DNA of 64,000 nucleotides from Alteromonas sp. KC3 (GTDB lineage Bacteria; Pseudomonadota; Gammaproteobacteria; Enterobacterales; Alteromonadaceae), in the NCBI RefSeq assembly GCF_016756315.1, contig NZ_AP024235.1:1674001-1738000 (forward strand), written 5' to 3'. Below, one piece after another: positions 1 through 64,000 of this stretch; the first letter of the stretch is position 1, and each line of letters opens with the position of its first letter. The notes beneath the pieces are model-generated. The model did not search any database. It had not been told where the DNA came from and saw nothing but the letters and a program-made list of their open reading frames with translations. The position numbers and the translations under genes are program-made.

Positions 1-678
1 ATCACCACCCATAATGAGGCCAAAGGGGAATAAGAACATATTAACCACAGAGTGTTCGAACCCCATGAAAAAGAACAGCATGATTGGCATCCACATTGCC
101 AACACTTTGCCACTTACGTGGGTTGAAATCATCGCGCCGACCACGCCAAGAGACACCATCCAATTACACAGCATGCCGCGGATGAAAATGGTGATCCAAC
201 CTGCGGCGCCGTGTTCTGCGTAACCGAGAGTTCTCGCTTCACCAATGCTCGCTACCTTTGTTGCAATAGCACCGCCATCAACGTTGTATCCCATAGTAAA
301 GATAAACGACATCATAAAGGCAACGGTAAGCGCACCACCAAAATTACCTAAAAATACTAATCCCCAGTTACGCAAGATCTGCTTTGGCGTAACGCCTGGT
401 CTGTTAGCCAGCCATGCTAAAGGTGTCAGCACAAAAACACCGGTTAACAGGTCAAAACCCATTAGGTATAGCATGCAAAAGCCAACAGGGAAGAGTACGG
501 CGCCTAGCAGGAAAACTCCAGTTTGCACTGCGATAGTGACTGCAAAGACCGCCGCCAACGCCAATATAGCACCTGCCATATAGGCACGAATTAATGTGTC
601 ACGAGTGGACATATATATTTTTGCTTCGCCGGCATCTACCATCTTGGTAGCAAATTCAGCAGGTAATAGATAAGCCAT
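1..678 (-). CDS. Formate/nitrite transporter family channel, C-terminus cut by window start
   Basis: An open frame runs from an ATG at 678 off the left edge, giving 226 visible residues; family members are about 260-285 residues, so roughly the last fifth is missing. The product is strongly hydrophobic with repeated Gly-rich membrane helices. It carries the FNT hallmark GFEHSVVNMF near residue 207, whose His matches the central pore histidine of FocA, and a GFDLLTG segment near residue 75 in the position of the family's LFTG loop. FNT proteins are pentameric inner-membrane channels for formate, nitrite or hydrosulfide; the substrate cannot be told from sequence alone. A ribosome site (AAAGGTGA) lies just upstream of the ATG. 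No enzyme partner gene is visible. The leader contains a strong hairpin followed by a T-run (723-799). Family call is confident, substrate unknown. Confidence 0.9.
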   Translation of the reverse strand, partial: MAYLLPAEFATKMVDAGEAKIYMSTRDTLIRAYMAGAILALAAVFAVTIAVQTGVFLLGAVLFPVGFCMLYLMGFDLLTGVFVLTPLAWLANRPGVTPKQILRNWGLVFLGNFGGALTVAFMMSFIFTMGYNVDGGAIATKVASIGEARTLGYAEHGAAGWITIFIRGMLCNWMVSLGVVGAMISTHVSGKVLAMWMPIMLFFFMGFEHSVVNMFLFPFGLIMGGD

Positions 679-1077
679 GGGTTCACCTTTTGTTTAAGTA
701 ATTAAATTAAGAGGCCAAAGGGTTTAAATGATCAAAAAAAGGCGTCCGCAATTCTCTTTCGCAAAAGAATTGGGGACGCCTTTGTCCAAATCATTTAAAT
801 TGTTATGGCACGTTCGATAGCATCTTAGAGCTCAAAAAGCACCGCGCTATCGCTGTGTAACTGTAAATCTAATCCGCTCGATAACGTTATCGCAAGAAGT
901 GTAAAGCGAGAAGAGTGCCAGTCTGAAATGACTTTTCGTATCGCTTTGAATAATCAGCAATATTTCTGTTTTCATGTTACTTCTGAATGCGCAGAGATGA
1001 GAAATAGTTTGGTTCAAATGCACCAAAATTGGATAGTACCGCACTATTTATGTGAGAACTTTATCTATGTGAAAACC
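679..1077. other. Intergenic region with a long palindrome
   Basis: This 399-base gap separates the end of the transglutaminase gene (minus strand) from the FNT gene (minus strand). Its main content is the palindrome at 723-799, described separately. A 65-codon open frame at 847-1044 on the minus strand has no recognisable domain and no convincing ribosome site, so it is not called. I see no other gene. Confidence 0.6.
723..799 (-). repeat. Long interrupted palindrome / terminator-like hairpin in the FNT leader
   Basis: The outer arms TTTAAATGAT and ATCATTTAAA are perfect complements. Inside them AAAGGCGTCC-GCAATTCT pairs with AGAATTG-GGGACGCCTTT with one mismatch, leaving a short loop around CTTTCGCAAA. 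On the minus strand the inner stem is followed at once by seven T, so it looks like an intrinsic terminator about 45 bases before the FNT start. Two readings are possible: a terminator/attenuator for transcription coming from the moxR operon, or a REP-like dispersed palindromic element that happens to sit here. The extra outer arms are unusual for a plain terminator and favour the second reading. Confidence 0.6.
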
Positions 1078-3114
1078 TTAGTTGAGTGAGCGCTTTAGTC
1101 GTTTGTATCCTTGCTTCATTTTAATACTGGTCGCTTTTTCATCGGCCTGCTCTTGATAGCACAGTTGGGTATACAACCTATGTAAGTCATTAATAATACT
1201 GTTTGCGGTTGTATTAAGCTGAGCGGCTACTTTTTGTGTGTAGTGGCTTGGACTATCGTTGCCTCGTTTGGTGTTGGTGTGCTTTTCAATTAATGCTAAT
1301 GACTTAACGTAATAGCGCTGGTATGGCGCAAGTGAGGGCACAAGGGTAACAGGGAAAAAATACACCAGTAAAATGACGCCAATTATGCCAATTAGGCTTA
1401 AAAATACTATGGTCATTTTCTTTGTACTGAGCTCCCCGAGCAGCCTTTCTAACATATCGCTTTGTGAATTGGCATCAAAGCCCAAAATCCATTTGCTCCA
1501 CGTGTAGTCTAACTGCCGCAACCACCCTTGGATCTGGGTAAATAATTCAGCCTGCCCCAAATTACCTAGCAGCCCTTTCTCACGCTGCTCACCAAAATCG
1601 AGTAAAGCTTGTTCTAACCCATAAGCTAAACGAGACGGTGCCACCATACTGGTAGGATCGAAGCGAACCCATTGTTCGCCCACCAAAGCTTCAACCCACG
1701 CATGGGCGTCATATTGGCGAACTTGGAGTACGTTGTCATTAAGTGCCTCGCCGCCGTGGTAACCTGTAACCATGCGTGCTGGAATGCCAGCTGCGCGGAG
1801 GGCGTAGGTCATTGCACCTGCATAGTGAGCGCAAAAACCCGATTTTTCGTCAAACAAAAAAGTGTCAATGGGGTCATCTGGCATAGCACTAGGTTCAAGG
1901 GTGTAACGAAACGATTGGTTGGCGAAGTGCTGCATAATGGCTTGCGCAACTTCTTGCGGCGTTTCAAACTTCGCTACAAGGTTTTTTGCCCATGCTTGAG
2001 TACGTGGGTTATTCGTCGTTTCAAGTACGAGGTTAAGGTTTCGCTCAAAGCCAGCGATGCTATTTATCACTGGTTGATCTGGCAAATAACGTAAATGAAA
2101 TACTTTTTTGCTCGCCACGGGGACAGTTGCTCTTAAGGTATGGTCAAACAGTTCGCGTACTTCAACTGCGTTAAGTGCATTGTTGGGCACTGATACTTCT
2201 AAACCAAAAAGCCACGTTTGGTGAGTAGGCTCAACAATCATTTCATACGAAATATTATTTTCGCCGTTTTGCGTCTGCATAAGGGTTAACGGCGAAGGTT
2301 TATTCATTAAATGGAGTTGTCTTTCCGCCAAGCGCCGTTTATTGCTGATAGACCAGGTTTTCCCATCAAAGTCTTCCATTACCATGGCGCGCCAGTAACG
2401 AGTAGCCATCAAAGGGACATCTGACGCCGATTCGAAGGTTGCTGTAAATGCAAGATCGGATGATTTTGCTAAAGAGGCGATATCACCAGGCGTTACTGAT
2501 TCAGACAGGCCTGTTTGTGATGACTTTGACGTAGGCATTTGCCACAAAGGAGGCAACTGAGGTAAAACCAAGAACAGTAAAAATGCAATTGGCAAGCCCT
2601 GCAAAACTAACGTTATGATAAATTTAGTGCTGTGTTTTACCGAAACATTTGGGCCGTGGTATAGGGCGGTTGCTAAAAGCAATAGTATTAGAATGCCCAA
2701 ATATCCTAACCACGCTAATATACTTAGCGCAGAAATAAAACCGCAGCCAATAAGAAATAAACATGTACAAATAAGTAGATGAAAGTCTCTTTTTTTCTCG
2801 ACCAACATAAGCTTGAGTGCACAAGCAATGACCAATAAATTGATCATGCTATCAAGTAGTCCTATTGATAGACCAAACCAGGCTAGCGCAAAAACAGCAA
2901 GAACCGCCAGCAAATTTACGGTTCGTACTTTGGGTAAGCTATGTGGCTGATTAAGTGCAACAATACGTACTATACAGGCGCATACACCCAGCACTAAAAC
3001 CCACAGCATCAACGCACTTTTTAGGGTGAAAAGTAGTACGCCATACGCTACACACAACAGTATCATGGGGTTATGAGTAGGTGAGAACGAAAAGGCGTTT
3101 AGCACTTTTTTCAT
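1078..3114 (-). CDS. TgpA-type transglutaminase-like membrane protein
   Basis: The 678-residue protein begins with about six hydrophobic segments (residues 15-195, DUF3488-like). A periplasmic transglutaminase core follows, in which the Cys (GFCAHYAG), His (YDAHAWVE) and Asp (RFDPTS) triad can be read around residues 430-490. A further membrane helix near residue 575 and a cytoplasmic tail (DUF4129-like) close the protein. This is the architecture of TgpA of Pseudomonas, an inner-membrane transglutaminase of unknown substrate that is essential there. The start overlaps the stop of the upstream DUF58 gene by 4 bases (ATGA), which indicates translational coupling in a moxR-DUF58-tgpA operon. 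All three catalytic residues are present, so activity is plausible. Confidence 0.92.
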   Translation of the reverse strand: MKKVLNAFSFSPTHNPMILLCVAYGVLLFTLKSALMLWVLVLGVCACIVRIVALNQPHSLPKVRTVNLLAVLAVFALAWFGLSIGLLDSMINLLVIACALKLMLVEKKRDFHLLICTCLFLIGCGFISALSILAWLGYLGILILLLLATALYHGPNVSVKHSTKFIITLVLQGLPIAFLLFLVLPQLPPLWQMPTSKSSQTGLSESVTPGDIASLAKSSDLAFTATFESASDVPLMATRYWRAMVMEDFDGKTWSISNKRRLAERQLHLMNKPSPLTLMQTQNGENNISYEMIVEPTHQTWLFGLEVSVPNNALNAVEVRELFDHTLRATVPVASKKVFHLRYLPDQPVINSIAGFERNLNLVLETTNNPRTQAWAKNLVAKFETPQEVAQAIMQHFANQSFRYTLEPSAMPDDPIDTFLFDEKSGFCAHYAGAMTYALRAAGIPARMVTGYHGGEALNDNVLQVRQYDAHAWVEALVGEQWVRFDPTSMVAPSRLAYGLEQALLDFGEQREKGLLGNLGQAELFTQIQGWLRQLDYTWSKWILGFDANSQSDMLERLLGELSTKKMTIVFLSLIGIIGVILLVYFFPVTLVPSLAPYQRYYVKSLALIEKHTNTKRGNDSPSHYTQKVAAQLNTTANSIINDLHRLYTQLCYQEQADEKATSIKMKQGYKRLKRSLN

Positions 3115-4250
3115 GATGCGGCCTTTTTAGCGTGTTTTACTTTTTGGGGTACTGTAGGCGCGGTGTCGGTTATCTTATTTACCGTTGTATCACTTTTAAA
3201 TGTCAGTTTGTTATCTACAACAGCAAGTGCTTCTAAACATTTTATAAGATGAGATTGACCTGCATCTGGTGCGATCTCTATGCCGCGATAAGATAGTCCA
3301 TAAACGGCTTGTTGTTTATGCAATGCCAGAACGTGCCACGTTAAAATGGAAACCGCTTCTTCCGTATTAAAACTTGGCGGTATCGTTATTACCTGAATCT
3401 GACTGTCCGATGTACTAAATTGCTTCACGACCCAATTGCCGTTCTTGGCAACTTGTTTCCACGCTACCCGATTAAGAGGTTGTCCTAGCTCGTAATCTGT
3501 CAACGCGTAGAAGTCATCAGCGCTTGTGTTTGAGCGAGTTGTAGCGTTGTATTCATTACTGTCGTTTAAGCCTAATAAGTTGACGCACCCCTCTATTGGT
3601 TTTGGGTAAACCATGCACCACTTGTTGAGGTCTATGTGCGTCCAACATTTATAGAGCCCCAAAGGAAAGTCACAGGCAATAGTCAAGCGTGGTAGCTTAT
3701 GTCTTCCTCTGCTGCGAATTGAAATAGGGACGCGCAAGGTACCAATGACCTGAGAAGGGTTTTCATATTCATTATCTAGCGCATATTCGATTAACTTCGT
3801 GTCAGAGGCGAATTGTTTTTGTTGCCCCTTTCTTACTGGGCTCAACCACGATAGCTTTACAACCCCACTGGCACGTTTGTTTTTATGCGTTGGATGAGTG
3901 ACTACGTGCAGCACAACTTCGCCTGTTTCATTACAATGAAATCCGTCAATACGCTTCGCTTTGAACGCAAGCCTTGCGAAGTTTTGGTGACTGAAGAAGA
4001 GTGTTAACAGCATGATGGCCAACATTAAATAACACAGGATTAACATGAGGTTATTTTGATAATTGGTGCCAAGTAAAAATAGGCAACATGCCATTATGAT
4101 AAATGACCAACCAAAACCAGTAGGTAGGACGAATATGGTGTCCAATGTCATATGCACAGTGTCATTGGCTGGTATCCGAGTGTCCAACCACCGCAACCAA
4201 CGTTCTCTATAACGCTGTGTTAACCAGTGTAAAATAGTGCTTTTTAACAC
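3111..4250 (-). CDS. DUF58 domain protein
   Basis: The 379-residue protein has two hydrophobic helices near residues 40-85 (the second following the typical GTNYQNNL segment). The cytoplasmic DUF58 domain follows, with the characteristic RGRH..PRLTIACDFPLGL and Y.L.D...RVAWK.VAKNG-like block around residues 180-280. DUF58 proteins accompany MoxR ATPases and are thought to act with them in assembling or maturing envelope or metallo-enzyme complexes; the molecular role is unknown. The start is a GTG at 4250 with only a weak GAGAA element upstream. It lies 41 bases after moxR and overlaps the transglutaminase gene by 4 bases, so the three form one transcript. No von Willebrand factor A gene, often found in such operons, is present here. 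Confidence 0.88.
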   Translation of the reverse strand: MLKSTILHWLTQRYRERWLRWLDTRIPANDTVHMTLDTIFVLPTGFGWSFIIMACCLFLLGTNYQNNLMLILCYLMLAIMLLTLFFSHQNFARLAFKAKRIDGFHCNETGEVVLHVVTHPTHKNKRASGVVKLSWLSPVRKGQQKQFASDTKLIEYALDNEYENPSQVIGTLRVPISIRSRGRHKLPRLTIACDFPLGLYKCWTHIDLNKWCMVYPKPIEGCVNLLGLNDSNEYNATTRSNTSADDFYALTDYELGQPLNRVAWKQVAKNGNWVVKQFSTSDSQIQVITIPPSFNTEEAVSILTWHVLALHKQQAVYGLSYRGIEIAPDAGQSHLIKCLEALAVVDNKLTFKSDTTVNKITDTAPTVPQKVKHAKKAAS

Positions 4251-4291
4251 AAGACGTTCTCTATCAATGAAATGGTATTGTTTGTCGGTCC

Positions 4292-5242
4292 TTAAGCTGC
4301 AAGGGGGTCAACGCTGTCTAGCAATTGTTGGCTCAACGCTTCACCCGTGGCATGTTGGTTTTGCATTGTACTGGCGCTTTGATGAGGATCTGAAGCTGTC
4401 AATCGATGTGCAGTGATGGCGATGAATACCGCTTGAACGTCTTCAGGTGTAACAAAATCTCTTGCGTTAATAAATGCCCAAGCGCGCGCACCCTGTAAAA
4501 GAGCGCGACTGGCTCGTGGCGAGAGAGGGTTGGGGTAAGTTCCACTGTTTCTACTCTCGCTGACCAAACTCAAAATATAGTGAATTACAGCTTCACTTGT
4601 GTGTACTTTACTAACAGCGTTTTGCATATCCAGCAAAGCATGCTCAGATATGATTTGTGGAAGCTGTGCATTCATGTCCTTTTGCAGCAGCATGGCCTTT
4701 TCAGCTTCCCACGCAGGATAGCCAAGCGAAATACGCATAAAAAAGCGGTCAAGCTGTGATTCAGGAAGTGGATAGGTACCAGACTGGTAGCTGGGGTTTT
4801 GTGTGGCAATGACAAAAAAGGGGGAGGGTAAAGCATGGGTTACCCCATCGATACTGACTTGTCGCTCTTCCATGGCCTCAAGTAGTGCACTTTGAGTTTT
4901 AGGGCTCGCTCTGTTTAATTCGTCAGCTAACACTACTTGACTAAATATAGGGCCATGACGAAAGCTGAATTGTTTATCGTTGTCGCTTTCGTGGCTATGG
5001 AAAATGTTGACGCCTAGCATGTCCGAAGGGAGTAGGTCAGAGGTAAATTGTATACGAGAATAGTGAAGGCCAAACACTTGTGAGAGTGCGTGAGACAAAG
5101 TCGTTTTACCCATGCCAGGTAAATCTTCAATTAATAAATGACCATTAGCAAGCAGGCATGCAACGGCAAGTTGCAATTGGTGCGGTTTGCCAATGATTTT
5201 TTCGCCAAGTGCACTTTGTATCTTTAAAATGTCAGGCCGCAT
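4292..5242 (-). CDS. MoxR-family AAA+ ATPase
   Basis: The 316-residue protein has a Walker A motif GMGKTTLS near residue 44, a Walker B LADELNRA near residue 110 followed by the MoxR-typical KTQSALLEAMEERQVSIDG stretch, a sensor 1 ATQNP near residue 147 and the sensor 2/lid region PSPRASRALLQGARAWA-like near residue 245. MoxR proteins are hexameric chaperone-like ATPases that work with membrane or VWA partners. Here it is the first gene of the operon with DUF58 and a TgpA-like transglutaminase, an arrangement common in gammaproteobacteria. The ribosome site is weak. Function as ATPase is confident, the client is unknown. Confidence 0.92.
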   Translation of the reverse strand: MRPDILKIQSALGEKIIGKPHQLQLAVACLLANGHLLIEDLPGMGKTTLSHALSQVFGLHYSRIQFTSDLLPSDMLGVNIFHSHESDNDKQFSFRHGPIFSQVVLADELNRASPKTQSALLEAMEERQVSIDGVTHALPSPFFVIATQNPSYQSGTYPLPESQLDRFFMRISLGYPAWEAEKAMLLQKDMNAQLPQIISEHALLDMQNAVSKVHTSEAVIHYILSLVSESRNSGTYPNPLSPRASRALLQGARAWAFINARDFVTPEDVQAVFIAITAHRLTASDPHQSASTMQNQHATGEALSQQLLDSVDPLAA

Positions 5243-5555
5243 AACTGTTCACTATGTTTTTGTTTCTCGGTTCGATTACTACACATACATATAGCGCATA
5301 ACGTGTCGAATGCGAGCTATCTCAAAAGGTTCATATCACTTGATACTAGCAAGTCGTGTAAATGGCTTTCTTTTTTGCATCTATACAAAGGTATGTCTGA
5401 CACTACCTTCGATTTTATGCGCTTTTGGTTGAAAGGGAGATCAGGCGTGCGCAATGCCATCATTTAGCATTAAAAAACACCAAAACAACAGAGATTAAGT
5501 GCTGCGTAGTCTATCGGTGTTGTCTATAATGGTGGCTCTTAAAAAGGAAGTAGTT
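5243..5555. other. Divergent intergenic region moxR/seqA
   Basis: This 313-base gap must hold the promoters of the leftward moxR operon and the rightward seqA-pgm pair. I could not assign -35/-10 boxes with confidence and see no RNA gene or hairpin of note. An in-frame upstream extension of seqA from 5499 exists but lacks a ribosome site and family similarity. Confidence 0.5.
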
Positions 5556-6362
5556 ATGAAAAGCATTGAGATAGATGACGATTTATATGCCTTCATCGCC
5601 AGCCAGACTAAGCATATTGGTGAAAGTGCATCACAAATTTTAAGACGCCTACTGTTACCTGAAGATGGTGCAGCGTCTAATGTAAATACGGCCGAGTCAG
5701 CAACAACAATTCAAACGAAAAGCACAGCTGCTGAAAAAGTAAGCGCGGCGCCAGAAAGTGGCCTAGCGCAAGAAAGTAACAAAGCCGTAGAGAGTGCTTC
5801 TTTAAATGAGACTGCTGCTAAACAGCCAATCGGGACTAACAGTAGCGCCGCCACCGAGGTAAAGGCAACTAAACCTGCGCTCAAGTCGAAAGCAAAAGCG
5901 ACGGCTAAGAAACCGATTGCAAAGAAACCATCAACGGCCCGTGCAACGGTTACTAACAAGAAACCGGTTATGGCAACAAATGATGTTCAGACAACAGAAC
6001 TGCATGACAAGCGCGACATCCTCGATACCGTCTCAAAAGATGCGTTGGGAACATTTACCAAGCGTGTTGACCAATTTCTGTTCGTTTTAAGTGCAGCGCA
6101 CAAGCTTAATGCAGACTCTTTCTCGAAAGTGGAGAGTATAAAAGGCAAAAACCGTACGTATTTTGCGACAACTAAAGCCGCGCTATTGGAAAATGGTAGC
6201 AGCACTAACCCGAAGGCTATTCCAGATAGCCCATACTGGGTTGTGACTAACAACAATACGGCAAAGAAAACGAATATGCTGGAACAGGTTTTGCGTAACT
6301 TAGGTTATCGACCTGATGTAGTAGAAACAGTAGTAGCGCGTTTTTCTTCTGAAGGTAAATAA
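5556..6362 (+). CDS. seqA: SeqA, negative modulator of replication initiation, with long linker
   Basis: SeqA binds clusters of hemimethylated GATC sites, sequesters the new origin and organises new DNA behind the fork. The N-terminal oligomerisation segment (MKSIEIDDDLYAFI..., residues 1-35) and the C-terminal GATC-binding domain (VDQFLFVLSA near 171, NRTYFATTKAALL near 203, SPYWVVTNNNTAKK near 227) are both clearly recognisable. The ATG at 5556 has AAGGAAG five bases upstream and gives 268 residues; E. coli SeqA has 181. The excess is a low-complexity Ala/Lys/Thr/Ser/Glu-rich linker, about residues 36-165, becoming Lys-Pro-Ala rich (KATAKKPIAKKPSTA) near its end. pgm follows 28 bases later, the same gene order as in E. 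coli. Confidence 0.95.
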   Translation: MKSIEIDDDLYAFIASQTKHIGESASQILRRLLLPEDGAASNVNTAESATTIQTKSTAAEKVSAAPESGLAQESNKAVESASLNETAAKQPIGTNSSAATEVKATKPALKSKAKATAKKPIAKKPSTARATVTNKKPVMATNDVQTTELHDKRDILDTVSKDALGTFTKRVDQFLFVLSAAHKLNADSFSKVESIKGKNRTYFATTKAALLENGSSTNPKAIPDSPYWVVTNNNTAKKTNMLEQVLRNLGYRPDVVETVVARFSSEGK

Positions 6363-6390
6363 ATCAGACTTCTAAAATAAGGATTTTTTC

Positions 6391-8040
6391 ATGGCATTAC
6401 ATCCGCAAGCGGGTCAGAGCGCGGCGAAAGAGCAACTGATTAATGTAGCGCAATTAGTCAGTCAGTATTACAGTTTTAAACCTGACATCAGTGATCCGGG
6501 ACAAGCCGTATCTTTTGGTACTTCGGGTCACAGAGGGACTGCGTCAAATTATACGTTTACTGATATGCACATTAGTGCGATTTGCCAAGCGCTTGTAGAG
6601 TATCGCCAACAGGAAGGGATTACAGGCCCGTTGTTTGTTGGAAAGGATACGCATGCCTTGTCTGAACCTGCCATGATAACTGCCATAGAAGTACTTTGTG
6701 CAAATGGTGTAGATGTTGTCATTCAGCGCAGTGACAATGAAAGCATGGGTTATACGCCAACGCCTGTTATTTCGCGTACTATTATTCGTCATAATCGAAA
6801 CAGCGACATTAAAGCAGATGGTGTTGTCATCACACCATCACATAACCCACCATCAGACGGCGGCTTTAAATACAATCCTCCGCATGGTGGTCCAGCTGAT
6901 AGCGATGTTACCAAGCAAATCCAAGACCGTGCGAATGCGCTAATTGCAGAAGGTAATGCAGCGGTCAAACGCGTAGACATTCGTCAAGCAACAGAACGAG
7001 GTTTAGTGCGTGAAGAAGACTTCATGGTGCCCTACATCGACGACTTAGCAAACGTTATCGATATGGATGCCATTGCAAAGGCGAACTTGACGTTAGGCAC
7101 AGATCCTCTTGGTGGTGCTGGGGTAGGCTACTGGTCAGTCATTGCAAAAAAATACGGCTTAAATATTACAGTAGTTAATGATGCAGTAGACCCTCAGTTT
7201 GGTTTTATGCGTCGCGACAAAGACGGTAAATTGCGCATGGATTGTTCATCGGCCTATGCGATGGCAGGCCTAATTGAGCTAAAGGACAATTTTGACTTAG
7301 CGTGGGGTAACGACCCAGACTTTGACCGTCACGGTATTGTGTGCAAAAGCGCAGGTTTGATGAACCCGAACCATTATCTTGCGGTAGCAATTAACTACTT
7401 ATATACGCATCGTCCACAGTGGCCTACGAACTTAAAGATAGGTAAAACGCTTGTATCGAGCAGTATGATAGACCGAGTAGCCAAAAGCTTAGATAAATCA
7501 CTTGCGGAAATGCCTGTAGGTTTTAAGTGGTTTGTTGAAGGGTTGTCAACCAGCACAATTGGCTTTGCTGGTGAAGAAAGTGCAGGTGGTATATTCCTTG
7601 AACGCGACGGTAGTACATGGGCTACCGATAAAGATGGTTTTATCTTGTGTTTATTGGCTGCTGAGATTCTTGCAGTAACGGGGAAAGATCCCGGTGAGCA
7701 TTATCAAGCGCTAACAGAACAGTTTGACGCGCCAGTATACAACCGTGTGGATGTTGCAGCTACGCTTGAACAAAAGCAAAAACTTTCAGCAATGGACGCG
7801 TCGGTAGTGACCAGTGATACGTTAGCGGGTGAATCTATTACGGCAGTTCAAACTCACGCGCCGGGCAATAATGCGGCTATCGGTGGAGTAAAAGTATCTA
7901 CTGACAATGGGTGGTTCGCGGCACGTCCTTCAGGTACCGAACAAATTTATAAAATCTACGCTGAGAGCTTTAAAGGTGAAAGTCACTTACAAGAGCTTAT
8001 TGGTGAAGCTGAATTGCTTGTAGGAAAAATTATCAAATAA
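6391..8040 (+). CDS. pgm: Phosphoglucomutase, alpha-D-glucose phosphate specific
   Basis: The enzyme interconverts glucose 1-phosphate and glucose 6-phosphate and so links glycogen and sugar nucleotides to glycolysis. The 549-residue protein (E. coli Pgm 546) has the phosphoserine loop [11 protein letters not shown] with Ser about 150, the Mg-binding loop DPDFDRHG near residue 308, the sugar-binding loop EESAGG near residue 395 and the phosphate loop [12 protein letters not shown] near residue 510. The start ATG has TAAGGA upstream. It is co-directional with seqA, 28 bases away, and is followed by a strong terminator and then by glycogen phosphorylase, whose product glucose 1-phosphate it consumes. 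Confidence 0.97.
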
Positions 8041-8086
8041 GCACAAAAAATAATCTTCTTTAAAATTCATTTGTAAATATAATGTT

Positions 8087-8126
8087 AAAAACCGCATGAA
8101 TGCATACGAATTCATGCGGTTTTTTG
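8087..8126 (+). terminator. Intrinsic terminator after pgm
   Basis: AAAACCGCATGAAT pairs with ATTCATGCGGTTTT across a short loop and is followed by a run of T. The stem is about 10-14 base pairs and sits 47 bases after the pgm stop, ending the seqA-pgm transcript. Confidence 0.9.
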
Positions 8127-8258
8127 TTATTTTAACAAAATGTTTACAACATAATCGTTTAAGTACTGCTATATTGCTGTCATATTCTTAAGATATTCTG
8201 TAATTAAATTACGTTTTTCCGGTGGAAAGACTCCCATTAATTAAGAGTGAGACGCAAA

Positions 8259-10736
8259 ATGAACGCAAAAGCGACCAAGACGCAACCCTCTCCAGCTATC
8301 GACAAGGCAGCATTTAAAGCTGCTGTTATCAAGCATCTGCACTGCACACTAGGCACCGACGAAAATAAAGCAAACAATCACGCTTGGTGGAAAGCTACCT
8401 GTGCCGCCATTCAAGAACAAGTACTAGAAGGCCTTCGTAAGACACAGAAGAGTCATTATTTAAACGACACTCGTGCCGTGCATTATTTTTCTGCTGAGTT
8501 CTTGATGGGGCGTTTACTTTCAAACAACCTTCAAAATTTCGGTTTATTTGATGTCGCAAGTGGCGCATTGAAAGAACTAGGTGTGGAAATTTCAGATATT
8601 CTAGAAGAAGAGCCTGATATGGCGCTAGGTAATGGTGGCCTTGGGCGCCTTGCTGCTTGCTTTATCGACTCACTTGCTACTATGGAATTGCCAGCCATTG
8701 GGTATGGTATTCACTACGAACATGGCTTGTTCCGTCAGGAAATAAAGAGTGGTGCTCAAATCGAGCGTCCAGACAGCTGGCGTGATTATGGCAACCCATG
8801 GGAAATTTGCCGCCCTGAATCAATTCAAGAAGTATCGCTTTACGGCTACGTTGAAACTAAGTACGGCGAGAATGGCCGAGTGCTTAAAGAGTGGCACCCA
8901 GGTTCTATTGTAAAAGGCGTACCGTGGGATATTCCAGTAGTAGGTTACGAAGGTAAAACCGTAAACGTATTGCGTTTGTGGCAGTCAGAAGCGTCTGACT
9001 ACTTTAACTGGGATGTATTTAATGCGGGTGGTTATGTTGACGCTCAACGTGAAAACGTATCGGCAGAAACAATTTCTAAAGTCCTTTATCCGAACGATGA
9101 AACCGAAGCGGGTAAAGAGCTGCGTCTTATTCAGCAATACTTCTTCTGTTCTTGTTCACTTAAAGACATTATTCGTCGTTATAAGCGTGCACACGGAGAT
9201 GATTGGAGCCGTTTTGCTGATCAGGTAGTCATTCAGCTAAACGATACTCACCCTGCCATTGCGGTTCCAGAGTTAATGCGTATTCTTGTTGACCGCGCAG
9301 AGCTAGGTTGGGATGAAGCATGGGCTATCAGCACTAAAGTGTTTGCTTATACCAACCATACATTATTGCCAGAAGCACTAGAAAAATGGCCTGCACGAAT
9401 GATTGAGAAAATCTTACCTCGTCATTTGGAGATCATTTACGAAATCAATCATCGCTTTATGGCTGAAGTTGATAAGAAATGGCCTGGTGATAATGCGATG
9501 AAAGCGAAGCTTTCTATCATTGAAGAAGGCAACGAGAAGATGGTTCGCATGGGCCACTTATCTGTAATTGGTTCTTTTGCCGTAAACGGTGTTGCAGAAA
9601 TGCACTCTCGCTTGGTTAAATCGTCACTATTCCCTGAGTTTGACGAGCTATACCCAGGCAAACTAACAAACGTGACAAACGGTATCACGCCACGTCGCTG
9701 GTTGAAGGCATGTAACCCTGCGCTGTCTAAGCTCATCGATAAGAAAATTGGTGATGACTGGCCTAAAGATCTTGATAAGCTGCAAGGTCTTGCAAAGTTT
9801 GCTAATAACAAAACGTTCCAGAAGCAATTCATGAAAGTGAAGCTAGAGAACAAAGAATTGTTAGCGGAAGAAATTCGCAAGTCGCTTGATTTAGAGGTAG
9901 ACGTTAACGCCATATTTGATGTTCAAATTAAGCGTCTTCACGAGTACAAGCGTCAGCATCTTGCTCTTTTACACATTATGGCGCTGTATCGTCGTATTCT
10001 TGAAAACCCAGACTATGACATGCACCCTCGTGTATTCGTATTTGGCGCGAAAGCGGCACCTGGCTATAAACTAGCTAAAGATATTATCTATGCGATTAAT
10101 AAAATAGCAGATAAGATCAACAACGACCCGCGTGTGAACAACAAGATTAAAGTTGCGTTCTTGCCGAACTACCGCGTTTCTCTTGCTGAGAAGATGATTC
10201 CTGCGGCGGATGTGTCTGAGCAAATCAGTACTGCGGGTAAAGAAGCATCGGGCACCGGTAACATGAAGCTAGCGCTTAACGGTGCGGTGACAATCGGTAC
10301 ACTAGATGGTGCTAACGTTGAAATTGCTGAAGAAGTAGGCGACGACAACATCTTTATTTTTGGTCTAACAGTAGAAGAAGTCAACGAGCTTAAAGCAAAC
10401 GGCTACAATCCTTATGACTACTACTACAAAGATGCAGAAATTAAAGCGGTTCTCGACTGGCTAGAAACTGACTACTTTACACCAGGTAAGCCAGGCGCAT
10501 TAGTGTCTATTAAGCAAAGTCTTCTGGATAATGGTGACCCGTACATGGTGCTTGCGGATTTCCGCGCATACTCTGACGCACAAATTGCCGTAGATGCCGC
10601 ATATCGTGATAAAGAGCGTTGGGCTGAAATGGCCATCATCAACACGGCGAAAATGGGCAAGTTCACCTCTGACCGTTCAATTCGAGATTACGTTGAACGC
10701 GTATGGAAACTTTCACCTTGTAAGATTGAAAGCTAG
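8259..10736 (+). CDS. glgP: Glycogen/maltodextrin phosphorylase
   Basis: The enzyme releases glucose 1-phosphate from alpha-1,4-glucans using pyridoxal phosphate. The 825-residue protein shows the family blocks [13 protein letters not shown] near residue 80, [12 protein letters not shown] near residue 120, [19 protein letters not shown] near residue 420-450, [11 protein letters not shown] near residue 485, and the PLP-lysine motif [15 protein letters not shown] near residue 670. A GTG four codons upstream (8247) is possible, but the ATG at 8259 has the better ribosome-site spacing (AAGAGTGAG) and is chosen. It stands alone between two terminators; no glgB, glgC or glgA is in the window, so this is a degradation gene near pgm rather than a full glycogen operon. 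Confidence 0.96.
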
Positions 10737-10754
10737 AGAAATACGATAAAAACC

Positions 10755-10791
10755 AAAAGCCCAGCGATGTAAGTATCTCTGGGCTTTTTTT
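10755..10791 (+). terminator. Intrinsic terminator after glgP
   Basis: AAAAGCCCAG pairs with CTGGGCTTTT around a 14-base loop, followed by a T-run, 18 bases after the glgP stop. Confidence 0.9.
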
Positions 10792-11041
10792 GTTTGCCCT
10801 GTGCAAAAAAGGCTTAATCGTTCAATCTAGCTTAAAGTTGAATGTATTTTTCCTCATTAATGAGAGTATAGTTACTCAATCATCTTTTTATGTCAGTGTG
10901 CGCTACTCAAAAAGGTGTTGATAAGAATAATAGGGTATGCAAAATCATACTTTGCCGTCGTTGCACCTCTCTATGCACCATGGTTTTATATAAGAAGTTG
11001 TTTATTCGTACCTAGCAGCGATAACGCTGAAGGAAAACATA

Positions 11042-12358
11042 ATGAGCCAAGTACATACATCGCTGGCAACTATTCCCAACCGATATGCATTTATCGATAG
11101 CATTTCACGAGAGGCTTCTCAAAGTCACTCGTTATCATTAATGCTCGTGGATGTGGTTCGTTTTTCAGATGTGACAACAAGTCTTGGCATTCACATTGGC
11201 GATCGTTTTCTGCTTGAAATCGCAAACAGAATTCAGGGCTTATTTGGTTCTCAAGTTGCGTTAGGCCGCATAAGCGGTGATATTTTTGGCATCGTATTCC
11301 CAAACGAAAATAATGAAATAGTAATGCGCGAAATGTTCGAGCGCTTAGTCGAACATTTCAAGTCACCTATGCATTATGAAGACACAGCATTTATTGCCGA
11401 CTTCAATGTGGGCGTGGTCTGCACAAGTAAGCACAGTCCTAAACAGTTTGATATCACTACCTTTGTGTCTAGAGCTGAAACCGCGCTGAAGCAAGCCAAA
11501 GAAAACAAATACGAAAACTACTTTGCACTGTCTACATTTGATAAAACAGACACAGGAAGAAGCCTAGCTTTAAAAGCCGATCTTAAGCGGGCCATTGCGA
11601 ATAATGAACTAGAACTCTACTTTCAACCAAAAGTGGATTTAAACACCTTAACTATAGTAGGTGGAGAGTGTCTTTTACGGTGGAATCATCCGCTTGATGG
11701 TGTGCTGTTCCCCGGACCGCTTATTGAGGCAGCTGAGTCTTATAATATGATGAATGAGCTTGGCTATTGGACGCTCGAGCAAGCTTTTAGGGCGCTTAAT
11801 GAATTTGACGCACTAAAGCTTCCTTTGTCATTGTCAGTGAATATTTCGCCAACACAGCTCTACGATAGTCAATTAATTCCGACCCTTGTAACGTTAAGTG
11901 AAACCTATTCGATGCCCCTTAACCGTATTGAACTGGAATTGACAGAAGACGTTGCATTATCAAATTCATTAATGGTTAAAAAGCAACTTGATCAACTGCG
12001 AAGTTTGGGTATCGCTATTTCTGTCGACGATTTCGGAAAAGGCTATTCGAATTTAGCTTATATTCGTGATTTGGATTTAGACGCTATTAAAATAGATAAA
12101 TCGTTTGTGATGGAGTTAGAAGCGCATCCGGTAAACCGCGCGATTATTGAGGCTGCAAAGGTTATTGGGAAAGCAAAAGAGTGCGCTGTGGTCGCTGAAG
12201 GTGTAGAAACCTTAGAGCAGTTACATATCTTACGCGAAGTTGGCGTTACAGAAGGGCAGGGGTACTTGTTCTCTCGCGCTGTACCTCTTAAGCACTTCAT
12301 TGCGTTGACTCAACGAGAAATCATTGTTGGGGTTTCTCCCCGTCGGGCTTTGGCTTAG
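11042..12358 (+). CDS. GGDEF-EAL protein with degenerate GGDEF, probable c-di-GMP phosphodiesterase
   Basis: The 438-residue protein starts directly with a GGDEF-fold domain (residues 15-165), whose signature is changed to SGDIF at about 78-82, so cyclase activity is not expected. The EAL domain (about 185-430) has ECLLRW in place of EALLRW, keeping the metal-binding Glu. It also keeps the Asn of NISPTQL, the Glu of LTEDV, the two Asp of VDDFGKGYSNL, the Lys of IKIDKSF, the Glu of VAEGVET and QGYLFSRAVP. This set is consistent with an active phosphodiesterase cleaving c-di-GMP to pGpG. No membrane helix or sensor domain is visible. AAGGAAAACATA precedes the ATG. It is a single gene with no obvious operon partner. 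Confidence 0.9.
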   Translation: MSQVHTSLATIPNRYAFIDSISREASQSHSLSLMLVDVVRFSDVTTSLGIHIGDRFLLEIANRIQGLFGSQVALGRISGDIFGIVFPNENNEIVMREMFERLVEHFKSPMHYEDTAFIADFNVGVVCTSKHSPKQFDITTFVSRAETALKQAKENKYENYFALSTFDKTDTGRSLALKADLKRAIANNELELYFQPKVDLNTLTIVGGECLLRWNHPLDGVLFPGPLIEAAESYNMMNELGYWTLEQAFRALNEFDALKLPLSLSVNISPTQLYDSQLIPTLVTLSETYSMPLNRIELELTEDVALSNSLMVKKQLDQLRSLGIAISVDDFGKGYSNLAYIRDLDLDAIKIDKSFVMELEAHPVNRAIIEAAKVIGKAKECAVVAEGVETLEQLHILREVGVTEGQGYLFSRAVPLKHFIALTQREIIVGVSPRRALA

Positions 12359-12459
12359 TAAGGTCATTTACACTTCACCCACAATATTAATGTCCATCAG
12401 ATGATTTTGTGCGGCGCTATCGTTACACTATAGCCATTCACGATTAGACTGGTTATGAC

Positions 12460-13491
12460 ATGCAACAACTTATTGATAGCGGCGACTTTTTATCATTATC
12501 GCGTCGCTCCCCAGAACGCTTTGACGACCCTATACATTTCACACTCAATAACGGTACACAAGTAAGCGTAAGCGCGCCCGGTATCATTAGCTTTTTTCCT
12601 CAGTCTATTGCCACACCAAAAAAACAAATTGTTTTATCTTGCGGCGTGCACGGTAATGAAACCGCTCCTATTGAGATTTGCGATGAATTAGTAATGCGAA
12701 TTCTCAAAAGTGAGCTAACACTTTCGCACAACGTGCTGTTCCTGTTTGGTAATTTACCAGCAATGGATATTGCACAGCGATTTGTTGAAGAGAACATGAA
12801 CCGTTTATTTAGTGGCGCTCATTCAGAAGGTGAAGGATTGGTTAATCAGGAACGCGTTAGAGCTAAAGCCCTCGAAGACGCTGTTGCAACATTTTTTGAA
12901 AAGAATGAAGGACCGCGTTATCACTACGATTTACACACGGCCATACGTGCATCTAAGAATGAAAAATTTGCAGTTTATCCTTATTTGCACGAACGCAAAC
13001 ACAGTAAAGGGCAACTTGCATTTTTGGCAGCGTGCGGTGTTAAGACTATCTTGCTTTCTGAAAGCGCAACAACGACGTTTAGTTATTTTTCATCATACCA
13101 ATTCAACGCCCATGCATTTACGGTTGAATTAGGCAAAGTGCGACCATTTGGTGAGAATGATATGACCCGTTTTGAGGATGCGAAACAGGCCATTACGTCG
13201 CTCATTACCCAAGATGATTTTGCACCTGATGTGGACGTGGCCGAATTAGATATCTATCGAGTGAATCAAGTCATCAACAAACATTACGACGACTTTACCC
13301 TTCATTTTGATGATGATACGCCTAACTTTATGGATTATGCCAAAGGGACAGTGTTGGCTAGCGAGAAGGGGAAAGACTATATTGCAGAGCATGAAGGCGA
13401 AGCGATAGTGTTTCCTAATGCCAACGTAGCAATTGGACAACGCGCGCTGCTAACGGTAGTACCAACAACTCTGGAAGACCTCGATGTTTGA
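12460..13491 (+). CDS. astE: Succinylglutamate desuccinylase
   Basis: AstE hydrolyses N2-succinylglutamate to succinate and glutamate, the last step of the arginine succinyltransferase pathway. The 343-residue zinc peptidase-like protein shows CGVHGNETAPIE near residue 63 (zinc His and Glu), a second zinc His in YDLHTAIR near residue 152, and VELGKVRPFGEND near residue 223. Length fits the family (E. coli 322). No other ast gene is in the window, so the pathway would have to be completed elsewhere. The downstream HIT gene overlaps its end by 8 bases. Confidence 0.9.
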   Translation: MQQLIDSGDFLSLSRRSPERFDDPIHFTLNNGTQVSVSAPGIISFFPQSIATPKKQIVLSCGVHGNETAPIEICDELVMRILKSELTLSHNVLFLFGNLPAMDIAQRFVEENMNRLFSGAHSEGEGLVNQERVRAKALEDAVATFFEKNEGPRYHYDLHTAIRASKNEKFAVYPYLHERKHSKGQLAFLAACGVKTILLSESATTTFSYFSSYQFNAHAFTVELGKVRPFGENDMTRFEDAKQAITSLITQDDFAPDVDVAELDIYRVNQVINKHYDDFTLHFDDDTPNFMDYAKGTVLASEKGKDYIAEHEGEAIVFPNANVAIGQRALLTVVPTTLEDLDV

Positions 13492-13900
13492 GTTAGATAG
13501 CCGTTTACACAATGATACATTTTTTGTCTGTGATCTTACGTTGTGTCGTGTACTGTTGATGAACGATAGTCAGTTTCCCTGGCTTATTCTTGTGCCTAGA
13601 AAAAATGACATAGCGGAAATTATCGATTTAACTGAGCACGAGCAAATATTGCTACTTCAAGAGTCGGCAACGGTTTCAAAGGTTTTGCAAGCGGTTTTCA
13701 CACCTTTTAAGTTAAATGTAGCAGCATTAGGGAATGTGGTTAGACAGCTTCATGTTCATCATGTTGCGCGATTTGAAGGTGATATGGCATGGCCAAAGCC
13801 AGTGTGGGGTAACCAAGCTGCAATTCCTTATAAAGAAGAGAGTGCGAAATTGCTAATTGCGCAGATAAAACAGCATCTTGAAATAGAAAATGCAAAGTAA
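13484..13900 (+). CDS. HIT-domain protein
   Basis: The 138-residue protein belongs to the histidine triad superfamily of nucleotide hydrolases/transferases. Near residue 90 it has LNVAALGNVVRQLHVHHVARFEGD-type sequence; the catalytic strand reads LHVHHVAR, so the H-x-H pair is present and the third position is shifted compared with the canonical HxHxH. The surrounding PWLILVPRK and WPKPVWG segments are typical of a gammaproteobacterial HIT subfamily of about 140 residues. It overlaps astE by 8 bases and is probably co-translated. Substrate unknown. Confidence 0.88.
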   Translation: MFELDSRLHNDTFFVCDLTLCRVLLMNDSQFPWLILVPRKNDIAEIIDLTEHEQILLLQESATVSKVLQAVFTPFKLNVAALGNVVRQLHVHHVARFEGDMAWPKPVWGNQAAIPYKEESAKLLIAQIKQHLEIENAK

Positions 13901-13945
13901 GGTTGTGACTGATTGCGACAACATTAATTAAAAAAGGAGTTACAC

Positions 13946-14272
13946 ATGATTGTTTCTACAACCCCGACATTAGAGGGACATAAGATTGAGGCATACTATG
14001 GCATCGTGGTTGGCGAAGCGGTGATGGGAGCCAATGTTTTTAAGGACCTTTTTGCCTCAATAAGAGATATCGTAGGTGGGCGTTCTGGATCTTATGAAGA
14101 GGAACTAACCACAGCGCGTAAATTAGCATTTACTGAACTGGAGCACGAAGCGCGGAGCATGGGCGCAAATGCCGTAGTAGGTATCGATTTAGACTATCAA
14201 GTTATCGGCGACAAAGGCAGTATGCTAATGGTAAGCATAAGTGGTACTGCTGTTAAAACGACGCCGCTTTAA
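13946..14272 (+). CDS. YbjQ/UPF0145 family protein
   Basis: The 108-residue protein matches the YbjQ family: an N-terminal [39 protein letters not shown] block, a [11 protein letters not shown] segment near residue 50, and [15 protein letters not shown] near residue 75. Structures of the family are pentameric dodecin-like assemblies and the domain is sometimes called a putative heavy-metal-binding domain, but the function is not known. The ATG has a strong AAGGAG site. It stands alone, 45 bases after the HIT gene. Confidence 0.88.
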
Positions 14273-14480
14273 GCCAAGTTCCTTTCCTAGGGCATAGCAC
14301 GACTATACCTTTTTTATTTAGTCTACCTTTTCGAGTGGACAAGCACCTATGCGCTTTTGTACTAATAGGTCCAATAAAAAAAAAGCGTTGAAATATTCAC
14401 CTCTATTATTGGGCTTATGGTCTACTTTTTCGACGGAAATGTAGACAGTGGTTTATACTCAAGCGAAGGGAGGCGACACT
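14273..14480. promoter_or_regulatory. Intergenic region with repeated GTCTAC(C/T)TTTTCGA element
   Basis: GTCTACCTTTTCGA at 14321-14334 and GTCTACTTTTTCGA at 14420-14433 differ at one of 14 positions and lie 99 bases apart. Each is followed by an inverted partner: GTGGAC at 14335-14340 and GTAGAC at 14441-14446. CCAATAA and TTATTGG also form a weak inverted repeat between them. They sit just before the hypothetical gene at 14481 and may be binding sites; the regulator is unknown. Confidence 0.35.
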
Positions 14481-14936
14481 ATGGATAAAAATAAATTCGA
14501 TGCTCATGGAGAGGTTAAGGCTAGGTTTAACAGAAGCCAACATATTCTCTATATCGACTTGAAAGGGCCTTTTAATTTAGAGTTTATGCACAAATACGAA
14601 GTGGTTGTTGGTGCACAAAGAGCAAAGGTTGATGTGCCTTGTTGGGGTAGTGTGGTTAACGTAAATGGTTTAGCATTAGCTCCCATGGCCGCAACGAATA
14701 GCGGTCAGCTTATAGTTGATAAGGCGGTTGCTCAGGGCCTCGTTGCGACAGCCATAGTTTTTCACGAAGCAGAAGGGGCTGAGTTACAAAGAAAATTCTG
14801 GTCTCGCGTTTACGAGACATCGTCATTGCCCTTTGCGTTTTTTCCTACTACAAAAGAAGCCACTGACTGGTTGTCTGAAAAAATTCTCAGCTGTTTGCAA
14901 ACAAAGAGACTCGATCATTCGATGAGAGTAAATTAA
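14481..14936 (+). CDS. Conserved-looking protein of unknown function
   Basis: The ATG at 14481 has a very good GGAGG ribosome site seven bases upstream; an in-frame GTG at 14448 has none. The 151-residue product has no signal peptide or membrane helix. Its pattern of ILYIDLKGPFNLEF near residue 20, a middle AVAQGLVATAIVFHEAEGA segment near residue 82 and a C-terminal FPTTKEATDWLSEKI resembles the fold pattern of STAS/SpoIIAA-like single-domain proteins (strand-helix alternation ending in 'TxEEAxxWL'). This is a fold impression only, and no function is assigned. Confidence 0.65.
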   Translation: MDKNKFDAHGEVKARFNRSQHILYIDLKGPFNLEFMHKYEVVVGAQRAKVDVPCWGSVVNVNGLALAPMAATNSGQLIVDKAVAQGLVATAIVFHEAEGAELQRKFWSRVYETSSLPFAFFPTTKEATDWLSEKILSCLQTKRLDHSMRVN

Positions 14937-15039
14937 TGAATTTAGCCTTGCCCCAAAGTAAACGTTATTCATTGTAAAGTGTATGCAATTTCCGTATAAC
15001 TAATTGAATATAAAAACTAAGGGATTAAAAGGAATAAGC

Positions 15040-15510
15040 ATGCTAAAAACAATGTTTAAAAGGAAAACACAAGCAACCAAGTTCAGAGGTGTATTACTGG
15101 CTACCGTAGCAACAGCTGCTGTAGTGACGGCGTCTACCGCTTTGGTACTCACAAGTAACCCTGCTAGCGCGGCTGATAGTGTGAATGCAGCTGAAGCTAA
15201 TACGGCATCAGTAATAAAGCGTGCGCTACCTAAGTACCCTAAATATGCGGTTAAAAATGGCATCGAGGGCTCAGTGTTAGTTAACTTTAGTATTGAAAGC
15301 GACGGCAACGTTTCTGACATCGAAGTTGTTGCTTCAGATCATGATGGCCTGTTTGATGCGACCGCAATTTTAGGCGTTCAAAAATGGCTCTACACAAAAC
15401 CTGCTCATAAAATTCGCAATAACTATGTTGCCATTGAGTTCGCACTCACCGACAATCCAAAAACATCACAATTTAGCAATGTAGAAAAAATTCAGGTTCG
15501 AGCAGACTAA
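15040..15510 (+). CDS. Periplasmic TonB C-terminal domain protein
   Basis: The ATG at 15040 has AAAAGGAATAAGC upstream and gives 156 residues; an in-frame TTG further upstream is rejected. An N-terminal basic stretch and hydrophobic helix (residues 17-45) act as signal peptide or anchor, ending in ASA. The rest is a TonB-C domain: PKYPKYAVKNGIEGSVLVNFSI-like start near residue 62, then GNVSDIEVVASDHDGLFDATAILGVQKWLY. There is no Pro-rich spacer, so this is not a classic TonB that spans the periplasm but a short TonB-C-like protein. It is convergent with the DUF2897 gene. Confidence 0.82.
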   Translation: MLKTMFKRKTQATKFRGVLLATVATAAVVTASTALVLTSNPASAADSVNAAEANTASVIKRALPKYPKYAVKNGIEGSVLVNFSIESDGNVSDIEVVASDHDGLFDATAILGVQKWLYTKPAHKIRNNYVAIEFALTDNPKTSQFSNVEKIQVRAD

Positions 15511-15528
15511 AAAGGTAAGGGGGTTCAC

Positions 15529-15732
15529 TTACCAATCATCTTCATCGTCAAAACCATTTTTCTTCTTATCTTGGCTGCGGTGTGCTGAACTGTCAGCCTC
15601 TTCATTATCAGAGTCAAATGGTTTTGAAGGTGTTGGGAACTTAAATTTCGCGCTGTATTTAAGCAGTGTGATGTTACCCACCACTACACCTAGTACCAAC
15701 ACAATAATCACTAATAGCCAGGTTAAATCCAT
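15529..15732 (-). CDS. DUF2897 small membrane protein
   Basis: A 67-residue protein starting MDLTWLLVIIVLVLGVVVGNI, with one membrane helix (residues 4-23), a short LKYSAKFKFP segment and an acidic, Asp/Glu-rich tail ending DDEDDW. This fits the small DUF2897 family of gammaproteobacteria. The upstream AAGGGT supports the ATG at 15732 over a longer frame. Function unknown. Confidence 0.75.
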   Translation of the reverse strand: MDLTWLLVIIVLVLGVVVGNITLLKYSAKFKFPTPSKPFDSDNEEADSSAHRSQDKKKNGFDDEDDW

Positions 15733-15771
15733 TGTGTTTACCCTTTTTGTTTTAAACTGCAATAGTGCAGT

Positions 15772-16464
15772 TTACACGGCACTTCTATTGCCCTTGTTTA
15801 AGACATAACGATTATACAGCGAAGGAAGCATGGCAAGAATTGTTGCTTTGCCTTCTATTTCACTTTCACTTAATGCGTTTTCTAGTGCCTGAATATTTCT
15901 CGCTTTTTCAAAACGTTTCGAAATAGCACTATGGCTTAAGTGCCAAGGTTCCCTTGCGACGCCACCGGTACTTTCACTGAATGGACGGAAAAAACCAAAT
16001 CTGGCCATGTGCTGCTCTAGCCAACACGCAAGCAAATAGCATGGTCCGCCGCGTTCATACTCACTTTCAACAAGATCAAAACGTCCATTGAGTTTTTCGA
16101 CAGACGTTTTGTCGTAAACATCGAAATCTGTTCCCCAATGGTGACGGCTGCCACCGGGTAACGCTGACCACATTAAAATGGCGTGAAGTTTCTCTTCATC
16201 GCTTAGTGTGTCTGGCCGTAAGGGTTGACTATTCTTATCGAGGATGGCGGTCTCGCCCCGCCATTTTCGATTAAAAATAGCAGTTTGGCGAGCAAAGTCT
16301 CGGTAACTGCTAACAAGTTGTAAGTCGAGCCCATCTTGCGCTGCTGCCTGTTGCATTGCCGTAAAGTCATCAACAACGTCAGGGTGAAGTCTATGGTTAG
16401 TGCCAACGTCAACCAAATAGTTGTTGTGTAGGCCTAACCATTGATTATCAGAAACAGGAGACAT
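15772..16464 (-). CDS. M15 family D-alanyl-D-alanine carboxypeptidase (VanY-like)
   Basis: The 230-residue protein carries the M15 zinc peptidase motifs: SSYRDFARQTAIF near residue 52, the first zinc pair in SRHHWGTDFDVYD near residue 106 (His and Asp), and the third ligand and catalytic Glu region in EPWHLSH near residue 172. Such enzymes trim the terminal D-Ala of peptidoglycan peptides. No signal peptide is evident at the chosen start, so localisation is uncertain. Its ATG coincides with the last base of dapE (one-base overlap ATGTCTCC... after TA), so it is co-transcribed with dapE; both act on diaminopimelate/cell-wall chemistry. Confidence 0.88.
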   Translation of the reverse strand: MSPVSDNQWLGLHNNYLVDVGTNHRLHPDVVDDFTAMQQAAAQDGLDLQLVSSYRDFARQTAIFNRKWRGETAILDKNSQPLRPDTLSDEEKLHAILMWSALPGGSRHHWGTDFDVYDKTSVEKLNGRFDLVESEYERGGPCYLLACWLEQHMARFGFFRPFSESTGGVAREPWHLSHSAISKRFEKARNIQALENALSESEIEGKATILAMLPSLYNRYVLNKGNRSAV

Positions 16465-17600
16465 TAGTGAGCAAGTAGCCGTTCTAATATGCCAAAGTAC
16501 ATATCTGCGAGTTGTTCGAGATCTGCCATCTTAACGCACTCGTCAATCTTGTGAATCGTTGCATTGACCGGCCCAAGTTCGATAACTTGCGCCCCCGTTG
16601 GAGCAATAAAACGTCCATCAGACGTACCGCCCGCTGTAGACAGGACTGTAGGCTTTCCCTTAACTGCTTCAATAGCGCCTTGCGCGGCGTCTAGTAACGC
16701 GCCTGTATCGGTCAAGAAAGGTTGGCCATTAAATGTCCACTTAATGTCGTAATCAAGCTCATGTTTGTCCAAAATAGTGGTCACACGTTCAATAAGAAGT
16801 TGGTCAGTCACTTGCGTTGAAAAGCGAAAGTTAAAACAAACGTGAAGTTCACCAGGAATAACGTTGCCTGCGCCTGTACCACCGTGAATATTAGATATTT
16901 GAAAACTAGTCGGTGGGAAAAACTCATTGCCATCATCCCAGTGCGATTTTGCGAGTTCATCTAGCGCAGCGGCAGCAAGATGCACTGGGTTTTTGGCCAG
17001 GTGAGGATAAGCAACATGTCCTTGAACCCCTTTTACCACTAAATCGCCTGTAAGCGAGCCTCTACGGCCATTTTTAACGATATCTCCCACTTCATCAGTT
17101 GACGAGGGTTCACCCACTACACACCATGTTATTTTTTCATTGCGAGCTTCTAGGGTGTCAATGACACGGGTTGTGCCGTTAATAAAAGGGCCTTCTTCAT
17201 CACTGGTAATCAGATAAGCAATACTGCCTTTATGGTCGGGATACTTGTTAACGAATTCTCTTGTTGCAACCAGCATTGCAGCTAAGCTGCCTTTCATGTC
17301 AGCTGCACCTCTGCCATGTAGATATCCATCTACTTCTGTGGCTACGAATGGGGGCGTCTTCCATGCGTCTTCAGGACCGCTAGGCACTACATCTGTGTGA
17401 CCGGCAAAACAAAATACAGGGCCTTCTTTGCCTCTACGCGACCAAAGGTTTGTGGTGTCGTCAAATACCATGGTTTCATTTGCAAACCCCAGCGCCCCTA
17501 AAAAGTCTTTCATTGCTTCCTGGCAACCCGCATCCTCAGGCGTTACTGAACGCCGATTCATTAGATTTTCAGCAATTTCAATAACGGAATCGTTTAACAA
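16464..17600 (-). CDS. dapE: Succinyl-diaminopimelate desuccinylase
   Basis: DapE hydrolyses N-succinyl-LL-diaminopimelate to LL-diaminopimelate and succinate in the lysine and peptidoglycan pathway. The 378-residue dinuclear zinc enzyme shows [11 protein letters not shown] near residue 65 (His ligand), [14 protein letters not shown] near residue 97 (bridging Asp), [15 protein letters not shown] near residue 132 (catalytic and ligand Glu), GEPSSTD near residue 162 and the C-terminal ligand in [12 protein letters not shown]. Length matches E. coli (375). It overlaps the upstream yffB-like gene by 7 bases, the same pairing as in E. coli. Confidence 0.96.
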
Positions 17601-17941
17601 AATATGCCCTCGTATTGTGCGGGTTTAAAGCCAATATAAAAGCTGTTGTTATGCAACAGGATAGGGCGCTTAACCATAGCTGGGTGAAGCTCAAGTAGCG
17701 CCAATGCTTTGTCCTTATCAATCGACGCTTTTTCAGTCTCGTCTAACTGTCGATAGGTTGTACCGCGTTTATTGAGCATGGCTTCCCAGCCTAGCGCTGC
17801 TTCTGCTCGTTGCAGAAAGTCTGCATCTATTCCGTCTTTGCGATAGTCGTGAAAAGTAAATTCGACATTGTTGTCAGTAAGCCATTTTTTAGCTTTTTTA
17901 ATGGTGTCACAGTTGGGAATACCGTAAAGCACTGTACTCAT
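17594..17941 (-). CDS. ArsC/Spx-family reductase-like protein (YffB type)
   Basis: A 115-residue thioredoxin-fold protein with [16 protein letters not shown] at the N-terminus; the single Cys followed by the helix is the ArsC-family catalytic position. DYRKDG near residue 36 and a C-terminal [16 protein letters not shown] segment are also typical. YffB-type proteins are thought to be glutathione-dependent thiol reductases, not arsenate reductases. The ATG at 17941 has GGAA upstream and is preferred to an ATG four codons earlier. Located directly upstream of and overlapping dapE as in E. coli. Confidence 0.87.
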
Positions 17942-18031
17942 AAAAAATTCCATACTACTTGTTGTTGTTTCGTTAAATATACTTGCGCACTTTTAGTCAT
18001 TACAAATAAAGGCATTCGACAGCTGGCCGAT

Positions 18032-18532
18032 TTAAATATAGAGCGATAAAAGCGTATCTTCGTTGGCCTCTACGTATCTGTGGTTAGCGGCCAGAACACC
18101 CAATAAGGCGTGAGCATTTAATACTGTCATTATACAAATATTTGCAACACCTTGTTGTTTTAACCACACTGAATTCACCGTAAAAAGCGGTGTTTTTATA
18201 GAAAAACGGTCGCCTTTTTTTAAGCCGCAATTGAACTGAGCACCGTGTAAGTGATGTGCGTCAAAGCCGTACTTAATTCGGCATTTTAAACCCACTGACG
18301 ACTTTACCTCAATGGCATAGTCGATAGGTTCAACTTTGAGCACCGTGCCGCTAAAAGGGGCGTAAACAGTATTCGCGGTTGAGCTTATCGCCGCACCGGG
18401 TCCATAAAAACCTTTCTTAAACAGTGTGTCTTCTAAATCGGTTAGCGGTAAAAGCTGCCCAGAAAAAGGGCTTGGAATATCGACACGCTTTGCAAATACT
18501 TCAGGAGGATAACTGAGTAATTTCCCTTGCAC
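18032..18532 (-). CDS. EIIA-glucose-like protein lacking the phosphorylation histidines
   Basis: The 166-residue protein aligns by eye over its length with the EIIA-Glc (Crr) domain: IPSPFSGQLLPL near residue 19, a GPGAAI block near residue 45, VYAPFSGTVLKVEP near residue 57 and the GLKKGDRF...TPLF region. At the two active-site positions the residues are changed: the Crr segment NHAFSIES corresponds to DYAIEVKS (His to Tyr, about 72) and FVHFGID to RIKYGFD (His to Lys, about 87). It therefore should not carry phosphate from HPr; a regulatory or metabolite-binding role is inferred. The GTG start has GGAAGG upstream and lies 2 bases after the ACT-domain gene, implying one operon. Confidence 0.75.
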   Translation of the reverse strand: MQGKLLSYPPEVFAKRVDIPSPFSGQLLPLTDLEDTLFKKGFYGPGAAISSTANTVYAPFSGTVLKVEPIDYAIEVKSSVGLKCRIKYGFDAHHLHGAQFNCGLKKGDRFSIKTPLFTVNSVWLKQQGVANICIMTVLNAHALLGVLAANHRYVEANEDTLLSLYI

Positions 18533-18534
18533 GG

Positions 18535-18924
18535 TTAACCTTCCTCATGAACGGTATAACCTGCCTTTTTCAATGCGGTAACAGCGTCATTTAGTTTATT
18601 GTCTTTTACTAAAAAGAAATCAGTATCAAAGGTTGAAACAACGAAGATTGATACTTTTGCCGCTGCGAGAACTTGTCCAATTTGAGCCATTATGCCGATT
18701 AGTGAAAGGTGAAGTGGTCCTAGTAACTCGAGCGCTCGCCAGCCTTCATCACAATCTAACGATGAGACTTCTACCGTGTTAGGTACAACAATCGACAGCT
18801 CTTCTTCTGTTTTTCCAAGAAAAAAGAGGGGGCTCTGTAGAACAGCGGCCGGTATGTCGCTATCTGGATCCAAACTGTGAATTGTAAATAAAGACTCACG
18901 AACTAAGAGTGTTTGTTTTGGCAT
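18535..18924 (-). CDS. ACT-domain protein (CASTOR/ACT_7-like)
   Basis: The 129-residue protein has a C-terminal ACT-like half, LLGPLHLSLIGIMAQIGQVLAAA-type sequence near residue 70 followed by VSIFVVSTFDTDFFLVKDNKLNDAVTALKKAGY, the signature of small bacterial ACT_7 proteins related to the amino-acid sensor fold of CASTOR. ACT domains bind amino acids; the ligand here is unknown. It is the first gene of a two-gene operon with the pseudo-EIIA gene. Pairing of two ligand-binding-type folds suggests a sensory role, which is an inference. Confidence 0.8.
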   Translation of the reverse strand: MPKQTLLVRESLFTIHSLDPDSDIPAAVLQSPLFFLGKTEEELSIVVPNTVEVSSLDCDEGWRALELLGPLHLSLIGIMAQIGQVLAAAKVSIFVVSTFDTDFFLVKDNKLNDAVTALKKAGYTVHEEG

Positions 18925-18975
18925 GAGAAACCGAAAAAATGAAAACTTCGAAGATACTCACATTAAACCACTAAC

Positions 18976-19130
18976 TGTGGTTAAGTGCTACGTGTTATCC
19001 ACTTAATCTGTGGATAAGTTTGTTGAGTAGTTTGGGGTCTTGTTGTAAGTCCATGATAATAAAGAAATAAATAAACTGTACAAACAATGTGCAGTGGATA
19101 ACATTCTCGATTTTGCAAGCATTTTCCACA
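18976..19130. promoter_or_regulatory. Cluster of DnaA-box-like sites
   Basis: Five matches to the DnaA box TTATCCACA lie in 155 bases: TGTGGTTAA (18976-18984, minus, 8 of 9), TTATCCACT (18995-19003, plus, 8 of 9), TGTGGATAA (19009-19017, minus, perfect), AGTGGATAA (19093-19101, minus, 8 of 9) and TTTTCCACA (19122-19130, plus, 8 of 9). AT-rich stretches separate and follow them. The region lies in the 417-base divergent gap between the ACT-domain operon and the VOC gene, which holds no gene. Only one GATC was seen nearby and no dnaA, dnaN, mnmG or mioC, so it is unlikely to be oriC; it may be a DnaA-binding regulatory or titration site. Confidence 0.5.
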
Positions 19131-19341
19131 GGCGATGTCTACAGTGAAAATAAAAAATGTTTAGATTTTTTGCAATTTCTTGGCTTGACTTTAATGTAGG
19201 GTTTTAGCGGTTAGTCACAAAAGTGTGTCGCCAAAGCGCTACATAAAAAAGCGTTAAAAGTATCCTTGTGTCATCAATTGATCTACATTTGTTAACGCGA
19301 ATGCCTATTTTTTGCCTAAAGATTAAATAAGGAACCTAGCC

Positions 19342-19716
19342 ATGTCAGAAGCTTCTTGGTGTGACATAACAACTGAAGATGCCGAATCGCTCGTTGCGTT
19401 TTATGAATTGGTCATGGGATGGAAAAAGGAGCCTGTTGATATGGGCGGCTATAACGATTACGTAATGATGAGAAACGATGGCACACCCGTAGGTGGTATA
19501 TGTCACAAAAAAGGGGTAAATGCATCGTTGCCAGGTGGCTGGATAAACTATTTCACTGTTGAGAGTTTAAGCGAGGCGTTAGCAAACGCGATCAAAATGG
19601 GCGGGGAGAAAGTGGGTGATATTAGACATCACGGAAGTGACAGTTTTTGTATCATTATCGATCCGTCAGGCGCCCCCTTTGCTTTATATGAAAAAGGTGA
19701 AAAAGGCAGCGATTAA
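19342..19716 (+). CDS. VOC (glyoxalase/bleomycin resistance fold) protein
   Basis: A 124-residue single VOC-domain protein: WCDITTEDAESLVAFYELVMGWKKEP at the N-terminus, VGGICHKKGVNASLPGGWINYFTV in the middle and a C-terminal ISIIDPSGAPFALYE-like strand. Such proteins are metal-dependent dioxygenases, isomerases or binding proteins; this subfamily is uncharacterised. AAGGAACC precedes the ATG. It is convergent with hppD, itself a VOC-fold enzyme, from which it is separated by a hairpin. No functional link is proven. Confidence 0.85.
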   Translation: MSEASWCDITTEDAESLVAFYELVMGWKKEPVDMGGYNDYVMMRNDGTPVGGICHKKGVNASLPGGWINYFTVESLSEALANAIKMGGEKVGDIRHHGSDSFCIIIDPSGAPFALYEKGEKGSD

Positions 19717-19729
19717 GCTGCCTTTCACC
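19696..19729. terminator. Hairpin between convergent VOC and hppD genes
   Basis: GGTGAAAAAGGCAGC pairs with GCTGCCTTTCACC with two bulged A, around the loop GATTA. It overlaps the stop of the VOC gene. There is no long T-run on either strand, so it may work as a weak bidirectional terminator or protect 3' ends. Confidence 0.55.
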
Positions 19730-19744
19730 AGATACGAAGCGTTG

Positions 19745-20818
19745 TTATTTGTTGATTACGCCGCGATTCACTTGGTCGCGTTCAATCGACTCAAACAGCG
19801 CCTTAAAGTTACCTTCACCGAACCCTTCATCTTGTTTTCGTTGAATAAACTCAAAAAACACTGGGCCAAATACCGTTTCTGAGAAGATTTGCAGTAATAG
19901 GCGTGGCTCACCATTTTCTGTAGTACCATCAAGCAGAATGCCGCGCTTTTGTAATTCGTCTACGTTTTCGCCATGGCCTGGTAAACGCTCTTCTAGCATT
20001 TCATAGTAAGTATTTGGAGGTGGGGTCATGAACTTCATGCCGCGCGCCTTTAATTGATCAAGACAGGCAACTAAATCGTCACACGCAAATGCAATGTGTT
20101 GAATACCTTCACCGTTATACTTCATCAAGAATTCTTCGATTTGGCCGCCGCCGCCCACCGCTTCTTCATTTAACGGAATTCGAATTTTACCATCAGGCGC
20201 TGTCATTGCTTTAGACAGTAGACCTGTGTATTCACCTTTAATGTCGAAGTAACGAATTTCGCGGAAATTAAATAGCTTCTCGTAGAAATTTGCCCAAAAA
20301 TCCATTCGACCGCGATATACGTTGTGAGTTAGGTGGTCGAGTGTATGGAAGCCACAGCCTTTCGGATTGCGGTCGACACCTTCAATCCAATTAAAGTCGA
20401 TGTCGTAAATAGTGTTGTCGCCTTGATAGCGGTCGATCAAGTAAAGCATTGCTCCACCGATACCTTTAATGGCAGGCAGTTTTAGCTCCATTGGACCTGT
20501 GTGCGTGTCCATTGGTTGTGCACCACGTGCAAGCACTTCTTTGTAGGCCTTCTGCGAGTCTTTTACACGAAAAGCCATTCCGCAAGCCGATGGACCATGC
20601 TCTTCGGCATAGTACGAGGCATGACAATTTTTCTCGTAGTTACTTAATAAGTTAATGTCACCTTGGCGCCAGAGTTCTACATCTTTCGATTTGTGACGTG
20701 CTACTCGGGTAAAACCCATAGCTTCAAATATCGGCTCTAACATGCCTTTTTCAGGCGCTGTGAACTCTAAGAATTCAAAGCCGTCTAAGCCAATTGGATT
20801 TTCAAATAAATCTGCCAT
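19745..20818 (-). CDS. hppD: 4-hydroxyphenylpyruvate dioxygenase
   Basis: HppD converts 4-hydroxyphenylpyruvate, O2 included, to homogentisate with loss of CO2. The 357-residue protein has two VOC domains; the iron ligands are visible in the C-terminal one: His in [12 protein letters not shown] near residue 160, His in [11 protein letters not shown] near residue 240 and Glu in [10 protein letters not shown] near residue 325. Length matches bacterial enzymes. Its partner hmgA lies upstream on the same strand, 406 bases away, so the tyrosine pathway continues in the same direction, though they may have separate promoters. Fumarylacetoacetase and maleylacetoacetate isomerase are not in the window. 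Confidence 0.96.
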
Positions 20819-21224
20819 GGAGATACTTCCTCAACGTAATACTGATTTTGTAATTGTGAGTGGATTGTAAGCGCGAGGTAAAAATGCAGGCAATAGCATA
20901 CCGCTATACAAGTACAGTGGCTTGGAAAGCCCAGGTGTAACGATTTGTTTTCGCTTCACCTATGTGAGTTTATTTAAAGTACGCCTATTTCTAATAAGTT
21001 ATTGTTTTTGAATGTTTATATTGTTTTTGTCTACTGTTTCTATGTGTTCATAAAAACGTACAGCGCAATTAGGCAGTGCACAAGCATATACACACCGGAT
21101 GACCGAGCATTGCGTACATGCTTGTTGCACACTTATGTAGATGGCTACACGACGTGTGCACTTCCTTGTCTAAATGCTAAACACTTTGCTGTAAAAACGT
21201 ACGGCAAAGGTCAACACGCTCTAA
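20819..21224. other. Intergenic region hmgA/hppD
   Basis: This 406-base stretch is AT-rich and presumably carries the hppD promoter. A 104-codon plus-strand open frame inside it (21002-21316) is not similar to anything I recognise and runs into hmgA antisense, so it is not called. No convincing hairpin terminator for hmgA was found. Confidence 0.5.
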
Positions 21225-22520
21225 TTACTTTTTACCGTCGTAGTACTTTTTCAATCCGTCCCAGCATGATAAATAGTTACGCTGGCGTATCTCTGAGTTT
21301 AAGGCAAACTCAGTAGGAGCGATGGCGTAACGTGACTCAAACATAAAGGCCAGTGTATTTTCGTAGCGCTGCGGCTTGAGTTCAGCGTTAGACGCCTTTT
21401 CAAACACTTCTGCTTCCGGTCCGTGAGGCGTCATGCAATTGTGTAAACTCATTCCACCAGGTACAAATCCATGCTCTTTTGCGTCATATGTACCTTCAAT
21501 AAGCCCCATAAACTCGCTCATAATATTGCGATGGTAATAGGGAGGACGAAAGGTATTGTCAGCGACCATCCAACGTGGTGGGAATATGACAAAATCGACG
21601 TTTGCGGTGCCTTCTAGATCAGATGGTGATGTTAAAACGGTAAATATGGAAGGGTCGGGATGGTCAAAACTGACTGTGTTCATCACATTGAACAACGATA
21701 AATCGTACTTGTACGGTGCAGAATTACCAACCCACGCGACAACATCAAAAGGAGAGTGCCCAAGTGTTGCTTCAAACAGGTTGCCGCAAAACTTATTAAC
21801 CATGACATGTGGTGTTTCATTATCCTCAAACCACGCTGTTGGGTATTGAAAATCACGCTGGTTTGCATAGCCGTTTGCGCCAACTGGGCCGCGCTCTGGC
21901 AGCACAAAAGGGTGGCCATAGTTTTCACAAATATATCCGCGAATAGCGCTACTTGTAGGCGTAATAGCAAAGCGTACACCTCTAGGAATAACAAGAATTT
22001 CCCCAGGCGATACTGACAACTTACCAAACTCTGTGGTCACGAGCATATCCCCGTGTTGGGGAACAAATAGCATTTCACCGTCTGATGAGTAAAACACTTT
22101 GTTGTCCATTGGCGCATTAGCAGCGTAACAATGTATTCCCATGCCAGTTTGCGCTTGCGCATCGCCATTGGTTGCGACCGTTACAAGGCCTTCTACGAAA
22201 TCAGTTTTTTTATCTGGAAGTGGTACAGGATCCCAACGCAAAACGTTAGGTGGGCAGGGAATACCGGTTTGCGGTGCAGTGCGAATAAGGCCGTTACTCA
22301 CTGGAGTAAAGTCACCCATGGCAATGGAAGGATGCAAGCGGTATGTCCAGCTTCGGCGGTTGTGCGCGCGTGGTGCTGTAAATGCAGTACTGCTGAATTG
22401 TTCTGCATAGAGTTTATAGTTAACCTTTTGTGGACTAAATTGCCCTTTGGGTAAAGCGCCTGGCAACGCTTCTGTTTCGTGCTCGTTATTAAACCCAGAC
22501 AAATATGTGACGTTTTCCAT
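21225..22520 (-). CDS. hmgA: Homogentisate 1,2-dioxygenase
   Basis: HmgA cleaves the ring of homogentisate to maleylacetoacetate. The 431-residue protein begins MENVTYLSGFNNEHETEALPG, a conserved HmgA N-terminus. The iron-binding region PYYHRNIMSEFMGLIEG lies near residue 330, followed by FVPGGMSLHNCMTPHGPE near residue 357. The ATG at 22520 is chosen because it starts at the family N-terminus with GGAATGGG upstream; a frame extended to 22574 lacks support. A divergently transcribed MarR-type gene and two AACTAGTT palindromes lie upstream. Loss of this gene typically gives brown pyomelanin pigment in other bacteria. Confidence 0.96.
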   Translation of the reverse strand: MENVTYLSGFNNEHETEALPGALPKGQFSPQKVNYKLYAEQFSSTAFTAPRAHNRRSWTYRLHPSIAMGDFTPVSNGLIRTAPQTGIPCPPNVLRWDPVPLPDKKTDFVEGLVTVATNGDAQAQTGMGIHCYAANAPMDNKVFYSSDGEMLFVPQHGDMLVTTEFGKLSVSPGEILVIPRGVRFAITPTSSAIRGYICENYGHPFVLPERGPVGANGYANQRDFQYPTAWFEDNETPHVMVNKFCGNLFEATLGHSPFDVVAWVGNSAPYKYDLSLFNVMNTVSFDHPDPSIFTVLTSPSDLEGTANVDFVIFPPRWMVADNTFRPPYYHRNIMSEFMGLIEGTYDAKEHGFVPGGMSLHNCMTPHGPEAEVFEKASNAELKPQRYENTLAFMFESRYAIAPTEFALNSEIRQRNYLSCWDGLKKYYDGKK

Positions 22521-22562
22521 AAACCCATTCCAATAATAAAAAGGTAAAAACAGTGAATATCG

Positions 22563-22587
22563 AACTAGTTGCAAATGAAACTAGTTT
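22563..22587. promoter_or_regulatory. Paired AACTAGTT palindromes upstream of hmgA
   Basis: AACTAGTT at 22563-22570 is repeated inside AAACTAGTTT at 22578-22587; both are perfect palindromes and their centres are 16 bases apart. They lie 43-67 bases before the hmgA start and face the MarR-type gene at 22766. Two equal palindromes at this spacing suggest a dimeric repressor site, most simply for that MarR protein. Inference only. Confidence 0.45.
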
Positions 22588-22765
22588 GAGTAGGCTAGTG
22601 CTAATCAACGTGTAAATCAATTGTGAACAGCATGAGTGCTTCATAGGCGAGTGCAAGAATTGTTTTATTAAGTTTACACTCATAATTTACAGGTTAGTGC
22701 ATTTGCGACAGCAGGGGTGTGGTCACGCTCTAGCTAATCAAGTTAACTGGTTTTAGTAGGAGAAT

Positions 22766-23221
22766 GTGGTGACACTCGATGAAATGCTGGCTTACAGGGT
22801 GGCGATGCTCTCTGGAAATCTAAGTGAATCCTTATATTCAGTGTATGCCCCTTATGACCTTACTATGCCGCAATGGCGCATTATGGCAACGCTTGGAACT
22901 TTGCAAAACAAAGAAAGCAATAAAGAAAGCAAGAAAGACTGCATCGTTAGTATGACAGCTAAGCAACTTGTAAAAGCCACTCGCCTTGACAAAGTGACAG
23001 TAACCCGTGCCCTGCAGCAAATGGAGCGTCACCGTTTGATTGATAAGCGTCAAGATACATCTGATGGTCGTGCGGTTAACGTGAGTTTGTCGATAACAGG
23101 GCAGAACGTGTATTTAAAGATATTGCCCAATGTAATTAGGTGGCAAGAAGAAAAGCTAGCTAGCATCACTGATTCTGAGTATCAAATATTCCTAAAAGTG
23201 ATAGATAAGCTGACGTCATAA
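22766..23221 (+). CDS. MarR-family transcriptional regulator
   Basis: The 151-residue protein is a winged-helix regulator: YDLTMPQWRIMATLG near residue 30, a recognition region TRLDKVTVTRALQQMERHRLI near residue 75 and the wing motif DTSDGRAVNVSLSITGQ near residue 96. Between the first helix block and the recognition helix it has a Lys/Glu/Ser/Asn-rich insertion (NKESNKESKKD), unusual for the family. A GTG at 22766 starts the frame; the next codon, also GTG (22769), has better spacing to AGGAGA and may be the true start. It is divergent from hmgA, so control of homogentisate breakdown is likely. Confidence 0.88.
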   Translation: MVTLDEMLAYRVAMLSGNLSESLYSVYAPYDLTMPQWRIMATLGTLQNKESNKESKKDCIVSMTAKQLVKATRLDKVTVTRALQQMERHRLIDKRQDTSDGRAVNVSLSITGQNVYLKILPNVIRWQEEKLASITDSEYQIFLKVIDKLTS

Positions 23222-23339
23222 AATATGGGCCTGTGCCTTTAATTACGTGGTCTGACAAGCTTGGTGATAGATTGCGTAAGGGTTACTTTTGCGTGTTTAA
23301 CTGTTAAATTGCCTCGAAATCGTTAATCAAGGATATTGA

Positions 23340-24416
23340 GTGGCTCCTCTTGAAGTGTATGCAGGGCAAACTGCACGTGAAACTATTATCAAAAATGGTT
23401 TTGTCCCCGAACTGTTTAGTTATTTTCTAGGGGCATCGGGGGGCCCAAAATGGTTCTCTTTAGCAGGCCTTGACCGCGTTTTATTTCCAGAATGGTTTGC
23501 CAATGTATCGCACCAAATCCACGTTATCGGGTCGTCCGCAGGGGCATTTAGAACTATTTGCGCCGTGCAAGATGACCCGCTTGCAGCAATTAATCGATTG
23601 GCAGAATCTTATTCTACGACAACCTATAGCAGCGATAAGCCTACACCCAAAGAAATAACCGAAAAAGCGCTCGACTTACTAAAAGTAATGGTAGACGAAG
23701 AGGGGAAGCAACAAGTACTGTCGAATGAGCGTTTTAAAGCACACCTTATCGTAGCAAAATGCTTAGGCGCAACCCGCTTTGAAAGCAAGTTTAGGCAACT
23801 TTCTGGTTTGGCTATGAGTGCAGCAGCAAATACCGTTAGCCGCAAGAACTTGTCCCGTCTGTATACGCGCTATGTTTTTTCTACGCCAGGTAGTGACTTT
23901 ACTATTCACGATCCCTACCACTTACCTACGCAATATCACGAGCTGACTCAAGGTAATATTCACGATGCATTATTAGCATCAGGCTCTATTCCTGTGGTTA
24001 TTGAAGGCGTAACGAACATAGAAGGGGCACCGCAAGGTATGTATCGCGATGGCGGTATTATTGATTACCATTTTGATCTGTCGTTTGGGCCTGACAAAGG
24101 GCTAGTGTTATATCCACATTTTTACAACAAGCCCATTCCCGGATGGTTCGACAAAGGGCTGAAAGGTCGTGTGCCTCATCGTTCTAGTTATGACAATGTA
24201 GTGATGCTTGTGCCCTCAAGTACGTTTGTAGCGAATTTGCCCTATAGTAAAATTCCCGACAGAAAGGATTTTGAAGTACTCGATGCCAATACACGCATTA
24301 AGTACTGGCAGACTGTCTTGAAAGAAACTGACAGGCTAGGGGAGTATTTTATGAATTCAGTGGCTGACGGTTCGTTAGTCAATAATATTAAGCCATTGCC
24401 TTTTAAACAGGTGTAA
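23340..24416 (+). CDS. Patatin-like phospholipase family protein
   Basis: The 358-residue protein has a patatin fold: a GASGGPKWFSLAGLD oxyanion-type Gly-rich segment near residue 31, the nucleophile elbow GSSAGAFR (GxSxG) near residue 62, and the catalytic Asp in YRDGGIIDYH near residue 238. Ser-Asp dyad enzymes of this class hydrolyse lipid acyl chains. No signal peptide is seen, so it probably acts in the cytoplasm or at the inner membrane. The start is a GTG with AAGGA seven bases upstream. Neighbours give no hint of substrate. Confidence 0.88.
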   Translation: MAPLEVYAGQTARETIIKNGFVPELFSYFLGASGGPKWFSLAGLDRVLFPEWFANVSHQIHVIGSSAGAFRTICAVQDDPLAAINRLAESYSTTTYSSDKPTPKEITEKALDLLKVMVDEEGKQQVLSNERFKAHLIVAKCLGATRFESKFRQLSGLAMSAAANTVSRKNLSRLYTRYVFSTPGSDFTIHDPYHLPTQYHELTQGNIHDALLASGSIPVVIEGVTNIEGAPQGMYRDGGIIDYHFDLSFGPDKGLVLYPHFYNKPIPGWFDKGLKGRVPHRSSYDNVVMLVPSSTFVANLPYSKIPDRKDFEVLDANTRIKYWQTVLKETDRLGEYFMNSVADGSLVNNIKPLPFKQV

Positions 24417-24515
24417 AGGTGGGCAGGCCTTTTGTTAACTCGACTAAATTTTAAGTCTATATTTCAAACATTGCTGACTTATTAGTCACTTAACCTGTCG
24501 AAGGTTAACTTTTTC

Positions 24516-24544
24516 TTGCAGGCAAGCCGAAGCCTAAGTATTAT
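24516..24544 (+). promoter_or_regulatory. Probable sigma-70 promoter of tRNA-Val
   Basis: TTGCAG (24516-24521) and TATTAT (24539-24544) are separated by exactly 17 bases and followed by a GC-rich discriminator (ACGCGCC), as is usual for growth-rate-regulated stable RNA promoters. The tRNA begins 47 bases after the -10 box. Confidence 0.6.
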
Positions 24545-24591
24545 ACGCGCCGTTGTTAGGACATTCTTCTGCACTTGGCAACGTCGATTAT

Positions 24592-24668
<77 letters not shown>

Positions 24669-24925
24669 TCTATTCCTTTTCAAAATCTTCATAAACCTTC
24701 GCCTTAGCACTAGTCCAGTTTCATAACGAATTGACCAAGAAAATAGCTTCGTAAACAGCAATTCGCTCTTCATTGTGTTGAACAGCAAAGACGCTCATGA
24801 CAAGGAGTCGTTTAGTTTTGAAGTAACTACATCTTAACCTTGCATACGGTTGACAATTCTATGCGTCACTTTTTGCCGTATAGTTGTTTCATGCTTACCA
24901 AACGTAAACTTTCGAAAGTAAGCAC

Positions 24926-26005
24926 ATGCAAAACATTCAAACTGAACAAATTAAAATTCACGTTATTGGTGTAGGCGGTTGTGGCGGTAATGCAGTGAAC
25001 AACATGGCCAGTCTTTGTGCGCATGACAATATTAGGTTTACCGCTGTTAACACCGATATCGCTGCGTTGCATCGATGCTCAAATCATGAAGTGTTATTGA
25101 TAGGGGAGGCAACAACTAAAGGGTATGGAGCTGGGGCTAACCCGGATGTCGCAAGCGATGCCGCCATTCAGAGTAAAGATGCTTTAACGACATTAATTAA
25201 AGATGCTGACCTTATCATCATTATTGCAGGCCTAGGTGGCGGCACAGGAAGCGGCGCAACGCCAATCCTGATAGATTTAGCCAAAGAGAGCGATATCGAT
25301 GTGATGTGTTTTGTTACGCTTCCTTTCAAGGCTGAAGGAGGCAAGCGAAGCGACATTGCTAGAAACGCGCTTGAGACAATACGAAGCAAAGCGAATGCTA
25401 CGCTAGTTATGTCTAACGATTCATTGCTTTCTGCACTAGATGAAACCGTAGGGCTTCTTTCTGCATTTCGTCATTGTGACACTCAAATGCATAAAATTGT
25501 CGAAGCCATTATCGTAATGCTTACAAACACGGGTTATATCAACGTCGATATCAATGATTTCAGTCATATTCTCTCTCTTGAGGGAGAGACTGCGCTAGGC
25601 GTGGGTATTGCTGAAGATGACAGTTTATTAAGCGCAGCATTAAAGCGCGCCTTAGAAAACCCATTAGTCGACAAACAGAATATAATAGGGGCGCAAGGCG
25701 TTATTGCGCAGCTAACGTGCAAAGAAGAGCCCAGTTTAGCTATGTATGAAGAAATGCTAGCTACCCTCCAATCTTTAGTCGATGGCCCTCAAACTCTTAT
25801 TATTACTGGCGTAACGTTATCGCCAGAACTACCACATTTTGGTGAAGTCTTAGTTATCGCCACGGGTGTGCCTTCAAGTGAACAAAGCTTTGAAGAAGAG
25901 AAAAATGTGATACCTATGAAGCAAGCATCCACATCATTGAGAAAGGACGCGGCATACTTGGAAATACCTGCTTTTGTGAGGTTGCAGGGTAGGGATTTAA
26001 ATTAA
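24926..26005 (+). CDS. FtsZ-like tubulin homologue, divergent stand-alone paralogue
   Basis: The 359-residue protein has the FtsZ core: VIGVGGCGGNAVNNM near residue 14, FTAVNTD near residue 38, TKGYGAGANPD near residue 64, the tubulin signature GGGTGSG at 104-110, PFKAEGGKR near residue 133, and a T7 loop NVDIND at 206-211 that keeps the catalytic Asn/Asp pattern. After the core comes a short linker of about 28 residues and then YLEIPAFVRLQ at 344-354, which matches the conserved FtsZ C-terminal peptide (E. coli DIPAFLRKQ) that binds FtsA, ZipA and MinC. It is outside any division gene cluster and its sequence is clearly divergent, so I infer a second FtsZ. The ribosome site is weak. Its stop overlaps the convergent WYL gene by 4 bases. 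Confidence 0.88.
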   Translation: MQNIQTEQIKIHVIGVGGCGGNAVNNMASLCAHDNIRFTAVNTDIAALHRCSNHEVLLIGEATTKGYGAGANPDVASDAAIQSKDALTTLIKDADLIIIIAGLGGGTGSGATPILIDLAKESDIDVMCFVTLPFKAEGGKRSDIARNALETIRSKANATLVMSNDSLLSALDETVGLLSAFRHCDTQMHKIVEAIIVMLTNTGYINVDINDFSHILSLEGETALGVGIAEDDSLLSAALKRALENPLVDKQNIIGAQGVIAQLTCKEEPSLAMYEEMLATLQSLVDGPQTLIITGVTLSPELPHFGEVLVIATGVPSSEQSFEEEKNVIPMKQASTSLRKDAAYLEIPAFVRLQGRDLN

Positions 26006-27042
26006 TCAGAAAACAACGATTTATTTTGCGCTGCTTCTTCCTGATAAGCGAAGTACAACCTTTCAGACAGTTTAACAAAATACTGCCGCAGTTTTTGAGG
26101 GGCTAGGATCTCGATGTTATCGCCCAAGCCTCTCAAAAAGGCGCGCAGTTTGTTGGTGTCTTTCACCGTCGCGGTCAATACGGATTTATCTGATTGAAGA
26201 GATGGGGTTATTACTTGATCATCACTGAGTTTATAGCCGTGAAGCAAAAATAACGCGTTATTTTTAACCAATAACTTAAGCTCAATGTCTTCTTTTTTGT
26301 TAGCCGACAACGTTTGAACACTTTCTAGCTCACCAAATTCTTGTTGGCAGTCTTCATCGGTAACGGTAACGTTTCTAACAAATTGTAACGGCAACGCGTA
26401 GCGTCTTTTGTGCAGCGAACCAAAAGTACACACAAAAAGTTGTCGACCATCTTGTTTCACCAGTCCCATAGGGTTAACTCTGTCGTAGTGCTTCCAAACC
26501 ATTTCGTTTCCGCCGCTAAAAATACGCTTAATATCGGCAGAGATTTGTTTTCTAAAAAAGATTGCACTTTTTAACCGTTCAAACGAAGCCGCATCTATCT
26601 CTGGAGGGATGAGTGGTTGGGAAACTTGCGAATCTGCCACCGATCTAAGCCAGTTTGTAAGTAACGAGTCACTATCTTGCTCTAAGACCTGGCTCGCTTT
26701 TGCAAAGTAAGGCTGCATTTCTTTAAGCGTAGAATTTGGTAGTGTGGCACCTGATTGTTCAAGTACCTTAAACGCAAGCGCAGTATTGCCGTCCATTAAG
26801 CTTAAATTGAGTTTCTTAAAATTCGCGTTTATAAACCAGCCGTAGGGTTTCGAACGCTTATCAACTTCTAAACCAAATAGCCCAATGTTTTCTAGGCTGA
26901 CTAAGTCCCGCTGCACCGTGCGCATATCAATATTGTGATGACCGCAGTTTTGTAGATTTTCAAAAATTTGGCGGCTTGAAACTTTTCTGGGCGCAGAAGG
27001 CACAAATTGAAGGATGTCGAGCTTTCGTTGAAATGCACTCAT
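26002..27042 (-). CDS. WYL-domain transcriptional regulator
   Basis: The 346-residue protein has an N-terminal winged helix (residues 1-75: RKLDILQFVP, then MRTVQRDLVSLENIGLFGLEV), a middle region, and a WYL-type domain near residues 140-215 with HYDRVNPMGLVKQDGRQLFVCTF, in which the name-giving WYL tripeptide is not literally kept. A C-terminal WCX-like part follows, ending with LRAFLRGLGDNIEILAPQKLR. WYL regulators sense nucleic-acid or nucleotide ligands and often control DNA-damage, defence or stress genes. It is tail-to-tail with the FtsZ-like gene with a 4-base overlap, so regulation of that gene is possible but not shown. Confidence 0.88.
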   Translation of the reverse strand: MSAFQRKLDILQFVPSAPRKVSSRQIFENLQNCGHHNIDMRTVQRDLVSLENIGLFGLEVDKRSKPYGWFINANFKKLNLSLMDGNTALAFKVLEQSGATLPNSTLKEMQPYFAKASQVLEQDSDSLLTNWLRSVADSQVSQPLIPPEIDAASFERLKSAIFFRKQISADIKRIFSGGNEMVWKHYDRVNPMGLVKQDGRQLFVCTFGSLHKRRYALPLQFVRNVTVTDEDCQQEFGELESVQTLSANKKEDIELKLLVKNNALFLLHGYKLSDDQVITPSLQSDKSVLTATVKDTNKLRAFLRGLGDNIEILAPQKLRQYFVKLSERLYFAYQEEAAQNKSLFSD

Positions 27043-27163
27043 TGTGGCAAACTTGCTTTAGCGATTGTGAACTCACCATAGCATAGAGACCGCATACGAC
27101 AAAAATTGTCGCATGCTAAATTGTTACAGTGAATAACGCCGCAATCGTCGTGTTTTATCGCAC

Positions 27164-28243
27164 TTACACCTGTGTTTGTGGTGCATTAATGTTTGATAAT
27201 TCGCATAGAACGTCGATAAACGCTTTAACAGACGCGTGCGGAGCAGTCTCTTGCATGGTGTGATATCCAGAACTTGGTACTTGCAACGTGGTGCCATCTA
27301 CCAGCCCCTGCGATGCAGCGACGATTCGACCTAATTCGGTTGAGCCTAGTGAATGTTCACTTTCACCGTTGGCAATGCGTTCTTTATTTAATTCTCGAAC
27401 GTAGTCGTCCTTGTATAAATAGCGATAACCCAGCGTTTCACAGGTTGTAGCAAGCTTGGCAGTTAGCGCTTCATTGAATTTCGCGTTTGCGTCTTCGTGG
27501 CGTAGCACCAAATGATGTGCAGAAGCTGCTGCAAAATCTGGCATAGGGCTGGTGTCTAGCACAAATAACTGATTGGTTGAGCCACCAAATCGTCGAAACC
27601 ACTCAAGCAGGTAGCGCCAGCTTTTTCCGGCCTCTTCCTGAGCTGTAAAAAACGCGGTGCCCGTAAAGCCGAGTTCAAATAAATAGATCATTACTGCCGC
27701 CGATAGGACATTATCGAGCTGGCCCACAAGCGCGTCTTCGGTCACTTTGAGCTTGTCTACCATGGCTATGGGGGTGCCTGCTACCACATGTTCAAGGCCT
27801 TCAAGTTCAAAAATAAGATTGTTGCGAAATTCGCAGATCTCAGAGCCCTTGATATGCCCTCGGCCGCGGTATGCGCCTGTCCAAGGCTCATAGGCAAACA
27901 CGGGAGCATTGACAAATCGCCCTTCAATTTTTTTCATTAGCTGTTCACTAACAGAATTTCCGAGTAAGTCCGAGCGCGCTCCGGCAACAAATGCCGCATA
28001 TTGAAATTCGTTAGGACCTGTACAAATAAGTCCGTGGCGGTCGATATGGGCTGAAAGCATGATACTGTGAGGGTCGCTTCCTTGAGCAACCAGCAGGCCT
28101 TCATACCATGTTACCTTTGCTCCGCGTTCTTCCAACTCTCGTTGCAATACTCGAAAGAAGGTGTGCTCTGCACCAACTACACTGGGTTCGCGCATCAGCA
28201 AAGAGAGTAATTCGACAAACGATGATGGCAATAGACTATTCAT
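27164..28243 (-). CDS. M42/M20-type metallopeptidase
   Basis: The 359-residue protein resembles M42 aminopeptidases: first zinc ligand in LSAHIDRHG near residue 60, bridging Asp in GQLDNVLSAA near residue 175, catalytic Glu pair in TAQEEAGKSW near residue 200, a further Asp in VLDTSPM near residue 227 and a His in SSGYHTMQETAPH near residue 330. The set is complete for a dinuclear zinc enzyme releasing N-terminal residues from peptides. No signal peptide is present, so it is cytoplasmic. It lies upstream of nothing co-directional that it clearly serves; the saccharopine dehydrogenase-like gene precedes it by 77 bases. Confidence 0.85.
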   Translation of the reverse strand: MNSLLPSSFVELLSLLMREPSVVGAEHTFFRVLQRELEERGAKVTWYEGLLVAQGSDPHSIMLSAHIDRHGLICTGPNEFQYAAFVAGARSDLLGNSVSEQLMKKIEGRFVNAPVFAYEPWTGAYRGRGHIKGSEICEFRNNLIFELEGLEHVVAGTPIAMVDKLKVTEDALVGQLDNVLSAAVMIYLFELGFTGTAFFTAQEEAGKSWRYLLEWFRRFGGSTNQLFVLDTSPMPDFAAASAHHLVLRHEDANAKFNEALTAKLATTCETLGYRYLYKDDYVRELNKERIANGESEHSLGSTELGRIVAASQGLVDGTTLQVPSSGYHTMQETAPHASVKAFIDVLCELSNINAPQTQV

Positions 28244-28320
28244 TAGGGTACCAATAAAAGAATAAAAAAACGTAATAGCTTGTTATCTATAAAAGGTCAA
28301 AGACTATTTACGTTTGTAAT

Positions 28321-29532
28321 TTACTGACTACTCACTTCTTCAACTATCACGCCAGCGTGCTCGGCAAGCCGCTTGATTAAGTTGTCGTTTAGCAGTGATG
28401 CAGGCGTCCAAAATCCGCCCTGTGTGTCTACACTATCATTTGCAAGGCAAAGTCCTGCTTGTGTAATCATTTTGGCCGTAGAGCCATACCCCGGATCTCT
28501 ATCGCCCAAGACTTTGACTTCAATCTTTTCACCGTTGGCAAGGGTGCCATAAAAGCGCATATCATACATTCCATTAAGCTGCTCTTCTTTACTTGGTCCT
28601 TCTCCCGGTTTGGGTAGCACAAATTTTTCGAGAAGTATTCTTAATGGCGATATATTCGCCGCCACCATAAATGCACCTAGGCCAAGTGTCGTCTTTTTGG
28701 CAATACTCTTGTTTTTGGCAGACATGGCCTCGTCGTATCTGAAGTTTTCACCGTACATATTCCCTAATAGAGCATTGCTGCGGTGAACAACACGTTCGTT
28801 GATAGATGCCATCACAAATGGCATGGTCCACATCTTTAACTCATCGTCATACTCTGCACTTTTGTGATTTTTCTGCCGCACTGAATACGGATGCCTCTCG
28901 GGACACAGTACATAAGGGTTCACTAAAGCTTTACGTAAGCCTGGATCTTTTTTTGCTTCCTTTAAAACGTTGAGCAAGCTGGCAACTGTTCCGCCTGACG
29001 CTCCACCACGTATTCGGTGCACACGCATTTTAATTTGTGTGGCTGGTTTGCCTGTTTTCTCGATGGCCAACCTTTGTAGGTGATACACGCCTAAATCAGA
29101 GGGAATAGAATCAAAGCCTGTACAGTTAACCAGCCGGGCGCCACTTTTTTGCGCCGCACTGTGGTACTTGTCCACCATGCGTTTTATCCACTGAGGTTCG
29201 CCAGTTAAGTCGCAATAAGCAGTGCCTGTGTTTACGCACGCTTTTACAACGCTCTCGCCATAGAGCGCATAAGGACCCACTGTCGTGAGCACTACCTTGG
29301 TTTGTTCGCACATCGCGTGTAAACCATCTTCATCGTCAGCGTTAACGACAACATGGGGCACGTCTATACCAACTCTTTGCTTCACTTCAATAAGTTTTTG
29401 TTCACTGCGACCTGCCATCGCCCACGTTACTTGTTCATCCTTATAAGTGGCAAGGTACTCACAAATAATTTGCCCAACAAAAGAGGTTGCGCCATACAAC
29501 ACAAGATCATAAACGTTTTTTTCGTTTGCCAT
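28321..29532 (-). CDS. Saccharopine dehydrogenase-like oxidoreductase
   Basis: The 403-residue protein starts with a Rossmann fold, YDLVLYGATSFVGQIICEYLA, near residue 8, followed by WAMAGRSEQKL, and contains TGFDSIPSDLGVYHL near residue 135 and a C-terminal GDRDPGYGSTAKMITQAGLCL block near residue 342. These are features of the bacterial saccharopine dehydrogenase/trans-acting enoyl reductase group, related to mammalian SCCPDH and mycobacterial Rv2449c-type proteins; true lysine metabolism is unlikely. Substrate unknown, perhaps a lipid. The ATG at 29532 has GGAG six bases upstream and is preferred to an ATG 12 codons earlier. Confidence 0.85.
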   Translation of the reverse strand: MANEKNVYDLVLYGATSFVGQIICEYLATYKDEQVTWAMAGRSEQKLIEVKQRVGIDVPHVVVNADDEDGLHAMCEQTKVVLTTVGPYALYGESVVKACVNTGTAYCDLTGEPQWIKRMVDKYHSAAQKSGARLVNCTGFDSIPSDLGVYHLQRLAIEKTGKPATQIKMRVHRIRGGASGGTVASLLNVLKEAKKDPGLRKALVNPYVLCPERHPYSVRQKNHKSAEYDDELKMWTMPFVMASINERVVHRSNALLGNMYGENFRYDEAMSAKNKSIAKKTTLGLGAFMVAANISPLRILLEKFVLPKPGEGPSKEEQLNGMYDMRFYGTLANGEKIEVKVLGDRDPGYGSTAKMITQAGLCLANDSVDTQGGFWTPASLLNDNLIKRLAEHAGVIVEEVSSQ

Positions 29533-29682
29533 AACGGCTCCAAATTGTTCTTTTTTAACAGGTTGCATGTTTAAATGAAATTGCGCAACGCATAGGGTAT
29601 TTTATTTTTAAATAAGAACGTATAAGCCGTTTGAAGGGAAGAGTTCAGTTTTCTGAACAGTGCCGTTGTGGGCTTTCCTTAC

Positions 29683-30627
29683 TCATGTAGTGCGATTAAG
29701 AGTATTAAAAACAGCAATGCGATTTCTTCCATCTGATTTTGCTTTGTACAGCGCTTCATCTGCGTCGGTAAACAGCGTCTCAAAACTGTCGGGCTTAAGT
29801 TTAGTGCAGATACCAATAGATGCTGTAACGCTAATGCTATTGCCGTCTACCTCGGTCACACTTTGTGCCAGTGAACTGCGAATGCGCTCAGCAACTTCAT
29901 AGGCGACGTTAAGATCCGCCTCAGACATAAACACCGCAAATTCTTCCCCGCCCAATCTACCCACAATATCGTATTGACGGGTAGATTGACGCAAAATGGC
30001 AGCAGTGTGCTTTAGCACATGATCGCCTGCTAAGTGGCCATAAGTATCGTTAATGCGTTTAAAGTGGTCTAAGTCTATGACTAACATTGTGGCCGACGCT
30101 TGGTTTCGCTGAACGCGTGCTAGCTCAGTTTCAACGGCATCTACGAAAGAGCGGCGGTTGGCTAATTGGGTGAGTTCATCGGTAAGCGCAAGTTTCTTAA
30201 GCTGAACTAAGGAGCGTTGCAGTGTACTTTCAGTCACTTTCTGTTTTGAAATGTCTTTCGCTTGTAACAGCAACTCGCCTGAGTCGAGAAGATGTTCTGA
30301 AAAAAGCATCCAGCGTCCATTGACTAAGTCGACCTCAAACATCCGGTGTGGGCGTTTTCGTCTCACACTTCTTACATATTCAAGCCAGCTCTCTATGTGG
30401 TCGGTTTCAATGTTTATACCGCGTTTTTGGTCATATGCATGGCGGACAAGTTGCTCAAAGCTCCAGTATTCAACTTTGCAGTTTGTTGCACAGAATATGT
30501 CTAAGAATACATAGTTGGCATATAGGAGTTTATCGTCAGGACAAAAAATGGCGTAGCCGTCCTTACTCGATTCTATGAACGTTTGTATGAGTTGATTAAA
30601 ATTACAACCAGGCGCAATCACAACCAC
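29683..30627 (-). CDS. Diguanylate cyclase with N-terminal PAS-like sensor
   Basis: The 314-residue soluble protein has a PAS-like domain (residues 10-130; FIESSKDGYAIFCPDDKLLYAN) and a GGDEF domain from about 150. LTDELTQLANRRSF, DLDHFKRINDTYGHLAGD and the active-site GGEEF are all present. The inhibitory site RxxD is present as RQYD five residues before GGEEF, so product feedback is expected. It makes c-di-GMP from two GTP. The start is a GTG with AAGG upstream. It is divergent from the PAS-GGDEF-EAL gene, so the two may share a control region and act on the same c-di-GMP pool. Confidence 0.92.
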   Translation of the reverse strand: MVVIAPGCNFNQLIQTFIESSKDGYAIFCPDDKLLYANYVFLDIFCATNCKVEYWSFEQLVRHAYDQKRGINIETDHIESWLEYVRSVRRKRPHRMFEVDLVNGRWMLFSEHLLDSGELLLQAKDISKQKVTESTLQRSLVQLKKLALTDELTQLANRRSFVDAVETELARVQRNQASATMLVIDLDHFKRINDTYGHLAGDHVLKHTAAILRQSTRQYDIVGRLGGEEFAVFMSEADLNVAYEVAERIRSSLAQSVTEVDGNSISVTASIGICTKLKPDSFETLFTDADEALYKAKSDGRNRIAVFNTLNRTT

Positions 30628-30842
30628 TTGCCTTACGGATTACTGTTTACTTAAAAGTAGTTTATTTTTTAAAAAATGTCCCTGATTACAAGGGAATTTG
30701 TTTGCAAACTAACACTGCTTTTTCGTACCGCTGACAGTTTGTGCAGTCGATTACTTGAGCAGTTTAGAAAACTGAATCTATACTTGATATAGAGTGGTTG
30801 CCAGAAACGCTTGTGATGTGATTACAAGTGCGAAGGAGTGCT

Positions 30843-32561
30843 ATGAATTTTGAACCAGGAAGTGATAATCAATTCATTACTTTGTACGATGAAGGGGAGC
30901 AGCGGTTCCTTGATCTCATCGATGCGCTGCCCAAAATATCAGTACAGGGCTATGACAAGGAAAGGCGGGTAATTTATTGGAATCATTCAAGTGAGGAAAT
31001 TTACGGTTATTCAAAACAAGACGCTATAGGTAGAAAACTAGAAGACCTCATTATTCCTGCTGAAATGAAGGAAGCCGTCATAGCGTTACATCAACAATGG
31101 CTGCAAGAAGGTGTAGCTATCCCCTCAGAACGACTTCAATTAAAACGAAAAGATGGTTCGTTAGTTCATGTCTTTTCTTCTCATGTGATGCTGAAGGAAG
31201 GAACCGACAACCCAGAAATGTTCTGCATTGATGTGGACTTGTCTAAAGAAAATACCGCACTACAAGAACTAGAAAGAATGGCGTCTACCGATTTACTCAC
31301 TGGGCTGCCAAACAGACGTTTCCTTTACAGTGAATTGCAGTCAAGAATTGCCGAGGCCAAAAGTAATAACAGCCAATTTGCAGTTCTTTTCATAGACCTT
31401 GATATGTTTAAAGAAGTTAATGATACCTTGGGCCATACATGGGGGGATGAGTTATTGCGAAGCGTTGCTAAGCGCCTTGAAAAATGTTTAAGCAACGATG
31501 GAAAGTTAACGCGGTTTGGCGGCGATGAATTTGTGATAGTGCTTAATAGCGATCTTTCACAAGATGAGGTATCGCGCATTGCTTCAAAACTTACTGACTG
31601 TTTTGGCTGTACATTCGAACTGGGTACGGAAAATGCGCACATGACGGTGAGTACGGGCGTGAGTAACTTTCCCCAAGACGGGAGCAAGCCTGACGATCTA
31701 TTAAAAAAAGCTGATGTCGCCATGTACCAAGCAAAGGCTGAAGGGCGCAATCAATTTCAATTCTTTAGTGCTGAGCTTTTTGAAAAAGTTAATCGGCAAC
31801 GGACAATTACGGCACAGCTTCACGAGTCGTTAAAGAAAGACGAATTCATGTTGGTATATCAACCGCAGTTTGATTTGCGTGATCAGCACGTTGCAGCATG
31901 TGAAGCACTACTGCGTTGGTGTCCTGCCGACGCGAGTCGAAGTGCTCCTCCGAATATTTTCATAGGCATCGCCGAACGTACTGATCTTATCGTTAAAATT
32001 GGACAGTGGGTTTTAGAGCAAGCGTGCAAGCAGGTCAAGGCTTGGAAAGAAAAGGGGATTATGCTTCGGGTAGACATCAATATTTCGGGAAAGGAGTTAA
32101 TTCAACCGAATTTCTTTTCAAATTTTGAATCTACGATACGCAGGTTCGGGCTTTTACCCAGCGATTTGGGAATAGAGTTGACCGAAAATTTACTCATTCA
32201 ATCAGATGATAGTGTGCTTGAGGGGTTAAGAGCGCTTAGAGCCAAGGGAGTAGAAATTGCCATTGATGATTTTGGTGTGGGTTATTCTTCACTCAGTTAT
32301 CTTAGGCAATTCCCGATTAGCCATCTAAAAATTGATCGCTCTTTTTTGAAGCATGCCCCTGAGGACCCTTATGACGGTGCTTTGTTAGAAGCAATTATAA
32401 ATATGGGCCACAAACTTGAACTCAATATTGTTGCAGAAGGCATTGAGACTCAGGAGCAATCTAATTATTGTAAGCACTTAAACGTTGAATATGCACAAGG
32501 GTTTCTGTTTTCAAAACCCTTGGCTCCAAATGAAATCGAAAAACTTCTTACAAAGAAGTAG
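30843..32561 (+). CDS. PAS-GGDEF-EAL c-di-GMP protein
   Basis: The 572-residue protein has a PAS domain (about 15-125; GYDKERRVIYWNHSSEEIYGYS), a GGDEF domain with intact RFGGDEFV near residue 224 and LTGLPNRRF, and an EAL domain with CEALLRW near residue 345. The EAL domain also has NISGKEL, LTENL, IDDFGVGYSSLSYL, LKIDRSF and VAEGIETQEQ. All catalytic residues of both output domains are visible, so it could make or break c-di-GMP, or use the GGDEF part to sense GTP. The ATG at 30843 follows GAAGGAG at ideal spacing; a GTG five codons earlier is rejected. An inverted repeat TCTATA-N5-TATAGA lies at 30777-30793 in its upstream region. Confidence 0.93.
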   Translation: MNFEPGSDNQFITLYDEGEQRFLDLIDALPKISVQGYDKERRVIYWNHSSEEIYGYSKQDAIGRKLEDLIIPAEMKEAVIALHQQWLQEGVAIPSERLQLKRKDGSLVHVFSSHVMLKEGTDNPEMFCIDVDLSKENTALQELERMASTDLLTGLPNRRFLYSELQSRIAEAKSNNSQFAVLFIDLDMFKEVNDTLGHTWGDELLRSVAKRLEKCLSNDGKLTRFGGDEFVIVLNSDLSQDEVSRIASKLTDCFGCTFELGTENAHMTVSTGVSNFPQDGSKPDDLLKKADVAMYQAKAEGRNQFQFFSAELFEKVNRQRTITAQLHESLKKDEFMLVYQPQFDLRDQHVAACEALLRWCPADASRSAPPNIFIGIAERTDLIVKIGQWVLEQACKQVKAWKEKGIMLRVDINISGKELIQPNFFSNFESTIRRFGLLPSDLGIELTENLLIQSDDSVLEGLRALRAKGVEIAIDDFGVGYSSLSYLRQFPISHLKIDRSFLKHAPEDPYDGALLEAIINMGHKLELNIVAEGIETQEQSNYCKHLNVEYAQGFLFSKPLAPNEIEKLLTKK

Positions 32562-32580
32562 GGGAAGAGACCTACTTTTA
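32556..32580. terminator. Short terminator between convergent genes
   Basis: AAGTAGG (32556-32562) pairs with CCTACTT (32571-32577), followed by T-rich sequence on the plus strand. It spans the stop of the PAS-GGDEF-EAL gene and touches the end of the convergent hydrolase gene. Confidence 0.55.
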
Positions 32581-33639
32581 TTCTTCCCACCATACTTTGT
32601 TAGGTGCTTCTGCTGCATTTGCGATTGGAATAATCTCACCAAAAATTGGCGTACTCACAGGCACTCGTTGCTTTTCAGCAAGGGCAGTTATTTTAACCAG
32701 AGGTTCATTCCAATTGTGCAAGGCCAAGTCAAACGTACTGTTATGTACTGGCATCATTACGTTGGCTTGCACATCGATATGGGCTTTAAGGCTCTGGTGC
32801 GGAAGCATGTGAATATCTGACCACAGTTCGTTGTATGCTCCGGTTTCAATGAGTGATAAATCAAATGGCCCATACTTATCACCAATGTCTTTAAAGCCAT
32901 CAAAATAACCAGAATCTCCGCTATAAAACACATTTGTGGTGGTACTACGAATTACCCAACTAGCCCAAAGTGTTTCATCCCTATCAAACAATCCGCGTCC
33001 AGAGAAGTGCTGAGACGGCGTTGCAACTATCTCGATGCCACTCAATATTGTTTTTTGCCACCAGTCCAACTCGGTTATTTTACTGTTCTTTACGCCCCAG
33101 TCACGCAAGTGATTTCCAACTTTAAGTGGCATAACAAACTGTCTCGTTTTGTGTTTAAGGATTTCTATGCTGCCCTTATCTAAATGGTCGTAGTGATCAT
33201 GACTAATAATAACCGCTGCCAACTCGGGCAGGGCCTCTATATTAATGGGCGATGCATGAAATCGCTTTGGTCCCATCCACTGCACAGGTGAGGCGCGTTC
33301 ACTGAAAACAGGATCGATAAGAATGTACTCGCCGTTTACCTTAAGCAGTGTGGTTGAGTGTCCAAGTTTCACAATGCTGTCTTCTTCAACCGCATCAAGC
33401 TTGTCGATATCAAGCGGAACAACCGGAATTTCAAATGTAGGCGTTGCTGCCTTTCTGTCGTCGCGCCAATAGGCTTTCAACATCTTCCACATATCACCTA
33501 ATGACGTTTGGTATGTAATGTGTGTATTGCTGAATTTTTCAGGTAGTGGGGCATTCTCTGCAATAGCGTTTGAGCAACCGCAAAACGACGTCATAAATAA
33601 AACTCCAATAACAAAGCAAGTGCGACGATAAGCAAGCAT
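32578..33639 (-). CDS. Exported metallo-beta-lactamase-fold hydrolase
   Basis: The 353-residue protein has an N-terminal signal sequence (residues 1-25, LAYRRTCFVIGVLFMTSFCGC) that may be of the lipoprotein type with Cys 23, although the lipobox is atypical. The MBL core shows IKLGHSTTLLKVNGEYILIDPVFS-like strands, the metal motif ISHDHYDHLDKG (HxHxDH) near residue 147, and YSGDSGYFDGF and MPVHNSTFDLALH later. This matches the NAPE-phospholipase-D/UlaG-like subgroup, which hydrolyses phospholipid or lactone substrates. The true substrate is unknown. It is monocistronic. Confidence 0.87.
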   Translation of the reverse strand: MLAYRRTCFVIGVLFMTSFCGCSNAIAENAPLPEKFSNTHITYQTSLGDMWKMLKAYWRDDRKAATPTFEIPVVPLDIDKLDAVEEDSIVKLGHSTTLLKVNGEYILIDPVFSERASPVQWMGPKRFHASPINIEALPELAAVIISHDHYDHLDKGSIEILKHKTRQFVMPLKVGNHLRDWGVKNSKITELDWWQKTILSGIEIVATPSQHFSGRGLFDRDETLWASWVIRSTTTNVFYSGDSGYFDGFKDIGDKYGPFDLSLIETGAYNELWSDIHMLPHQSLKAHIDVQANVMMPVHNSTFDLALHNWNEPLVKITALAEKQRVPVSTPIFGEIIPIANAAEAPNKVWWEE

Positions 33640-33787
33640 TATCTCACCTTAATAAAAGTATACTGCACGGTGTAGTTTATTTATAATACTTGTTTTTGCT
33701 CAAAAGTAAACTGCTTAGTGTAATTTAGGTTGTTTTTGAATCGGCATAGCCATTTATCAACGTTTTCAAGGCAGCCGTGGAGATAAG

Positions 33788-35320
33788 CTAATCTCTATTG
33801 GGAATAAGGGTGGTGTATGCGTTACAGCGCTCGTTGGTTACGTATTTGCCTGTCAACACATAGCCGATGGTGTTGAACTTATTATCGAGTAACCTTGCAC
33901 TAACGCCGTCACTATCTTGTTCTTCTACTGCCCATCGATTGTGGCCAGCAGTCGTATGAATGGGGAGTACCATGTTGATAGGGTGGCAGCTGGTTTTCAC
34001 AACGATTGGCATTATGGGGTAAGACAAATGCGCGGGTTTTTTCTCATGTATTATCTCGTTGGCCAAATTTAAGGCTAGTAACTTAACTTGGTTTAACAGT
34101 GGCGCGACATAGGGCAGAACTGCACCAATCTGTTCGGTATTATCTTTAATGGGGCTTGCATCATCACTAGCAGCAACGCGTTGCATTGAAACTTGGGCAC
34201 AGTCTCCTATGGCAAATACATCTTGAACCGATGTTGCTAGATGACTGTTAGCTAAAATACCACGCTGGCACGAAATACCAGAACGCAACGCTAATTCTAT
34301 GTTGGGTTGTACGCCAATTGCCGATAGTACAAGATCGCTATTAAAGCGCCGTCCGTTAGCCAGTATCACCTTTGTGCCCAGCTCGCGATTTTCAATACGC
34401 GACACCGTCGTACCAAAATGGAAATCGGCACCTGCTTCTGTTAGAGACTGAGTTAGTGAAAGTGACGCTTCATGGGGCAGAAGCGAATAGAGCGCACTGG
34501 GGTTCGGGTCAACAATGCTAACGCCGAGTCCTGCGCGAAGCAGGTTATCTGCAAACTCACAGCCAATTAGGCCTGCACCCATAATAGTAACGTGGCGCAC
34601 GTGCGCGGCTTCAGTGACAAACTGCCCGTAATCACTTAAGTTGTTTAGAGCGCGAATCTTGTGGTTTGCGTTACCTTCAATAGAGGGCGTGATAGCCGAT
34701 GAACCTGTGGCTAGAACCAACTTATCGTAAGGTTGCGCTCCGCCTCCTTGAAGTAACACACACTTTGCCTGTGTATCTACACGTTCTGCCAACGTATGAG
34801 TAAAAAGCCTAACGTTATATTGGCGCGAAAACTCTATGGCTGAACTTTGGGTAAGCGCGGCAATACTTTTTTGCTGCGCATAGGCATTAGACAGCTGAGG
34901 TTTGCTGTAAATCGCGCCATCATCTGCACAAATTACAACAATAGGCGTATGTTTATCGTGTCGACGATACGACTTTACAAAGTTAACGCCCGCCATGCCC
35001 GAACCTATAACCACGATGGGAGCGCCGCTTGCGTCGTTGTTCTGAGTTCGTTTGCTGGCTAACGGTTTTATTCCTGCAGGGCTTTCACTGTGAAAGAGTG
35101 GGAGCGATCCGTTTTGAGTGTTCATTTGCTCAACTTCGCTCGTTTCAGCCACCTGTTTCATTTGAAAATCACGCTTACTAATGCCGCATTCAGGGCAGCA
35201 CCAATCGTCAGGAATATCTTCCCATTTAGTACCGGGGCGCAAACCTTCTTCCGGGCAGCCTTTTTCTTCATCATAAAGCCAACCACACGCCTGACATTCC
35301 CAAATTCTATACTGCGACAT
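33788..35320 (-). CDS. Rubredoxin-rubredoxin reductase fusion
   Basis: The 510-residue protein begins with a rubredoxin domain: WECQACGW (Cys 9, 12) and CCPECGISKRDF (Cys 42, 45) supply the four iron ligands. After a linker comes a pyridine nucleotide-disulfide-type reductase with the FAD loop VVIGSGMAGVNF near residue 103, an NAD(P) loop IMGAGLIGCEFADNL near residue 247 and the FAD-binding ATSVQDVFAIGDCAQV near residue 363. It should pass electrons from NAD(P)H through FAD to the one-iron centre within one chain. It lies 68 bases after the Rieske oxygenase on the same strand, so it is a good candidate for that enzyme's electron donor; this is inference, since rubredoxin reductases also serve alkane hydroxylases and oxidative stress enzymes. 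Confidence 0.92.
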   Translation of the reverse strand: MSQYRIWECQACGWLYDEEKGCPEEGLRPGTKWEDIPDDWCCPECGISKRDFQMKQVAETSEVEQMNTQNGSLPLFHSESPAGIKPLASKRTQNNDASGAPIVVIGSGMAGVNFVKSYRRHDKHTPIVVICADDGAIYSKPQLSNAYAQQKSIAALTQSSAIEFSRQYNVRLFTHTLAERVDTQAKCVLLQGGGAQPYDKLVLATGSSAITPSIEGNANHKIRALNNLSDYGQFVTEAAHVRHVTIMGAGLIGCEFADNLLRAGLGVSIVDPNPSALYSLLPHEASLSLTQSLTEAGADFHFGTTVSRIENRELGTKVILANGRRFNSDLVLSAIGVQPNIELALRSGISCQRGILANSHLATSVQDVFAIGDCAQVSMQRVAASDDASPIKDNTEQIGAVLPYVAPLLNQVKLLALNLANEIIHEKKPAHLSYPIMPIVVKTSCHPINMVLPIHTTAGHNRWAVEEQDSDGVSARLLDNKFNTIGYVLTGKYVTNERCNAYTTLIPNRD

Positions 35321-35388
35321 AGACTCTACCTCGTCGAACCAATTAGTTTTTAAGCACCCAAAGCCGATTTTTTACATGAAAAGAGTCA

Positions 35389-36543
35389 CTACACAGCAAG
35401 AAGGGCATTAAGCTCTTCATTGAAGGCATGCAGAGCCCATTCATTTTTGCCATATTGAATGAAGGGTAATGCACCGCTTTCTAACGATGATTGAATAGAC
35501 TCGCCCAATGCCCAGTCTTCGTTAAGCGTGGTATTTGTGATGTCGTGATTTTTCTGCCAATGGCGAAGCTGATTAACATCGTTAACGTCAGTACTATTGG
35601 GAATTAACGTCGTGACAGTTATTTCGGTTTCACCTGAACTTAGCGGACGAAAGCTTATAAATTCCACATGTTCTTTTTGTATAAGCAGCGCTGTATTCGG
35701 AAGCAGCATAAATAGTGTATGGCTGTAGTCGTGCAGCGATAAATCATCTGTTGCTTGTGCCGCTTCAGACGACAGGTTTTTTGTGGGCATGACTACCCTG
35801 TAGTGCATATCAACCTTATCTATTACTGCCACATTGTTGTAGAAAAACGGCGCTATGGTTTCTTTGTGTGCAAATGCAAAGTGATAAGTCTCAAGCCCGC
35901 CCTCAGAAAAGAGTTTCCAATTACCCTTCCATACCTTGGTAAAGCGTTTGAAGTGCGTCAACTCATCTGCTTTTAGCCACTCAAGGTGTGCATTCATGCC
36001 AGCCAAGTGACTCGTTAAATGGGCTTTGATATCTTCATTTTCAGCAACGCTTGGGCATGCCCAAATGAAACCATACATTTCGATGCTGGGGACTACTATC
36101 AAGCCATTGTCTGACTTATGAGTATTAGGAAAGCAGTGCTGGTGGCCAGGAATGTTGTTTAGGGTACCATCTGTAGTATATGACCATGCGTGGTAGGGGC
36201 ACACAAACTGCTTGGTGCACCCTGAATCTTCTACCAATTTCGCACCTCTATGCCGGCAAGCGTTTCTAAACACATGCACGTGATTGTTGGAGTCTCGGCT
36301 AACAATTAAGGACCCCATGGTCGTCTTAACTTCTTTATAGCTATCAAGCTCTCTCACTTCAGAGACGTGAGCCACAATGGTTGGCAACGTATTGAACACC
36401 TTATTTATTTCATCGTTAAATCGAGATTGACTGGTATATCTGTTGGTATCGGAGCGCACCTCAATATCACCTAGTGAGGTAGTTTTATTCGCTACGTTTT
36501 GTTTCGCACTCTTTAATAACAACTTTTCGATATCGGTATTCAT
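35389..36543 (-). CDS. Rieske non-heme iron oxygenase, alpha subunit
   Basis: The 384-residue protein has a Rieske [2Fe-2S] site, CRHRG (Cys 96, His 98) and CPYHAW (Cys 115, His 118). A catalytic domain follows, with the mononuclear iron region WKLFSEGGLETYHFAFAHKE near residue 210, in which two His and an acidic residue can be seen. Such enzymes hydroxylate or demethylate aromatic or quaternary-amine compounds; resemblance to the demethylase-type (GbcA/CntA-like) group is possible but the substrate is unknown. No beta subunit is present, as for alpha3-type enzymes. A TetR gene is divergent, with two palindromic sites between them. The rubredoxin reductase gene follows directly. Confidence 0.9.
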   Translation of the reverse strand: MNTDIEKLLLKSAKQNVANKTTSLGDIEVRSDTNRYTSQSRFNDEINKVFNTLPTIVAHVSEVRELDSYKEVKTTMGSLIVSRDSNNHVHVFRNACRHRGAKLVEDSGCTKQFVCPYHAWSYTTDGTLNNIPGHQHCFPNTHKSDNGLIVVPSIEMYGFIWACPSVAENEDIKAHLTSHLAGMNAHLEWLKADELTHFKRFTKVWKGNWKLFSEGGLETYHFAFAHKETIAPFFYNNVAVIDKVDMHYRVVMPTKNLSSEAAQATDDLSLHDYSHTLFMLLPNTALLIQKEHVEFISFRPLSSGETEITVTTLIPNSTDVNDVNQLRHWQKNHDITNTTLNEDWALGESIQSSLESGALPFIQYGKNEWALHAFNEELNALLAV

Positions 36544-36611
36544 GATGTCACTCCTAAAACGGGAAGCGTACGTTTTGGTTATTCAAACGCGGTGTACATT
36601 TCTTAAGGTAA

Positions 36612-36657
36612 CTTACCAATCGGTAGGTTTTTTACAAAGTACCTACCAAGTGGTAAG
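36612..36657. promoter_or_regulatory. Two mirror-image operator palindromes between the Rieske and tetR genes
   Basis: CTTACCAATCGGTAGGT (36612-36628) and ACCTACCAAGTGGTAAG (36641-36657) are reverse complements of each other except in the central four bases; each is itself an inverted repeat TACC-N4-GGTA. An additional half-site creates GGTAACTTACC at 36607-36617. They lie between the two divergent genes, a standard place for TetR operators. Confidence 0.7.
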
Positions 36658-36699
36658 CTGTCAACATTGTATTAACACTTTTGGCGTTGGAACGACGAA

Positions 36700-37284
36700 G
36701 TGAAGTTAAAAACGAAAGACAAGTTATTGAATACTGCTACTATTCTTTTTTCGAAAAATGGTTTCTATGGCACAAGCATTAACGATGTTGCCGCGGAGGT
36801 AAGTGTAAGTAAGCAGGGTTTGCTTCATCATTTTCCATCAAAAGAAAAGCTTTACGCTGCTGTGCTAGCAAAGGCGGCTAATCATCTTATTGACCTGGTA
36901 ACGGAAATCAAAACTGAATCTGACGATGCGCAAACACAGCTATTTGCACTATTTGAAAAGATGATACGCGCTGATGAAGAACGACTAAGAGTGATCATTT
37001 TGCTCATGCGAGAGTTACTCGATAATCGCGAACGCGCTGAACAAGCAAATAAGTGGTTTTTGCGCCCTTTTCTTGATGAGATTGTTGCCATTGTAGATAG
37101 CGGGCAGCAAAAGGGGGGGTTTGTAGAGCACTCACCGCTTGCTTTTGTGTACCACTTGTTGGGCGCAACGCAATACTACGTCGTTTCCCGCCCCACGCTC
37201 GATAAGCTTTATACGCGCGAAGAACGGAAGCTACACGAACAGCAACACATGGCGATGTTAAGAGGGATCATCTTTGATACATAG
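36700..37284 (+). CDS. TetR-family transcriptional regulator
   Basis: The 194-residue protein has an N-terminal TetR helix-turn-helix: LLNTATILFSKNGFYGTSINDVAAEVSVSKQGLLHHF, followed by an all-helical ligand domain. The start is a GTG preceded by GGAACGACGAA. It is divergent from the Rieske oxygenase gene and the two palindromes at 36612-36657, so it most likely represses itself and the Rieske-rubredoxin reductase pair until the substrate or a product is bound. Confidence 0.9.
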   Translation: MKLKTKDKLLNTATILFSKNGFYGTSINDVAAEVSVSKQGLLHHFPSKEKLYAAVLAKAANHLIDLVTEIKTESDDAQTQLFALFEKMIRADEERLRVIILLMRELLDNRERAEQANKWFLRPFLDEIVAIVDSGQQKGGFVEHSPLAFVYHLLGATQYYVVSRPTLDKLYTREERKLHEQQHMAMLRGIIFDT

Positions 37285-37308
37285 CCATTCAGCATTAGGC
37301 GTTGATTA

Positions 37309-38202
37309 TTAACTATTGGCTGCATCGCGAATGATACGGCGTATCCACTGAGTTAAGGGGTCGCTGGACAAGCGCTGGTGCCAGATACTAATTACATCAA
37401 ATTGAGGAGGGAGGGGAGCGATCTCTATCATTTGAAGGCGAGAGTCGGGAAGGAGGGCGCTTGGAATAAATCCGCATAGGTCTGTACTGTGGATAGCTGC
37501 TATTGCCGCAGAAAAAGTAGGAAAGGTCATCATAACATTGCGAGGGTGGCCTTGTGATTCAAACCAGTGCTGTATTGCCCCACTAAAATCACCTCTTGAG
37601 GGTGACACAACCACCTGTGGAATGTTGGCAATACTTTCAATGCTCATTGACGATGAAACCTGATTATTTTTTGATGAAGCTACACAGGTATAGTGTTCAT
37701 TATAAAGTGTTTCGCATGGATAGTGGCTCGGCGCAAATGCGGGGTTAGTGAGAGCAACATCTACATCACCATTTTTCAAATCTGCAGCTAGCGTGTCTAA
37801 CTCTAGTTTTTTCACTGCAATCTTTAAAAAGGGCGCTTCTTTTCTAATAACACTGAGTACTTTGGGAAGCAGCGAAACTTGCTCAAAGTCGGTACAGCTT
37901 ATTGTAAATGTAGCTTTTGTCGATGCAGGTAAAAACGTGTCGGGTTTAAGCAGGCCATCTACCGCTTCAATGGCCGCAATTAATTTTGGCTGAAGCGCAA
38001 CAGTAAACGCAGTGGGCTCTACACCACTGCCACTTCTAATAAATAACCTATCGTTGAATGCTGAACGCAATTTTTTTAAGTGTTCACTCACTGCTTGCTG
38101 AGATATGCCTAATTGCTCGGCCACTTTCGATAAATTCTTTTCCTTAATTAGGGCAAGCAAAATCTTCAGTTGTTTGATTTCTATAAGTTTACTTGGTTTC
38201 AC
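37309..38202 (-). CDS. LysR-family transcriptional regulator
   Basis: The 297-residue protein has a LysR winged helix at residues 5-65 (LKILLALIKEKNLSKVAEQLGISQQAVSEHLKKL-type sequence) and a periplasmic-binding-protein-like effector domain with FTISCTDFEQVSLLPKVLS near residue 100. The start is GTG at 38202; there is no better Met nearby. It is divergent from the CmcJ-like/aldehyde dehydrogenase/2OG oxygenase operon with an 87-base gap that contains an imperfect ATCA-N15-TGAT repeat (38207-38229), so it is the likely activator of that operon. Confidence 0.9.
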   Translation of the reverse strand: MKPSKLIEIKQLKILLALIKEKNLSKVAEQLGISQQAVSEHLKKLRSAFNDRLFIRSGSGVEPTAFTVALQPKLIAAIEAVDGLLKPDTFLPASTKATFTISCTDFEQVSLLPKVLSVIRKEAPFLKIAVKKLELDTLAADLKNGDVDVALTNPAFAPSHYPCETLYNEHYTCVASSKNNQVSSSMSIESIANIPQVVVSPSRGDFSGAIQHWFESQGHPRNVMMTFPTFSAAIAAIHSTDLCGFIPSALLPDSRLQMIEIAPLPPQFDVISIWHQRLSSDPLTQWIRRIIRDAANS

Positions 38203-38289
38203 TTGTATCAGTTACATGGGTTACTTGATTTTATTGTATCACCTCGGACTTTATCATTCACTCATCAAAGCGATATTGAGGAATGAATC

Positions 38290-39093
38290 ATGTTTTCTGT
38301 AAATTATGTATTACCCCAAGGTACATTGGAATACGACCAAACCTATCAAGGGCCTGGCGCTTCGGAATTGACCACATCAATTGATAAGCGAAATATCGAT
38401 ATCACTGATATGCGTAAAAGCAAGCGCGAGTTTTCAATTGATACAAACGGTTTTGAAGTCGTGAGATTTGAACCGGCTTTTAATCACTTTGAGAACGACG
38501 AAGCAGTGATAGCGCAGCTATACCCTTCTGTAATTACATTCTTGCAGCGCAAGTTTGATACCAAGCATGTTCAAATCTTTGATCATACTTACCGCTCTAC
38601 CACGCGCGCTGAGAAAACCATCCATAACAGAGCCCCAGTAAAAACGGTACACAACGACTATACAAATACGTCAGCTGAGCATCGTATGCTTGCAGAGACA
38701 AAAGACAAGTCACAGCTCCGATCACGCAACTATAAGCTGGTCAATTTGTGGTTACCGGTACACAGCGTTGTTAAATCATCGCCTCTTGCAATGGTTGATT
38801 TGGCAACAGTGCAGCAAAGTGATTTTCATCGTTTAAAACTTATTTACCCCGACCGAGTTGGTGAATTAGCGGCGATTAGTTACAGCCCAAAACACCGCTG
38901 GTATTACCAATCTGATATGGCTCCTGGTGAAGGCTTGTTATTTAAGGTGTTCGACTCGACGCTTCCAGAAGGCATGTTTGGTGTTCCTCATTCTGCCGTC
39001 GAAGTTATAAACAATCAGCAAGGAGAGTTATTACCACCGCGCACAAGTATAGAGATTAGAGCAATTGTATTTTCAGGAGATAAGAATGAGTAA
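38290..39093 (+). CDS. CmcJ/NvfI-family oxidoreductase
   Basis: The 267-residue protein shows features of the CmcJ/NvfI group named after cephamycin methoxylation and novofumigatonin enzymes: HNRAPVKTVHNDYT near residue 112 (His-x-Asp possible metal pair), NLWLPVHSVVKSSPLAMVD near residue 157, YQSDMAPGEGLLFKVFDS near residue 208 and the C-terminal PRTSIEIRAIVF, typical of the family's PR.SIEVR block. These are iron/2-oxoglutarate-type oxygenases in characterised cases. GAGGA lies upstream of the ATG. It overlaps the following aldehyde dehydrogenase gene by 8 bases and begins a LysR-controlled operon. Substrate unknown. Confidence 0.82.
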   Translation: MFSVNYVLPQGTLEYDQTYQGPGASELTTSIDKRNIDITDMRKSKREFSIDTNGFEVVRFEPAFNHFENDEAVIAQLYPSVITFLQRKFDTKHVQIFDHTYRSTTRAEKTIHNRAPVKTVHNDYTNTSAEHRMLAETKDKSQLRSRNYKLVNLWLPVHSVVKSSPLAMVDLATVQQSDFHRLKLIYPDRVGELAAISYSPKHRWYYQSDMAPGEGLLFKVFDSTLPEGMFGVPHSAVEVINNQQGELLPPRTSIEIRAIVFSGDKNE

Positions 39094-40423
39094 TCCACTG
39101 GTATCGACTAATCCGCTTGATGGTAAGGAAATTGGGCGCGTAGAAATAGCGAGTAGAAGTGCGGTCGAGGACACGGTAGGCAAAGCGCGCATAGCACAAC
39201 AGGCTTGGCGTAAGTACACCGCTCAGCAAAGGGCAAGCATAGTCAAAGAAGCCTTCAGCGCCCTTGAAAGTGTAGCTGAAAAGCTAATCTTTTTGATTTC
39301 ACAGGAAATGGGAAAAGATAAACGCAGAGCAACTTATGAAGTAATGGGGGTAATGCAAAGCGCAGCTTACTTCAGCCAAGAAGTGGTTCAAGCGGTAAGC
39401 CCGATTAGAAAGCCAAGTGGAACACAAATCCATTATCGTCCGCTTGGCGTTGTTGGCATTATTTCGCCGTGGAACTATCCCTTAGCCATGGCGAATAACT
39501 TGCTTGTACCAGCATTGGTTGCTGGTAACACGGTAGTGCTGAAACCCTCTGAAAATACGCCTTTGGTTGCAGATCTGTTTGTGAGCACGCTGAATCGCGT
39601 TTTACCCGAAGGGGTACTGAATATTGTTCATGGTGACGGTGAAGTCGGTAAGGCTTTGGTGCAAAGCAACATAAATATGGTCGCTTTCACAGGTTCCGTT
39701 GAAGCGGGAAAACACATCATGAAAACAGCCGCACCCAAACTTCATCGCTTGGTTATGGAGTTAGGAGGTAATGACGCCATGATTGTGCTTAACGATGCGG
39801 ACATCAATGCCGCGGCGCGTTTCGCCGTAGCCAGCTCGTTTGAAAACTCCGGGCAAATGTGTACGTCTACCGAGCGTATCTACGTAGACGAAGCTATTTA
39901 TGATGAATTCTGTGAGCGGGTGGTCAATATTGCCGCTCAGTACTCAGTCGGACCTTGGGACTTAGCGGGTGTCAATATTGGGCCCTTGGTTAATGAAAAA
40001 CAGCATCAACACGTGATAAGGCACTTGGTTGATGCTAAGCAACAGGGCGCTGAGTTTTTGTTGGGAAGTGATGATTATCATCCACCGTTCATTCAGCCAA
40101 CCGTTGTTGCTGGGTTAACACAAAGTATGTTGATGTCGAACGAAGAAACCTTTGGCCCAGTGATCGCCATTGCCTCATTTAAGGACGTTGATGAGGCAAT
40201 TACACATGCTAACAATTCTAACCTAGGTTTAGGCGCGGTTGTATTTGGTCGTCAAAACGCCAGTTACGTGTCTGAAAACATGGAAGCAGGTATGGTGGGT
40301 ATTAACGCTGGTGTAGGAGCGGGAGATGCACCCTGGGTAGGAGCGAAAGAAAGTGGCTATGGGTATCACGGCTCTCTAGATGGGCATAGACAGTTTACCC
40401 AAGTGCAAGTAATAAGCGCATAG
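39086..40423 (+). CDS. NAD(P)-dependent aldehyde dehydrogenase
   Basis: The 445-residue protein is a compact aldehyde dehydrogenase similar to succinate-semialdehyde dehydrogenases of the Sad type. PWNYPLAMANNLLVPALVAGNTVVLKPSE-type sequence near residue 120 binds cofactor, FTGSVEAGK is near residue 205, the general base Glu is in MELGGNDAM near residue 228, the nucleophile Cys in NSGQMCTSTERI near residue 262, and EETFGPV near residue 352. The ATG at 39086 follows AGGAG at good spacing and overlaps the CmcJ-like gene by 8 bases, so they are translationally coupled. It may oxidise an aldehyde formed by the neighbouring oxygenases. Confidence 0.93.
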   Translation: MSNPLVSTNPLDGKEIGRVEIASRSAVEDTVGKARIAQQAWRKYTAQQRASIVKEAFSALESVAEKLIFLISQEMGKDKRRATYEVMGVMQSAAYFSQEVVQAVSPIRKPSGTQIHYRPLGVVGIISPWNYPLAMANNLLVPALVAGNTVVLKPSENTPLVADLFVSTLNRVLPEGVLNIVHGDGEVGKALVQSNINMVAFTGSVEAGKHIMKTAAPKLHRLVMELGGNDAMIVLNDADINAAARFAVASSFENSGQMCTSTERIYVDEAIYDEFCERVVNIAAQYSVGPWDLAGVNIGPLVNEKQHQHVIRHLVDAKQQGAEFLLGSDDYHPPFIQPTVVAGLTQSMLMSNEETFGPVIAIASFKDVDEAITHANNSNLGLGAVVFGRQNASYVSENMEAGMVGINAGVGAGDAPWVGAKESGYGYHGSLDGHRQFTQVQVISA

Positions 40424-40433
40424 GAGACTAGAG

Positions 40434-41258
40434 ATGAAAGAGAACTTTTTCGTTATTGCACGTGAGCCTGGAGCTCAAAACCCTGCTATTCCTACATGGG
40501 CCGCGAAACGCGACAATGCCTTTTTACTTGATTCAGTAGACGCTGGAAAAAGCGTAAATTTTGACGCGGATTCAAGCGAGGCTAATGCAAAAGCAGACCA
40601 AGGCCTCTTGGCAACACGCAATGATATCGCTGAAGTGCCAGGTGCATACCAATTGCTCAATGTTTTCAGTGAGGCCGAGTGCCGCCGCTTTATCGAAACA
40701 TCTGAAGCGTTGGGCTTTCTGAAAGATGCCGCGGTCTCGCTTCCTCGCGAGATTCGTCATAACGACAATGTAACAATTGTGGTTGACGATGCGACAGAGC
40801 GACGTATATGGCAACGCGTATCTGCGCTGGCAGAGCAACACTTGTCGATATTTGATGGTAAAAAACCGCTAGGTATTAATACTCGGTTTCGTTTTTATCG
40901 CTATCAAGAAGGTGATTATTTTAAATTTCATATTGATGGGGATTGGCCAGGATCAAAAGTTGTTGGCAATAATTTGGTCACCAATGCTTACTCAGACAGA
41001 TACAGCAAAATGACATTTCTTATTTTGCTCAACGATGATTTCGAGGGGGGTGAAACACAATTTCTTGTCAATGCAGATAAGCCGGGTGAGCCTGCTCGAC
41101 GCGGCGACAAGCAAGCTCATATAAATGTTAGAACACCTACTGGAGGAGTACTTTTATTTCCTCACGGGCGACATCCTTTACACTGTTTACACAGCTCAAC
41201 GCCAATAACCAAAGGCGTTAAGTACATTATACGTACCGATATGCTATTCGAACTTTAA
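40434..41258 (+). CDS. 2OG-Fe(II) oxygenase, prolyl 4-hydroxylase-like
   Basis: The 274-residue protein has an unassigned N-terminal 70 residues and a C-terminal double-stranded beta helix. FRFYRYQEGDYFKFHIDGDWPG near residue 155 holds the HxD iron pair, FLILLNDDFEGGETQF near residue 200 is a typical strand, and GGVLLFPHGRHPLHCLHSSTPITKGVKYIIR near residue 240 gives the distal His and the 2-oxoglutarate-binding Lys/Arg. The family hydroxylates small molecules or side chains. It ends the operon after the aldehyde dehydrogenase (10-base gap, GGAG ribosome site), so the operon encodes two oxygenases and one dehydrogenase. Confidence 0.9.
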   Translation: MKENFFVIAREPGAQNPAIPTWAAKRDNAFLLDSVDAGKSVNFDADSSEANAKADQGLLATRNDIAEVPGAYQLLNVFSEAECRRFIETSEALGFLKDAAVSLPREIRHNDNVTIVVDDATERRIWQRVSALAEQHLSIFDGKKPLGINTRFRFYRYQEGDYFKFHIDGDWPGSKVVGNNLVTNAYSDRYSKMTFLILLNDDFEGGETQFLVNADKPGEPARRGDKQAHINVRTPTGGVLLFPHGRHPLHCLHSSTPITKGVKYIIRTDMLFEL

Positions 41259-41392
41259 GGGAGACTCGGGGTAGTTACAAAAATGCTACTCATTGTATTA
41301 GTGCTAAGACTCCCTAATATCATACACAGGCGCGATGTTTGGCAACATCAACCATAAAATGCCTCAGCTATTAATCGATTTGGAGAAAACAA

Positions 41393-41926
41393 ATGTCAGT
41401 TAAATTAAATGCAGGTGATGCATTTCCGTCTATTGAAGTAACAGACAGTGAAGGTAATCAAGTTACCTTAGGTCAACCACGTGATGGCTTTACGTGGCAA
41501 GCGGTTTTTGTATACCGCGGTCGTCACTGCCCGTTGTGTACTCGTTATCTAAACCAGCTTGCAGAATACAAAGAGCATTTTGCGCAAGCTGGTGTTGATA
41601 TTATTGCCGTGTCGGCTGATTCTGAAGCGCAAATGCGTCAGCAGTTAACCCAAGTATCGGTAAATTTCCCTGTCGCCTACGGCTTAACAGAAGCGCAAAT
41701 GAAGGCGCTTGGTGTCTACATCTCAATACCGCGCTCTGAGCAAGAAACCGATCATAATTTTGCCGAGCCAGGCTTGTTTGTGGTGAATGAGCAAGGCAAC
41801 CTGCATGTTGTCGATATTTCTAATAACCCATTTGTCAGACCCGAACTTGGCGCCCTGGCAAATGGTTTAAATTGGATACGAGACCCAAACAATAACTACC
41901 CAATTAGAGGTACATTTGCTTATTAA
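41393..41926 (+). CDS. Peroxiredoxin-like redoxin-domain protein
   Basis: The 177-residue protein has a thioredoxin fold of the AhpC/TSA redoxin type: AGDAFPSIEVTD at the N-terminus and FVYRGRHCPLCTRYLNQLAEY near residue 42. The active region carries a CPLC motif in place of the usual peroxiredoxin PxxxTxxC, so it resembles a thiol oxidoreductase as much as a peroxidase. GGAG lies eight bases before the ATG. It follows the oxygenase operon after 134 bases and may protect against by-products of oxygen chemistry, an inference. Confidence 0.85.
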   Translation: MSVKLNAGDAFPSIEVTDSEGNQVTLGQPRDGFTWQAVFVYRGRHCPLCTRYLNQLAEYKEHFAQAGVDIIAVSADSEAQMRQQLTQVSVNFPVAYGLTEAQMKALGVYISIPRSEQETDHNFAEPGLFVVNEQGNLHVVDISNNPFVRPELGALANGLNWIRDPNNNYPIRGTFAY

Positions 41927-42021
41927 AAAGTGTGCTGTAAACGTCAACGCTTAGAACGTATAGCCGGCGTAGTACCAAAGCGAGCGATAGGCATAGCCTG
42001 AAGTTCGCTTTGGTCTGCTAT

Positions 42022-42447
42022 TTATTGCAGTGACGATAACACATCCTTTATCTCTACACGCACTTCGTCAATGGCTGCAACGACGGTTGTCGCTGACGAT
42101 TCTGTAGTTGGAAGCATTTCCCAGTTTTTTCCCCATCTGATTTTCAATGCATTTGCCTTGCTCTCAACCTTGGGGTCGATAAGAACGCTCAGGTCGGAAA
42201 TTAATCCCACTTGCACCCAGCCCTCTCTTGGGTTTCCTTTTATAGAGTCTTGGTCGTAGTGTGCGGCAAATACATTGCGTTCTAGTTCCGCTAGCGCTTT
42301 AAGTACTTCAAATGACGCAGTACGCACATTGTTGTTACTCTCAGACACTTCCATGCGCCATGCGTTATACGAAAAGCCAATAACAGCAAACAGTAGGCTA
42401 ACGACCGCTGTAAAATAATAGCCTTTGAGTTTGGCGAGTTCTCTCAT
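42022..42447 (-). CDS. Small membrane-anchored protein of unknown function
   Basis: A 141-residue protein starting MRELAKLKGYYFTAVVSLLFAVIGFSYN, with one membrane helix (about 10-27) and a soluble C-terminal part containing a helical AELERNVFAAHYDQDSIKGNPREGW block and a Val/Asp/Glu-rich end. The ATG at 42447 has GGAAAAA upstream and is preferred to a frame starting at 42489. I do not recognise a family. It is separated from the RND operon by that operon's terminator. Confidence 0.65.
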   Translation of the reverse strand: MRELAKLKGYYFTAVVSLLFAVIGFSYNAWRMEVSESNNNVRTASFEVLKALAELERNVFAAHYDQDSIKGNPREGWVQVGLISDLSVLIDPKVESKANALKIRWGKNWEMLPTTESSATTVVAAIDEVRVEIKDVLSSLQ

Positions 42448-42496
42448 AACTTTTTCCGTTACCACTGTGTATTTATCAAACAAAATCAAATAATAA

Positions 42497-42518
42497 AAAG
42501 CCAGCTTACGCTGGCTTT
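42497..42518 (-). terminator. Intrinsic terminator of the RND efflux operon
   Basis: AAAGCCAGC and GCTGGCTTT form a perfect 9-base-pair stem with the loop TTAC; on the minus strand it is followed by TTATTATTT. It lies 75 bases after the stop of the RND gene and upstream of the minus-strand hypothetical gene. Confidence 0.8.
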
Positions 42519-42592
42519 ATTGACTTATAGTATGGCACTTTGCTTTTCGAGGCTAGTGCTCCTTCTTACACACATTTACTTGGTATCGGCGC

Positions 42593-45500
42593 CTATTTGT
42601 CTGCCTTAATACCATGGAAGGTGCAGTGCAACACTGGCAAAATAAGCAGCGTGAGTACTGTTGCAACCGTTAAGCCAAATACTATTACTACCGCCATAGA
42701 TGCAAAGAACGCATCGGAAAACAGCGGGATCATCCCCAAAATGGTAGTAATTGCTGCCATAGAAACCGGTCGTACACGTGATACTGAAGCGTTGATAACA
42801 GCAGTAAATGCATCACCATCACCCCTTGATTGCACGTTTATTTCTTCCATCAGTACAATACCATTTTTAAGCACCATTCCAATTAGGCTTAAACTGCCTA
42901 ACAGAGCCATGAAGGTAAATGGCGCGCCAACAAGTACTAAACCGCCAATAATACCGATGGTGGTAAGAGGGATAACCCCCCAAATGGCCAGTGCTTGTCG
43001 CAATTTACCAAACAGCAATACGGTAATAATAAACATGCCGATAATGCCAATTGGCATGCTAGCGAAAAGCGCTTTTTGTGCATCGCGAGACGTTTCATAT
43101 TCGCCGCCCCATTCAATGCTATAACCGTCTGGTAGCGTTAGTTCATCTACCAATGGGCGTACTTTGGCTTGCACGCTAGCGGCCGTTTCACCCGATAAAG
43201 GCAAAGGTTCGGCATAGACAGCTAACATCCTTACTCTATTTCGGCGTTTAATAATCGGGTTGTCCAGGCTTACGTCAACATTACTGATTACATCGGCCAT
43301 GCTGATGTATTTACCTTGTTCTTGGCTCCACACATTAAGCGACGCAAGGTTGTCTATGTCGTAGCGCTGGTTAGGGTCATTACGCATGACAATGGGTATT
43401 AAGTCGCTGCCTTCGCGATATAAGCCAACGCTTTGTCCCTCGTTGTTGAGTAAGAATGCCGTGTGAACTGCATCTCTGGTAACGCCAATTCGGCGAGCTT
43501 GCTCTTCAAGAAAAACAGGCTCCACAAAAGGAACCTTGTTGCTCCAAGATAGCCGTACGCTGTCCATAGTTTGCTCAGCGTTAAAAATGGCTTCGATATC
43601 GCTGCTTATTTCCCGCAGAACCTCTGGCTCTGGGCCATAAATGCGCGCTTCTATTGCTGCTTTGGCAGAAGGTCCAACTTGTAATGCTTTTACTTTGTAT
43701 TGCACGTTAGGGAAATCTTCTCTAACGAGCTCAATGATTTCGCGCATGCGCGCATCACGTGATTCAACTGTATTGGTTTCAACAATTAGCTGGCCGTAAC
43801 TGGCGTATCTGTCTTCCGGGGCATAGGTAAGGGTTAGTCGTTGTGCGCCACCTCCAATTACGCTGGTAACGTTAGCAATGTTTTCCATCTGCATAACGCG
43901 ATTTTCTAAACGACGTATAGACTGCTCAGTGGTAAGAACATCGCTACCCTCAGGTAGCCACAAATCAACAAAGAAAAGCGGGGTTGAGGAGTCGGGGAAG
44001 AAGGCATTTTTAACAAATTTGCTAGAGGCAACACCTCCCACTAATGCCAGAAGTACGATGACAATAGTGATGTACCTAAAATTAATGGCCGCCGTTAAAA
44101 AGCGCTTGTAAACGGTAAATATGAACCCCTTGTAAGGGTCATCATCTTCACTGGTTCCTCGTTCTTTTTCAGTTTTGAATAACAAATCGAAAAAGAAAGG
44201 CGTAATAGTGAGTGCTGTTATCCAGCTTAAAAATAGTGAGAAGCAAAGCACCCAGAACAGCGAACCAACAAATTCGCCAGTGGCATCAGGTGACAGCCCT
44301 ATAGGCGCAAAAGCGGTAATGGCTATAACGGTTGCACCTAAAAGGGGGAGCCCGTTTTGCGACACAACATCTTTCGCTGCTTGCAGTTTGGTTTGCCCCT
44401 TGCGAACGCCAATAAGCATTCCTTCTGTAACCACAATTGCGTTATCAACTAACATACCCAACGCAATAATAAGGGCACCAAGGGAGATTTTTTGAAGCTC
44501 AATGCCTTTTATGGACATCAGAATAAAGGTACCTAGGATGGTAAGTACCAAAATGAGCCCCATCAATACGCCGCTTCGCCAGCCCATAAACAAGAGCAAT
44601 ACAAAGATAACAATGGCGACAGCTTCTACTAGGTTAATGAGAAACCCTGTGACAGAGTCATCGACTACCGTAGGTTGGTTGTAAACAGTCGTTAATTCCA
44701 TGCCAAGAGGCATGCGCGCTTCTAGTTCAGCTATTTTTGCCTCAAGGCGTTTACCGACATCCACTACGTTAACCGCTGACGCAAATGATACACCAATGGA
44801 AAGGGCAGGTGCGCCGCCACTGTGATACAAAATAGAGGGGGTATCATTAAGCGTACGCTCAATGGTGGCAATATCAGTGAGCCTTATCAATCCGCTTGCG
44901 GGCGAGCCAATAACCACTTGACCAAGGGCGTCTAAGTTGTCGAATTCGCCGGTGGGCTGAATAGAAAGTCGTTTGCCTTGAACTTTAATAGAGCCCGCAT
45001 TTCCCACGATATTTTGTGCTGTCAAAAGTCCTGCAATGGCTTCGGTGGATACATTCAAGGCTTTCATCTTGTCGTGGTCTAGTGAAACAATAATTTGCTC
45101 GTTAACCGTGCCGGCAATAGAAATCTTTTTCACCCCTTCTACAAGCTGAATTTCTCGCTGCATTAAATCAGCAAAGTCTTCCATTTGTTTTAGCGTATAG
45201 TCTTCGCTTCTAAGGGTCATCAACAGACCAAAGACATCGCCAAAATCATCGTTTACGATAGACGTGCTGGTGCCTGGGGGGAGGGTTGCCTGGGCATCAC
45301 CTATTTTTCGTCGTAGATTATCCCAATATTGTTCTAGATCTTTTTCTTGAACACTGCTTTCAAGTTCAACGGTTATTTGAGACGAGCCAACCATGTTGAC
45401 CGAACTTACCCGTTTAACGTTGGGTATGCGCTGAATCGCTTTCTCTAATTGAAGGGTAACTTCTTCTTCAACCTGCTCCGGTGTTGCCCCGGGGTATTGC

Positions 45501-45640
45501 GTAATAACCAGCGCGTTTCTAATGGTGAATTCAGGGAACTCTAACTGCCCCAACCCAAGGAAAGTGACAATGCCACCTAGTCCAAGGATGATAGCCACCA
45601 TCCAGCTAATAACTTTTTGGCGAAAGAAATACTCGACCAT
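42593..45640 (-). CDS. RND efflux pump inner-membrane transporter
   Basis: The 1015-residue protein has the RND plan: a first helix after VEYFFRQKVISWMVAIILGLGG, a large periplasmic loop with LPPGTSTSIVNDDFGDVFGLLMTL, helices 2-6 including LGALIIALGMLVDNAIVVTEG near residue 395 (the proton-relay helix 4 Asp is present), a second periplasmic loop, and a final helix block GSLSLIGMVLKNGIVLMEEI near residue 925. It resembles the heavy-metal/multidrug subclass often annotated as AcrB/MmpL-like. AAGGAGG lies upstream of ATG 45640. It follows the lipoprotein adaptor gene by 2 bases. An outer-membrane channel gene is not in the window, so it must use one encoded elsewhere. Confidence 0.95.
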   Translation of the reverse strand: MVEYFFRQKVISWMVAIILGLGGIVTFLGLGQLEFPEFTIRNALVITQYPGATPEQVEEEVTLQLEKAIQRIPNVKRVSSVNMVGSSQITVELESSVQEKDLEQYWDNLRRKIGDAQATLPPGTSTSIVNDDFGDVFGLLMTLRSEDYTLKQMEDFADLMQREIQLVEGVKKISIAGTVNEQIIVSLDHDKMKALNVSTEAIAGLLTAQNIVGNAGSIKVQGKRLSIQPTGEFDNLDALGQVVIGSPASGLIRLTDIATIERTLNDTPSILYHSGGAPALSIGVSFASAVNVVDVGKRLEAKIAELEARMPLGMELTTVYNQPTVVDDSVTGFLINLVEAVAIVIFVLLLFMGWRSGVLMGLILVLTILGTFILMSIKGIELQKISLGALIIALGMLVDNAIVVTEGMLIGVRKGQTKLQAAKDVVSQNGLPLLGATVIAITAFAPIGLSPDATGEFVGSLFWVLCFSLFLSWITALTITPFFFDLLFKTEKERGTSEDDDPYKGFIFTVYKRFLTAAINFRYITIVIVLLALVGGVASSKFVKNAFFPDSSTPLFFVDLWLPEGSDVLTTEQSIRRLENRVMQMENIANVTSVIGGGAQRLTLTYAPEDRYASYGQLIVETNTVESRDARMREIIELVREDFPNVQYKVKALQVGPSAKAAIEARIYGPEPEVLREISSDIEAIFNAEQTMDSVRLSWSNKVPFVEPVFLEEQARRIGVTRDAVHTAFLLNNEGQSVGLYREGSDLIPIVMRNDPNQRYDIDNLASLNVWSQEQGKYISMADVISNVDVSLDNPIIKRRNRVRMLAVYAEPLPLSGETAASVQAKVRPLVDELTLPDGYSIEWGGEYETSRDAQKALFASMPIGIIGMFIITVLLFGKLRQALAIWGVIPLTTIGIIGGLVLVGAPFTFMALLGSLSLIGMVLKNGIVLMEEINVQSRGDGDAFTAVINASVSRVRPVSMAAITTILGMIPLFSDAFFASMAVVIVFGLTVATVLTLLILPVLHCTFHGIKADK

Positions 45641-45642
45641 GA

Positions 45643-46776
45643 CTACAGGCCTCCTTCTTTCGTCCACTCCGTAACTTGCTGTCCATCTTTCACAAGATGG
45701 GCACCGGCTGCGACAATTCTGTCATCATCGTTTAACGGACCCTCTACTAATAAGCCGTTAGAGATACCTCGCGTGATCATGACTTCAACTGGCTCCACAG
45801 TGCCTTTTTGGCCATTATCACCCTCTGGTTTGAAGCGCCATACAATGGCTTTGTCAGGTTCAGCATTGTCGGTAACCACCGCGCCAAAAGGCACTAACCA
45901 CAATTTCGCATCTGATTCTATGAGCTTTGACATATCAAGTAGGACGGTAGCACTCATCCCCGCCAGAACATTGATATCCTCTGGTTCCGGTAGCGTAAGG
46001 GTAACTTCATAGCTCAGTTCGCCTTGGCGAGTGGTACTTTCATGATCTTTATACATTGCACCATAGCGCTTTTCTGGCATTCCAGAGAATGTCACCCAAG
46101 CAATTTCAGAACTACGGTTTGCTTTTGCTCTTGAGCGGTCAATCATACGCATTTTTTGTTCAGGTAGTTGAAATGTCACATCAATTGCCCCTGGCATATG
46201 AAGTTCAGCAATGGTTTGCTGCGGCACAACCACTTGGTAATTTTCAACAGGGACAGATGCTATAAGCCCTGCAAACGGAGCGCGAAGTTCGGTATAGCTA
46301 AGCTGATCTTCTGCGTTGGTTAAACTGGCTTTGGCGGACAAAAAATTGGCTTTTGCTTCATCGAAGGTAGAGCGACTTACAGCACCTTTTTCTACCGATG
46401 CTTCCATGCGCTTAAACATGGCAGATGTCACATCGAATTGAGATTGAGCAGTTGCCAGTTGTGCTTTTGCATCGCGGTCGTCTAAGCGCGCAATAAGTTG
46501 ATTTTCTTTGACTTCTTCACCCGCTTTGACCAGCAGCTCTTGCAGCTTTCCACCAACTCGAAAAGATAAGTTTGAGTATTCTGCCGCTTCAACCTGACCG
46601 GGAAACTTAGCAATAGTTTCATCTGAATGCTGCACCTTGTACAAAGTGACCGGTGTTGAAGATACGGCCTTAGGTGGAGCAGGTGCATCATCACAAGCAC
46701 TTAAGCCACAAAGAACAACAATGGCGAAACCTATAGATGTTACGGTATTTGGGAAACTACCCTTAAAAAGCGGCAT
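45643..46776 (-). CDS. RND membrane fusion lipoprotein
   Basis: The 377-residue periplasmic adaptor has a lipoprotein signal ending CGLSACDD (LSAC lipobox). The biotinyl-lipoyl-like half FRVGGKLQELLVKAGEEVKENQLIARLDDRDAKAQLATA comes next, then a helical hairpin (QFDVTSAMFKRMEASVEKGAVSRSTFDEAKANF), the second lipoyl half LRAPFAGLIASVPVENYQVV, and beta-barrel and membrane-proximal domains. ATG 46776 has GGAGAG upstream; frames starting as far as 46896 lack support. It is followed at 2 bases by the RND transporter, forming an adaptor-pump operon. Confidence 0.93.
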   Translation of the reverse strand: MPLFKGSFPNTVTSIGFAIVVLCGLSACDDAPAPPKAVSSTPVTLYKVQHSDETIAKFPGQVEAAEYSNLSFRVGGKLQELLVKAGEEVKENQLIARLDDRDAKAQLATAQSQFDVTSAMFKRMEASVEKGAVSRSTFDEAKANFLSAKASLTNAEDQLSYTELRAPFAGLIASVPVENYQVVVPQQTIAELHMPGAIDVTFQLPEQKMRMIDRSRAKANRSSEIAWVTFSGMPEKRYGAMYKDHESTTRQGELSYEVTLTLPEPEDINVLAGMSATVLLDMSKLIESDAKLWLVPFGAVVTDNAEPDKAIVWRFKPEGDNGQKGTVEPVEVMITRGISNGLLVEGPLNDDDRIVAAGAHLVKDGQQVTEWTKEGGL

Positions 46777-46911
46777 GATAACTCTCCGTATTGGTGATGT
46801 GTGTAATTGCTGCAAAGCAACACGCAAAAGCATAGTGTAATTACAGTTATAGCGTTTAGCGGTGGTTTCGATCAGCTTTTTATATGCAAACTTCAAAATA
46901 TGTGCGTTACC

Positions 46912-48843
46912 TTATTTATTGTCAGGCATTTCATCGTGCTCAAGTTTTTCAGCGTAGCCTTTAGGCGGCGGCGTCCAACCGCGCATTTTTGAGTGTTTGT
47001 CATGCAAATCTGCTTTCAGTGCATTTTCAATTAACGTTTCGAGTTCAATAAATAGTTTTAGGTAGTTATTGTCAACGCGTTCACCGCTCGCATCGTCAAT
47101 CCACGCGTGATACAGCACATCGTTTTGTTGGTCTTCAATATTCTTATAGGCCATTTTTTGGCGTTCAGCATGGAAGGGGTGAATATTCAGCGAACGCAGT
47201 GCTTCTGCGCCCATTTCCAGTGCGGAATGATATGTTTCTGACACAACATAGTCAGCACCCAGCTGGCGCAATCGATATCCGTGACCGCGGTCGAATGCGC
47301 GAGCAAGTACCTTAACATTGGGGTAGGCATGCTTGGCGTACTTTACCATTTCGGCAGCCGTGTCTTTATCATCGATGGCGATAACCAACAAAGAGGCGTC
47401 ATGAGCACCTGCTGTGTGCAAAATATCCGGCTTAGATGCATCACCAAAATAAGCTTTTGTACCAACACGCCTAATCAGATCAATTTGTTCTGAGCGAATA
47501 TCAAGGACCACGGTTTTTACATCATTGGCCACCAGTAAGCGGTTAATAATTTGACCAAAGCGCCCTATACCCGCAATTACAACCGAGCCTTGTTCTTCTA
47601 TGGTGTCTTGTTCACGTTCTGTTTTACTGCCTTTATAGCGAGGCATAATGGCCTTGTCGAACAAGATGAAAAGCCCAGGGGTTAAGAACATAGAAATGGC
47701 GACAACCAAAGACAGAACAGAAATAATATCACTGGGTAGTACATAGTTTTGCGATGCAAAACTTAACAATACAAAGCCAAATTCCCCCGCTTGTGCCAAA
47801 CTAAGTGTAAATAGCCATTTGTTGCTATCGCGCAACTTAAATACGACGGCAATTACATACAGTACTATGGCTTTTATCAGCATAACCACAAGAGTAAGAC
47901 CTGCAATCAATGCTGCGTTGTCCGACAGAACCCCAAAATTAATGCCTGCACCGACTGTGATAAAAAAGAGTCCAAGCAGCAGCCCTTTGAAAGGCTCAAT
48001 GTTTGCCTCCAATTCGTGCCTAAACTCGCTATTGGCAAGTACAACGCCCGCTAAGAAGGCGCCTAGAGCAGGGGAGAGGCCTACCAAACCCATCAGTGCG
48101 GCAATACCGATAATAAGCATCAGTGCCGTTGCCGTGAAAATTTCACGTAAATTTGATGAAGCGACAAATTTGAATAAGGGGCGGCTTAGGTAGTGACCGC
48201 CCACGGTGACAAAGGCGACAGAGCCAATGATGACTAAGCCGTAGCCCCACGGCGGAAGCCCCTCTACTAAGCTCAAGCTATCGTGGCTTTCGCCGCCTGC
48301 TCCGTGCTCTGCTGCACTTGATGCCAGTTCAGGAATAGCCAGCAGCGGAATTAGTGCTAGCATAGGGATGACGGCGATATCTTGAAACAAGAGTACCGAA
48401 AACGCGCTTTTGCCTCCCTCGGTTTGCTGTAACCCTTTTTCTTGAAAGGTTTGCAGTACAATAGCGGTAGAGGATAAAGCAAAAATGAGCCCTATTGTCA
48501 GAGATATCCCAAAGGGCTGACCCAGTGCAATTGCGGCGGCGGTTATTAGCGCCGCAGTCAGTCCAAGCTGTAACCCACCTAGGCCTAGAAGCTTGGACTT
48601 CATGGCCCACAAAGACCGGGGTTCAAGTTCTAAACCGACCAAGAATAGCATCATCACCACACCAAATTCGGCGAAGTGTTGAATGGTTGTAGTTTCGTCA
48701 CCTACAAGTCCGAATACCGGGCCAATGATTAGACCTGCAATTAAATAGCCTAGAACTGAGCCAAGCCCTAGTCGCTTGGCGATGGGAACGGCAATAACAG
48801 CAGCTACGAGATAAATAAATGCATAAAGAAAATAGCCTGTCAT
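46912..48843 (-). CDS. CPA2-family K+/H+ antiporter with TrkA-N domain (Kef type)
   Basis: The 643-residue protein has about twelve membrane segments up to residue 385, starting YLFYAFIYLVAAVIAVPIAKRLGLGSVLGYL-like sequence and FGVVMMLFLVGLELEPRSLW, and ALSSTAIVLQTFQEKG in the core. A cytosolic TrkA-N/KTN domain follows, VVIAGIGRFGQIINRLL near residue 413 and YFGDASKPDILHTAGAHDASLLVIAIDD near residue 460. It fits KefB/KefC glutathione-gated potassium efflux systems that acidify the cell during electrophile stress. The gene before it, one base apart, encodes the KefF/KefG-like ancillary protein, which supports the assignment. Confidence 0.93.
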   Translation of the reverse strand: MTGYFLYAFIYLVAAVIAVPIAKRLGLGSVLGYLIAGLIIGPVFGLVGDETTTIQHFAEFGVVMMLFLVGLELEPRSLWAMKSKLLGLGGLQLGLTAALITAAAIALGQPFGISLTIGLIFALSSTAIVLQTFQEKGLQQTEGGKSAFSVLLFQDIAVIPMLALIPLLAIPELASSAAEHGAGGESHDSLSLVEGLPPWGYGLVIIGSVAFVTVGGHYLSRPLFKFVASSNLREIFTATALMLIIGIAALMGLVGLSPALGAFLAGVVLANSEFRHELEANIEPFKGLLLGLFFITVGAGINFGVLSDNAALIAGLTLVVMLIKAIVLYVIAVVFKLRDSNKWLFTLSLAQAGEFGFVLLSFASQNYVLPSDIISVLSLVVAISMFLTPGLFILFDKAIMPRYKGSKTEREQDTIEEQGSVVIAGIGRFGQIINRLLVANDVKTVVLDIRSEQIDLIRRVGTKAYFGDASKPDILHTAGAHDASLLVIAIDDKDTAAEMVKYAKHAYPNVKVLARAFDRGHGYRLRQLGADYVVSETYHSALEMGAEALRSLNIHPFHAERQKMAYKNIEDQQNDVLYHAWIDDASGERVDNNYLKLFIELETLIENALKADLHDKHSKMRGWTPPPKGYAEKLEHDEMPDNK

Positions 48844-48844
48844 C

Positions 48845-49489
48845 TTACTCTCCTGACTGCGTGCACAAATCGGCTAGGTTTTCGATGTTCATTGCTTTTT
48901 CCATATTCAGTTCGCCTTTGACGAGTTTATTTAGCAATGTCGTCCATTTTCGACGATGCTCGCTAATACGGTGTTCTTCTTGCGCGGTGCGAGAGCCAAA
49001 TAACGCAAAAGGCGCAAGATAGGTCATATGGGTAATGCTTGCCATTTGTTCAAGGGGTTGGAGAAGTTGACGGATAGTGAAATGATTAAAGCCATCAGTT
49101 TGATACGCTTCTTCTTTGCCACCAGCGCTTATGGCACACAAAAACTGTTTACCTTTAAGTGCCGTACCTTCGTGTCCATAGGCAAAACCATATTCAAGCA
49201 CGAGATCTTGCCATTCTTTTAAAATTGACGGCGTTGAGTACCAATATAATGGGTACAGAAAAATAATGATGTCGTGATCGATAAGCCGCTGTTGTTCGCG
49301 TTCTATATCAATATTGAAATCGGGATACTCGGCATACAAGTCTACAGCGGTGACATGCTTGTTAGCTTGTGCATCTGAAAAAAGTGGAACGTTAACTTCA
49401 GAGCGTGTCTGCGCAGGGTGAGCAAAAAGCACTAAAACCTTTTTACTGTTCTTATTTTCATCAATGTCGCTATTTTTATCGCTATTCAT
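48845..49489 (-). CDS. KefF/KefG-like NAD(P)H oxidoreductase
   Basis: A 214-residue flavodoxin-fold protein with KKVLVLFAHPAQTRSEVN at the start, FLYPLYWYSTPSILKEWQDLVLEYGFAYGHEG near residue 76 and a glycine-containing CAISAGGKEEAYQ near residue 113. KefF and KefG bind and activate the Kef antiporters and have quinone reductase activity. The gene is one base before the kefB-type gene, the normal order. The N-terminal 17 residues are an Asp/Asn/Lys-rich extension not found in E. coli. Confidence 0.9.
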   Translation of the reverse strand: MNSDKNSDIDENKNSKKVLVLFAHPAQTRSEVNVPLFSDAQANKHVTAVDLYAEYPDFNIDIEREQQRLIDHDIIIFLYPLYWYSTPSILKEWQDLVLEYGFAYGHEGTALKGKQFLCAISAGGKEEAYQTDGFNHFTIRQLLQPLEQMASITHMTYLAPFALFGSRTAQEEHRISEHRRKWTTLLNKLVKGELNMEKAMNIENLADLCTQSGE

Positions 49490-49706
49490 ACACGTTTTCC
49501 AGGCGAGCTTAGAGCTACTTTTGTTTTTTATTTCAGAAGTTTAGTTGATGTTAAATCAATTTCGAATTTCTATTTCTTCAAAGTTATAAGGTTACCAAAG
49601 TTTATTAGGTTGAAAAAAGTTACTTGATTACCATTATACACCCACGGATGAAAATAATGGATTTGACGGAACGTTACTTCAACACTTTGCTAAGAACAGT
49701 ATAACC

Positions 49707-50201
49707 ATGAAAACACACCTTAAAACACTCGCAGTTGCACTATCAGCAGTTTCTTCTTTAATGACATTCTCCGCGTCTGCACTTCCACAAGGCAGCGAAC
49801 TTAAAGTTGGCGGTGCGGTATGGAACGTATTTGACGAAGCCGATCGTTACGCAGTGCATACTGCTTATATCCATAAACCATTACAGAATTACTACGGTTT
49901 GCGTCCTACCGTGTTACTTGTTACCGCAGACGAAGGTCAGCACTACTTTGCTGCTGGTGTTGCAAAAGATGTTTACCAGCAGGGGGACTTCACTGTGCGT
50001 GTAGCATTTCACGCCGGTATAGTAGATGAATCAGAAGAGTTAGGTGACTCTATCGAATTTTACTCTTCGCTGTCTGGCCTCTATCGATTAAACGAACGCG
50101 TTTCACTTGAAGCTGAAATTGGCCATATTTCAAATGGTGGCCTTGGCGACATTAATCCGGGTTCTGAATCATTTGTCTTAAGTGCACACTATCATTTTTA
50201 A
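49707..50201 (+). CDS. PagL-like acyloxyacyl hydrolase (lipid A 3-O-deacylase family)
   Basis: The 164-residue protein has a signal peptide (KTHLKTLAVALSAVSSLMTFSASA, residues 1-26) and alternating outer-membrane beta strands ending in HYHF, a terminal aromatic. The motif GHISNGGLGDINPGSES near residue 135 matches the PagL active region (H-x-S-N...NPG.E), with the His, Ser and Glu triad visible. PagL removes the 3-O acyl chain of lipid A at the outer membrane. The ribosome site is weak. It is a single gene ended by a terminator. Confidence 0.78.
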   Translation: MKTHLKTLAVALSAVSSLMTFSASALPQGSELKVGGAVWNVFDEADRYAVHTAYIHKPLQNYYGLRPTVLLVTADEGQHYFAAGVAKDVYQQGDFTVRVAFHAGIVDESEELGDSIEFYSSLSGLYRLNERVSLEAEIGHISNGGLGDINPGSESFVLSAHYHF

Positions 50202-50228
50202 TCATCATTACGCTTCGGCGTTGTTTAA

Positions 50229-50252
50229 AAACCGCGCAAATGCGCGGTTTTT
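50229..50252 (+). terminator. Intrinsic terminator after the PagL-like gene
   Basis: AAACCGCGC and GCGCGGTTT form a 9-base-pair stem with an AAAT loop, followed by a T-run. It also lies 18 bases past the end of the convergent cytochrome gene. Confidence 0.88.
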
Positions 50253-50269
50253 ATTTGGCCACTGTTTAA

Positions 50270-51031
50270 TTATGATTGGCTGGGGCAGGGGGCTCCCGCG
50301 TCAATCCAAAGAGTCATTGCATTGCCAAAGTCTTCGTGGGTGCCCGGTGCTGGCGTGCGCCCTGGACCTGGCGCCCAAGCCCATCGAACGAGTGGGTCGT
50401 CTTTAACGTGATGTTCAAACTCTTTTTTGAAGGTTTTCATATCATTACGTCCACCCCGCTGTGCCAAAAATGAATTAAGCTGCGGATTTAACCAGTTATT
50501 ACACAGCTGCACGGGCGTTACGTCTCGCGCAATAATCATGGTGGGTGGCGGCATATGCCACACGAAACCAGGCATCAGGTCGTTTGCCGCGCCAGGTGCG
50601 CGACCTGGTTCGTCCGCATTTTCATCTTGGTGACAACCACGACAATTAACAGGGTTAGTTTCACCTACCTGAACAAATTTTCCATCTTGGACAGCCATCT
50701 TAAGGTTATTAATGGAAGTGATGTTCATTGGATGGTGCGTACGGTTATCGCCAACAGTTGGGCGGTGTGCACCGTTTTCAACCACACCGTGACAGTTCAC
50801 ACACCGTGGGCTGGTGGCCACATCAAACAGGTATGCAAATGCGGTCTCGGCATTCGGTTTTGATTTATAGGCCGTATAGGCAGTGGTAATTGTTGCTACA
50901 TCCTTTGGTAGGGGCTCGCTGCTAGCTTTTGTCACACTAGCGTTATTTGTGCACCCTGTTACTGACATTGCCAATAGTGCTACAACACTTGTCAGACTTA
51001 TCATCAGCCCTGACTTAAATGATATCTTCAT
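50270..51031 (-). CDS. Cytochrome c lipoprotein
   Basis: The 253-residue protein has a lipoprotein signal (VALLAMSVTGCTNN) and two CxxCH heme-binding sites, CVNCH near residue 73 and CRGCH near residue 131. It is a periplasmic or outer-leaflet dihaem cytochrome of unclassified family. It follows the molybdenum hydroxylase large-subunit gene by 12 bases with a ribosome site AAGGAG, and so is very likely the electron acceptor of that enzyme. That role is inference from operon order. Confidence 0.83.
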   Translation of the reverse strand: MKISFKSGLMISLTSVVALLAMSVTGCTNNASVTKASSEPLPKDVATITTAYTAYKSKPNAETAFAYLFDVATSPRCVNCHGVVENGAHRPTVGDNRTHHPMNITSINNLKMAVQDGKFVQVGETNPVNCRGCHQDENADEPGRAPGAANDLMPGFVWHMPPPTMIIARDVTPVQLCNNWLNPQLNSFLAQRGGRNDMKTFKKEFEHHVKDDPLVRWAWAPGPGRTPAPGTHEDFGNAMTLWIDAGAPCPSQS

Positions 51032-51043
51032 TGTGAACACTCC

Positions 51044-53341
51044 TTATGCTTTTAGCGCATCGGTAACATGCGAGGCCAGCATTGGCAGGTGACGAAGTCG
51101 TACGCCAACGGCATCAAATACAGCGTTGCCCACAGCGGGCGCAACACCGATAACGCCGGGTTCACCAAGCCCAACCGGAAACTCGTCACTCTCAACAAAC
51201 TCAATATCCATTTCTGGTACGTCGTTCATACGAAGTGGTAAGTAGGTATGCAGGTTTTTCTTGGCTACATAGCCGTCTTTTATCTCGTTGTGCTCAAACA
51301 GTGCAAGGCTGGTGCCCCAAAGCAGCGAGCCTTCCATTTGTGCCATTGCACCATCGGGGTGAACGACAATGCCCGCATCGGCCACTACCCACAGTTTTTT
51401 CAATGTAATTTTGCCAGAGCGCTTATCAACGTGAACGTGAGCAGCAGTTGCTATCCATGCCGGCATGGTTCGTTCCTGTCCCGCCGTTACGCTGTAGCCA
51501 ATACCTTCATTGTCACCAAGCGTTACACCCGCGGTTTTTTTCTTGAGTAGTTCAAGAGTATTAGCAAGTCGCTTAGCGCCGCCTACACTTTCTGGCGCTT
51601 TACCTGCTTGTTTACCCTTGCCATCTAACATAGCAAGACGGAAGTCCACAGGATTCTGTTTTGTTTCATGAGCAATTTCGTCGATAAAGCTCTCTAAGCC
51701 CCAAACAATCCAACCTTGGCCGACAGAGCGCAACCAACCCGGAGTGAAGGTGTCTTGCGCGACTTTGTTGTTGATAACGCGAGCTCGGTGATGCTCCATG
51801 GTGTACCAGTGATCGGCACCTGATGCTGAAAATGGGTCAACCTTGCCTTTGCCATCAACACCGTCAGGCATAAAGCCTGGCGCCATTGCCAAGGTAGGCC
51901 AACCAGCCGCTAGCGCATGTTCCATACCAGTAAATTTGCCCGACTCATCAAATGAGGCATTAAATAGTGATGTAGATGCTGAGCGAGGCTGATCAAACAT
52001 AGTATCGTCAGGACGCATAAACAACATTTTCACAGGCTGGCCCGCAGCCTTAGCGGTCAATAGTGCCGGAATTATCCAGTCACCAAATAAACGACGTCCA
52101 AAACCACCACCCAAATAGTACTGATGGATAACTACATCGGCCTCTGGCACTTCAGCGGCTTTTGCTACAGTAGGAAGGGTAAGGCTTTGCCACTGATTGC
52201 CCGTATGAATGTGCCACTTGCCTTCTTTAAATTCAGCAATGGCATTTAGCGGTTCTAATTGAAAGTGGCTCGCTGTAGCGGTGGTATACATTGCTTCAAT
52301 ACTGCTAGCCGCATTTTCTTGTGCTAGTGCAACATTGCCTTCATCAACAAAAAGTGTCCCTTCACTGCGGTCGCGACAAATGCGCTCGCCTTCTTTTTGA
52401 ATATCGGCTTCGCTAACATTTGCTGTCTTACCTGCGTTGTAACTTACTTTAACTTTATCAACCGCTTTTATGGCAGTTGGATAGTCGTTGGCAAGAACGG
52501 CAACCCATCCTTCGACAGTACCTGAAGGGTCGGTCAATATTTTAAAACCTTTATAACCAGGAAGTGATTTGGCTTGGCTGTCGTCAACATTAGTGACTGT
52601 GCTTCCATAACGTGTTGGGGGCAAGATAGGGCGTGCGTACAACATGTTTTCGACTTCAACATCAATGCCGTATACGGCGCTACCGTTAGTCTTAGGCGGT
52701 ATGTCTAACGCTTTATAATCGTTGCCTATACCGATGAGGTGACGTTTGTTCCCAGGTTTAATAGCGAGTGCACCTAATTCATCGGCGGAATAGGTTTTAT
52801 CCACATTTCCTTTTGCAACAATATCTCCGTAACTAATTTTCTGGTTACCAGAAACAATGAAGCCTCGTTGTGCTTTGCAGCTTGATGGGGCGACGCCAAG
52901 CAGTGTTGCGCCAGCGTTTATAAGCACGTGGCGACCAGCGGCTCCCGCCTGAGACATGGGCTTATAGGTTTGGAAAATGGACCATGATCCTCCTGTGACC
53001 ATGTAGCCCCATTTGGGGTCGGTATCTACATGCACTATAGACACTTTGTCCCAGTCGCATTCTAGTTCGTCTGCCAGAATACGAGCAATAGCCGTACCCA
53101 CATGTTGCCCCATTTCGGCTTTGGCAATGTTCACCACTACATTTCCTGCAGTGTCCATTTCAAACCACACATTGGGCGAGAACGTTTTGCTTGATAACGC
53201 CTCTTTGGCTGACAAAACTGAAGGAATGGCTGACGCGCCAAACGCCATCAGCAGTGTTGTATTTACCGTACCCACCATAAACGAACGACGAGAAAGGTTT
53301 ATATTGTCTTTTTTCGCTTGGCTTAAAGATTTTATGCTCAT
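51044..53341 (-). CDS. Molybdopterin-dependent oxidoreductase large subunit (isoquinoline 1-oxidoreductase beta type)
   Basis: The 765-residue protein begins with a twin-arginine signal (NLSRRSFMVGT, residues 16-26), so the folded enzyme is exported to the periplasm. It has xanthine dehydrogenase family cofactor motifs: GGSWSIFQTYKPMSQAGAAGRH near residue 120, YYLGGGFGRRLFGDW near residue 408 and the catalytic Glu in PVGLGEPGVIGVAPA near residue 727. It resembles IorB and aldehyde dehydrogenases of the same single-large-subunit type. It overlaps the iron-sulfur subunit gene by 4 bases and is followed by the cytochrome. Substrate unknown. Confidence 0.9.
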   Translation of the reverse strand: MSIKSLSQAKKDNINLSRRSFMVGTVNTTLLMAFGASAIPSVLSAKEALSSKTFSPNVWFEMDTAGNVVVNIAKAEMGQHVGTAIARILADELECDWDKVSIVHVDTDPKWGYMVTGGSWSIFQTYKPMSQAGAAGRHVLINAGATLLGVAPSSCKAQRGFIVSGNQKISYGDIVAKGNVDKTYSADELGALAIKPGNKRHLIGIGNDYKALDIPPKTNGSAVYGIDVEVENMLYARPILPPTRYGSTVTNVDDSQAKSLPGYKGFKILTDPSGTVEGWVAVLANDYPTAIKAVDKVKVSYNAGKTANVSEADIQKEGERICRDRSEGTLFVDEGNVALAQENAASSIEAMYTTATASHFQLEPLNAIAEFKEGKWHIHTGNQWQSLTLPTVAKAAEVPEADVVIHQYYLGGGFGRRLFGDWIIPALLTAKAAGQPVKMLFMRPDDTMFDQPRSASTSLFNASFDESGKFTGMEHALAAGWPTLAMAPGFMPDGVDGKGKVDPFSASGADHWYTMEHHRARVINNKVAQDTFTPGWLRSVGQGWIVWGLESFIDEIAHETKQNPVDFRLAMLDGKGKQAGKAPESVGGAKRLANTLELLKKKTAGVTLGDNEGIGYSVTAGQERTMPAWIATAAHVHVDKRSGKITLKKLWVVADAGIVVHPDGAMAQMEGSLLWGTSLALFEHNEIKDGYVAKKNLHTYLPLRMNDVPEMDIEFVESDEFPVGLGEPGVIGVAPAVGNAVFDAVGVRLRHLPMLASHVTDALKA

Positions 53342-53829
53342 GCGTTTTCTCCCTCAGACGTGGCACGTGGGTCAAAGATTTCTACCGTATTAGTAGAAGC
53401 GCGCTTTATGGCCTTTTTAATGCGTACATATGCCATGCAGCGACAGTAGTTAGTGCTCATGTGATTCACGATATCTTGGTCACTTGGACTAGGGTTTCTA
53501 TCAAGAAGCGTCGCTGCCTGCATGATTTGCCCCGACTGACAGTAGCCACATTGCGGCACTTGTTCTTCTACCCATGCTTTTTGAAGAGGGTGCTCATTGT
53601 TAAAGCTTTCAATGGTATTTACGACTTTTCCCTTAACCAAAGAAACAGGATAGGAGCATGAGCGAACGGCATTGCCTTCAACATGAACCGTACAGGCACC
53701 ACACATAGCAACACCACAGCCAAATTTCGTACCTTTTAAACCAAATTCGTCTCTTATCACCCATACGAGAGGGGTATCTTGTGCGGCATCGGTGCGCACT
53801 GTTTTTCCGTTTAACGTAAATTCAATCAT
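53338..53829 (-). CDS. [2Fe-2S] small subunit of the molybdenum oxidoreductase (IorA type)
   Basis: A 163-residue protein with a plant-type cluster site GCGVAMCGACTVHVEG near residue 40 and a second cluster site CGYCQSGQIMQA ... NYCRCMAYVRIKKAI near residues 95 and 130. There is no signal; as in this enzyme class it is expected to be exported together with the Tat-tagged large subunit. ATG 53829 is preferred to a GTG four codons earlier. It is the first gene of the three-gene operon with the large subunit and the cytochrome. Confidence 0.9.
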   Translation of the reverse strand: MIEFTLNGKTVRTDAAQDTPLVWVIRDEFGLKGTKFGCGVAMCGACTVHVEGNAVRSCSYPVSLVKGKVVNTIESFNNEHPLQKAWVEEQVPQCGYCQSGQIMQAATLLDRNPSPSDQDIVNHMSTNYCRCMAYVRIKKAIKRASTNTVEIFDPRATSEGENA

Positions 53830-54330
53830 GGTATTATTCACCGTGTGATTAGTTGGTTAGTGATGCTCTCGCCAAGGAAATACTTGGAGTGAACGGTCTG
53901 TTTTGCCTGCGTGAATATTGTTATTATTAAGGTCAAAAATAGTCTTGATACTGCTGTTTTCATTGTGTAGATCGAAAGTGATGAACACCAAGATGTGGGT
54001 TTCGCCAATTGCGTAGTGGAAGGAAACCCTAGACAGGCCCTAAGGCAGTGTTTAAGAAACAGAAAATCACCATTGTTGTGATTTCTTTGAAGTGTCTTTC
54101 TGGTGCGCGGTATTGGTCCAAAACTGATCAAGTAATGTGTGTTGTTGAACACTAATTTACACATTGATTGACTCCGAGGTGTTCGGTGGAACCTTGACCA
54201 CTAAGTGTAGACTAATTAGTAAGTGCTCAAAGTTACAGCTCGAGAAAGACTTGTGGTATAGTTTAGTTACCTTGTTCAGCAAAGCAATTAGTATACTTTT
54301 AGTTACTACCGCTTTTTCTAGAGGAAAATA
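53830..54330. other. Divergent intergenic region iorA-like/hxlR
   Basis: This 501-base gap contains promoters for the leftward molybdenum enzyme operon and the rightward hxlR gene. A minus-strand open frame at 53838-54164 has no recognisable domain, so it is not called. A perfect palindrome ACTAATTAGT (54211-54220) and the HxlR-associated motif at 54285-54309 are the notable elements. Confidence 0.55.
54285..54309 (+). promoter_or_regulatory. Motif shared by hxlR and mdaB promoters, copy 1
   Basis: CAATTAGTATACTTTTAGT followed by TACTAC lies 21 bases before the hxlR start. A near copy lies at 55815-55839 upstream of the mdaB-like gene. The copies contain TTAGT/ACTA inverted half-sites and also share an upstream TTAGTTA. 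A regulator binding site, probably for HxlR itself, is inferred. Confidence 0.6.
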
Positions 54331-54699
54331 ATGAAAAGTGAAATAAAAACAGACGCTAAGGGTAAAAAAACAGTTTTAAATACTTGTGATGAACCATGCG
54401 CCATTGAGCGTGGAATGCGTTTAATTGGTGGGAAATGGACAGGGTCCATTATTTATCATTTGAAAGATGAGCCGGTACGCTTTAACGACCTTTGTCGGAT
54501 GTTAGGCGGTGCCAGTAGAAAGATGGTCGATCAGCGGCTTAAAGAGCTAGAAAACAATGGTATGGTTTCGCGTAATGTCATTGAAACGCGGCCAATTGCG
54601 GTGGCCTATAGCCTCACTGATTTTGGGCGTTCGGCCCTTGATATCCTTGAACAGTTACGCATATGGTCAGAAAGCCACAGCGAGGATAATGCAGCATAG
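54331..54699 (+). CDS. HxlR-family transcriptional regulator
   Basis: A 122-residue winged-helix protein: CDEPCAIERGMRLIGGKWTGSIIYHL near residue 19, RFNDLCRMLGGASRKMVDQRLKELENNGMV near residue 50 and VAYSLTDFGRSALDIL near residue 90. Cys 19 and Cys 23 sit just before the first domain helix, where YodB/QorR-type redox and quinone sensors carry their reactive Cys. It therefore may sense quinones or electrophiles, which fits the nearby MdaB/YgiN genes. GAGGA precedes the ATG. Confidence 0.9.
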   Translation: MKSEIKTDAKGKKTVLNTCDEPCAIERGMRLIGGKWTGSIIYHLKDEPVRFNDLCRMLGGASRKMVDQRLKELENNGMVSRNVIETRPIAVAYSLTDFGRSALDILEQLRIWSESHSEDNAA

Positions 54700-54779
54700 C
54701 GCTTTCTAGAAAAGACACAGTAGGGGCTCTAAATAAAAGAAGCATAAAAATGCCCCTTTTATCTTAAATGACGAAGTCG

Positions 54780-55052
54780 TTATGCAGTTTTTGGTAGTCG
54801 TACGACGCTGTCAATTAAGCCTTCTGAGGCACGTTGAAAAGAAGTAAAATGTGGCGTTGCTTCATGAGCATCAAGCACTTCTTGGTTTTGCCACTTTTCT
54901 GTGATCACAAAAAGTCCTGCCCCAGAGGCATGTAAGTCATACATTACCGCCCCTTCTTCTCGCTGGCTAGCTTCGACCAGTGGTTGCAAAATATTTGCAA
55001 GTGCCTCTGTTTGACCTTCTTTTGCCGACAATAGCACTGAAAATTCGACCAT
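54780..55052 (-). CDS. Antibiotic biosynthesis monooxygenase-domain protein (YgiN-like quinol monooxygenase)
   Basis: A 90-residue ABM-fold protein: MVEFSVLLSAKEGQTEALANILQPLVEASQREEGAVMYDLH, then FVITEKWQNQEVLDAHEATPHF. YgiN of E. coli oxidises menadiol to menadione and is next to mdaB, as it is here on the same strand after 106 bases. The ATG at 55052 is chosen; a TTG five codons earlier is less likely. Paired activity with MdaB could form a quinone redox cycle. Confidence 0.85.
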   Translation of the reverse strand: MVEFSVLLSAKEGQTEALANILQPLVEASQREEGAVMYDLHASGAGLFVITEKWQNQEVLDAHEATPHFTSFQRASEGLIDSVVRLPKTA

Positions 55053-55173
55053 ATAACTCGTTTCCAATTGTAAGGTTTAATATGTTTCGTTAGAAAGCAA
55101 TGCTAGGTTATTCGCGAAGACTGCGTAACCAAAAAACGCTGGCTACGCAAATCTTTGCGTTAAAAGGCATGCG

Positions 55174-55758
55174 CTAGAAGGTGTTTTTGATATGTGCTTC
55201 AAAGCGTTTAAAGTCGTTTTCCACGTCAGCATTTTTCATTACGTCAAAAGCGGCGAATGTAGGAAGGGCCTCCATGCCGAAGAACCTAAAGTTCGCATGC
55301 ATGGGGAACAAGAGGTCGTCTACGCTCTTACCTTGAAACAAATATTCACTGTCATCATTAAATGATTCTTCAGGTGCGTTAAAGGTGACTGACATCATGT
55401 ACTTTTTCCCTTTTAGCGTGCCACCTGTGCCATAGCCTTTTTTAGGCTCATCAGCAGAGCGACCGTCTCCGTTACAGAGTGCTCCTCCCATTCCCGCTGT
55501 GTAGACTTCATCCATATATTTCTTAAAAGACCAAGGTACTCCCATCCAATTTATGGGCGATTGCAAAAGAATGATGTCTGCCCATTGGTGCAGTTCTAGC
55601 TGCTGCTGAACATCTACCTCATCAAGCATATTCACATGGCGAGTATCGTAGCCCTTTTGAGTTAAAAGTGAGGTTGCTTGATCAACTAAGCTACTGTTAA
55701 GACGACCTTCAGAAAAAGGGTAATATTGATGCGCATTAATAATTAAGACGTTTTTCAT
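55174..55758 (-). CDS. mdaB: MdaB-like NAD(P)H quinone reductase
   Basis: A 194-residue flavodoxin-fold protein: [50 protein letters not shown] near residue 63 and [21 protein letters not shown] near residue 108, closely following MdaB. It reduces quinones by two electrons with NADPH, avoiding semiquinone. The upstream region holds a copy of the motif also found before hxlR, and the ygiN-like gene follows. Together they look like a quinone-responsive regulon. Confidence 0.9.
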
Positions 55759-56070
55759 AAAAACTCCACATTGGTATTTATTGTGGTTTATTTTAGTGAC
55801 TTAGTTAATATAATCAATTAGTGTATTTTTAGTAACTACTGTGTTTTTATTTAAACGCGCATTAAAAGGTAAATGATCGACGCTCTAATCCTTTTTCCTA
55901 TTTTTACGCCTTATTGCAGGTTTATGCTTACGCTGTACTAATATATAGACTAGAGTGTAAATGCTACCTCTGCGGGATTCTTATCTTTCCCTAATTCGCA
56001 CGCTGAGCGTGTGATTCAATAAACAACATATGAGGCGACGGAATGCAGTTGTTACACTGGGCGGTGTCCC
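55759..56070. promoter_or_regulatory. Divergent region mdaB/PAS-GGDEF with motif copy 2
   Basis: CAATTAGTGTATTTTTAGT followed by AACTACT (55815-55840) is a near copy of the element before hxlR, about 57-80 bases upstream of mdaB. GACTTAGTTAAT just before it repeats the extra TTAGTTA half. The rest of the 312 bases, toward the PAS-GGDEF gene, shows nothing I can assign. Confidence 0.55.
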
Positions 56071-57348
56071 ATGTTTGAAAAGACTTTTCATTATTGTGCT
56101 GTCGGCTTAGCGCATGTCGGCTTAGATGGCGCGTTTATTCGTGTAAACAAAAAGCTATGCGAGTTTCTTGGGTATCCAAAAGAAAAGCTTACTCAATTAA
56201 CGTTTCAAGAGTTAACCGCTCCTCAATACTTGCAGGAAGATTTGATTTATCTTGAACGCTTGCTAAAGGGAGAAATCGAAAACTACGCCATAGAGAAACA
56301 ATATGTCCGCAGTGACGGTCAACTGGTGTGGGGTAAACTTACTGTCTCACTTGTACGCGATTTACAAGACAACCCAGAATATTTTATTTCTGTAGTGGAA
56401 GATATTGATGATAAAAAGCGAATTGAAACTGAGTTATTCAAGGTAGATGCGCTTTTCAGCAAAATTGTCAGTGCGTTTTCTGAGCGTACTTTTATTTGGG
56501 TTGCTACGCCTGATTTAGATAAATTGCACTACGTCAACGATGGCTATAACAATATTTATGGGAGAAATGAGTACGAATTGTACTGCAGCCCAGTTTCATT
56601 TATTGATCACATTCACGAGGATGATCGAGCGCGCGTAGCGAAGGTATTTAGTAAACGACCATTGCAAAACTGGGATCTTCAATATCGCATTATCGATGCT
56701 TCTGGAAATGTTAAGCATTTGCACGATAGAGGTAGTCTCATCTATGACGCCAGCGAACAGCAAACTTTGATTTTAGGCACGGCTGACGATATAACCAAAG
56801 AAAAAGCACAGCAGCATGCACTGATGAGTGCAGTGGCGAAGCTTGAAATGCTGTCTAAAACAGACTCTTTGACAGGGTTGGCAAATCGCCGTGAAATTTT
56901 CAGCCAGTTATCGAAAGAGATAAGCCGCATGGAGCGCGGGCAAAAGATTTCAACACTGGTCTTTGTTGACCTTAATAACTTTAAAACCATCAACGACGAC
57001 TATGGTCACAAAGTGGGTGACATGGCATTGTCGCACTTTTCAAAAACAATGGAGTCGCTGTTACGTGATAGTGATAGGTTTGGGCGAATTGGTGGAGATG
57101 AGTTTGTCATTTTACTCTACGGTACCGATGAAGCTGAAACGCAAGCATTCTTTGAAAGACTAGAGCATAGCGAGTTCACACTCAGCCTAGGCGATGGAAT
57201 ATCTTTACCTATTGCTTTTAGTTTGGGCTGGGTTGAATGGAACTCTTCAATATCCTCCGTGCAGGAATGGCTGGACCTTGCTGACGAGGCAATGTATCAA
57301 CAAAAAAGGGAGCACGGCTGCTCAGGAGAAATGGAGAGTGCTGGATAA
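56071..57348 (+). CDS. PAS-PAS diguanylate cyclase
   Basis: The 425-residue soluble protein has two PAS domains (about 5-120 and 135-250; FHYCAVGLAHVGLDGAFIRVNKKLCEFLGY and LDKLHYVNDGYNNIYGR), each followed by a PAC-like segment. A GGDEF domain follows with SLTGLANRREIF near residue 265, VDLNNFKTINDDYGHKVGD near residue 300 and intact IGGDEFVILLY near residue 345. RDSD five residues before the signature provides an inhibitory site. It should synthesise c-di-GMP in response to an unknown signal. The ribosome site (GGCGGTG) is poor. It ends with a strong shared terminator. Confidence 0.9.
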   Translation: MFEKTFHYCAVGLAHVGLDGAFIRVNKKLCEFLGYPKEKLTQLTFQELTAPQYLQEDLIYLERLLKGEIENYAIEKQYVRSDGQLVWGKLTVSLVRDLQDNPEYFISVVEDIDDKKRIETELFKVDALFSKIVSAFSERTFIWVATPDLDKLHYVNDGYNNIYGRNEYELYCSPVSFIDHIHEDDRARVAKVFSKRPLQNWDLQYRIIDASGNVKHLHDRGSLIYDASEQQTLILGTADDITKEKAQQHALMSAVAKLEMLSKTDSLTGLANRREIFSQLSKEISRMERGQKISTLVFVDLNNFKTINDDYGHKVGDMALSHFSKTMESLLRDSDRFGRIGGDEFVILLYGTDEAETQAFFERLEHSEFTLSLGDGISLPIAFSLGWVEWNSSISSVQEWLDLADEAMYQQKREHGCSGEMESAG

Positions 57349-57360
57349 ACATTAAAGATT

Positions 57361-57400
57361 AGTATCGCGTCGCATGCACATGTGATCGCGACGCGATACT
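57361..57400. terminator. Strong bidirectional hairpin between convergent genes
   Basis: AGTATCGCGTCGC (57361-57373) pairs perfectly over 13 bases with GCGACGCGATACT (57388-57400); the loop contains a further palindrome CACATGTG. TTTT follows on the plus strand. It lies 13 bases after the PAS-GGDEF stop and 7 bases beyond the end of puuD. Confidence 0.85.
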
Positions 57401-57406
57401 TTTAAA

Positions 57407-58651
57407 CTAATTTTGTCTTGCCGCAAACCAATCTGCTAGCAACTGCCTTTCATCCTCTGTCATGCCTGTCTTATTTAAAAAAGGCATGTCTTTCGTAACA
57501 GAGGCCCGACGCACTATCTGGGGCGCAAAACGCTCAATATCTTCCCAAGAATCTAGCACTACCCCTACAGGAGCAACGCTAAAAATATCGTCAGTTGGGG
57601 TGCGTGAGTGGCAGCTTACACAATGGGTTTCAATAACGTTTGCTACTTGAGCATCAGTAATGGACACCGATTCTTTACTACCAACGGAGTGTGAATCTTT
57701 AGCGCTCATGCCTGCCGTTTCTTCGCTTAGTTGTATATCATTCACTGTGTTTTGTGGCATCGAAACCCAAAAGGTAATCGCTAGCATAGCAATAGCCCCA
57801 GTGACTAAAATACTCGGCTTTGTTTTACCAACATGCTTTAAATTAAAGAAATGTCGTATCCACGCAGCAGCTGCCATAATAGCAATTAACACTAGCCAGC
57901 TATGAGGATGCTGATAAGTCATAGGGTAGTGGTTTGAAATCATGATAAACAATAACGGCAGCGTAAAGTAGTTATTGTGCACAGAGCGCAACTTAGCACT
58001 CGCCCCCCATTTAGGGTCGATATCTTGCTTATTGGCGACAGCGGCTACCATTTTGCGTTGATTGGGCATGATATTGAAAAATACGTTACCTGCCATAATG
58101 GTCCCGATAAGAGCACCCACGTGAATGTAAGCTCCTCTTCCACTAAACCATTGCGTCGAAAGGTAGCTCGCTATGCAAACTAGTGCTATCAGGTATACCC
58201 CAAACGCAATAGGGTAGTTCGCCAATTTACTACGACAAGCAATCTCGTACAGCGTAAGGCCGCCAAAAATTACGCCTAGTCCCAGTGAAATAGCCATTGA
58301 TGGTGATATTGGATTTACTGAAGGGTCAATGAGGTATGCCGAGGCACCGAAGTAGTAAACTATGATTAACAGAGCGAAACCTGACAACCATGTTGTATAC
58401 GCTTCCCACTTAAACCAATGCAGCGTTTGAGGCATCTGTTCAGGGCCGTATGCATATTTCGCTACTTCGTAAAAACCGCCACCATGTATGGCCCACAGGT
58501 CACCCTTGATGCCTTTGTCCTGCTTCCATTTGGGCGGTGTGCGCAAGTTATTATCCAGCCAGATAAAATAGAAAGAAGCGCCAATCCATGCAACGCCTGC
58601 AACCACATGAAACCAACGAACAAAAAGACTTAACCAATCGAGCCACGGCAT
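57407..58651 (-). CDS. puuD: Urate hydroxylase PuuD with C-terminal cytochrome c domain
   Basis: PuuD oxidises urate to 5-hydroxyisourate. The 414-residue protein has about seven to eight membrane helices (WLSLFVRWFHVVAGVAWIGASFYFIWLDN near residue 5 and following) and a C-terminal domain with the heme site CVSCHSRTP near residue 343, ending in MPFLNKTGMTEDERQLLADWF. This is the membrane urate oxidase type of marine bacteria, which sends electrons to the respiratory chain, not the soluble cofactor-free enzyme. It is the last gene of the purine operon, 15 bases after guaD. Confidence 0.93.
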   Translation of the reverse strand: MPWLDWLSLFVRWFHVVAGVAWIGASFYFIWLDNNLRTPPKWKQDKGIKGDLWAIHGGGFYEVAKYAYGPEQMPQTLHWFKWEAYTTWLSGFALLIIVYYFGASAYLIDPSVNPISPSMAISLGLGVIFGGLTLYEIACRSKLANYPIAFGVYLIALVCIASYLSTQWFSGRGAYIHVGALIGTIMAGNVFFNIMPNQRKMVAAVANKQDIDPKWGASAKLRSVHNNYFTLPLLFIMISNHYPMTYQHPHSWLVLIAIMAAAAWIRHFFNLKHVGKTKPSILVTGAIAMLAITFWVSMPQNTVNDIQLSEETAGMSAKDSHSVGSKESVSITDAQVANVIETHCVSCHSRTPTDDIFSVAPVGVVLDSWEDIERFAPQIVRRASVTKDMPFLNKTGMTEDERQLLADWFAARQN

Positions 58652-58666
58652 TATTATTCTCCTTTT

Positions 58667-59962
58667 TTACTGCAGCATTTTGTTGTCATAGCAACAGCGA
58701 CCACTTACCCATGTTTGGGCAATTGCGCGGTCGTCGCCTAGAATACTTAAGGCAAAAAATACATCGTCGAACTCAGCATTATCTTGAATTCGAAGCATTG
58801 TTAATTCGTCAAACCTTGGCTCGACAATAATGAAATCAGCCGCTGAACCTGCATTAAGGTTTCCAATCTCATGATCAAGGTTGTGAGCGATTGCTGCCCC
58901 TTGAGTCATTAAATAAAACCCTTCTAGTGGGCTGATTGGCGCGTTCCGCAATTGGCTTACTTTATAGGCGTCACCATAGGTCTTAAACATATTAAACGTG
59001 GTGCCCGCACCTACGTCTGTGGCTAGAGCAACATGCACATTATTGGCTCGCGCTGCATTCATATCAAAAAGCCCGCTACCTAAAAACAAATTGGAAGTAG
59101 GGCAAAATGCGATACTTGCATTGGCTTCACCTAAACGCGCCCATTCATTAGGCGTCAGGTGTATACCATGACCAAAAACAGCTCTTTCGCGTACAAGATT
59201 AAACTTATCATATACGTCAAGATAACCTTCGGCCTTCGGGAACAAACTTTTAACCCACGCAATTTCATCAAGGTTTTCAGACAAGTGCGTTTGAATAAAA
59301 ACATCGTCAAACTGTTGAGCTAGCTCACCTAATGCTGCAAGTTGTGCTTCAGTGCTCGTGGGCGCAAATCGTGGTGTGAGTGCATATCGATTACGGCCGT
59401 TGTTGTGCCATTTTTCAATCAGCGCGGCACATTCTTTTTGCGCTAAAACGGCCGTATCCTGTAGTGGAGCAGGACAGTTTCTGTCCATGCAAACTTTACC
59501 TGCGATCATTGCCATGTCGATACGACTGGCTTCATTAAATAAGGCATCACAGCTATCCTTGTGCACAGTGCTAAATACAAGGCCTGTCGTGGTACCATTT
59601 TTAAGCAGCTGGTTAATAAATACTTTTGCAATAGCGCTAGAATGAGCGTTATCAGCAAACTGCATTTCTGTTGGAAAAGTATAGTTTTCTAGCCAACTCA
59701 ATAGCTGTTCACCGTAATGGGCAATGCTTTGGGTTTGTGGATAGTGTAAATGGCTGTCGATAAGTCCAGGTAATATCCACTTTCCCGAGAAATCAATAAT
59801 ACTTGCGCCGGGGTAACGCTTATTGATGGCATCAAAATGGCCCACATCAACAATGTGTTTTCCGTCTATCAATAAGCCACCGTCGTGATAAACATCGATG
59901 TCATTTGTAAATTCTGAAGTGTGCTTAGGAAAGTGCGCAATGCTTGCACGAAATAGCTGCAT
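58667..59962 (-). CDS. guaD: Guanine deaminase
   Basis: GuaD deaminates guanine to xanthine. The 431-residue amidohydrolase has the zinc site LIDSHLHYPQTQSIAHYGEQLL near residue 67, FIQTHLSENLDEIAWV near residue 226 and SIAFCPTSNLFLGSG near residue 290, followed by the Asp in LATDVGAGT near residue 317. These are the family's signatures. It lies 5 bases after uraH and provides the entry from guanine in the purine operon. Confidence 0.95.
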   Translation of the reverse strand: MQLFRASIAHFPKHTSEFTNDIDVYHDGGLLIDGKHIVDVGHFDAINKRYPGASIIDFSGKWILPGLIDSHLHYPQTQSIAHYGEQLLSWLENYTFPTEMQFADNAHSSAIAKVFINQLLKNGTTTGLVFSTVHKDSCDALFNEASRIDMAMIAGKVCMDRNCPAPLQDTAVLAQKECAALIEKWHNNGRNRYALTPRFAPTSTEAQLAALGELAQQFDDVFIQTHLSENLDEIAWVKSLFPKAEGYLDVYDKFNLVRERAVFGHGIHLTPNEWARLGEANASIAFCPTSNLFLGSGLFDMNAARANNVHVALATDVGAGTTFNMFKTYGDAYKVSQLRNAPISPLEGFYLMTQGAAIAHNLDHEIGNLNAGSAADFIIVEPRFDELTMLRIQDNAEFDDVFFALSILGDDRAIAQTWVSGRCCYDNKMLQ

Positions 59963-59967
59963 GTGTG

Positions 59968-60303
59968 TTAGCTGCCTCTGTAGCTGCTGTAACCAAAGGG
60001 AGAAATCAACAAGGGTACATGGTAGTGCCCACCGTTATTCTCAAGTTCAAATGTAATATCAATATACGGATAAAAACTCTTACCGTGATGTGTTTCCAAA
60101 TAGTCCTTACAATGAAAACGTAACGTGTAAATACCGGCTACAAAACCTTCTTTACTGTTCATGGCCCACTGATTAAATCGACCATCGCTGTCGGTTATGC
60201 CCTCGAATGATTCGCCGTTTGGTGTGGTTAACGTAAGCACAATTCCCTGTGCAGGTTTGCCTAAGGTTGTATCTAATACATGGCTAGAGAGTGTGTTCAT
60301 CAT
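59968..60303 (-). CDS. uraH: 5-hydroxyisourate hydrolase
   Basis: UraH hydrolyses 5-hydroxyisourate to OHCU. The 111-residue transthyretin-like protein has LSSHVLDTTLGKPAQGIVL at the N-terminus (His and the Asp/Thr region), GRFNQW in the middle and the C-terminal HVPLLISPFGYSSYRGS, the family's YRGS ending. Two ATG codons in a row start the frame. Between uraD and guaD. Confidence 0.95.
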   Translation of the reverse strand: MMNTLSSHVLDTTLGKPAQGIVLTLTTPNGESFEGITDSDGRFNQWAMNSKEGFVAGIYTLRFHCKDYLETHHGKSFYPYIDITFELENNGGHYHVPLLISPFGYSSYRGS

Positions 60304-60318
60304 CTCGTCCTTATTTAT

Positions 60319-60822
60319 TCACGCGAGCGCTTTGTTAATTCGTAAAAGCGTTATTTTTATTTGTTCAGCTGCCGCATTTGTTATTTCTTGCGCAGTAGAG
60401 TTGGGAAGTCGCTTTTGTAGCTCGCTTAACATTACATCGGCTGAAAGACCCGTAGCGCAAATAATGAAAATAAAGCCGTGTTTATCCAAATACGCTTGGT
60501 TGGCTTCTTTAAGCTCATTGAGCGTAGCCTCAGATGCGACAGCAGTACCTGACTGCTCGTTGGCTGCTATTGCTTTTGTGTTGGCAAATTTCTCGCGCAG
60601 CGTATTCATGTCACCAATCATAGGATGGGCTCTAAACGCTTCTAAATAGTCTTGTTCTGCGCATTTCGCCCATGCTGTTTTTGCTGCTCCCTCAATATCC
60701 TTTAAATCGGAAAAAGGGCGCGCATTGGTCATACTGTAAATCCAAGTTCTCGACGCACAGCATTGTTCGAACCATTTGCTAGCCTGCTGGTTATCTAAAT
60801 TGTTGAGTTCATTCAACGTCAT
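60319..60822 (-). CDS. uraD: OHCU decarboxylase
   Basis: UraD decarboxylates 2-oxo-4-hydroxy-4-carboxy-5-ureidoimidazoline to S-allantoin. The 167-residue helical protein has AFRAHPMIGDMNTLREKF near residue 60 (catalytic His) and NEQSGTAV near residue 85, both typical, then LNELKEANQAYLDKHGFIFIICATGLS. ATG 60822 has AAGGAAC upstream and overlaps the xdhC end by 14 bases, so it is translationally coupled. A frame seven codons longer is possible but less likely. Confidence 0.93.
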   Translation of the reverse strand: MTLNELNNLDNQQASKWFEQCCASRTWIYSMTNARPFSDLKDIEGAAKTAWAKCAEQDYLEAFRAHPMIGDMNTLREKFANTKAIAANEQSGTAVASEATLNELKEANQAYLDKHGFIFIICATGLSADVMLSELQKRLPNSTAQEITNAAAEQIKITLLRINKALA

Positions 60823-61666
60823 AGAAATGTTCCTTCTCTTCACATTCGTGGTGCGGCAATGGCGCCAAATCCGAGTGGTTTTTTTGGTGTAGTCGCGCGA
60901 TTATTTGAGCAGATATGGAAACGGCCACTTCAATGGGTAACTTACCAGGTATGTCGGTATTGCCGATAGGCGTATGAAGTCTCGATAGTGCTGCTTTATC
61001 GAATCCGCGGTTTGTTAGCTTTGTAATAAAGCGTTTTGCTTTTGTTTGAGAGCCAATTAACCCAACAAATGGCAGGGAAGGGTACGCAAGTGCTTTCTCG
61101 GCAATGCGATAGTCGAGCTGGTGGTCATGTGTTAAAACAATTAACCAGCTGTTATCTGGCAGGCTAGTAACTTCTGATTCAGGCTCATCTTCAACGACTT
61201 GTGTCACGTTAGCTGGCAAGTTATCTGGGAACTGTGCATCTCTACTATCTATCCACGAAATTCTCACAGGAAGCTGCGCTAAGATAGGGATTAATGCTTT
61301 TGCTACGTGACCTGCACCAAATACAGCAATGTGTTGCTGATGAACATTACAAACATCAAACAATACTTTCACCGCGCCACCACAGCATTGCCCTAGCGAA
61401 CTACTTAAAGGGTAACTGTGAAGCTGTGTGCAAGGCTTTCCTGCCGCAAGGTAGTTTCTTGCGCGCTTAATTGCGTCGAACTCTAAATGCCCACCGCCAA
61501 TCGTATCAATTGACGCACTTGCGGTTACCACCATTTTACTGCCTTGCTCGCGGGGGGTTGACCCCGCCGCGGTGACAACGGTTACCAGTACATACGATTC
61601 GTTTTGCTGTTGGCAACGAGCAATGCCCTCGTACCATGTTTGAGGTCGATAGGAGTTACTACTCAT
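60809..61666 (-). CDS. xdhC: Xanthine dehydrogenase accessory protein XdhC
   Basis: XdhC binds molybdenum cofactor and delivers it, sulfurated, to xanthine dehydrogenase. The 285-residue protein has VTAAGSTPREQGSKMVV near residue 30, TIGGGHLEFDAIKRAR near residue 55, LGQCCGGAVKVLFD near residue 90 and the C-terminal Rossmann-like HIAVFGAGHVAKALI near residue 112. It overlaps xdhB by 4 bases and uraD by 14, placing it in the purine operon. Confidence 0.94.
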   Translation of the reverse strand: MSSNSYRPQTWYEGIARCQQQNESYVLVTVVTAAGSTPREQGSKMVVTASASIDTIGGGHLEFDAIKRARNYLAAGKPCTQLHSYPLSSSLGQCCGGAVKVLFDVCNVHQQHIAVFGAGHVAKALIPILAQLPVRISWIDSRDAQFPDNLPANVTQVVEDEPESEVTSLPDNSWLIVLTHDHQLDYRIAEKALAYPSLPFVGLIGSQTKAKRFITKLTNRGFDKAALSRLHTPIGNTDIPGKLPIEVAVSISAQIIARLHQKNHSDLAPLPHHECEEKEHFYDVE

Positions 61667-64000
61667 CGCGCTTTTCTCACCCCTTCGCTACATTGCAAAC
61701 TTTGCACCTTGCCAAGAGCGTCGAGTATCCGCTCTGGTGTGGCTGGCGTATCAAGCTGGGGGTCTTGTGTGTATCCCGACAAACTTGATATGGCATCTTT
61801 TAACGCGCACCACACAGAAATTGCTAACATAAATGGCGGCTCACCCACGGCTTTAGAGTGATAAATACTGTCTTCCTCATTTTTTCGCCCAAAAAGAGAC
61901 ACATTAAAATGCGGTGGTGTATCGCCAATGGCAGGGATCTTATAGGTCGCCATGTTTTCACTAATTAATTTGCCGTCTTTGTTCCACTTCAGGTCCTCGG
62001 TGGTTAACCATCCCATGCCTTGAATAAACGCGCCTTCAATTTGGCCAATATCAATGGCAGGGTTTAGACTTTTTCCAACGTCATGAATAATGTCGACTTT
62101 ATCGACGGTGTATTCTCCTGTTAGGGTATCAATTGAGACTTCGCTCATTGAAACACCGTAAGCGAAATAAAAGAAAGGACGCCCTTCGCCAGTATCGCGG
62201 TTATATTGAAGTTTTGGCGTTTTATAGAAACCACTTGCAGAAAGCGATACGCGTTCAAAATAGGCAGTCTGTACTAAATCTGAAAATGCGATACAGTGCT
62301 CTCCTAGTACTAATTGTCCATCGACAAATACTACGCTATGGGCATTTTCAGGCTGGCCAACTGATTGAGCGAAGCATGATGCAAGACGCTCTTTTAGTAT
62401 CAAACACGCATTTTGTACCGCTTTACCATTAAGATCCGTACCACTTGATGCCGCTGTGGGTGACGTATTGGGTACTTTATCAGTACGGGTGGATGTCACT
62501 TCAATCATATCAAGGCCCACACCAAACTCGTTCGCCGCAATTTGGCCAATTTTGGTATGTAGTCCCTGACCCATTTCAGTACCACCGTGGTTTACCTGAA
62601 TACTGCCATCAGTATAAATATGAACAAGTGCACCTGCTTGGTTTAGGTGTTTTGCCGTGAACGAAATTCCAAATTTAACAGGCGTTAACGCCAATCCTTT
62701 CTTAATGATGGGGCTCGTACGATTGAACTGAGTAATTGCCTCACGGCGCTGCCAGTACTGCGCGTTAGTTTCGAGTTCGTCGATCATTTCAGGCAGTAAG
62801 TTGTGCTCTACTTCCATGCCATAAGGTGTCGTGGTACCTGTGCTTGGTCCGTACAGGTTGCGCTTTCTCACTGATAGGGGGTCAACACCTAACGCACGTG
62901 CTACTTTATCCATCATGGCTTCTGCCATTATCATGCCCTGTGGGCCGCCAAAGCCTCGATAGGCGGTGTGCGATACCATATTGGTCTGTAGCCGGTGACC
63001 AACAATGTCGCTAACACCTAAAAAATAACCGTTATCGGCATGAAACATCGCTCTATCGACAATGGCATCAGAAAGATCAGGCGAGTGGCCACAAATACCG
63101 TTAATCTCCATGCGTGTCGCTTCAATCTTGCCAGTACTATCAAACGCAACTTCAAAGTGGTTTTCAAAAGGGTGCCGTTTACCTGTGACATGCATGTCAG
63201 TAAAACGAGGAAGACGCAGTTTCACGGCACATTTGTTTCGTGATGCAAGGAGTGCCGCAATACAAGCCCATTGTGCTGCTTGGGTTTCTTTGCCGCCAAA
63301 ACCCCCGCCCATTCGTCGCATATCAACCATAACGCGATGCAGTTTCACGTTGAGTACTTCAGCCACCAGTTTTTGAACCTCACTGGGGTGCTGGCTAGAA
63401 GTGTATATTTTCATACGATCTTCTTCATCAGGAATGGCAAGGCTGACCTGACCTTCCAGGTACATATGTTCTTGGCCACCAATACGAAGAGAGCCTTCTT
63501 CAGAATTAGTCGAATTGTCTAGTGTTGGTTGTACCTGCGTACTGTTTTGACCAAAACGGTGAGTAGGGCGCACAAACGTTTGCTGCTGGTGAGCGACATT
63601 AGCATTAAGAATAGGCGAGCTTTCCACCACATTTATTTGACCCTTCGTAGCGGCTTGTCGCGCTAACTGAACCGATGTGGCAAGTACAGCAAAAACGGGC
63701 TGGCCAAAAAATTTGATTTCTTTATTGGCAAGTAACGGGTCGCCCTCAAACACAGGGCCAATATCCTTGTGACCCGGCACGTCATCGATGGTTACAACAT
63801 CTACTACACCTTCACTGGCGCGAACATCGTCCAAATTTAGTGATGATATCAGCCCTTTCGCACAGCTACTTAATCCCACTGCCGCGTAAAGCGTACCTTG
63901 GGGTTCAACGATATCGTCAACATAGTTTGCGCTGCCTTGTACTTGTCGAACAGCACTTTCATGTTTTGATGATACATGTACAACCGCGTTATCTTCAGTT
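61663..64000 (-). CDS. xdhB: Xanthine dehydrogenase molybdopterin subunit XdhB, N-terminus cut by window end
   Basis: The frame is open to the right edge; an internal Met at 63879 is not the true start, because upstream codons continue the family sequence (SAVRQVQGSANYVDDIVEPQ). The visible 778 residues are most of the subunit. Cofactor motifs are RRMGGGFGGKETQ, TAYRGFGGPQGM, GGTEMGQGLHTK and the catalytic Glu in VGEPPFMLA near the end. It oxidises hypoxanthine and xanthine to urate. The xdhA FAD/iron-sulfur subunit should lie just outside the window. It overlaps xdhC by 4 bases. Confidence 0.96.
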   Translation of the reverse strand, partial: TEDNAVVHVSSKHESAVRQVQGSANYVDDIVEPQGTLYAAVGLSSCAKGLISSLNLDDVRASEGVVDVVTIDDVPGHKDIGPVFEGDPLLANKEIKFFGQPVFAVLATSVQLARQAATKGQINVVESSPILNANVAHQQQTFVRPTHRFGQNSTQVQPTLDNSTNSEEGSLRIGGQEHMYLEGQVSLAIPDEEDRMKIYTSSQHPSEVQKLVAEVLNVKLHRVMVDMRRMGGGFGGKETQAAQWACIAALLASRNKCAVKLRLPRFTDMHVTGKRHPFENHFEVAFDSTGKIEATRMEINGICGHSPDLSDAIVDRAMFHADNGYFLGVSDIVGHRLQTNMVSHTAYRGFGGPQGMIMAEAMMDKVARALGVDPLSVRKRNLYGPSTGTTTPYGMEVEHNLLPEMIDELETNAQYWQRREAITQFNRTSPIIKKGLALTPVKFGISFTAKHLNQAGALVHIYTDGSIQVNHGGTEMGQGLHTKIGQIAANEFGVGLDMIEVTSTRTDKVPNTSPTAASSGTDLNGKAVQNACLILKERLASCFAQSVGQPENAHSVVFVDGQLVLGEHCIAFSDLVQTAYFERVSLSASGFYKTPKLQYNRDTGEGRPFFYFAYGVSMSEVSIDTLTGEYTVDKVDIIHDVGKSLNPAIDIGQIEGAFIQGMGWLTTEDLKWNKDGKLISENMATYKIPAIGDTPPHFNVSLFGRKNEEDSIYHSKAVGEPPFMLAISVWCALKDAISSLSGYTQDPQLDTPATPERILDALGKVQSLQCSEGVRKAR

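Follow-up and report, generated by a model that had tools for sequence, protein, structure and literature searches.

A second, full-length FtsZ (FtsZ2) is encoded in the window, that is, the whole 64,000-nucleotide stretch of Alteromonas sp. KC3 DNA analysed here, next to a gene for a regulator of the WYL type (wyl). Genome comparisons show, at the level of sequence, that the two genes form a mobile unit found at different genomic sites, and related candidate operators stand ahead of both. On balance, we favour the reading that this is a mobile two-gene stress module in which an inducible FtsZ2 joins the Z ring and probably holds it back. In some marine bacteria the normal FtsZ is accompanied by another intact one, in most cases together with a dedicated regulator and with DNA switches like those of a known DNA-damage response, which suggests a built-in way of altering division under stress.

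The open reading frame at 24926..26005 (forward strand, 359 amino acids) is a full-length FtsZ with catalytic residues and a C-terminal tail, as confirmed by the reading frame itself, Pfam, a predicted model with its fold match and the tree. Pfam recognizes both the Tubulin GTPase domain (131 bits) and FtsZ_C (45.1 bits), each above its cut-off. The motifs named in the preliminary description are borne out: the T4 G-box GGGTGSG (residues 104–110, 25235..25255) and the tail YLEIPAFVRLQ (residues 344–354, 25955..25987) in the reading frame and the alignment, and the T7 catalytic loop NVDIND (residues 206–211, 25541..25558) in the alignment, all on the forward strand. In the predicted model, which has the normal FtsZ fold, confidence is low along the linker and the tail contains a short helix (349–354); this tail is a predicted FtsA/ZipA-type binding peptide. 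Against TIGR00065, the NCBIfam ftsZ equivalog, FtsZ2 scores 252.5 bits, below the cut-off of 295.2, and the canonical copy 447; one FtsZ2 of family f6 (313.1 bits) and one of family f25 (368 bits) pass the cut-off.

Conservation was read from an alignment of 42 FtsZ2, 37 canonical and nine other rows (L100, L067 and L082 removed), with residue numbers anchored on what we take to be N207 of E. coli. N207, D209, D212, the G-box, R142 and the tail residues P379 and R383 pass a 97% conservation threshold (42 FtsZ2 and 37 canonical rows), and the earlier suggestion that a divergent FtsZ here keeps both its polymerisation residues and its tail therefore holds. Position 21 (E. coli) is Cys in 42/42 FtsZ2 rows and Gly in 37/37 canonical rows. 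The T7 loop of FtsZ2 mostly has NDF where the canonical loop has ADV, and further positions differ.

The genome is one contig of 4,561,647 bp with two Tubulin/FtsZ matches, namely FtsZ2 and a canonical ftsZ that follows a reading frame resembling FtsA (by eye). Whole-genome search thus found the canonical copy that had earlier been inferred to exist elsewhere, to which FtsZ2 is 30–32% identical. The tree covers 72 of 91 rows, leaving out near-duplicates, one viral row and the misnamed L100 (really the FtsZ2 of G154). All 39 FtsZ2 rows fall on one side of a branch with support 100/99, apart from canonical gammaproteobacterial FtsZ and that of other phyla. Two ftsZ genes are present in the genome, and the tree does not make this protein the normal orthologue, so the initial view stands: a second, divergent FtsZ encoded away from the dcw cluster. 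Judged by this topology, FtsZ2 and its relatives from five further family groups represent no recent copy of canonical ftsZ, although long branches and composition warnings leave the split undatable, so that a paralogue of old origin looks the same as a gammaproteobacterial copy that has evolved fast. A 2023 survey (PMC9871819) describes few bacteria as having two ftsZ genes, the extra one lying outside dcw. Both genes are under strong purifying selection: among the copies of the window, L035 and L036, dN/dS is 0.05–0.075 for ftsZ2 and 0.03–0.06 for wyl, and values for pairs with the more distant L037 are saturated or nearly so. As side observations, G030 encodes a third FtsZ-like protein (L050 8162–9853; 563 amino acids, 25% identity) with a long extension at its C terminus, its gene lying some 3 kb away from three grouped tRNAs. 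In G039, canonical ftsZ is broken into two reading frames (L048 7468–8633). The split may be a sequencing error, because FtsZ is normally essential.

The partner gene (26002..27042, reverse strand, 346 amino acids) encodes a putative regulator of the wHTH-WYL-WCX type, as judged from the reading frame, Pfam and locus comparison; it runs convergent to ftsZ2 in the window, and the two stop codons overlap. When reading frames around FtsZ2 loci were clustered, a WYL/WCX gene was the single recurring neighbour. Within the genus, wyl at 66% identity or more occurs in 13/13 FtsZ2-bearing versus 0/46 other genomes (three of the latter have WYL relatives at 25–33%). Across the 42 FtsZ2 loci examined, a WYL gene adjoins ftsZ2 or lies within about 1.5 kb of it in 33, and the pair also occurs in Colwellia, Pseudoalteromonas and Oceanimonas, convergent or tandem. 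The arrangement is convergent in 18 of 20 loci of family f1 (tandem in the other two); tandem with wyl directly upstream on the same strand in all loci fetched from f6 (7/7) and f25 (5/5); and tandem in the same order in the three Pseudoalteromonas chromids opened. Orientation changes while linkage stays, which points to function rather than chance proximity; wyl is a dedicated partner of ftsZ2.

Nine of the 42 loci have no neighbouring wyl. G221 carries one on the same contig, about 14 kb from ftsZ2; in G189 and G134 weaker WYL matches turn up at other places (109.9 and 57.3 bits); and a search at E 1e-5 found no WYL in G095, G105, G156, G340, G370 or G293. The linked loci include G288, although the WYL gene there is a distant one (26% identity, 130 bits), some 1.5 kb away from an FtsZ2 that is itself short. 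At five loci with neither linked wyl nor box (L056, L058, L060, L061 and L062) FtsZ2 has other neighbours: at L056, L058 and L060 its gene is preceded by a 140-aa gene and followed by one that looks peroxiredoxin-like by eye. At these five loci FtsZ2 seems rewired or freed from WYL control.

For the partner itself, Pfam at E up to 0.001 returns WCX only and does not recognize the WYL domain PF13280. Searched with a profile of the protein, the PDB gives five significant hits (E 1e-6 to 5e-6), four of them titled DriD. Since PF13280 is not recognizable, we do not file the partner as DriD, only as a protein that may work like DriD.

Alignment of the 13 Alteromonas ftsZ2 upstream regions revealed one conserved island (TGCGTCA-N5-TGNCGCA-like), and a profile built from it found a more perfect version ahead of wyl. 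Only after this de novo discovery was the match to the DriD consensus spotted, given in part of PMC12340889 as ATACGAC-N7-GTCGTAT, with the same arms and spacing. In the window, the ftsZ2 box (TGCGTCACTTTTTGCCGTA; 24862..24880, forward strand, centre 24871) lies 55 bp before the start codon with two mismatches to TRCGAC-N7-GTCGYA and belongs to the island found de novo in 13/13 Alteromonas upstream regions. The wyl box (TGCGACAATTTTTGTCGTA; 27095..27113, reverse strand, centre 27104), located by motif scans, lies 62 bp before its start codon and has perfect arms. Each is followed in the promoter alignment by a −10-like hexamer at +19 to +24 from the box centre: CATGCT for ftsZ2 (24890..24895, forward strand) and TATGCT for wyl (27080..27085, reverse strand).

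The core TRCGAC-N7-GTCGYA was scanned over the 42 FtsZ2 loci (710,791 bp); for L079 the FtsZ2 positions, and for L071–L083 the wyl positions, were entered by hand. A box with at most two arm mismatches stands between −220 and +120 of the mechanical ftsZ2 and/or wyl ORF start in 33/33 linked loci, likewise at the ftsZ2 of G221, and in 0/8 of the remaining loci. Within the same sequence, 38 of the 41 hits with at most one mismatch lie at module promoters and three elsewhere; at two mismatches the 101 hits divide into 55 at module promoters and 46 elsewhere, and, the loci being related, none of these counts are independent trials. Searched over 59 Alteromonas genomes, the exact core of the wyl box (modelled on the same 13 FtsZ2 genomes) occurs once in each of those 13, once at the remnant in G058 and in none of the other 45, with a reversed control of zero.

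With sites chosen by the box alone, the −10 position is fixed: A(+20) and T(+24) occur in 25/25 ftsZ2 and 23/23 wyl promoters, and T(+19) in 23/23 wyl and 13/25 ftsZ2 promoters. (The ftsZ2 set leaves out L046, L057 and L082, and L077–L081 and L083 have no ftsZ2 box at two mismatches; the wyl set leaves out L042, L045, L046, L057, L072, L078, L080, L081 and L082.) The three Pseudoalteromonas loci have the box ahead of ftsZ2 only, with TATGCT at the same position in 3/3. As predicted from these alignments, a TANNNT-like −10 is combined with a box centred near −31 of the transcription start, over the place of the −35. DriD is itself described, in part of PMC12340889, as an activator whose sites overlap the −35 at a constant distance from the −10. 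Taken together, the promoter sequences make a strong case for a regulatory link between wyl and ftsZ2, with the box as candidate operator.

The box is not specific to FtsZ modules. In five of ten non-partner WYL loci (G051, G022, G017, G054 and G221) boxes mark the WYL gene, the one after it or both of them; G327 is doubtful, and G342, G594, G189 and G596 are without a box. The −10 is less regular at these sites (TANNNT in 5/10). The box thus belongs to a type of WYL regulator and not to FtsZ2 alone. In G051 and G022 (L158 2899–3624 and 3702–4760; L159 1092–2912), a distant WYL gene (33% identity) has DriD-type boxes at itself and before the following gene for a 241–242-aa protein; neither Pfam nor NCBIfam gave a match for the G022 protein. 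The layout is that of another cassette of a WYL gene plus a boxed effector. In G017 and G221 (L161 1500–4631; L162 958–4330), the gene that comes after the WYL gene is boxed and encodes a double-AAA+ ATPase (685 and 719 amino acids), the product at L161 being weakly like the anti-phage protein IteA (125 bits against a cut-off of 510). A larger regulon was considered and rejected. One scan gave 21 places with at most one mismatch (two perfect: the wyl box and one intragenic) against 59 in the reversed control, and another gave 26 sites with at most two mismatches against 21. The candidates inspected (12 + 4) are all intragenic except two one-mismatch sites, ahead of a pyrophosphatase-like and a dehydrogenase-like gene (by eye).

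FtsZ2 is patchily distributed. It occurs in 13 of 59 Alteromonas genomes, all 13 of which also carry canonical ftsZ, and G058 holds only a fragment or remnant. Other broken copies are an ftsZ2 with an internal stop (G065) and a truncated wyl (G073). A wider family search found a second FtsZ above 280 bits against a Thalassotalea query in 16/196 genomes, three of them Alteromonas, among the matches listed; a search of the order (394 genomes) added copies in families f2, f6, f20, f21 and f25, again among the matches listed.

At the locus in the window, a tRNA-Val(gac) gene (24592..24668, forward strand), recognized by locus comparison, lies outside the module and marks the insertion site. The module itself (24844..27125) is the block shared with a contig of A. 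mediterranea (G024) at 85.6% identity over 2291 columns; it begins just outside one box and ends just outside the other. Module-free tRNA-Val sites were found in G001, G021, G022, G029, G012 and G038 (six of the ten genus sites fetched, all without FtsZ2). These empty sites read as a patatin gene and the tRNA, then about 250–270 bp, then a gene that reads as GGDEF/EAL by eye, and in G024 the ftsZ2–wyl block is the sole content between tRNA-Val and the GGDEF/EAL gene. The window has three extra genes between module and GGDEF/EAL gene (27164–30627; 359, 415 and 314 amino acids, the last with a GGDEF-like motif by eye), which are absent in G024 and mark another insertion event at this tRNA-Val site.

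Elsewhere in the genus, most FtsZ2 genomes carry the module at different loci. Of the two neighbours named in the preliminary description, the WYL regulator has proved a constant partner in the genus; the tRNA has not, as it directly flanks the module in 3/13 Alteromonas loci. An island targeted to the tRNA was rejected, no second copy of the tRNA 3′ end being found near the module in the window or L036. Nor does the gene look like phage or plasmid cargo. Viral contigs gave two distant matches (32% and 29%), and the 24 phage records that match all stay below 60% identity; of 111 matching plasmid records none reaches 60%, the best five of the 111 being large Pseudoalteromonas replicons at 37–41%. 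Separately, two IMG/VR viral contigs (L066 8118 and L067 7926) encode distant FtsZ-like proteins, with 30% and 26% identity to the best row.

How might such a module act? From the pieces described above we infer both the signal sensed and the effect on division. The WYL protein would act as an activator that responds to a nucleic acid, most likely single-stranded DNA from damaged or stalled replication, or from phage. Once activated it would bind the box and help RNA polymerase, and FtsZ2 would accumulate. With its GTPase and T7 residues intact and a tail of the FtsA/ZipA type, FtsZ2 would then enter the Z ring or form a ring of its own, where it would most likely slow or halt division until the stress ends. 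It would thereby play the part of SulA in E. coli or DidA in Caulobacter. A model of SulA, which matches only E. coli among 14 controls, finds it in 1/59 Alteromonas genomes and not in G000, the genome of the window; a SulA-type brake is apparently lacking in the genus. DriD of Caulobacter is a WYL activator that single-stranded DNA switches on. It induces the division inhibitor didA, as described in part of PMC4211646. Together with the apparent lack of a SulA-type brake, this favours a stress-induced FtsZ that restrains the Z ring, leaving replacement of the normal FtsZ and anti-phage action as live rivals.

The first of these, a minority view in our estimate, takes the same induced module as supplying a substitute: FtsZ2 would sustain division, or restart it, in cells where stress or a phage inhibitor has blocked or degraded the normal FtsZ. 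The retained residues are those expected of a working FtsZ, ftsZ2 is under strong purifying selection, and the changed T7 loop and other differing positions mean that an inhibitor fitted to FtsZ might miss FtsZ2. Yet SulA, the best-known such inhibitor, is nearly absent from the genus, which leaves the idea of a SulA bypass little ground and led us to reject a SulA-resistant FtsZ; moreover, every FtsZ2 genome of the genus keeps its canonical ftsZ.

We would put a similarly small chance on an anti-phage role, in which the WYL protein senses phage single-stranded DNA and FtsZ2 acts abortively, by stopping division or by poisoning the cell. The abstract of PMC10693628 links WYL regulators with phage defence and DNA damage, the module is patchy and sometimes decayed, and two similar WYL-box modules carry the AAA+ ATPases described above, one weakly IteA-like. 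On the Pseudoalteromonas chromids (L163–L165, possibly a hotspot) the pair lies near differing genes such as those for HipA toxin, McrC and DUF262, one locus having PADLOC matches, and a neighbour at L073 matches the PADLOC candidate PDC-S01. PADLOC-DB 2.0.0, however, gave no match for FtsZ2, three window neighbours or three L035 neighbours, and the partner matches generic WYL models only.

A WYL-regulated cytoskeletal protein with another task, such as positioning a nucleoid, chromid or plasmid, is improbable. Some other tubulin/FtsZ paralogues do act outside division and the pair is found on chromids in Pseudoalteromonas, but the division-type tail is kept across FtsZ2 and the main chromosome carries ftsZ2 in G000. 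That FtsZ2 is just a redundant duplicate or a relic adrift, to which the three broken copies might point, appears already contradicted by selection and operator conservation, as well as by the divergence from canonical FtsZ and separate place in the tree, and is very improbable.

Bacteria are usually taught to have one FtsZ, and the block on division after damage to be imposed by small inhibitors such as SulA, SidA and DidA. If the preferred reading is true, a mobile module that brings in a fully equipped second FtsZ, controlled by a damage-type switch, would amount to another kind of Z-ring control. The model can be tested directly, because this genome has two promoters that carry the operator; the box with its fixed −10 also offers a sequence handle for finding further WYL-controlled effectors. 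We are evenly divided on a broader proposal: that a horizontally moving, SOS-independent division checkpoint exists in Gammaproteobacteria, combining a dedicated inducible FtsZ effector with a DriD-like WYL switch, and that it is one case of wider WYL-plus-boxed-effector cassettes (FtsZ, AAA+ ATPase, 242-aa protein).

The open-licence PMC papers listed for FtsZ with WYL, for second or paralogous FtsZ and for FtsZ in Alteromonas, Moritella, Oceanimonas, Colwellia or Shewanella yielded no description of the pair. Unlike the canonical FtsZ of the dcw cluster, FtsZ2 is accessory, mobile and wyl-linked. Among other WYL regulators, CapW, BrxR, PafBC and SiwR have defence, DNA-repair or dinB-like genes as their known targets, not an FtsZ. 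FtsZl1 and FtsZl2, described in a section of Makarova and Koonin 2010 (PMC2875224), are likewise extra FtsZ-superfamily proteins beside the normal FtsZ; FtsZ2 differs from them, as they are characterized there, in being a true FtsZ with FtsZ_C and tail, and in its Tubulin_2 score of 19.1 bits, below the cut-off of 27. The closest likeness is to DriD and didA of Caulobacter crescentus: as far as the published accounts cited above describe that system, both have a WYL/WCX regulator, the same palindrome arms with N7 spacing and a box over the −35 at a fixed distance from the −10, and the DriD targets include a cell-division gene. The target in the module, in contrast, is an FtsZ where the didA product is a small FtsN-binding membrane protein, its regulator and target are adjacent, and its WYL domain has itself diverged.
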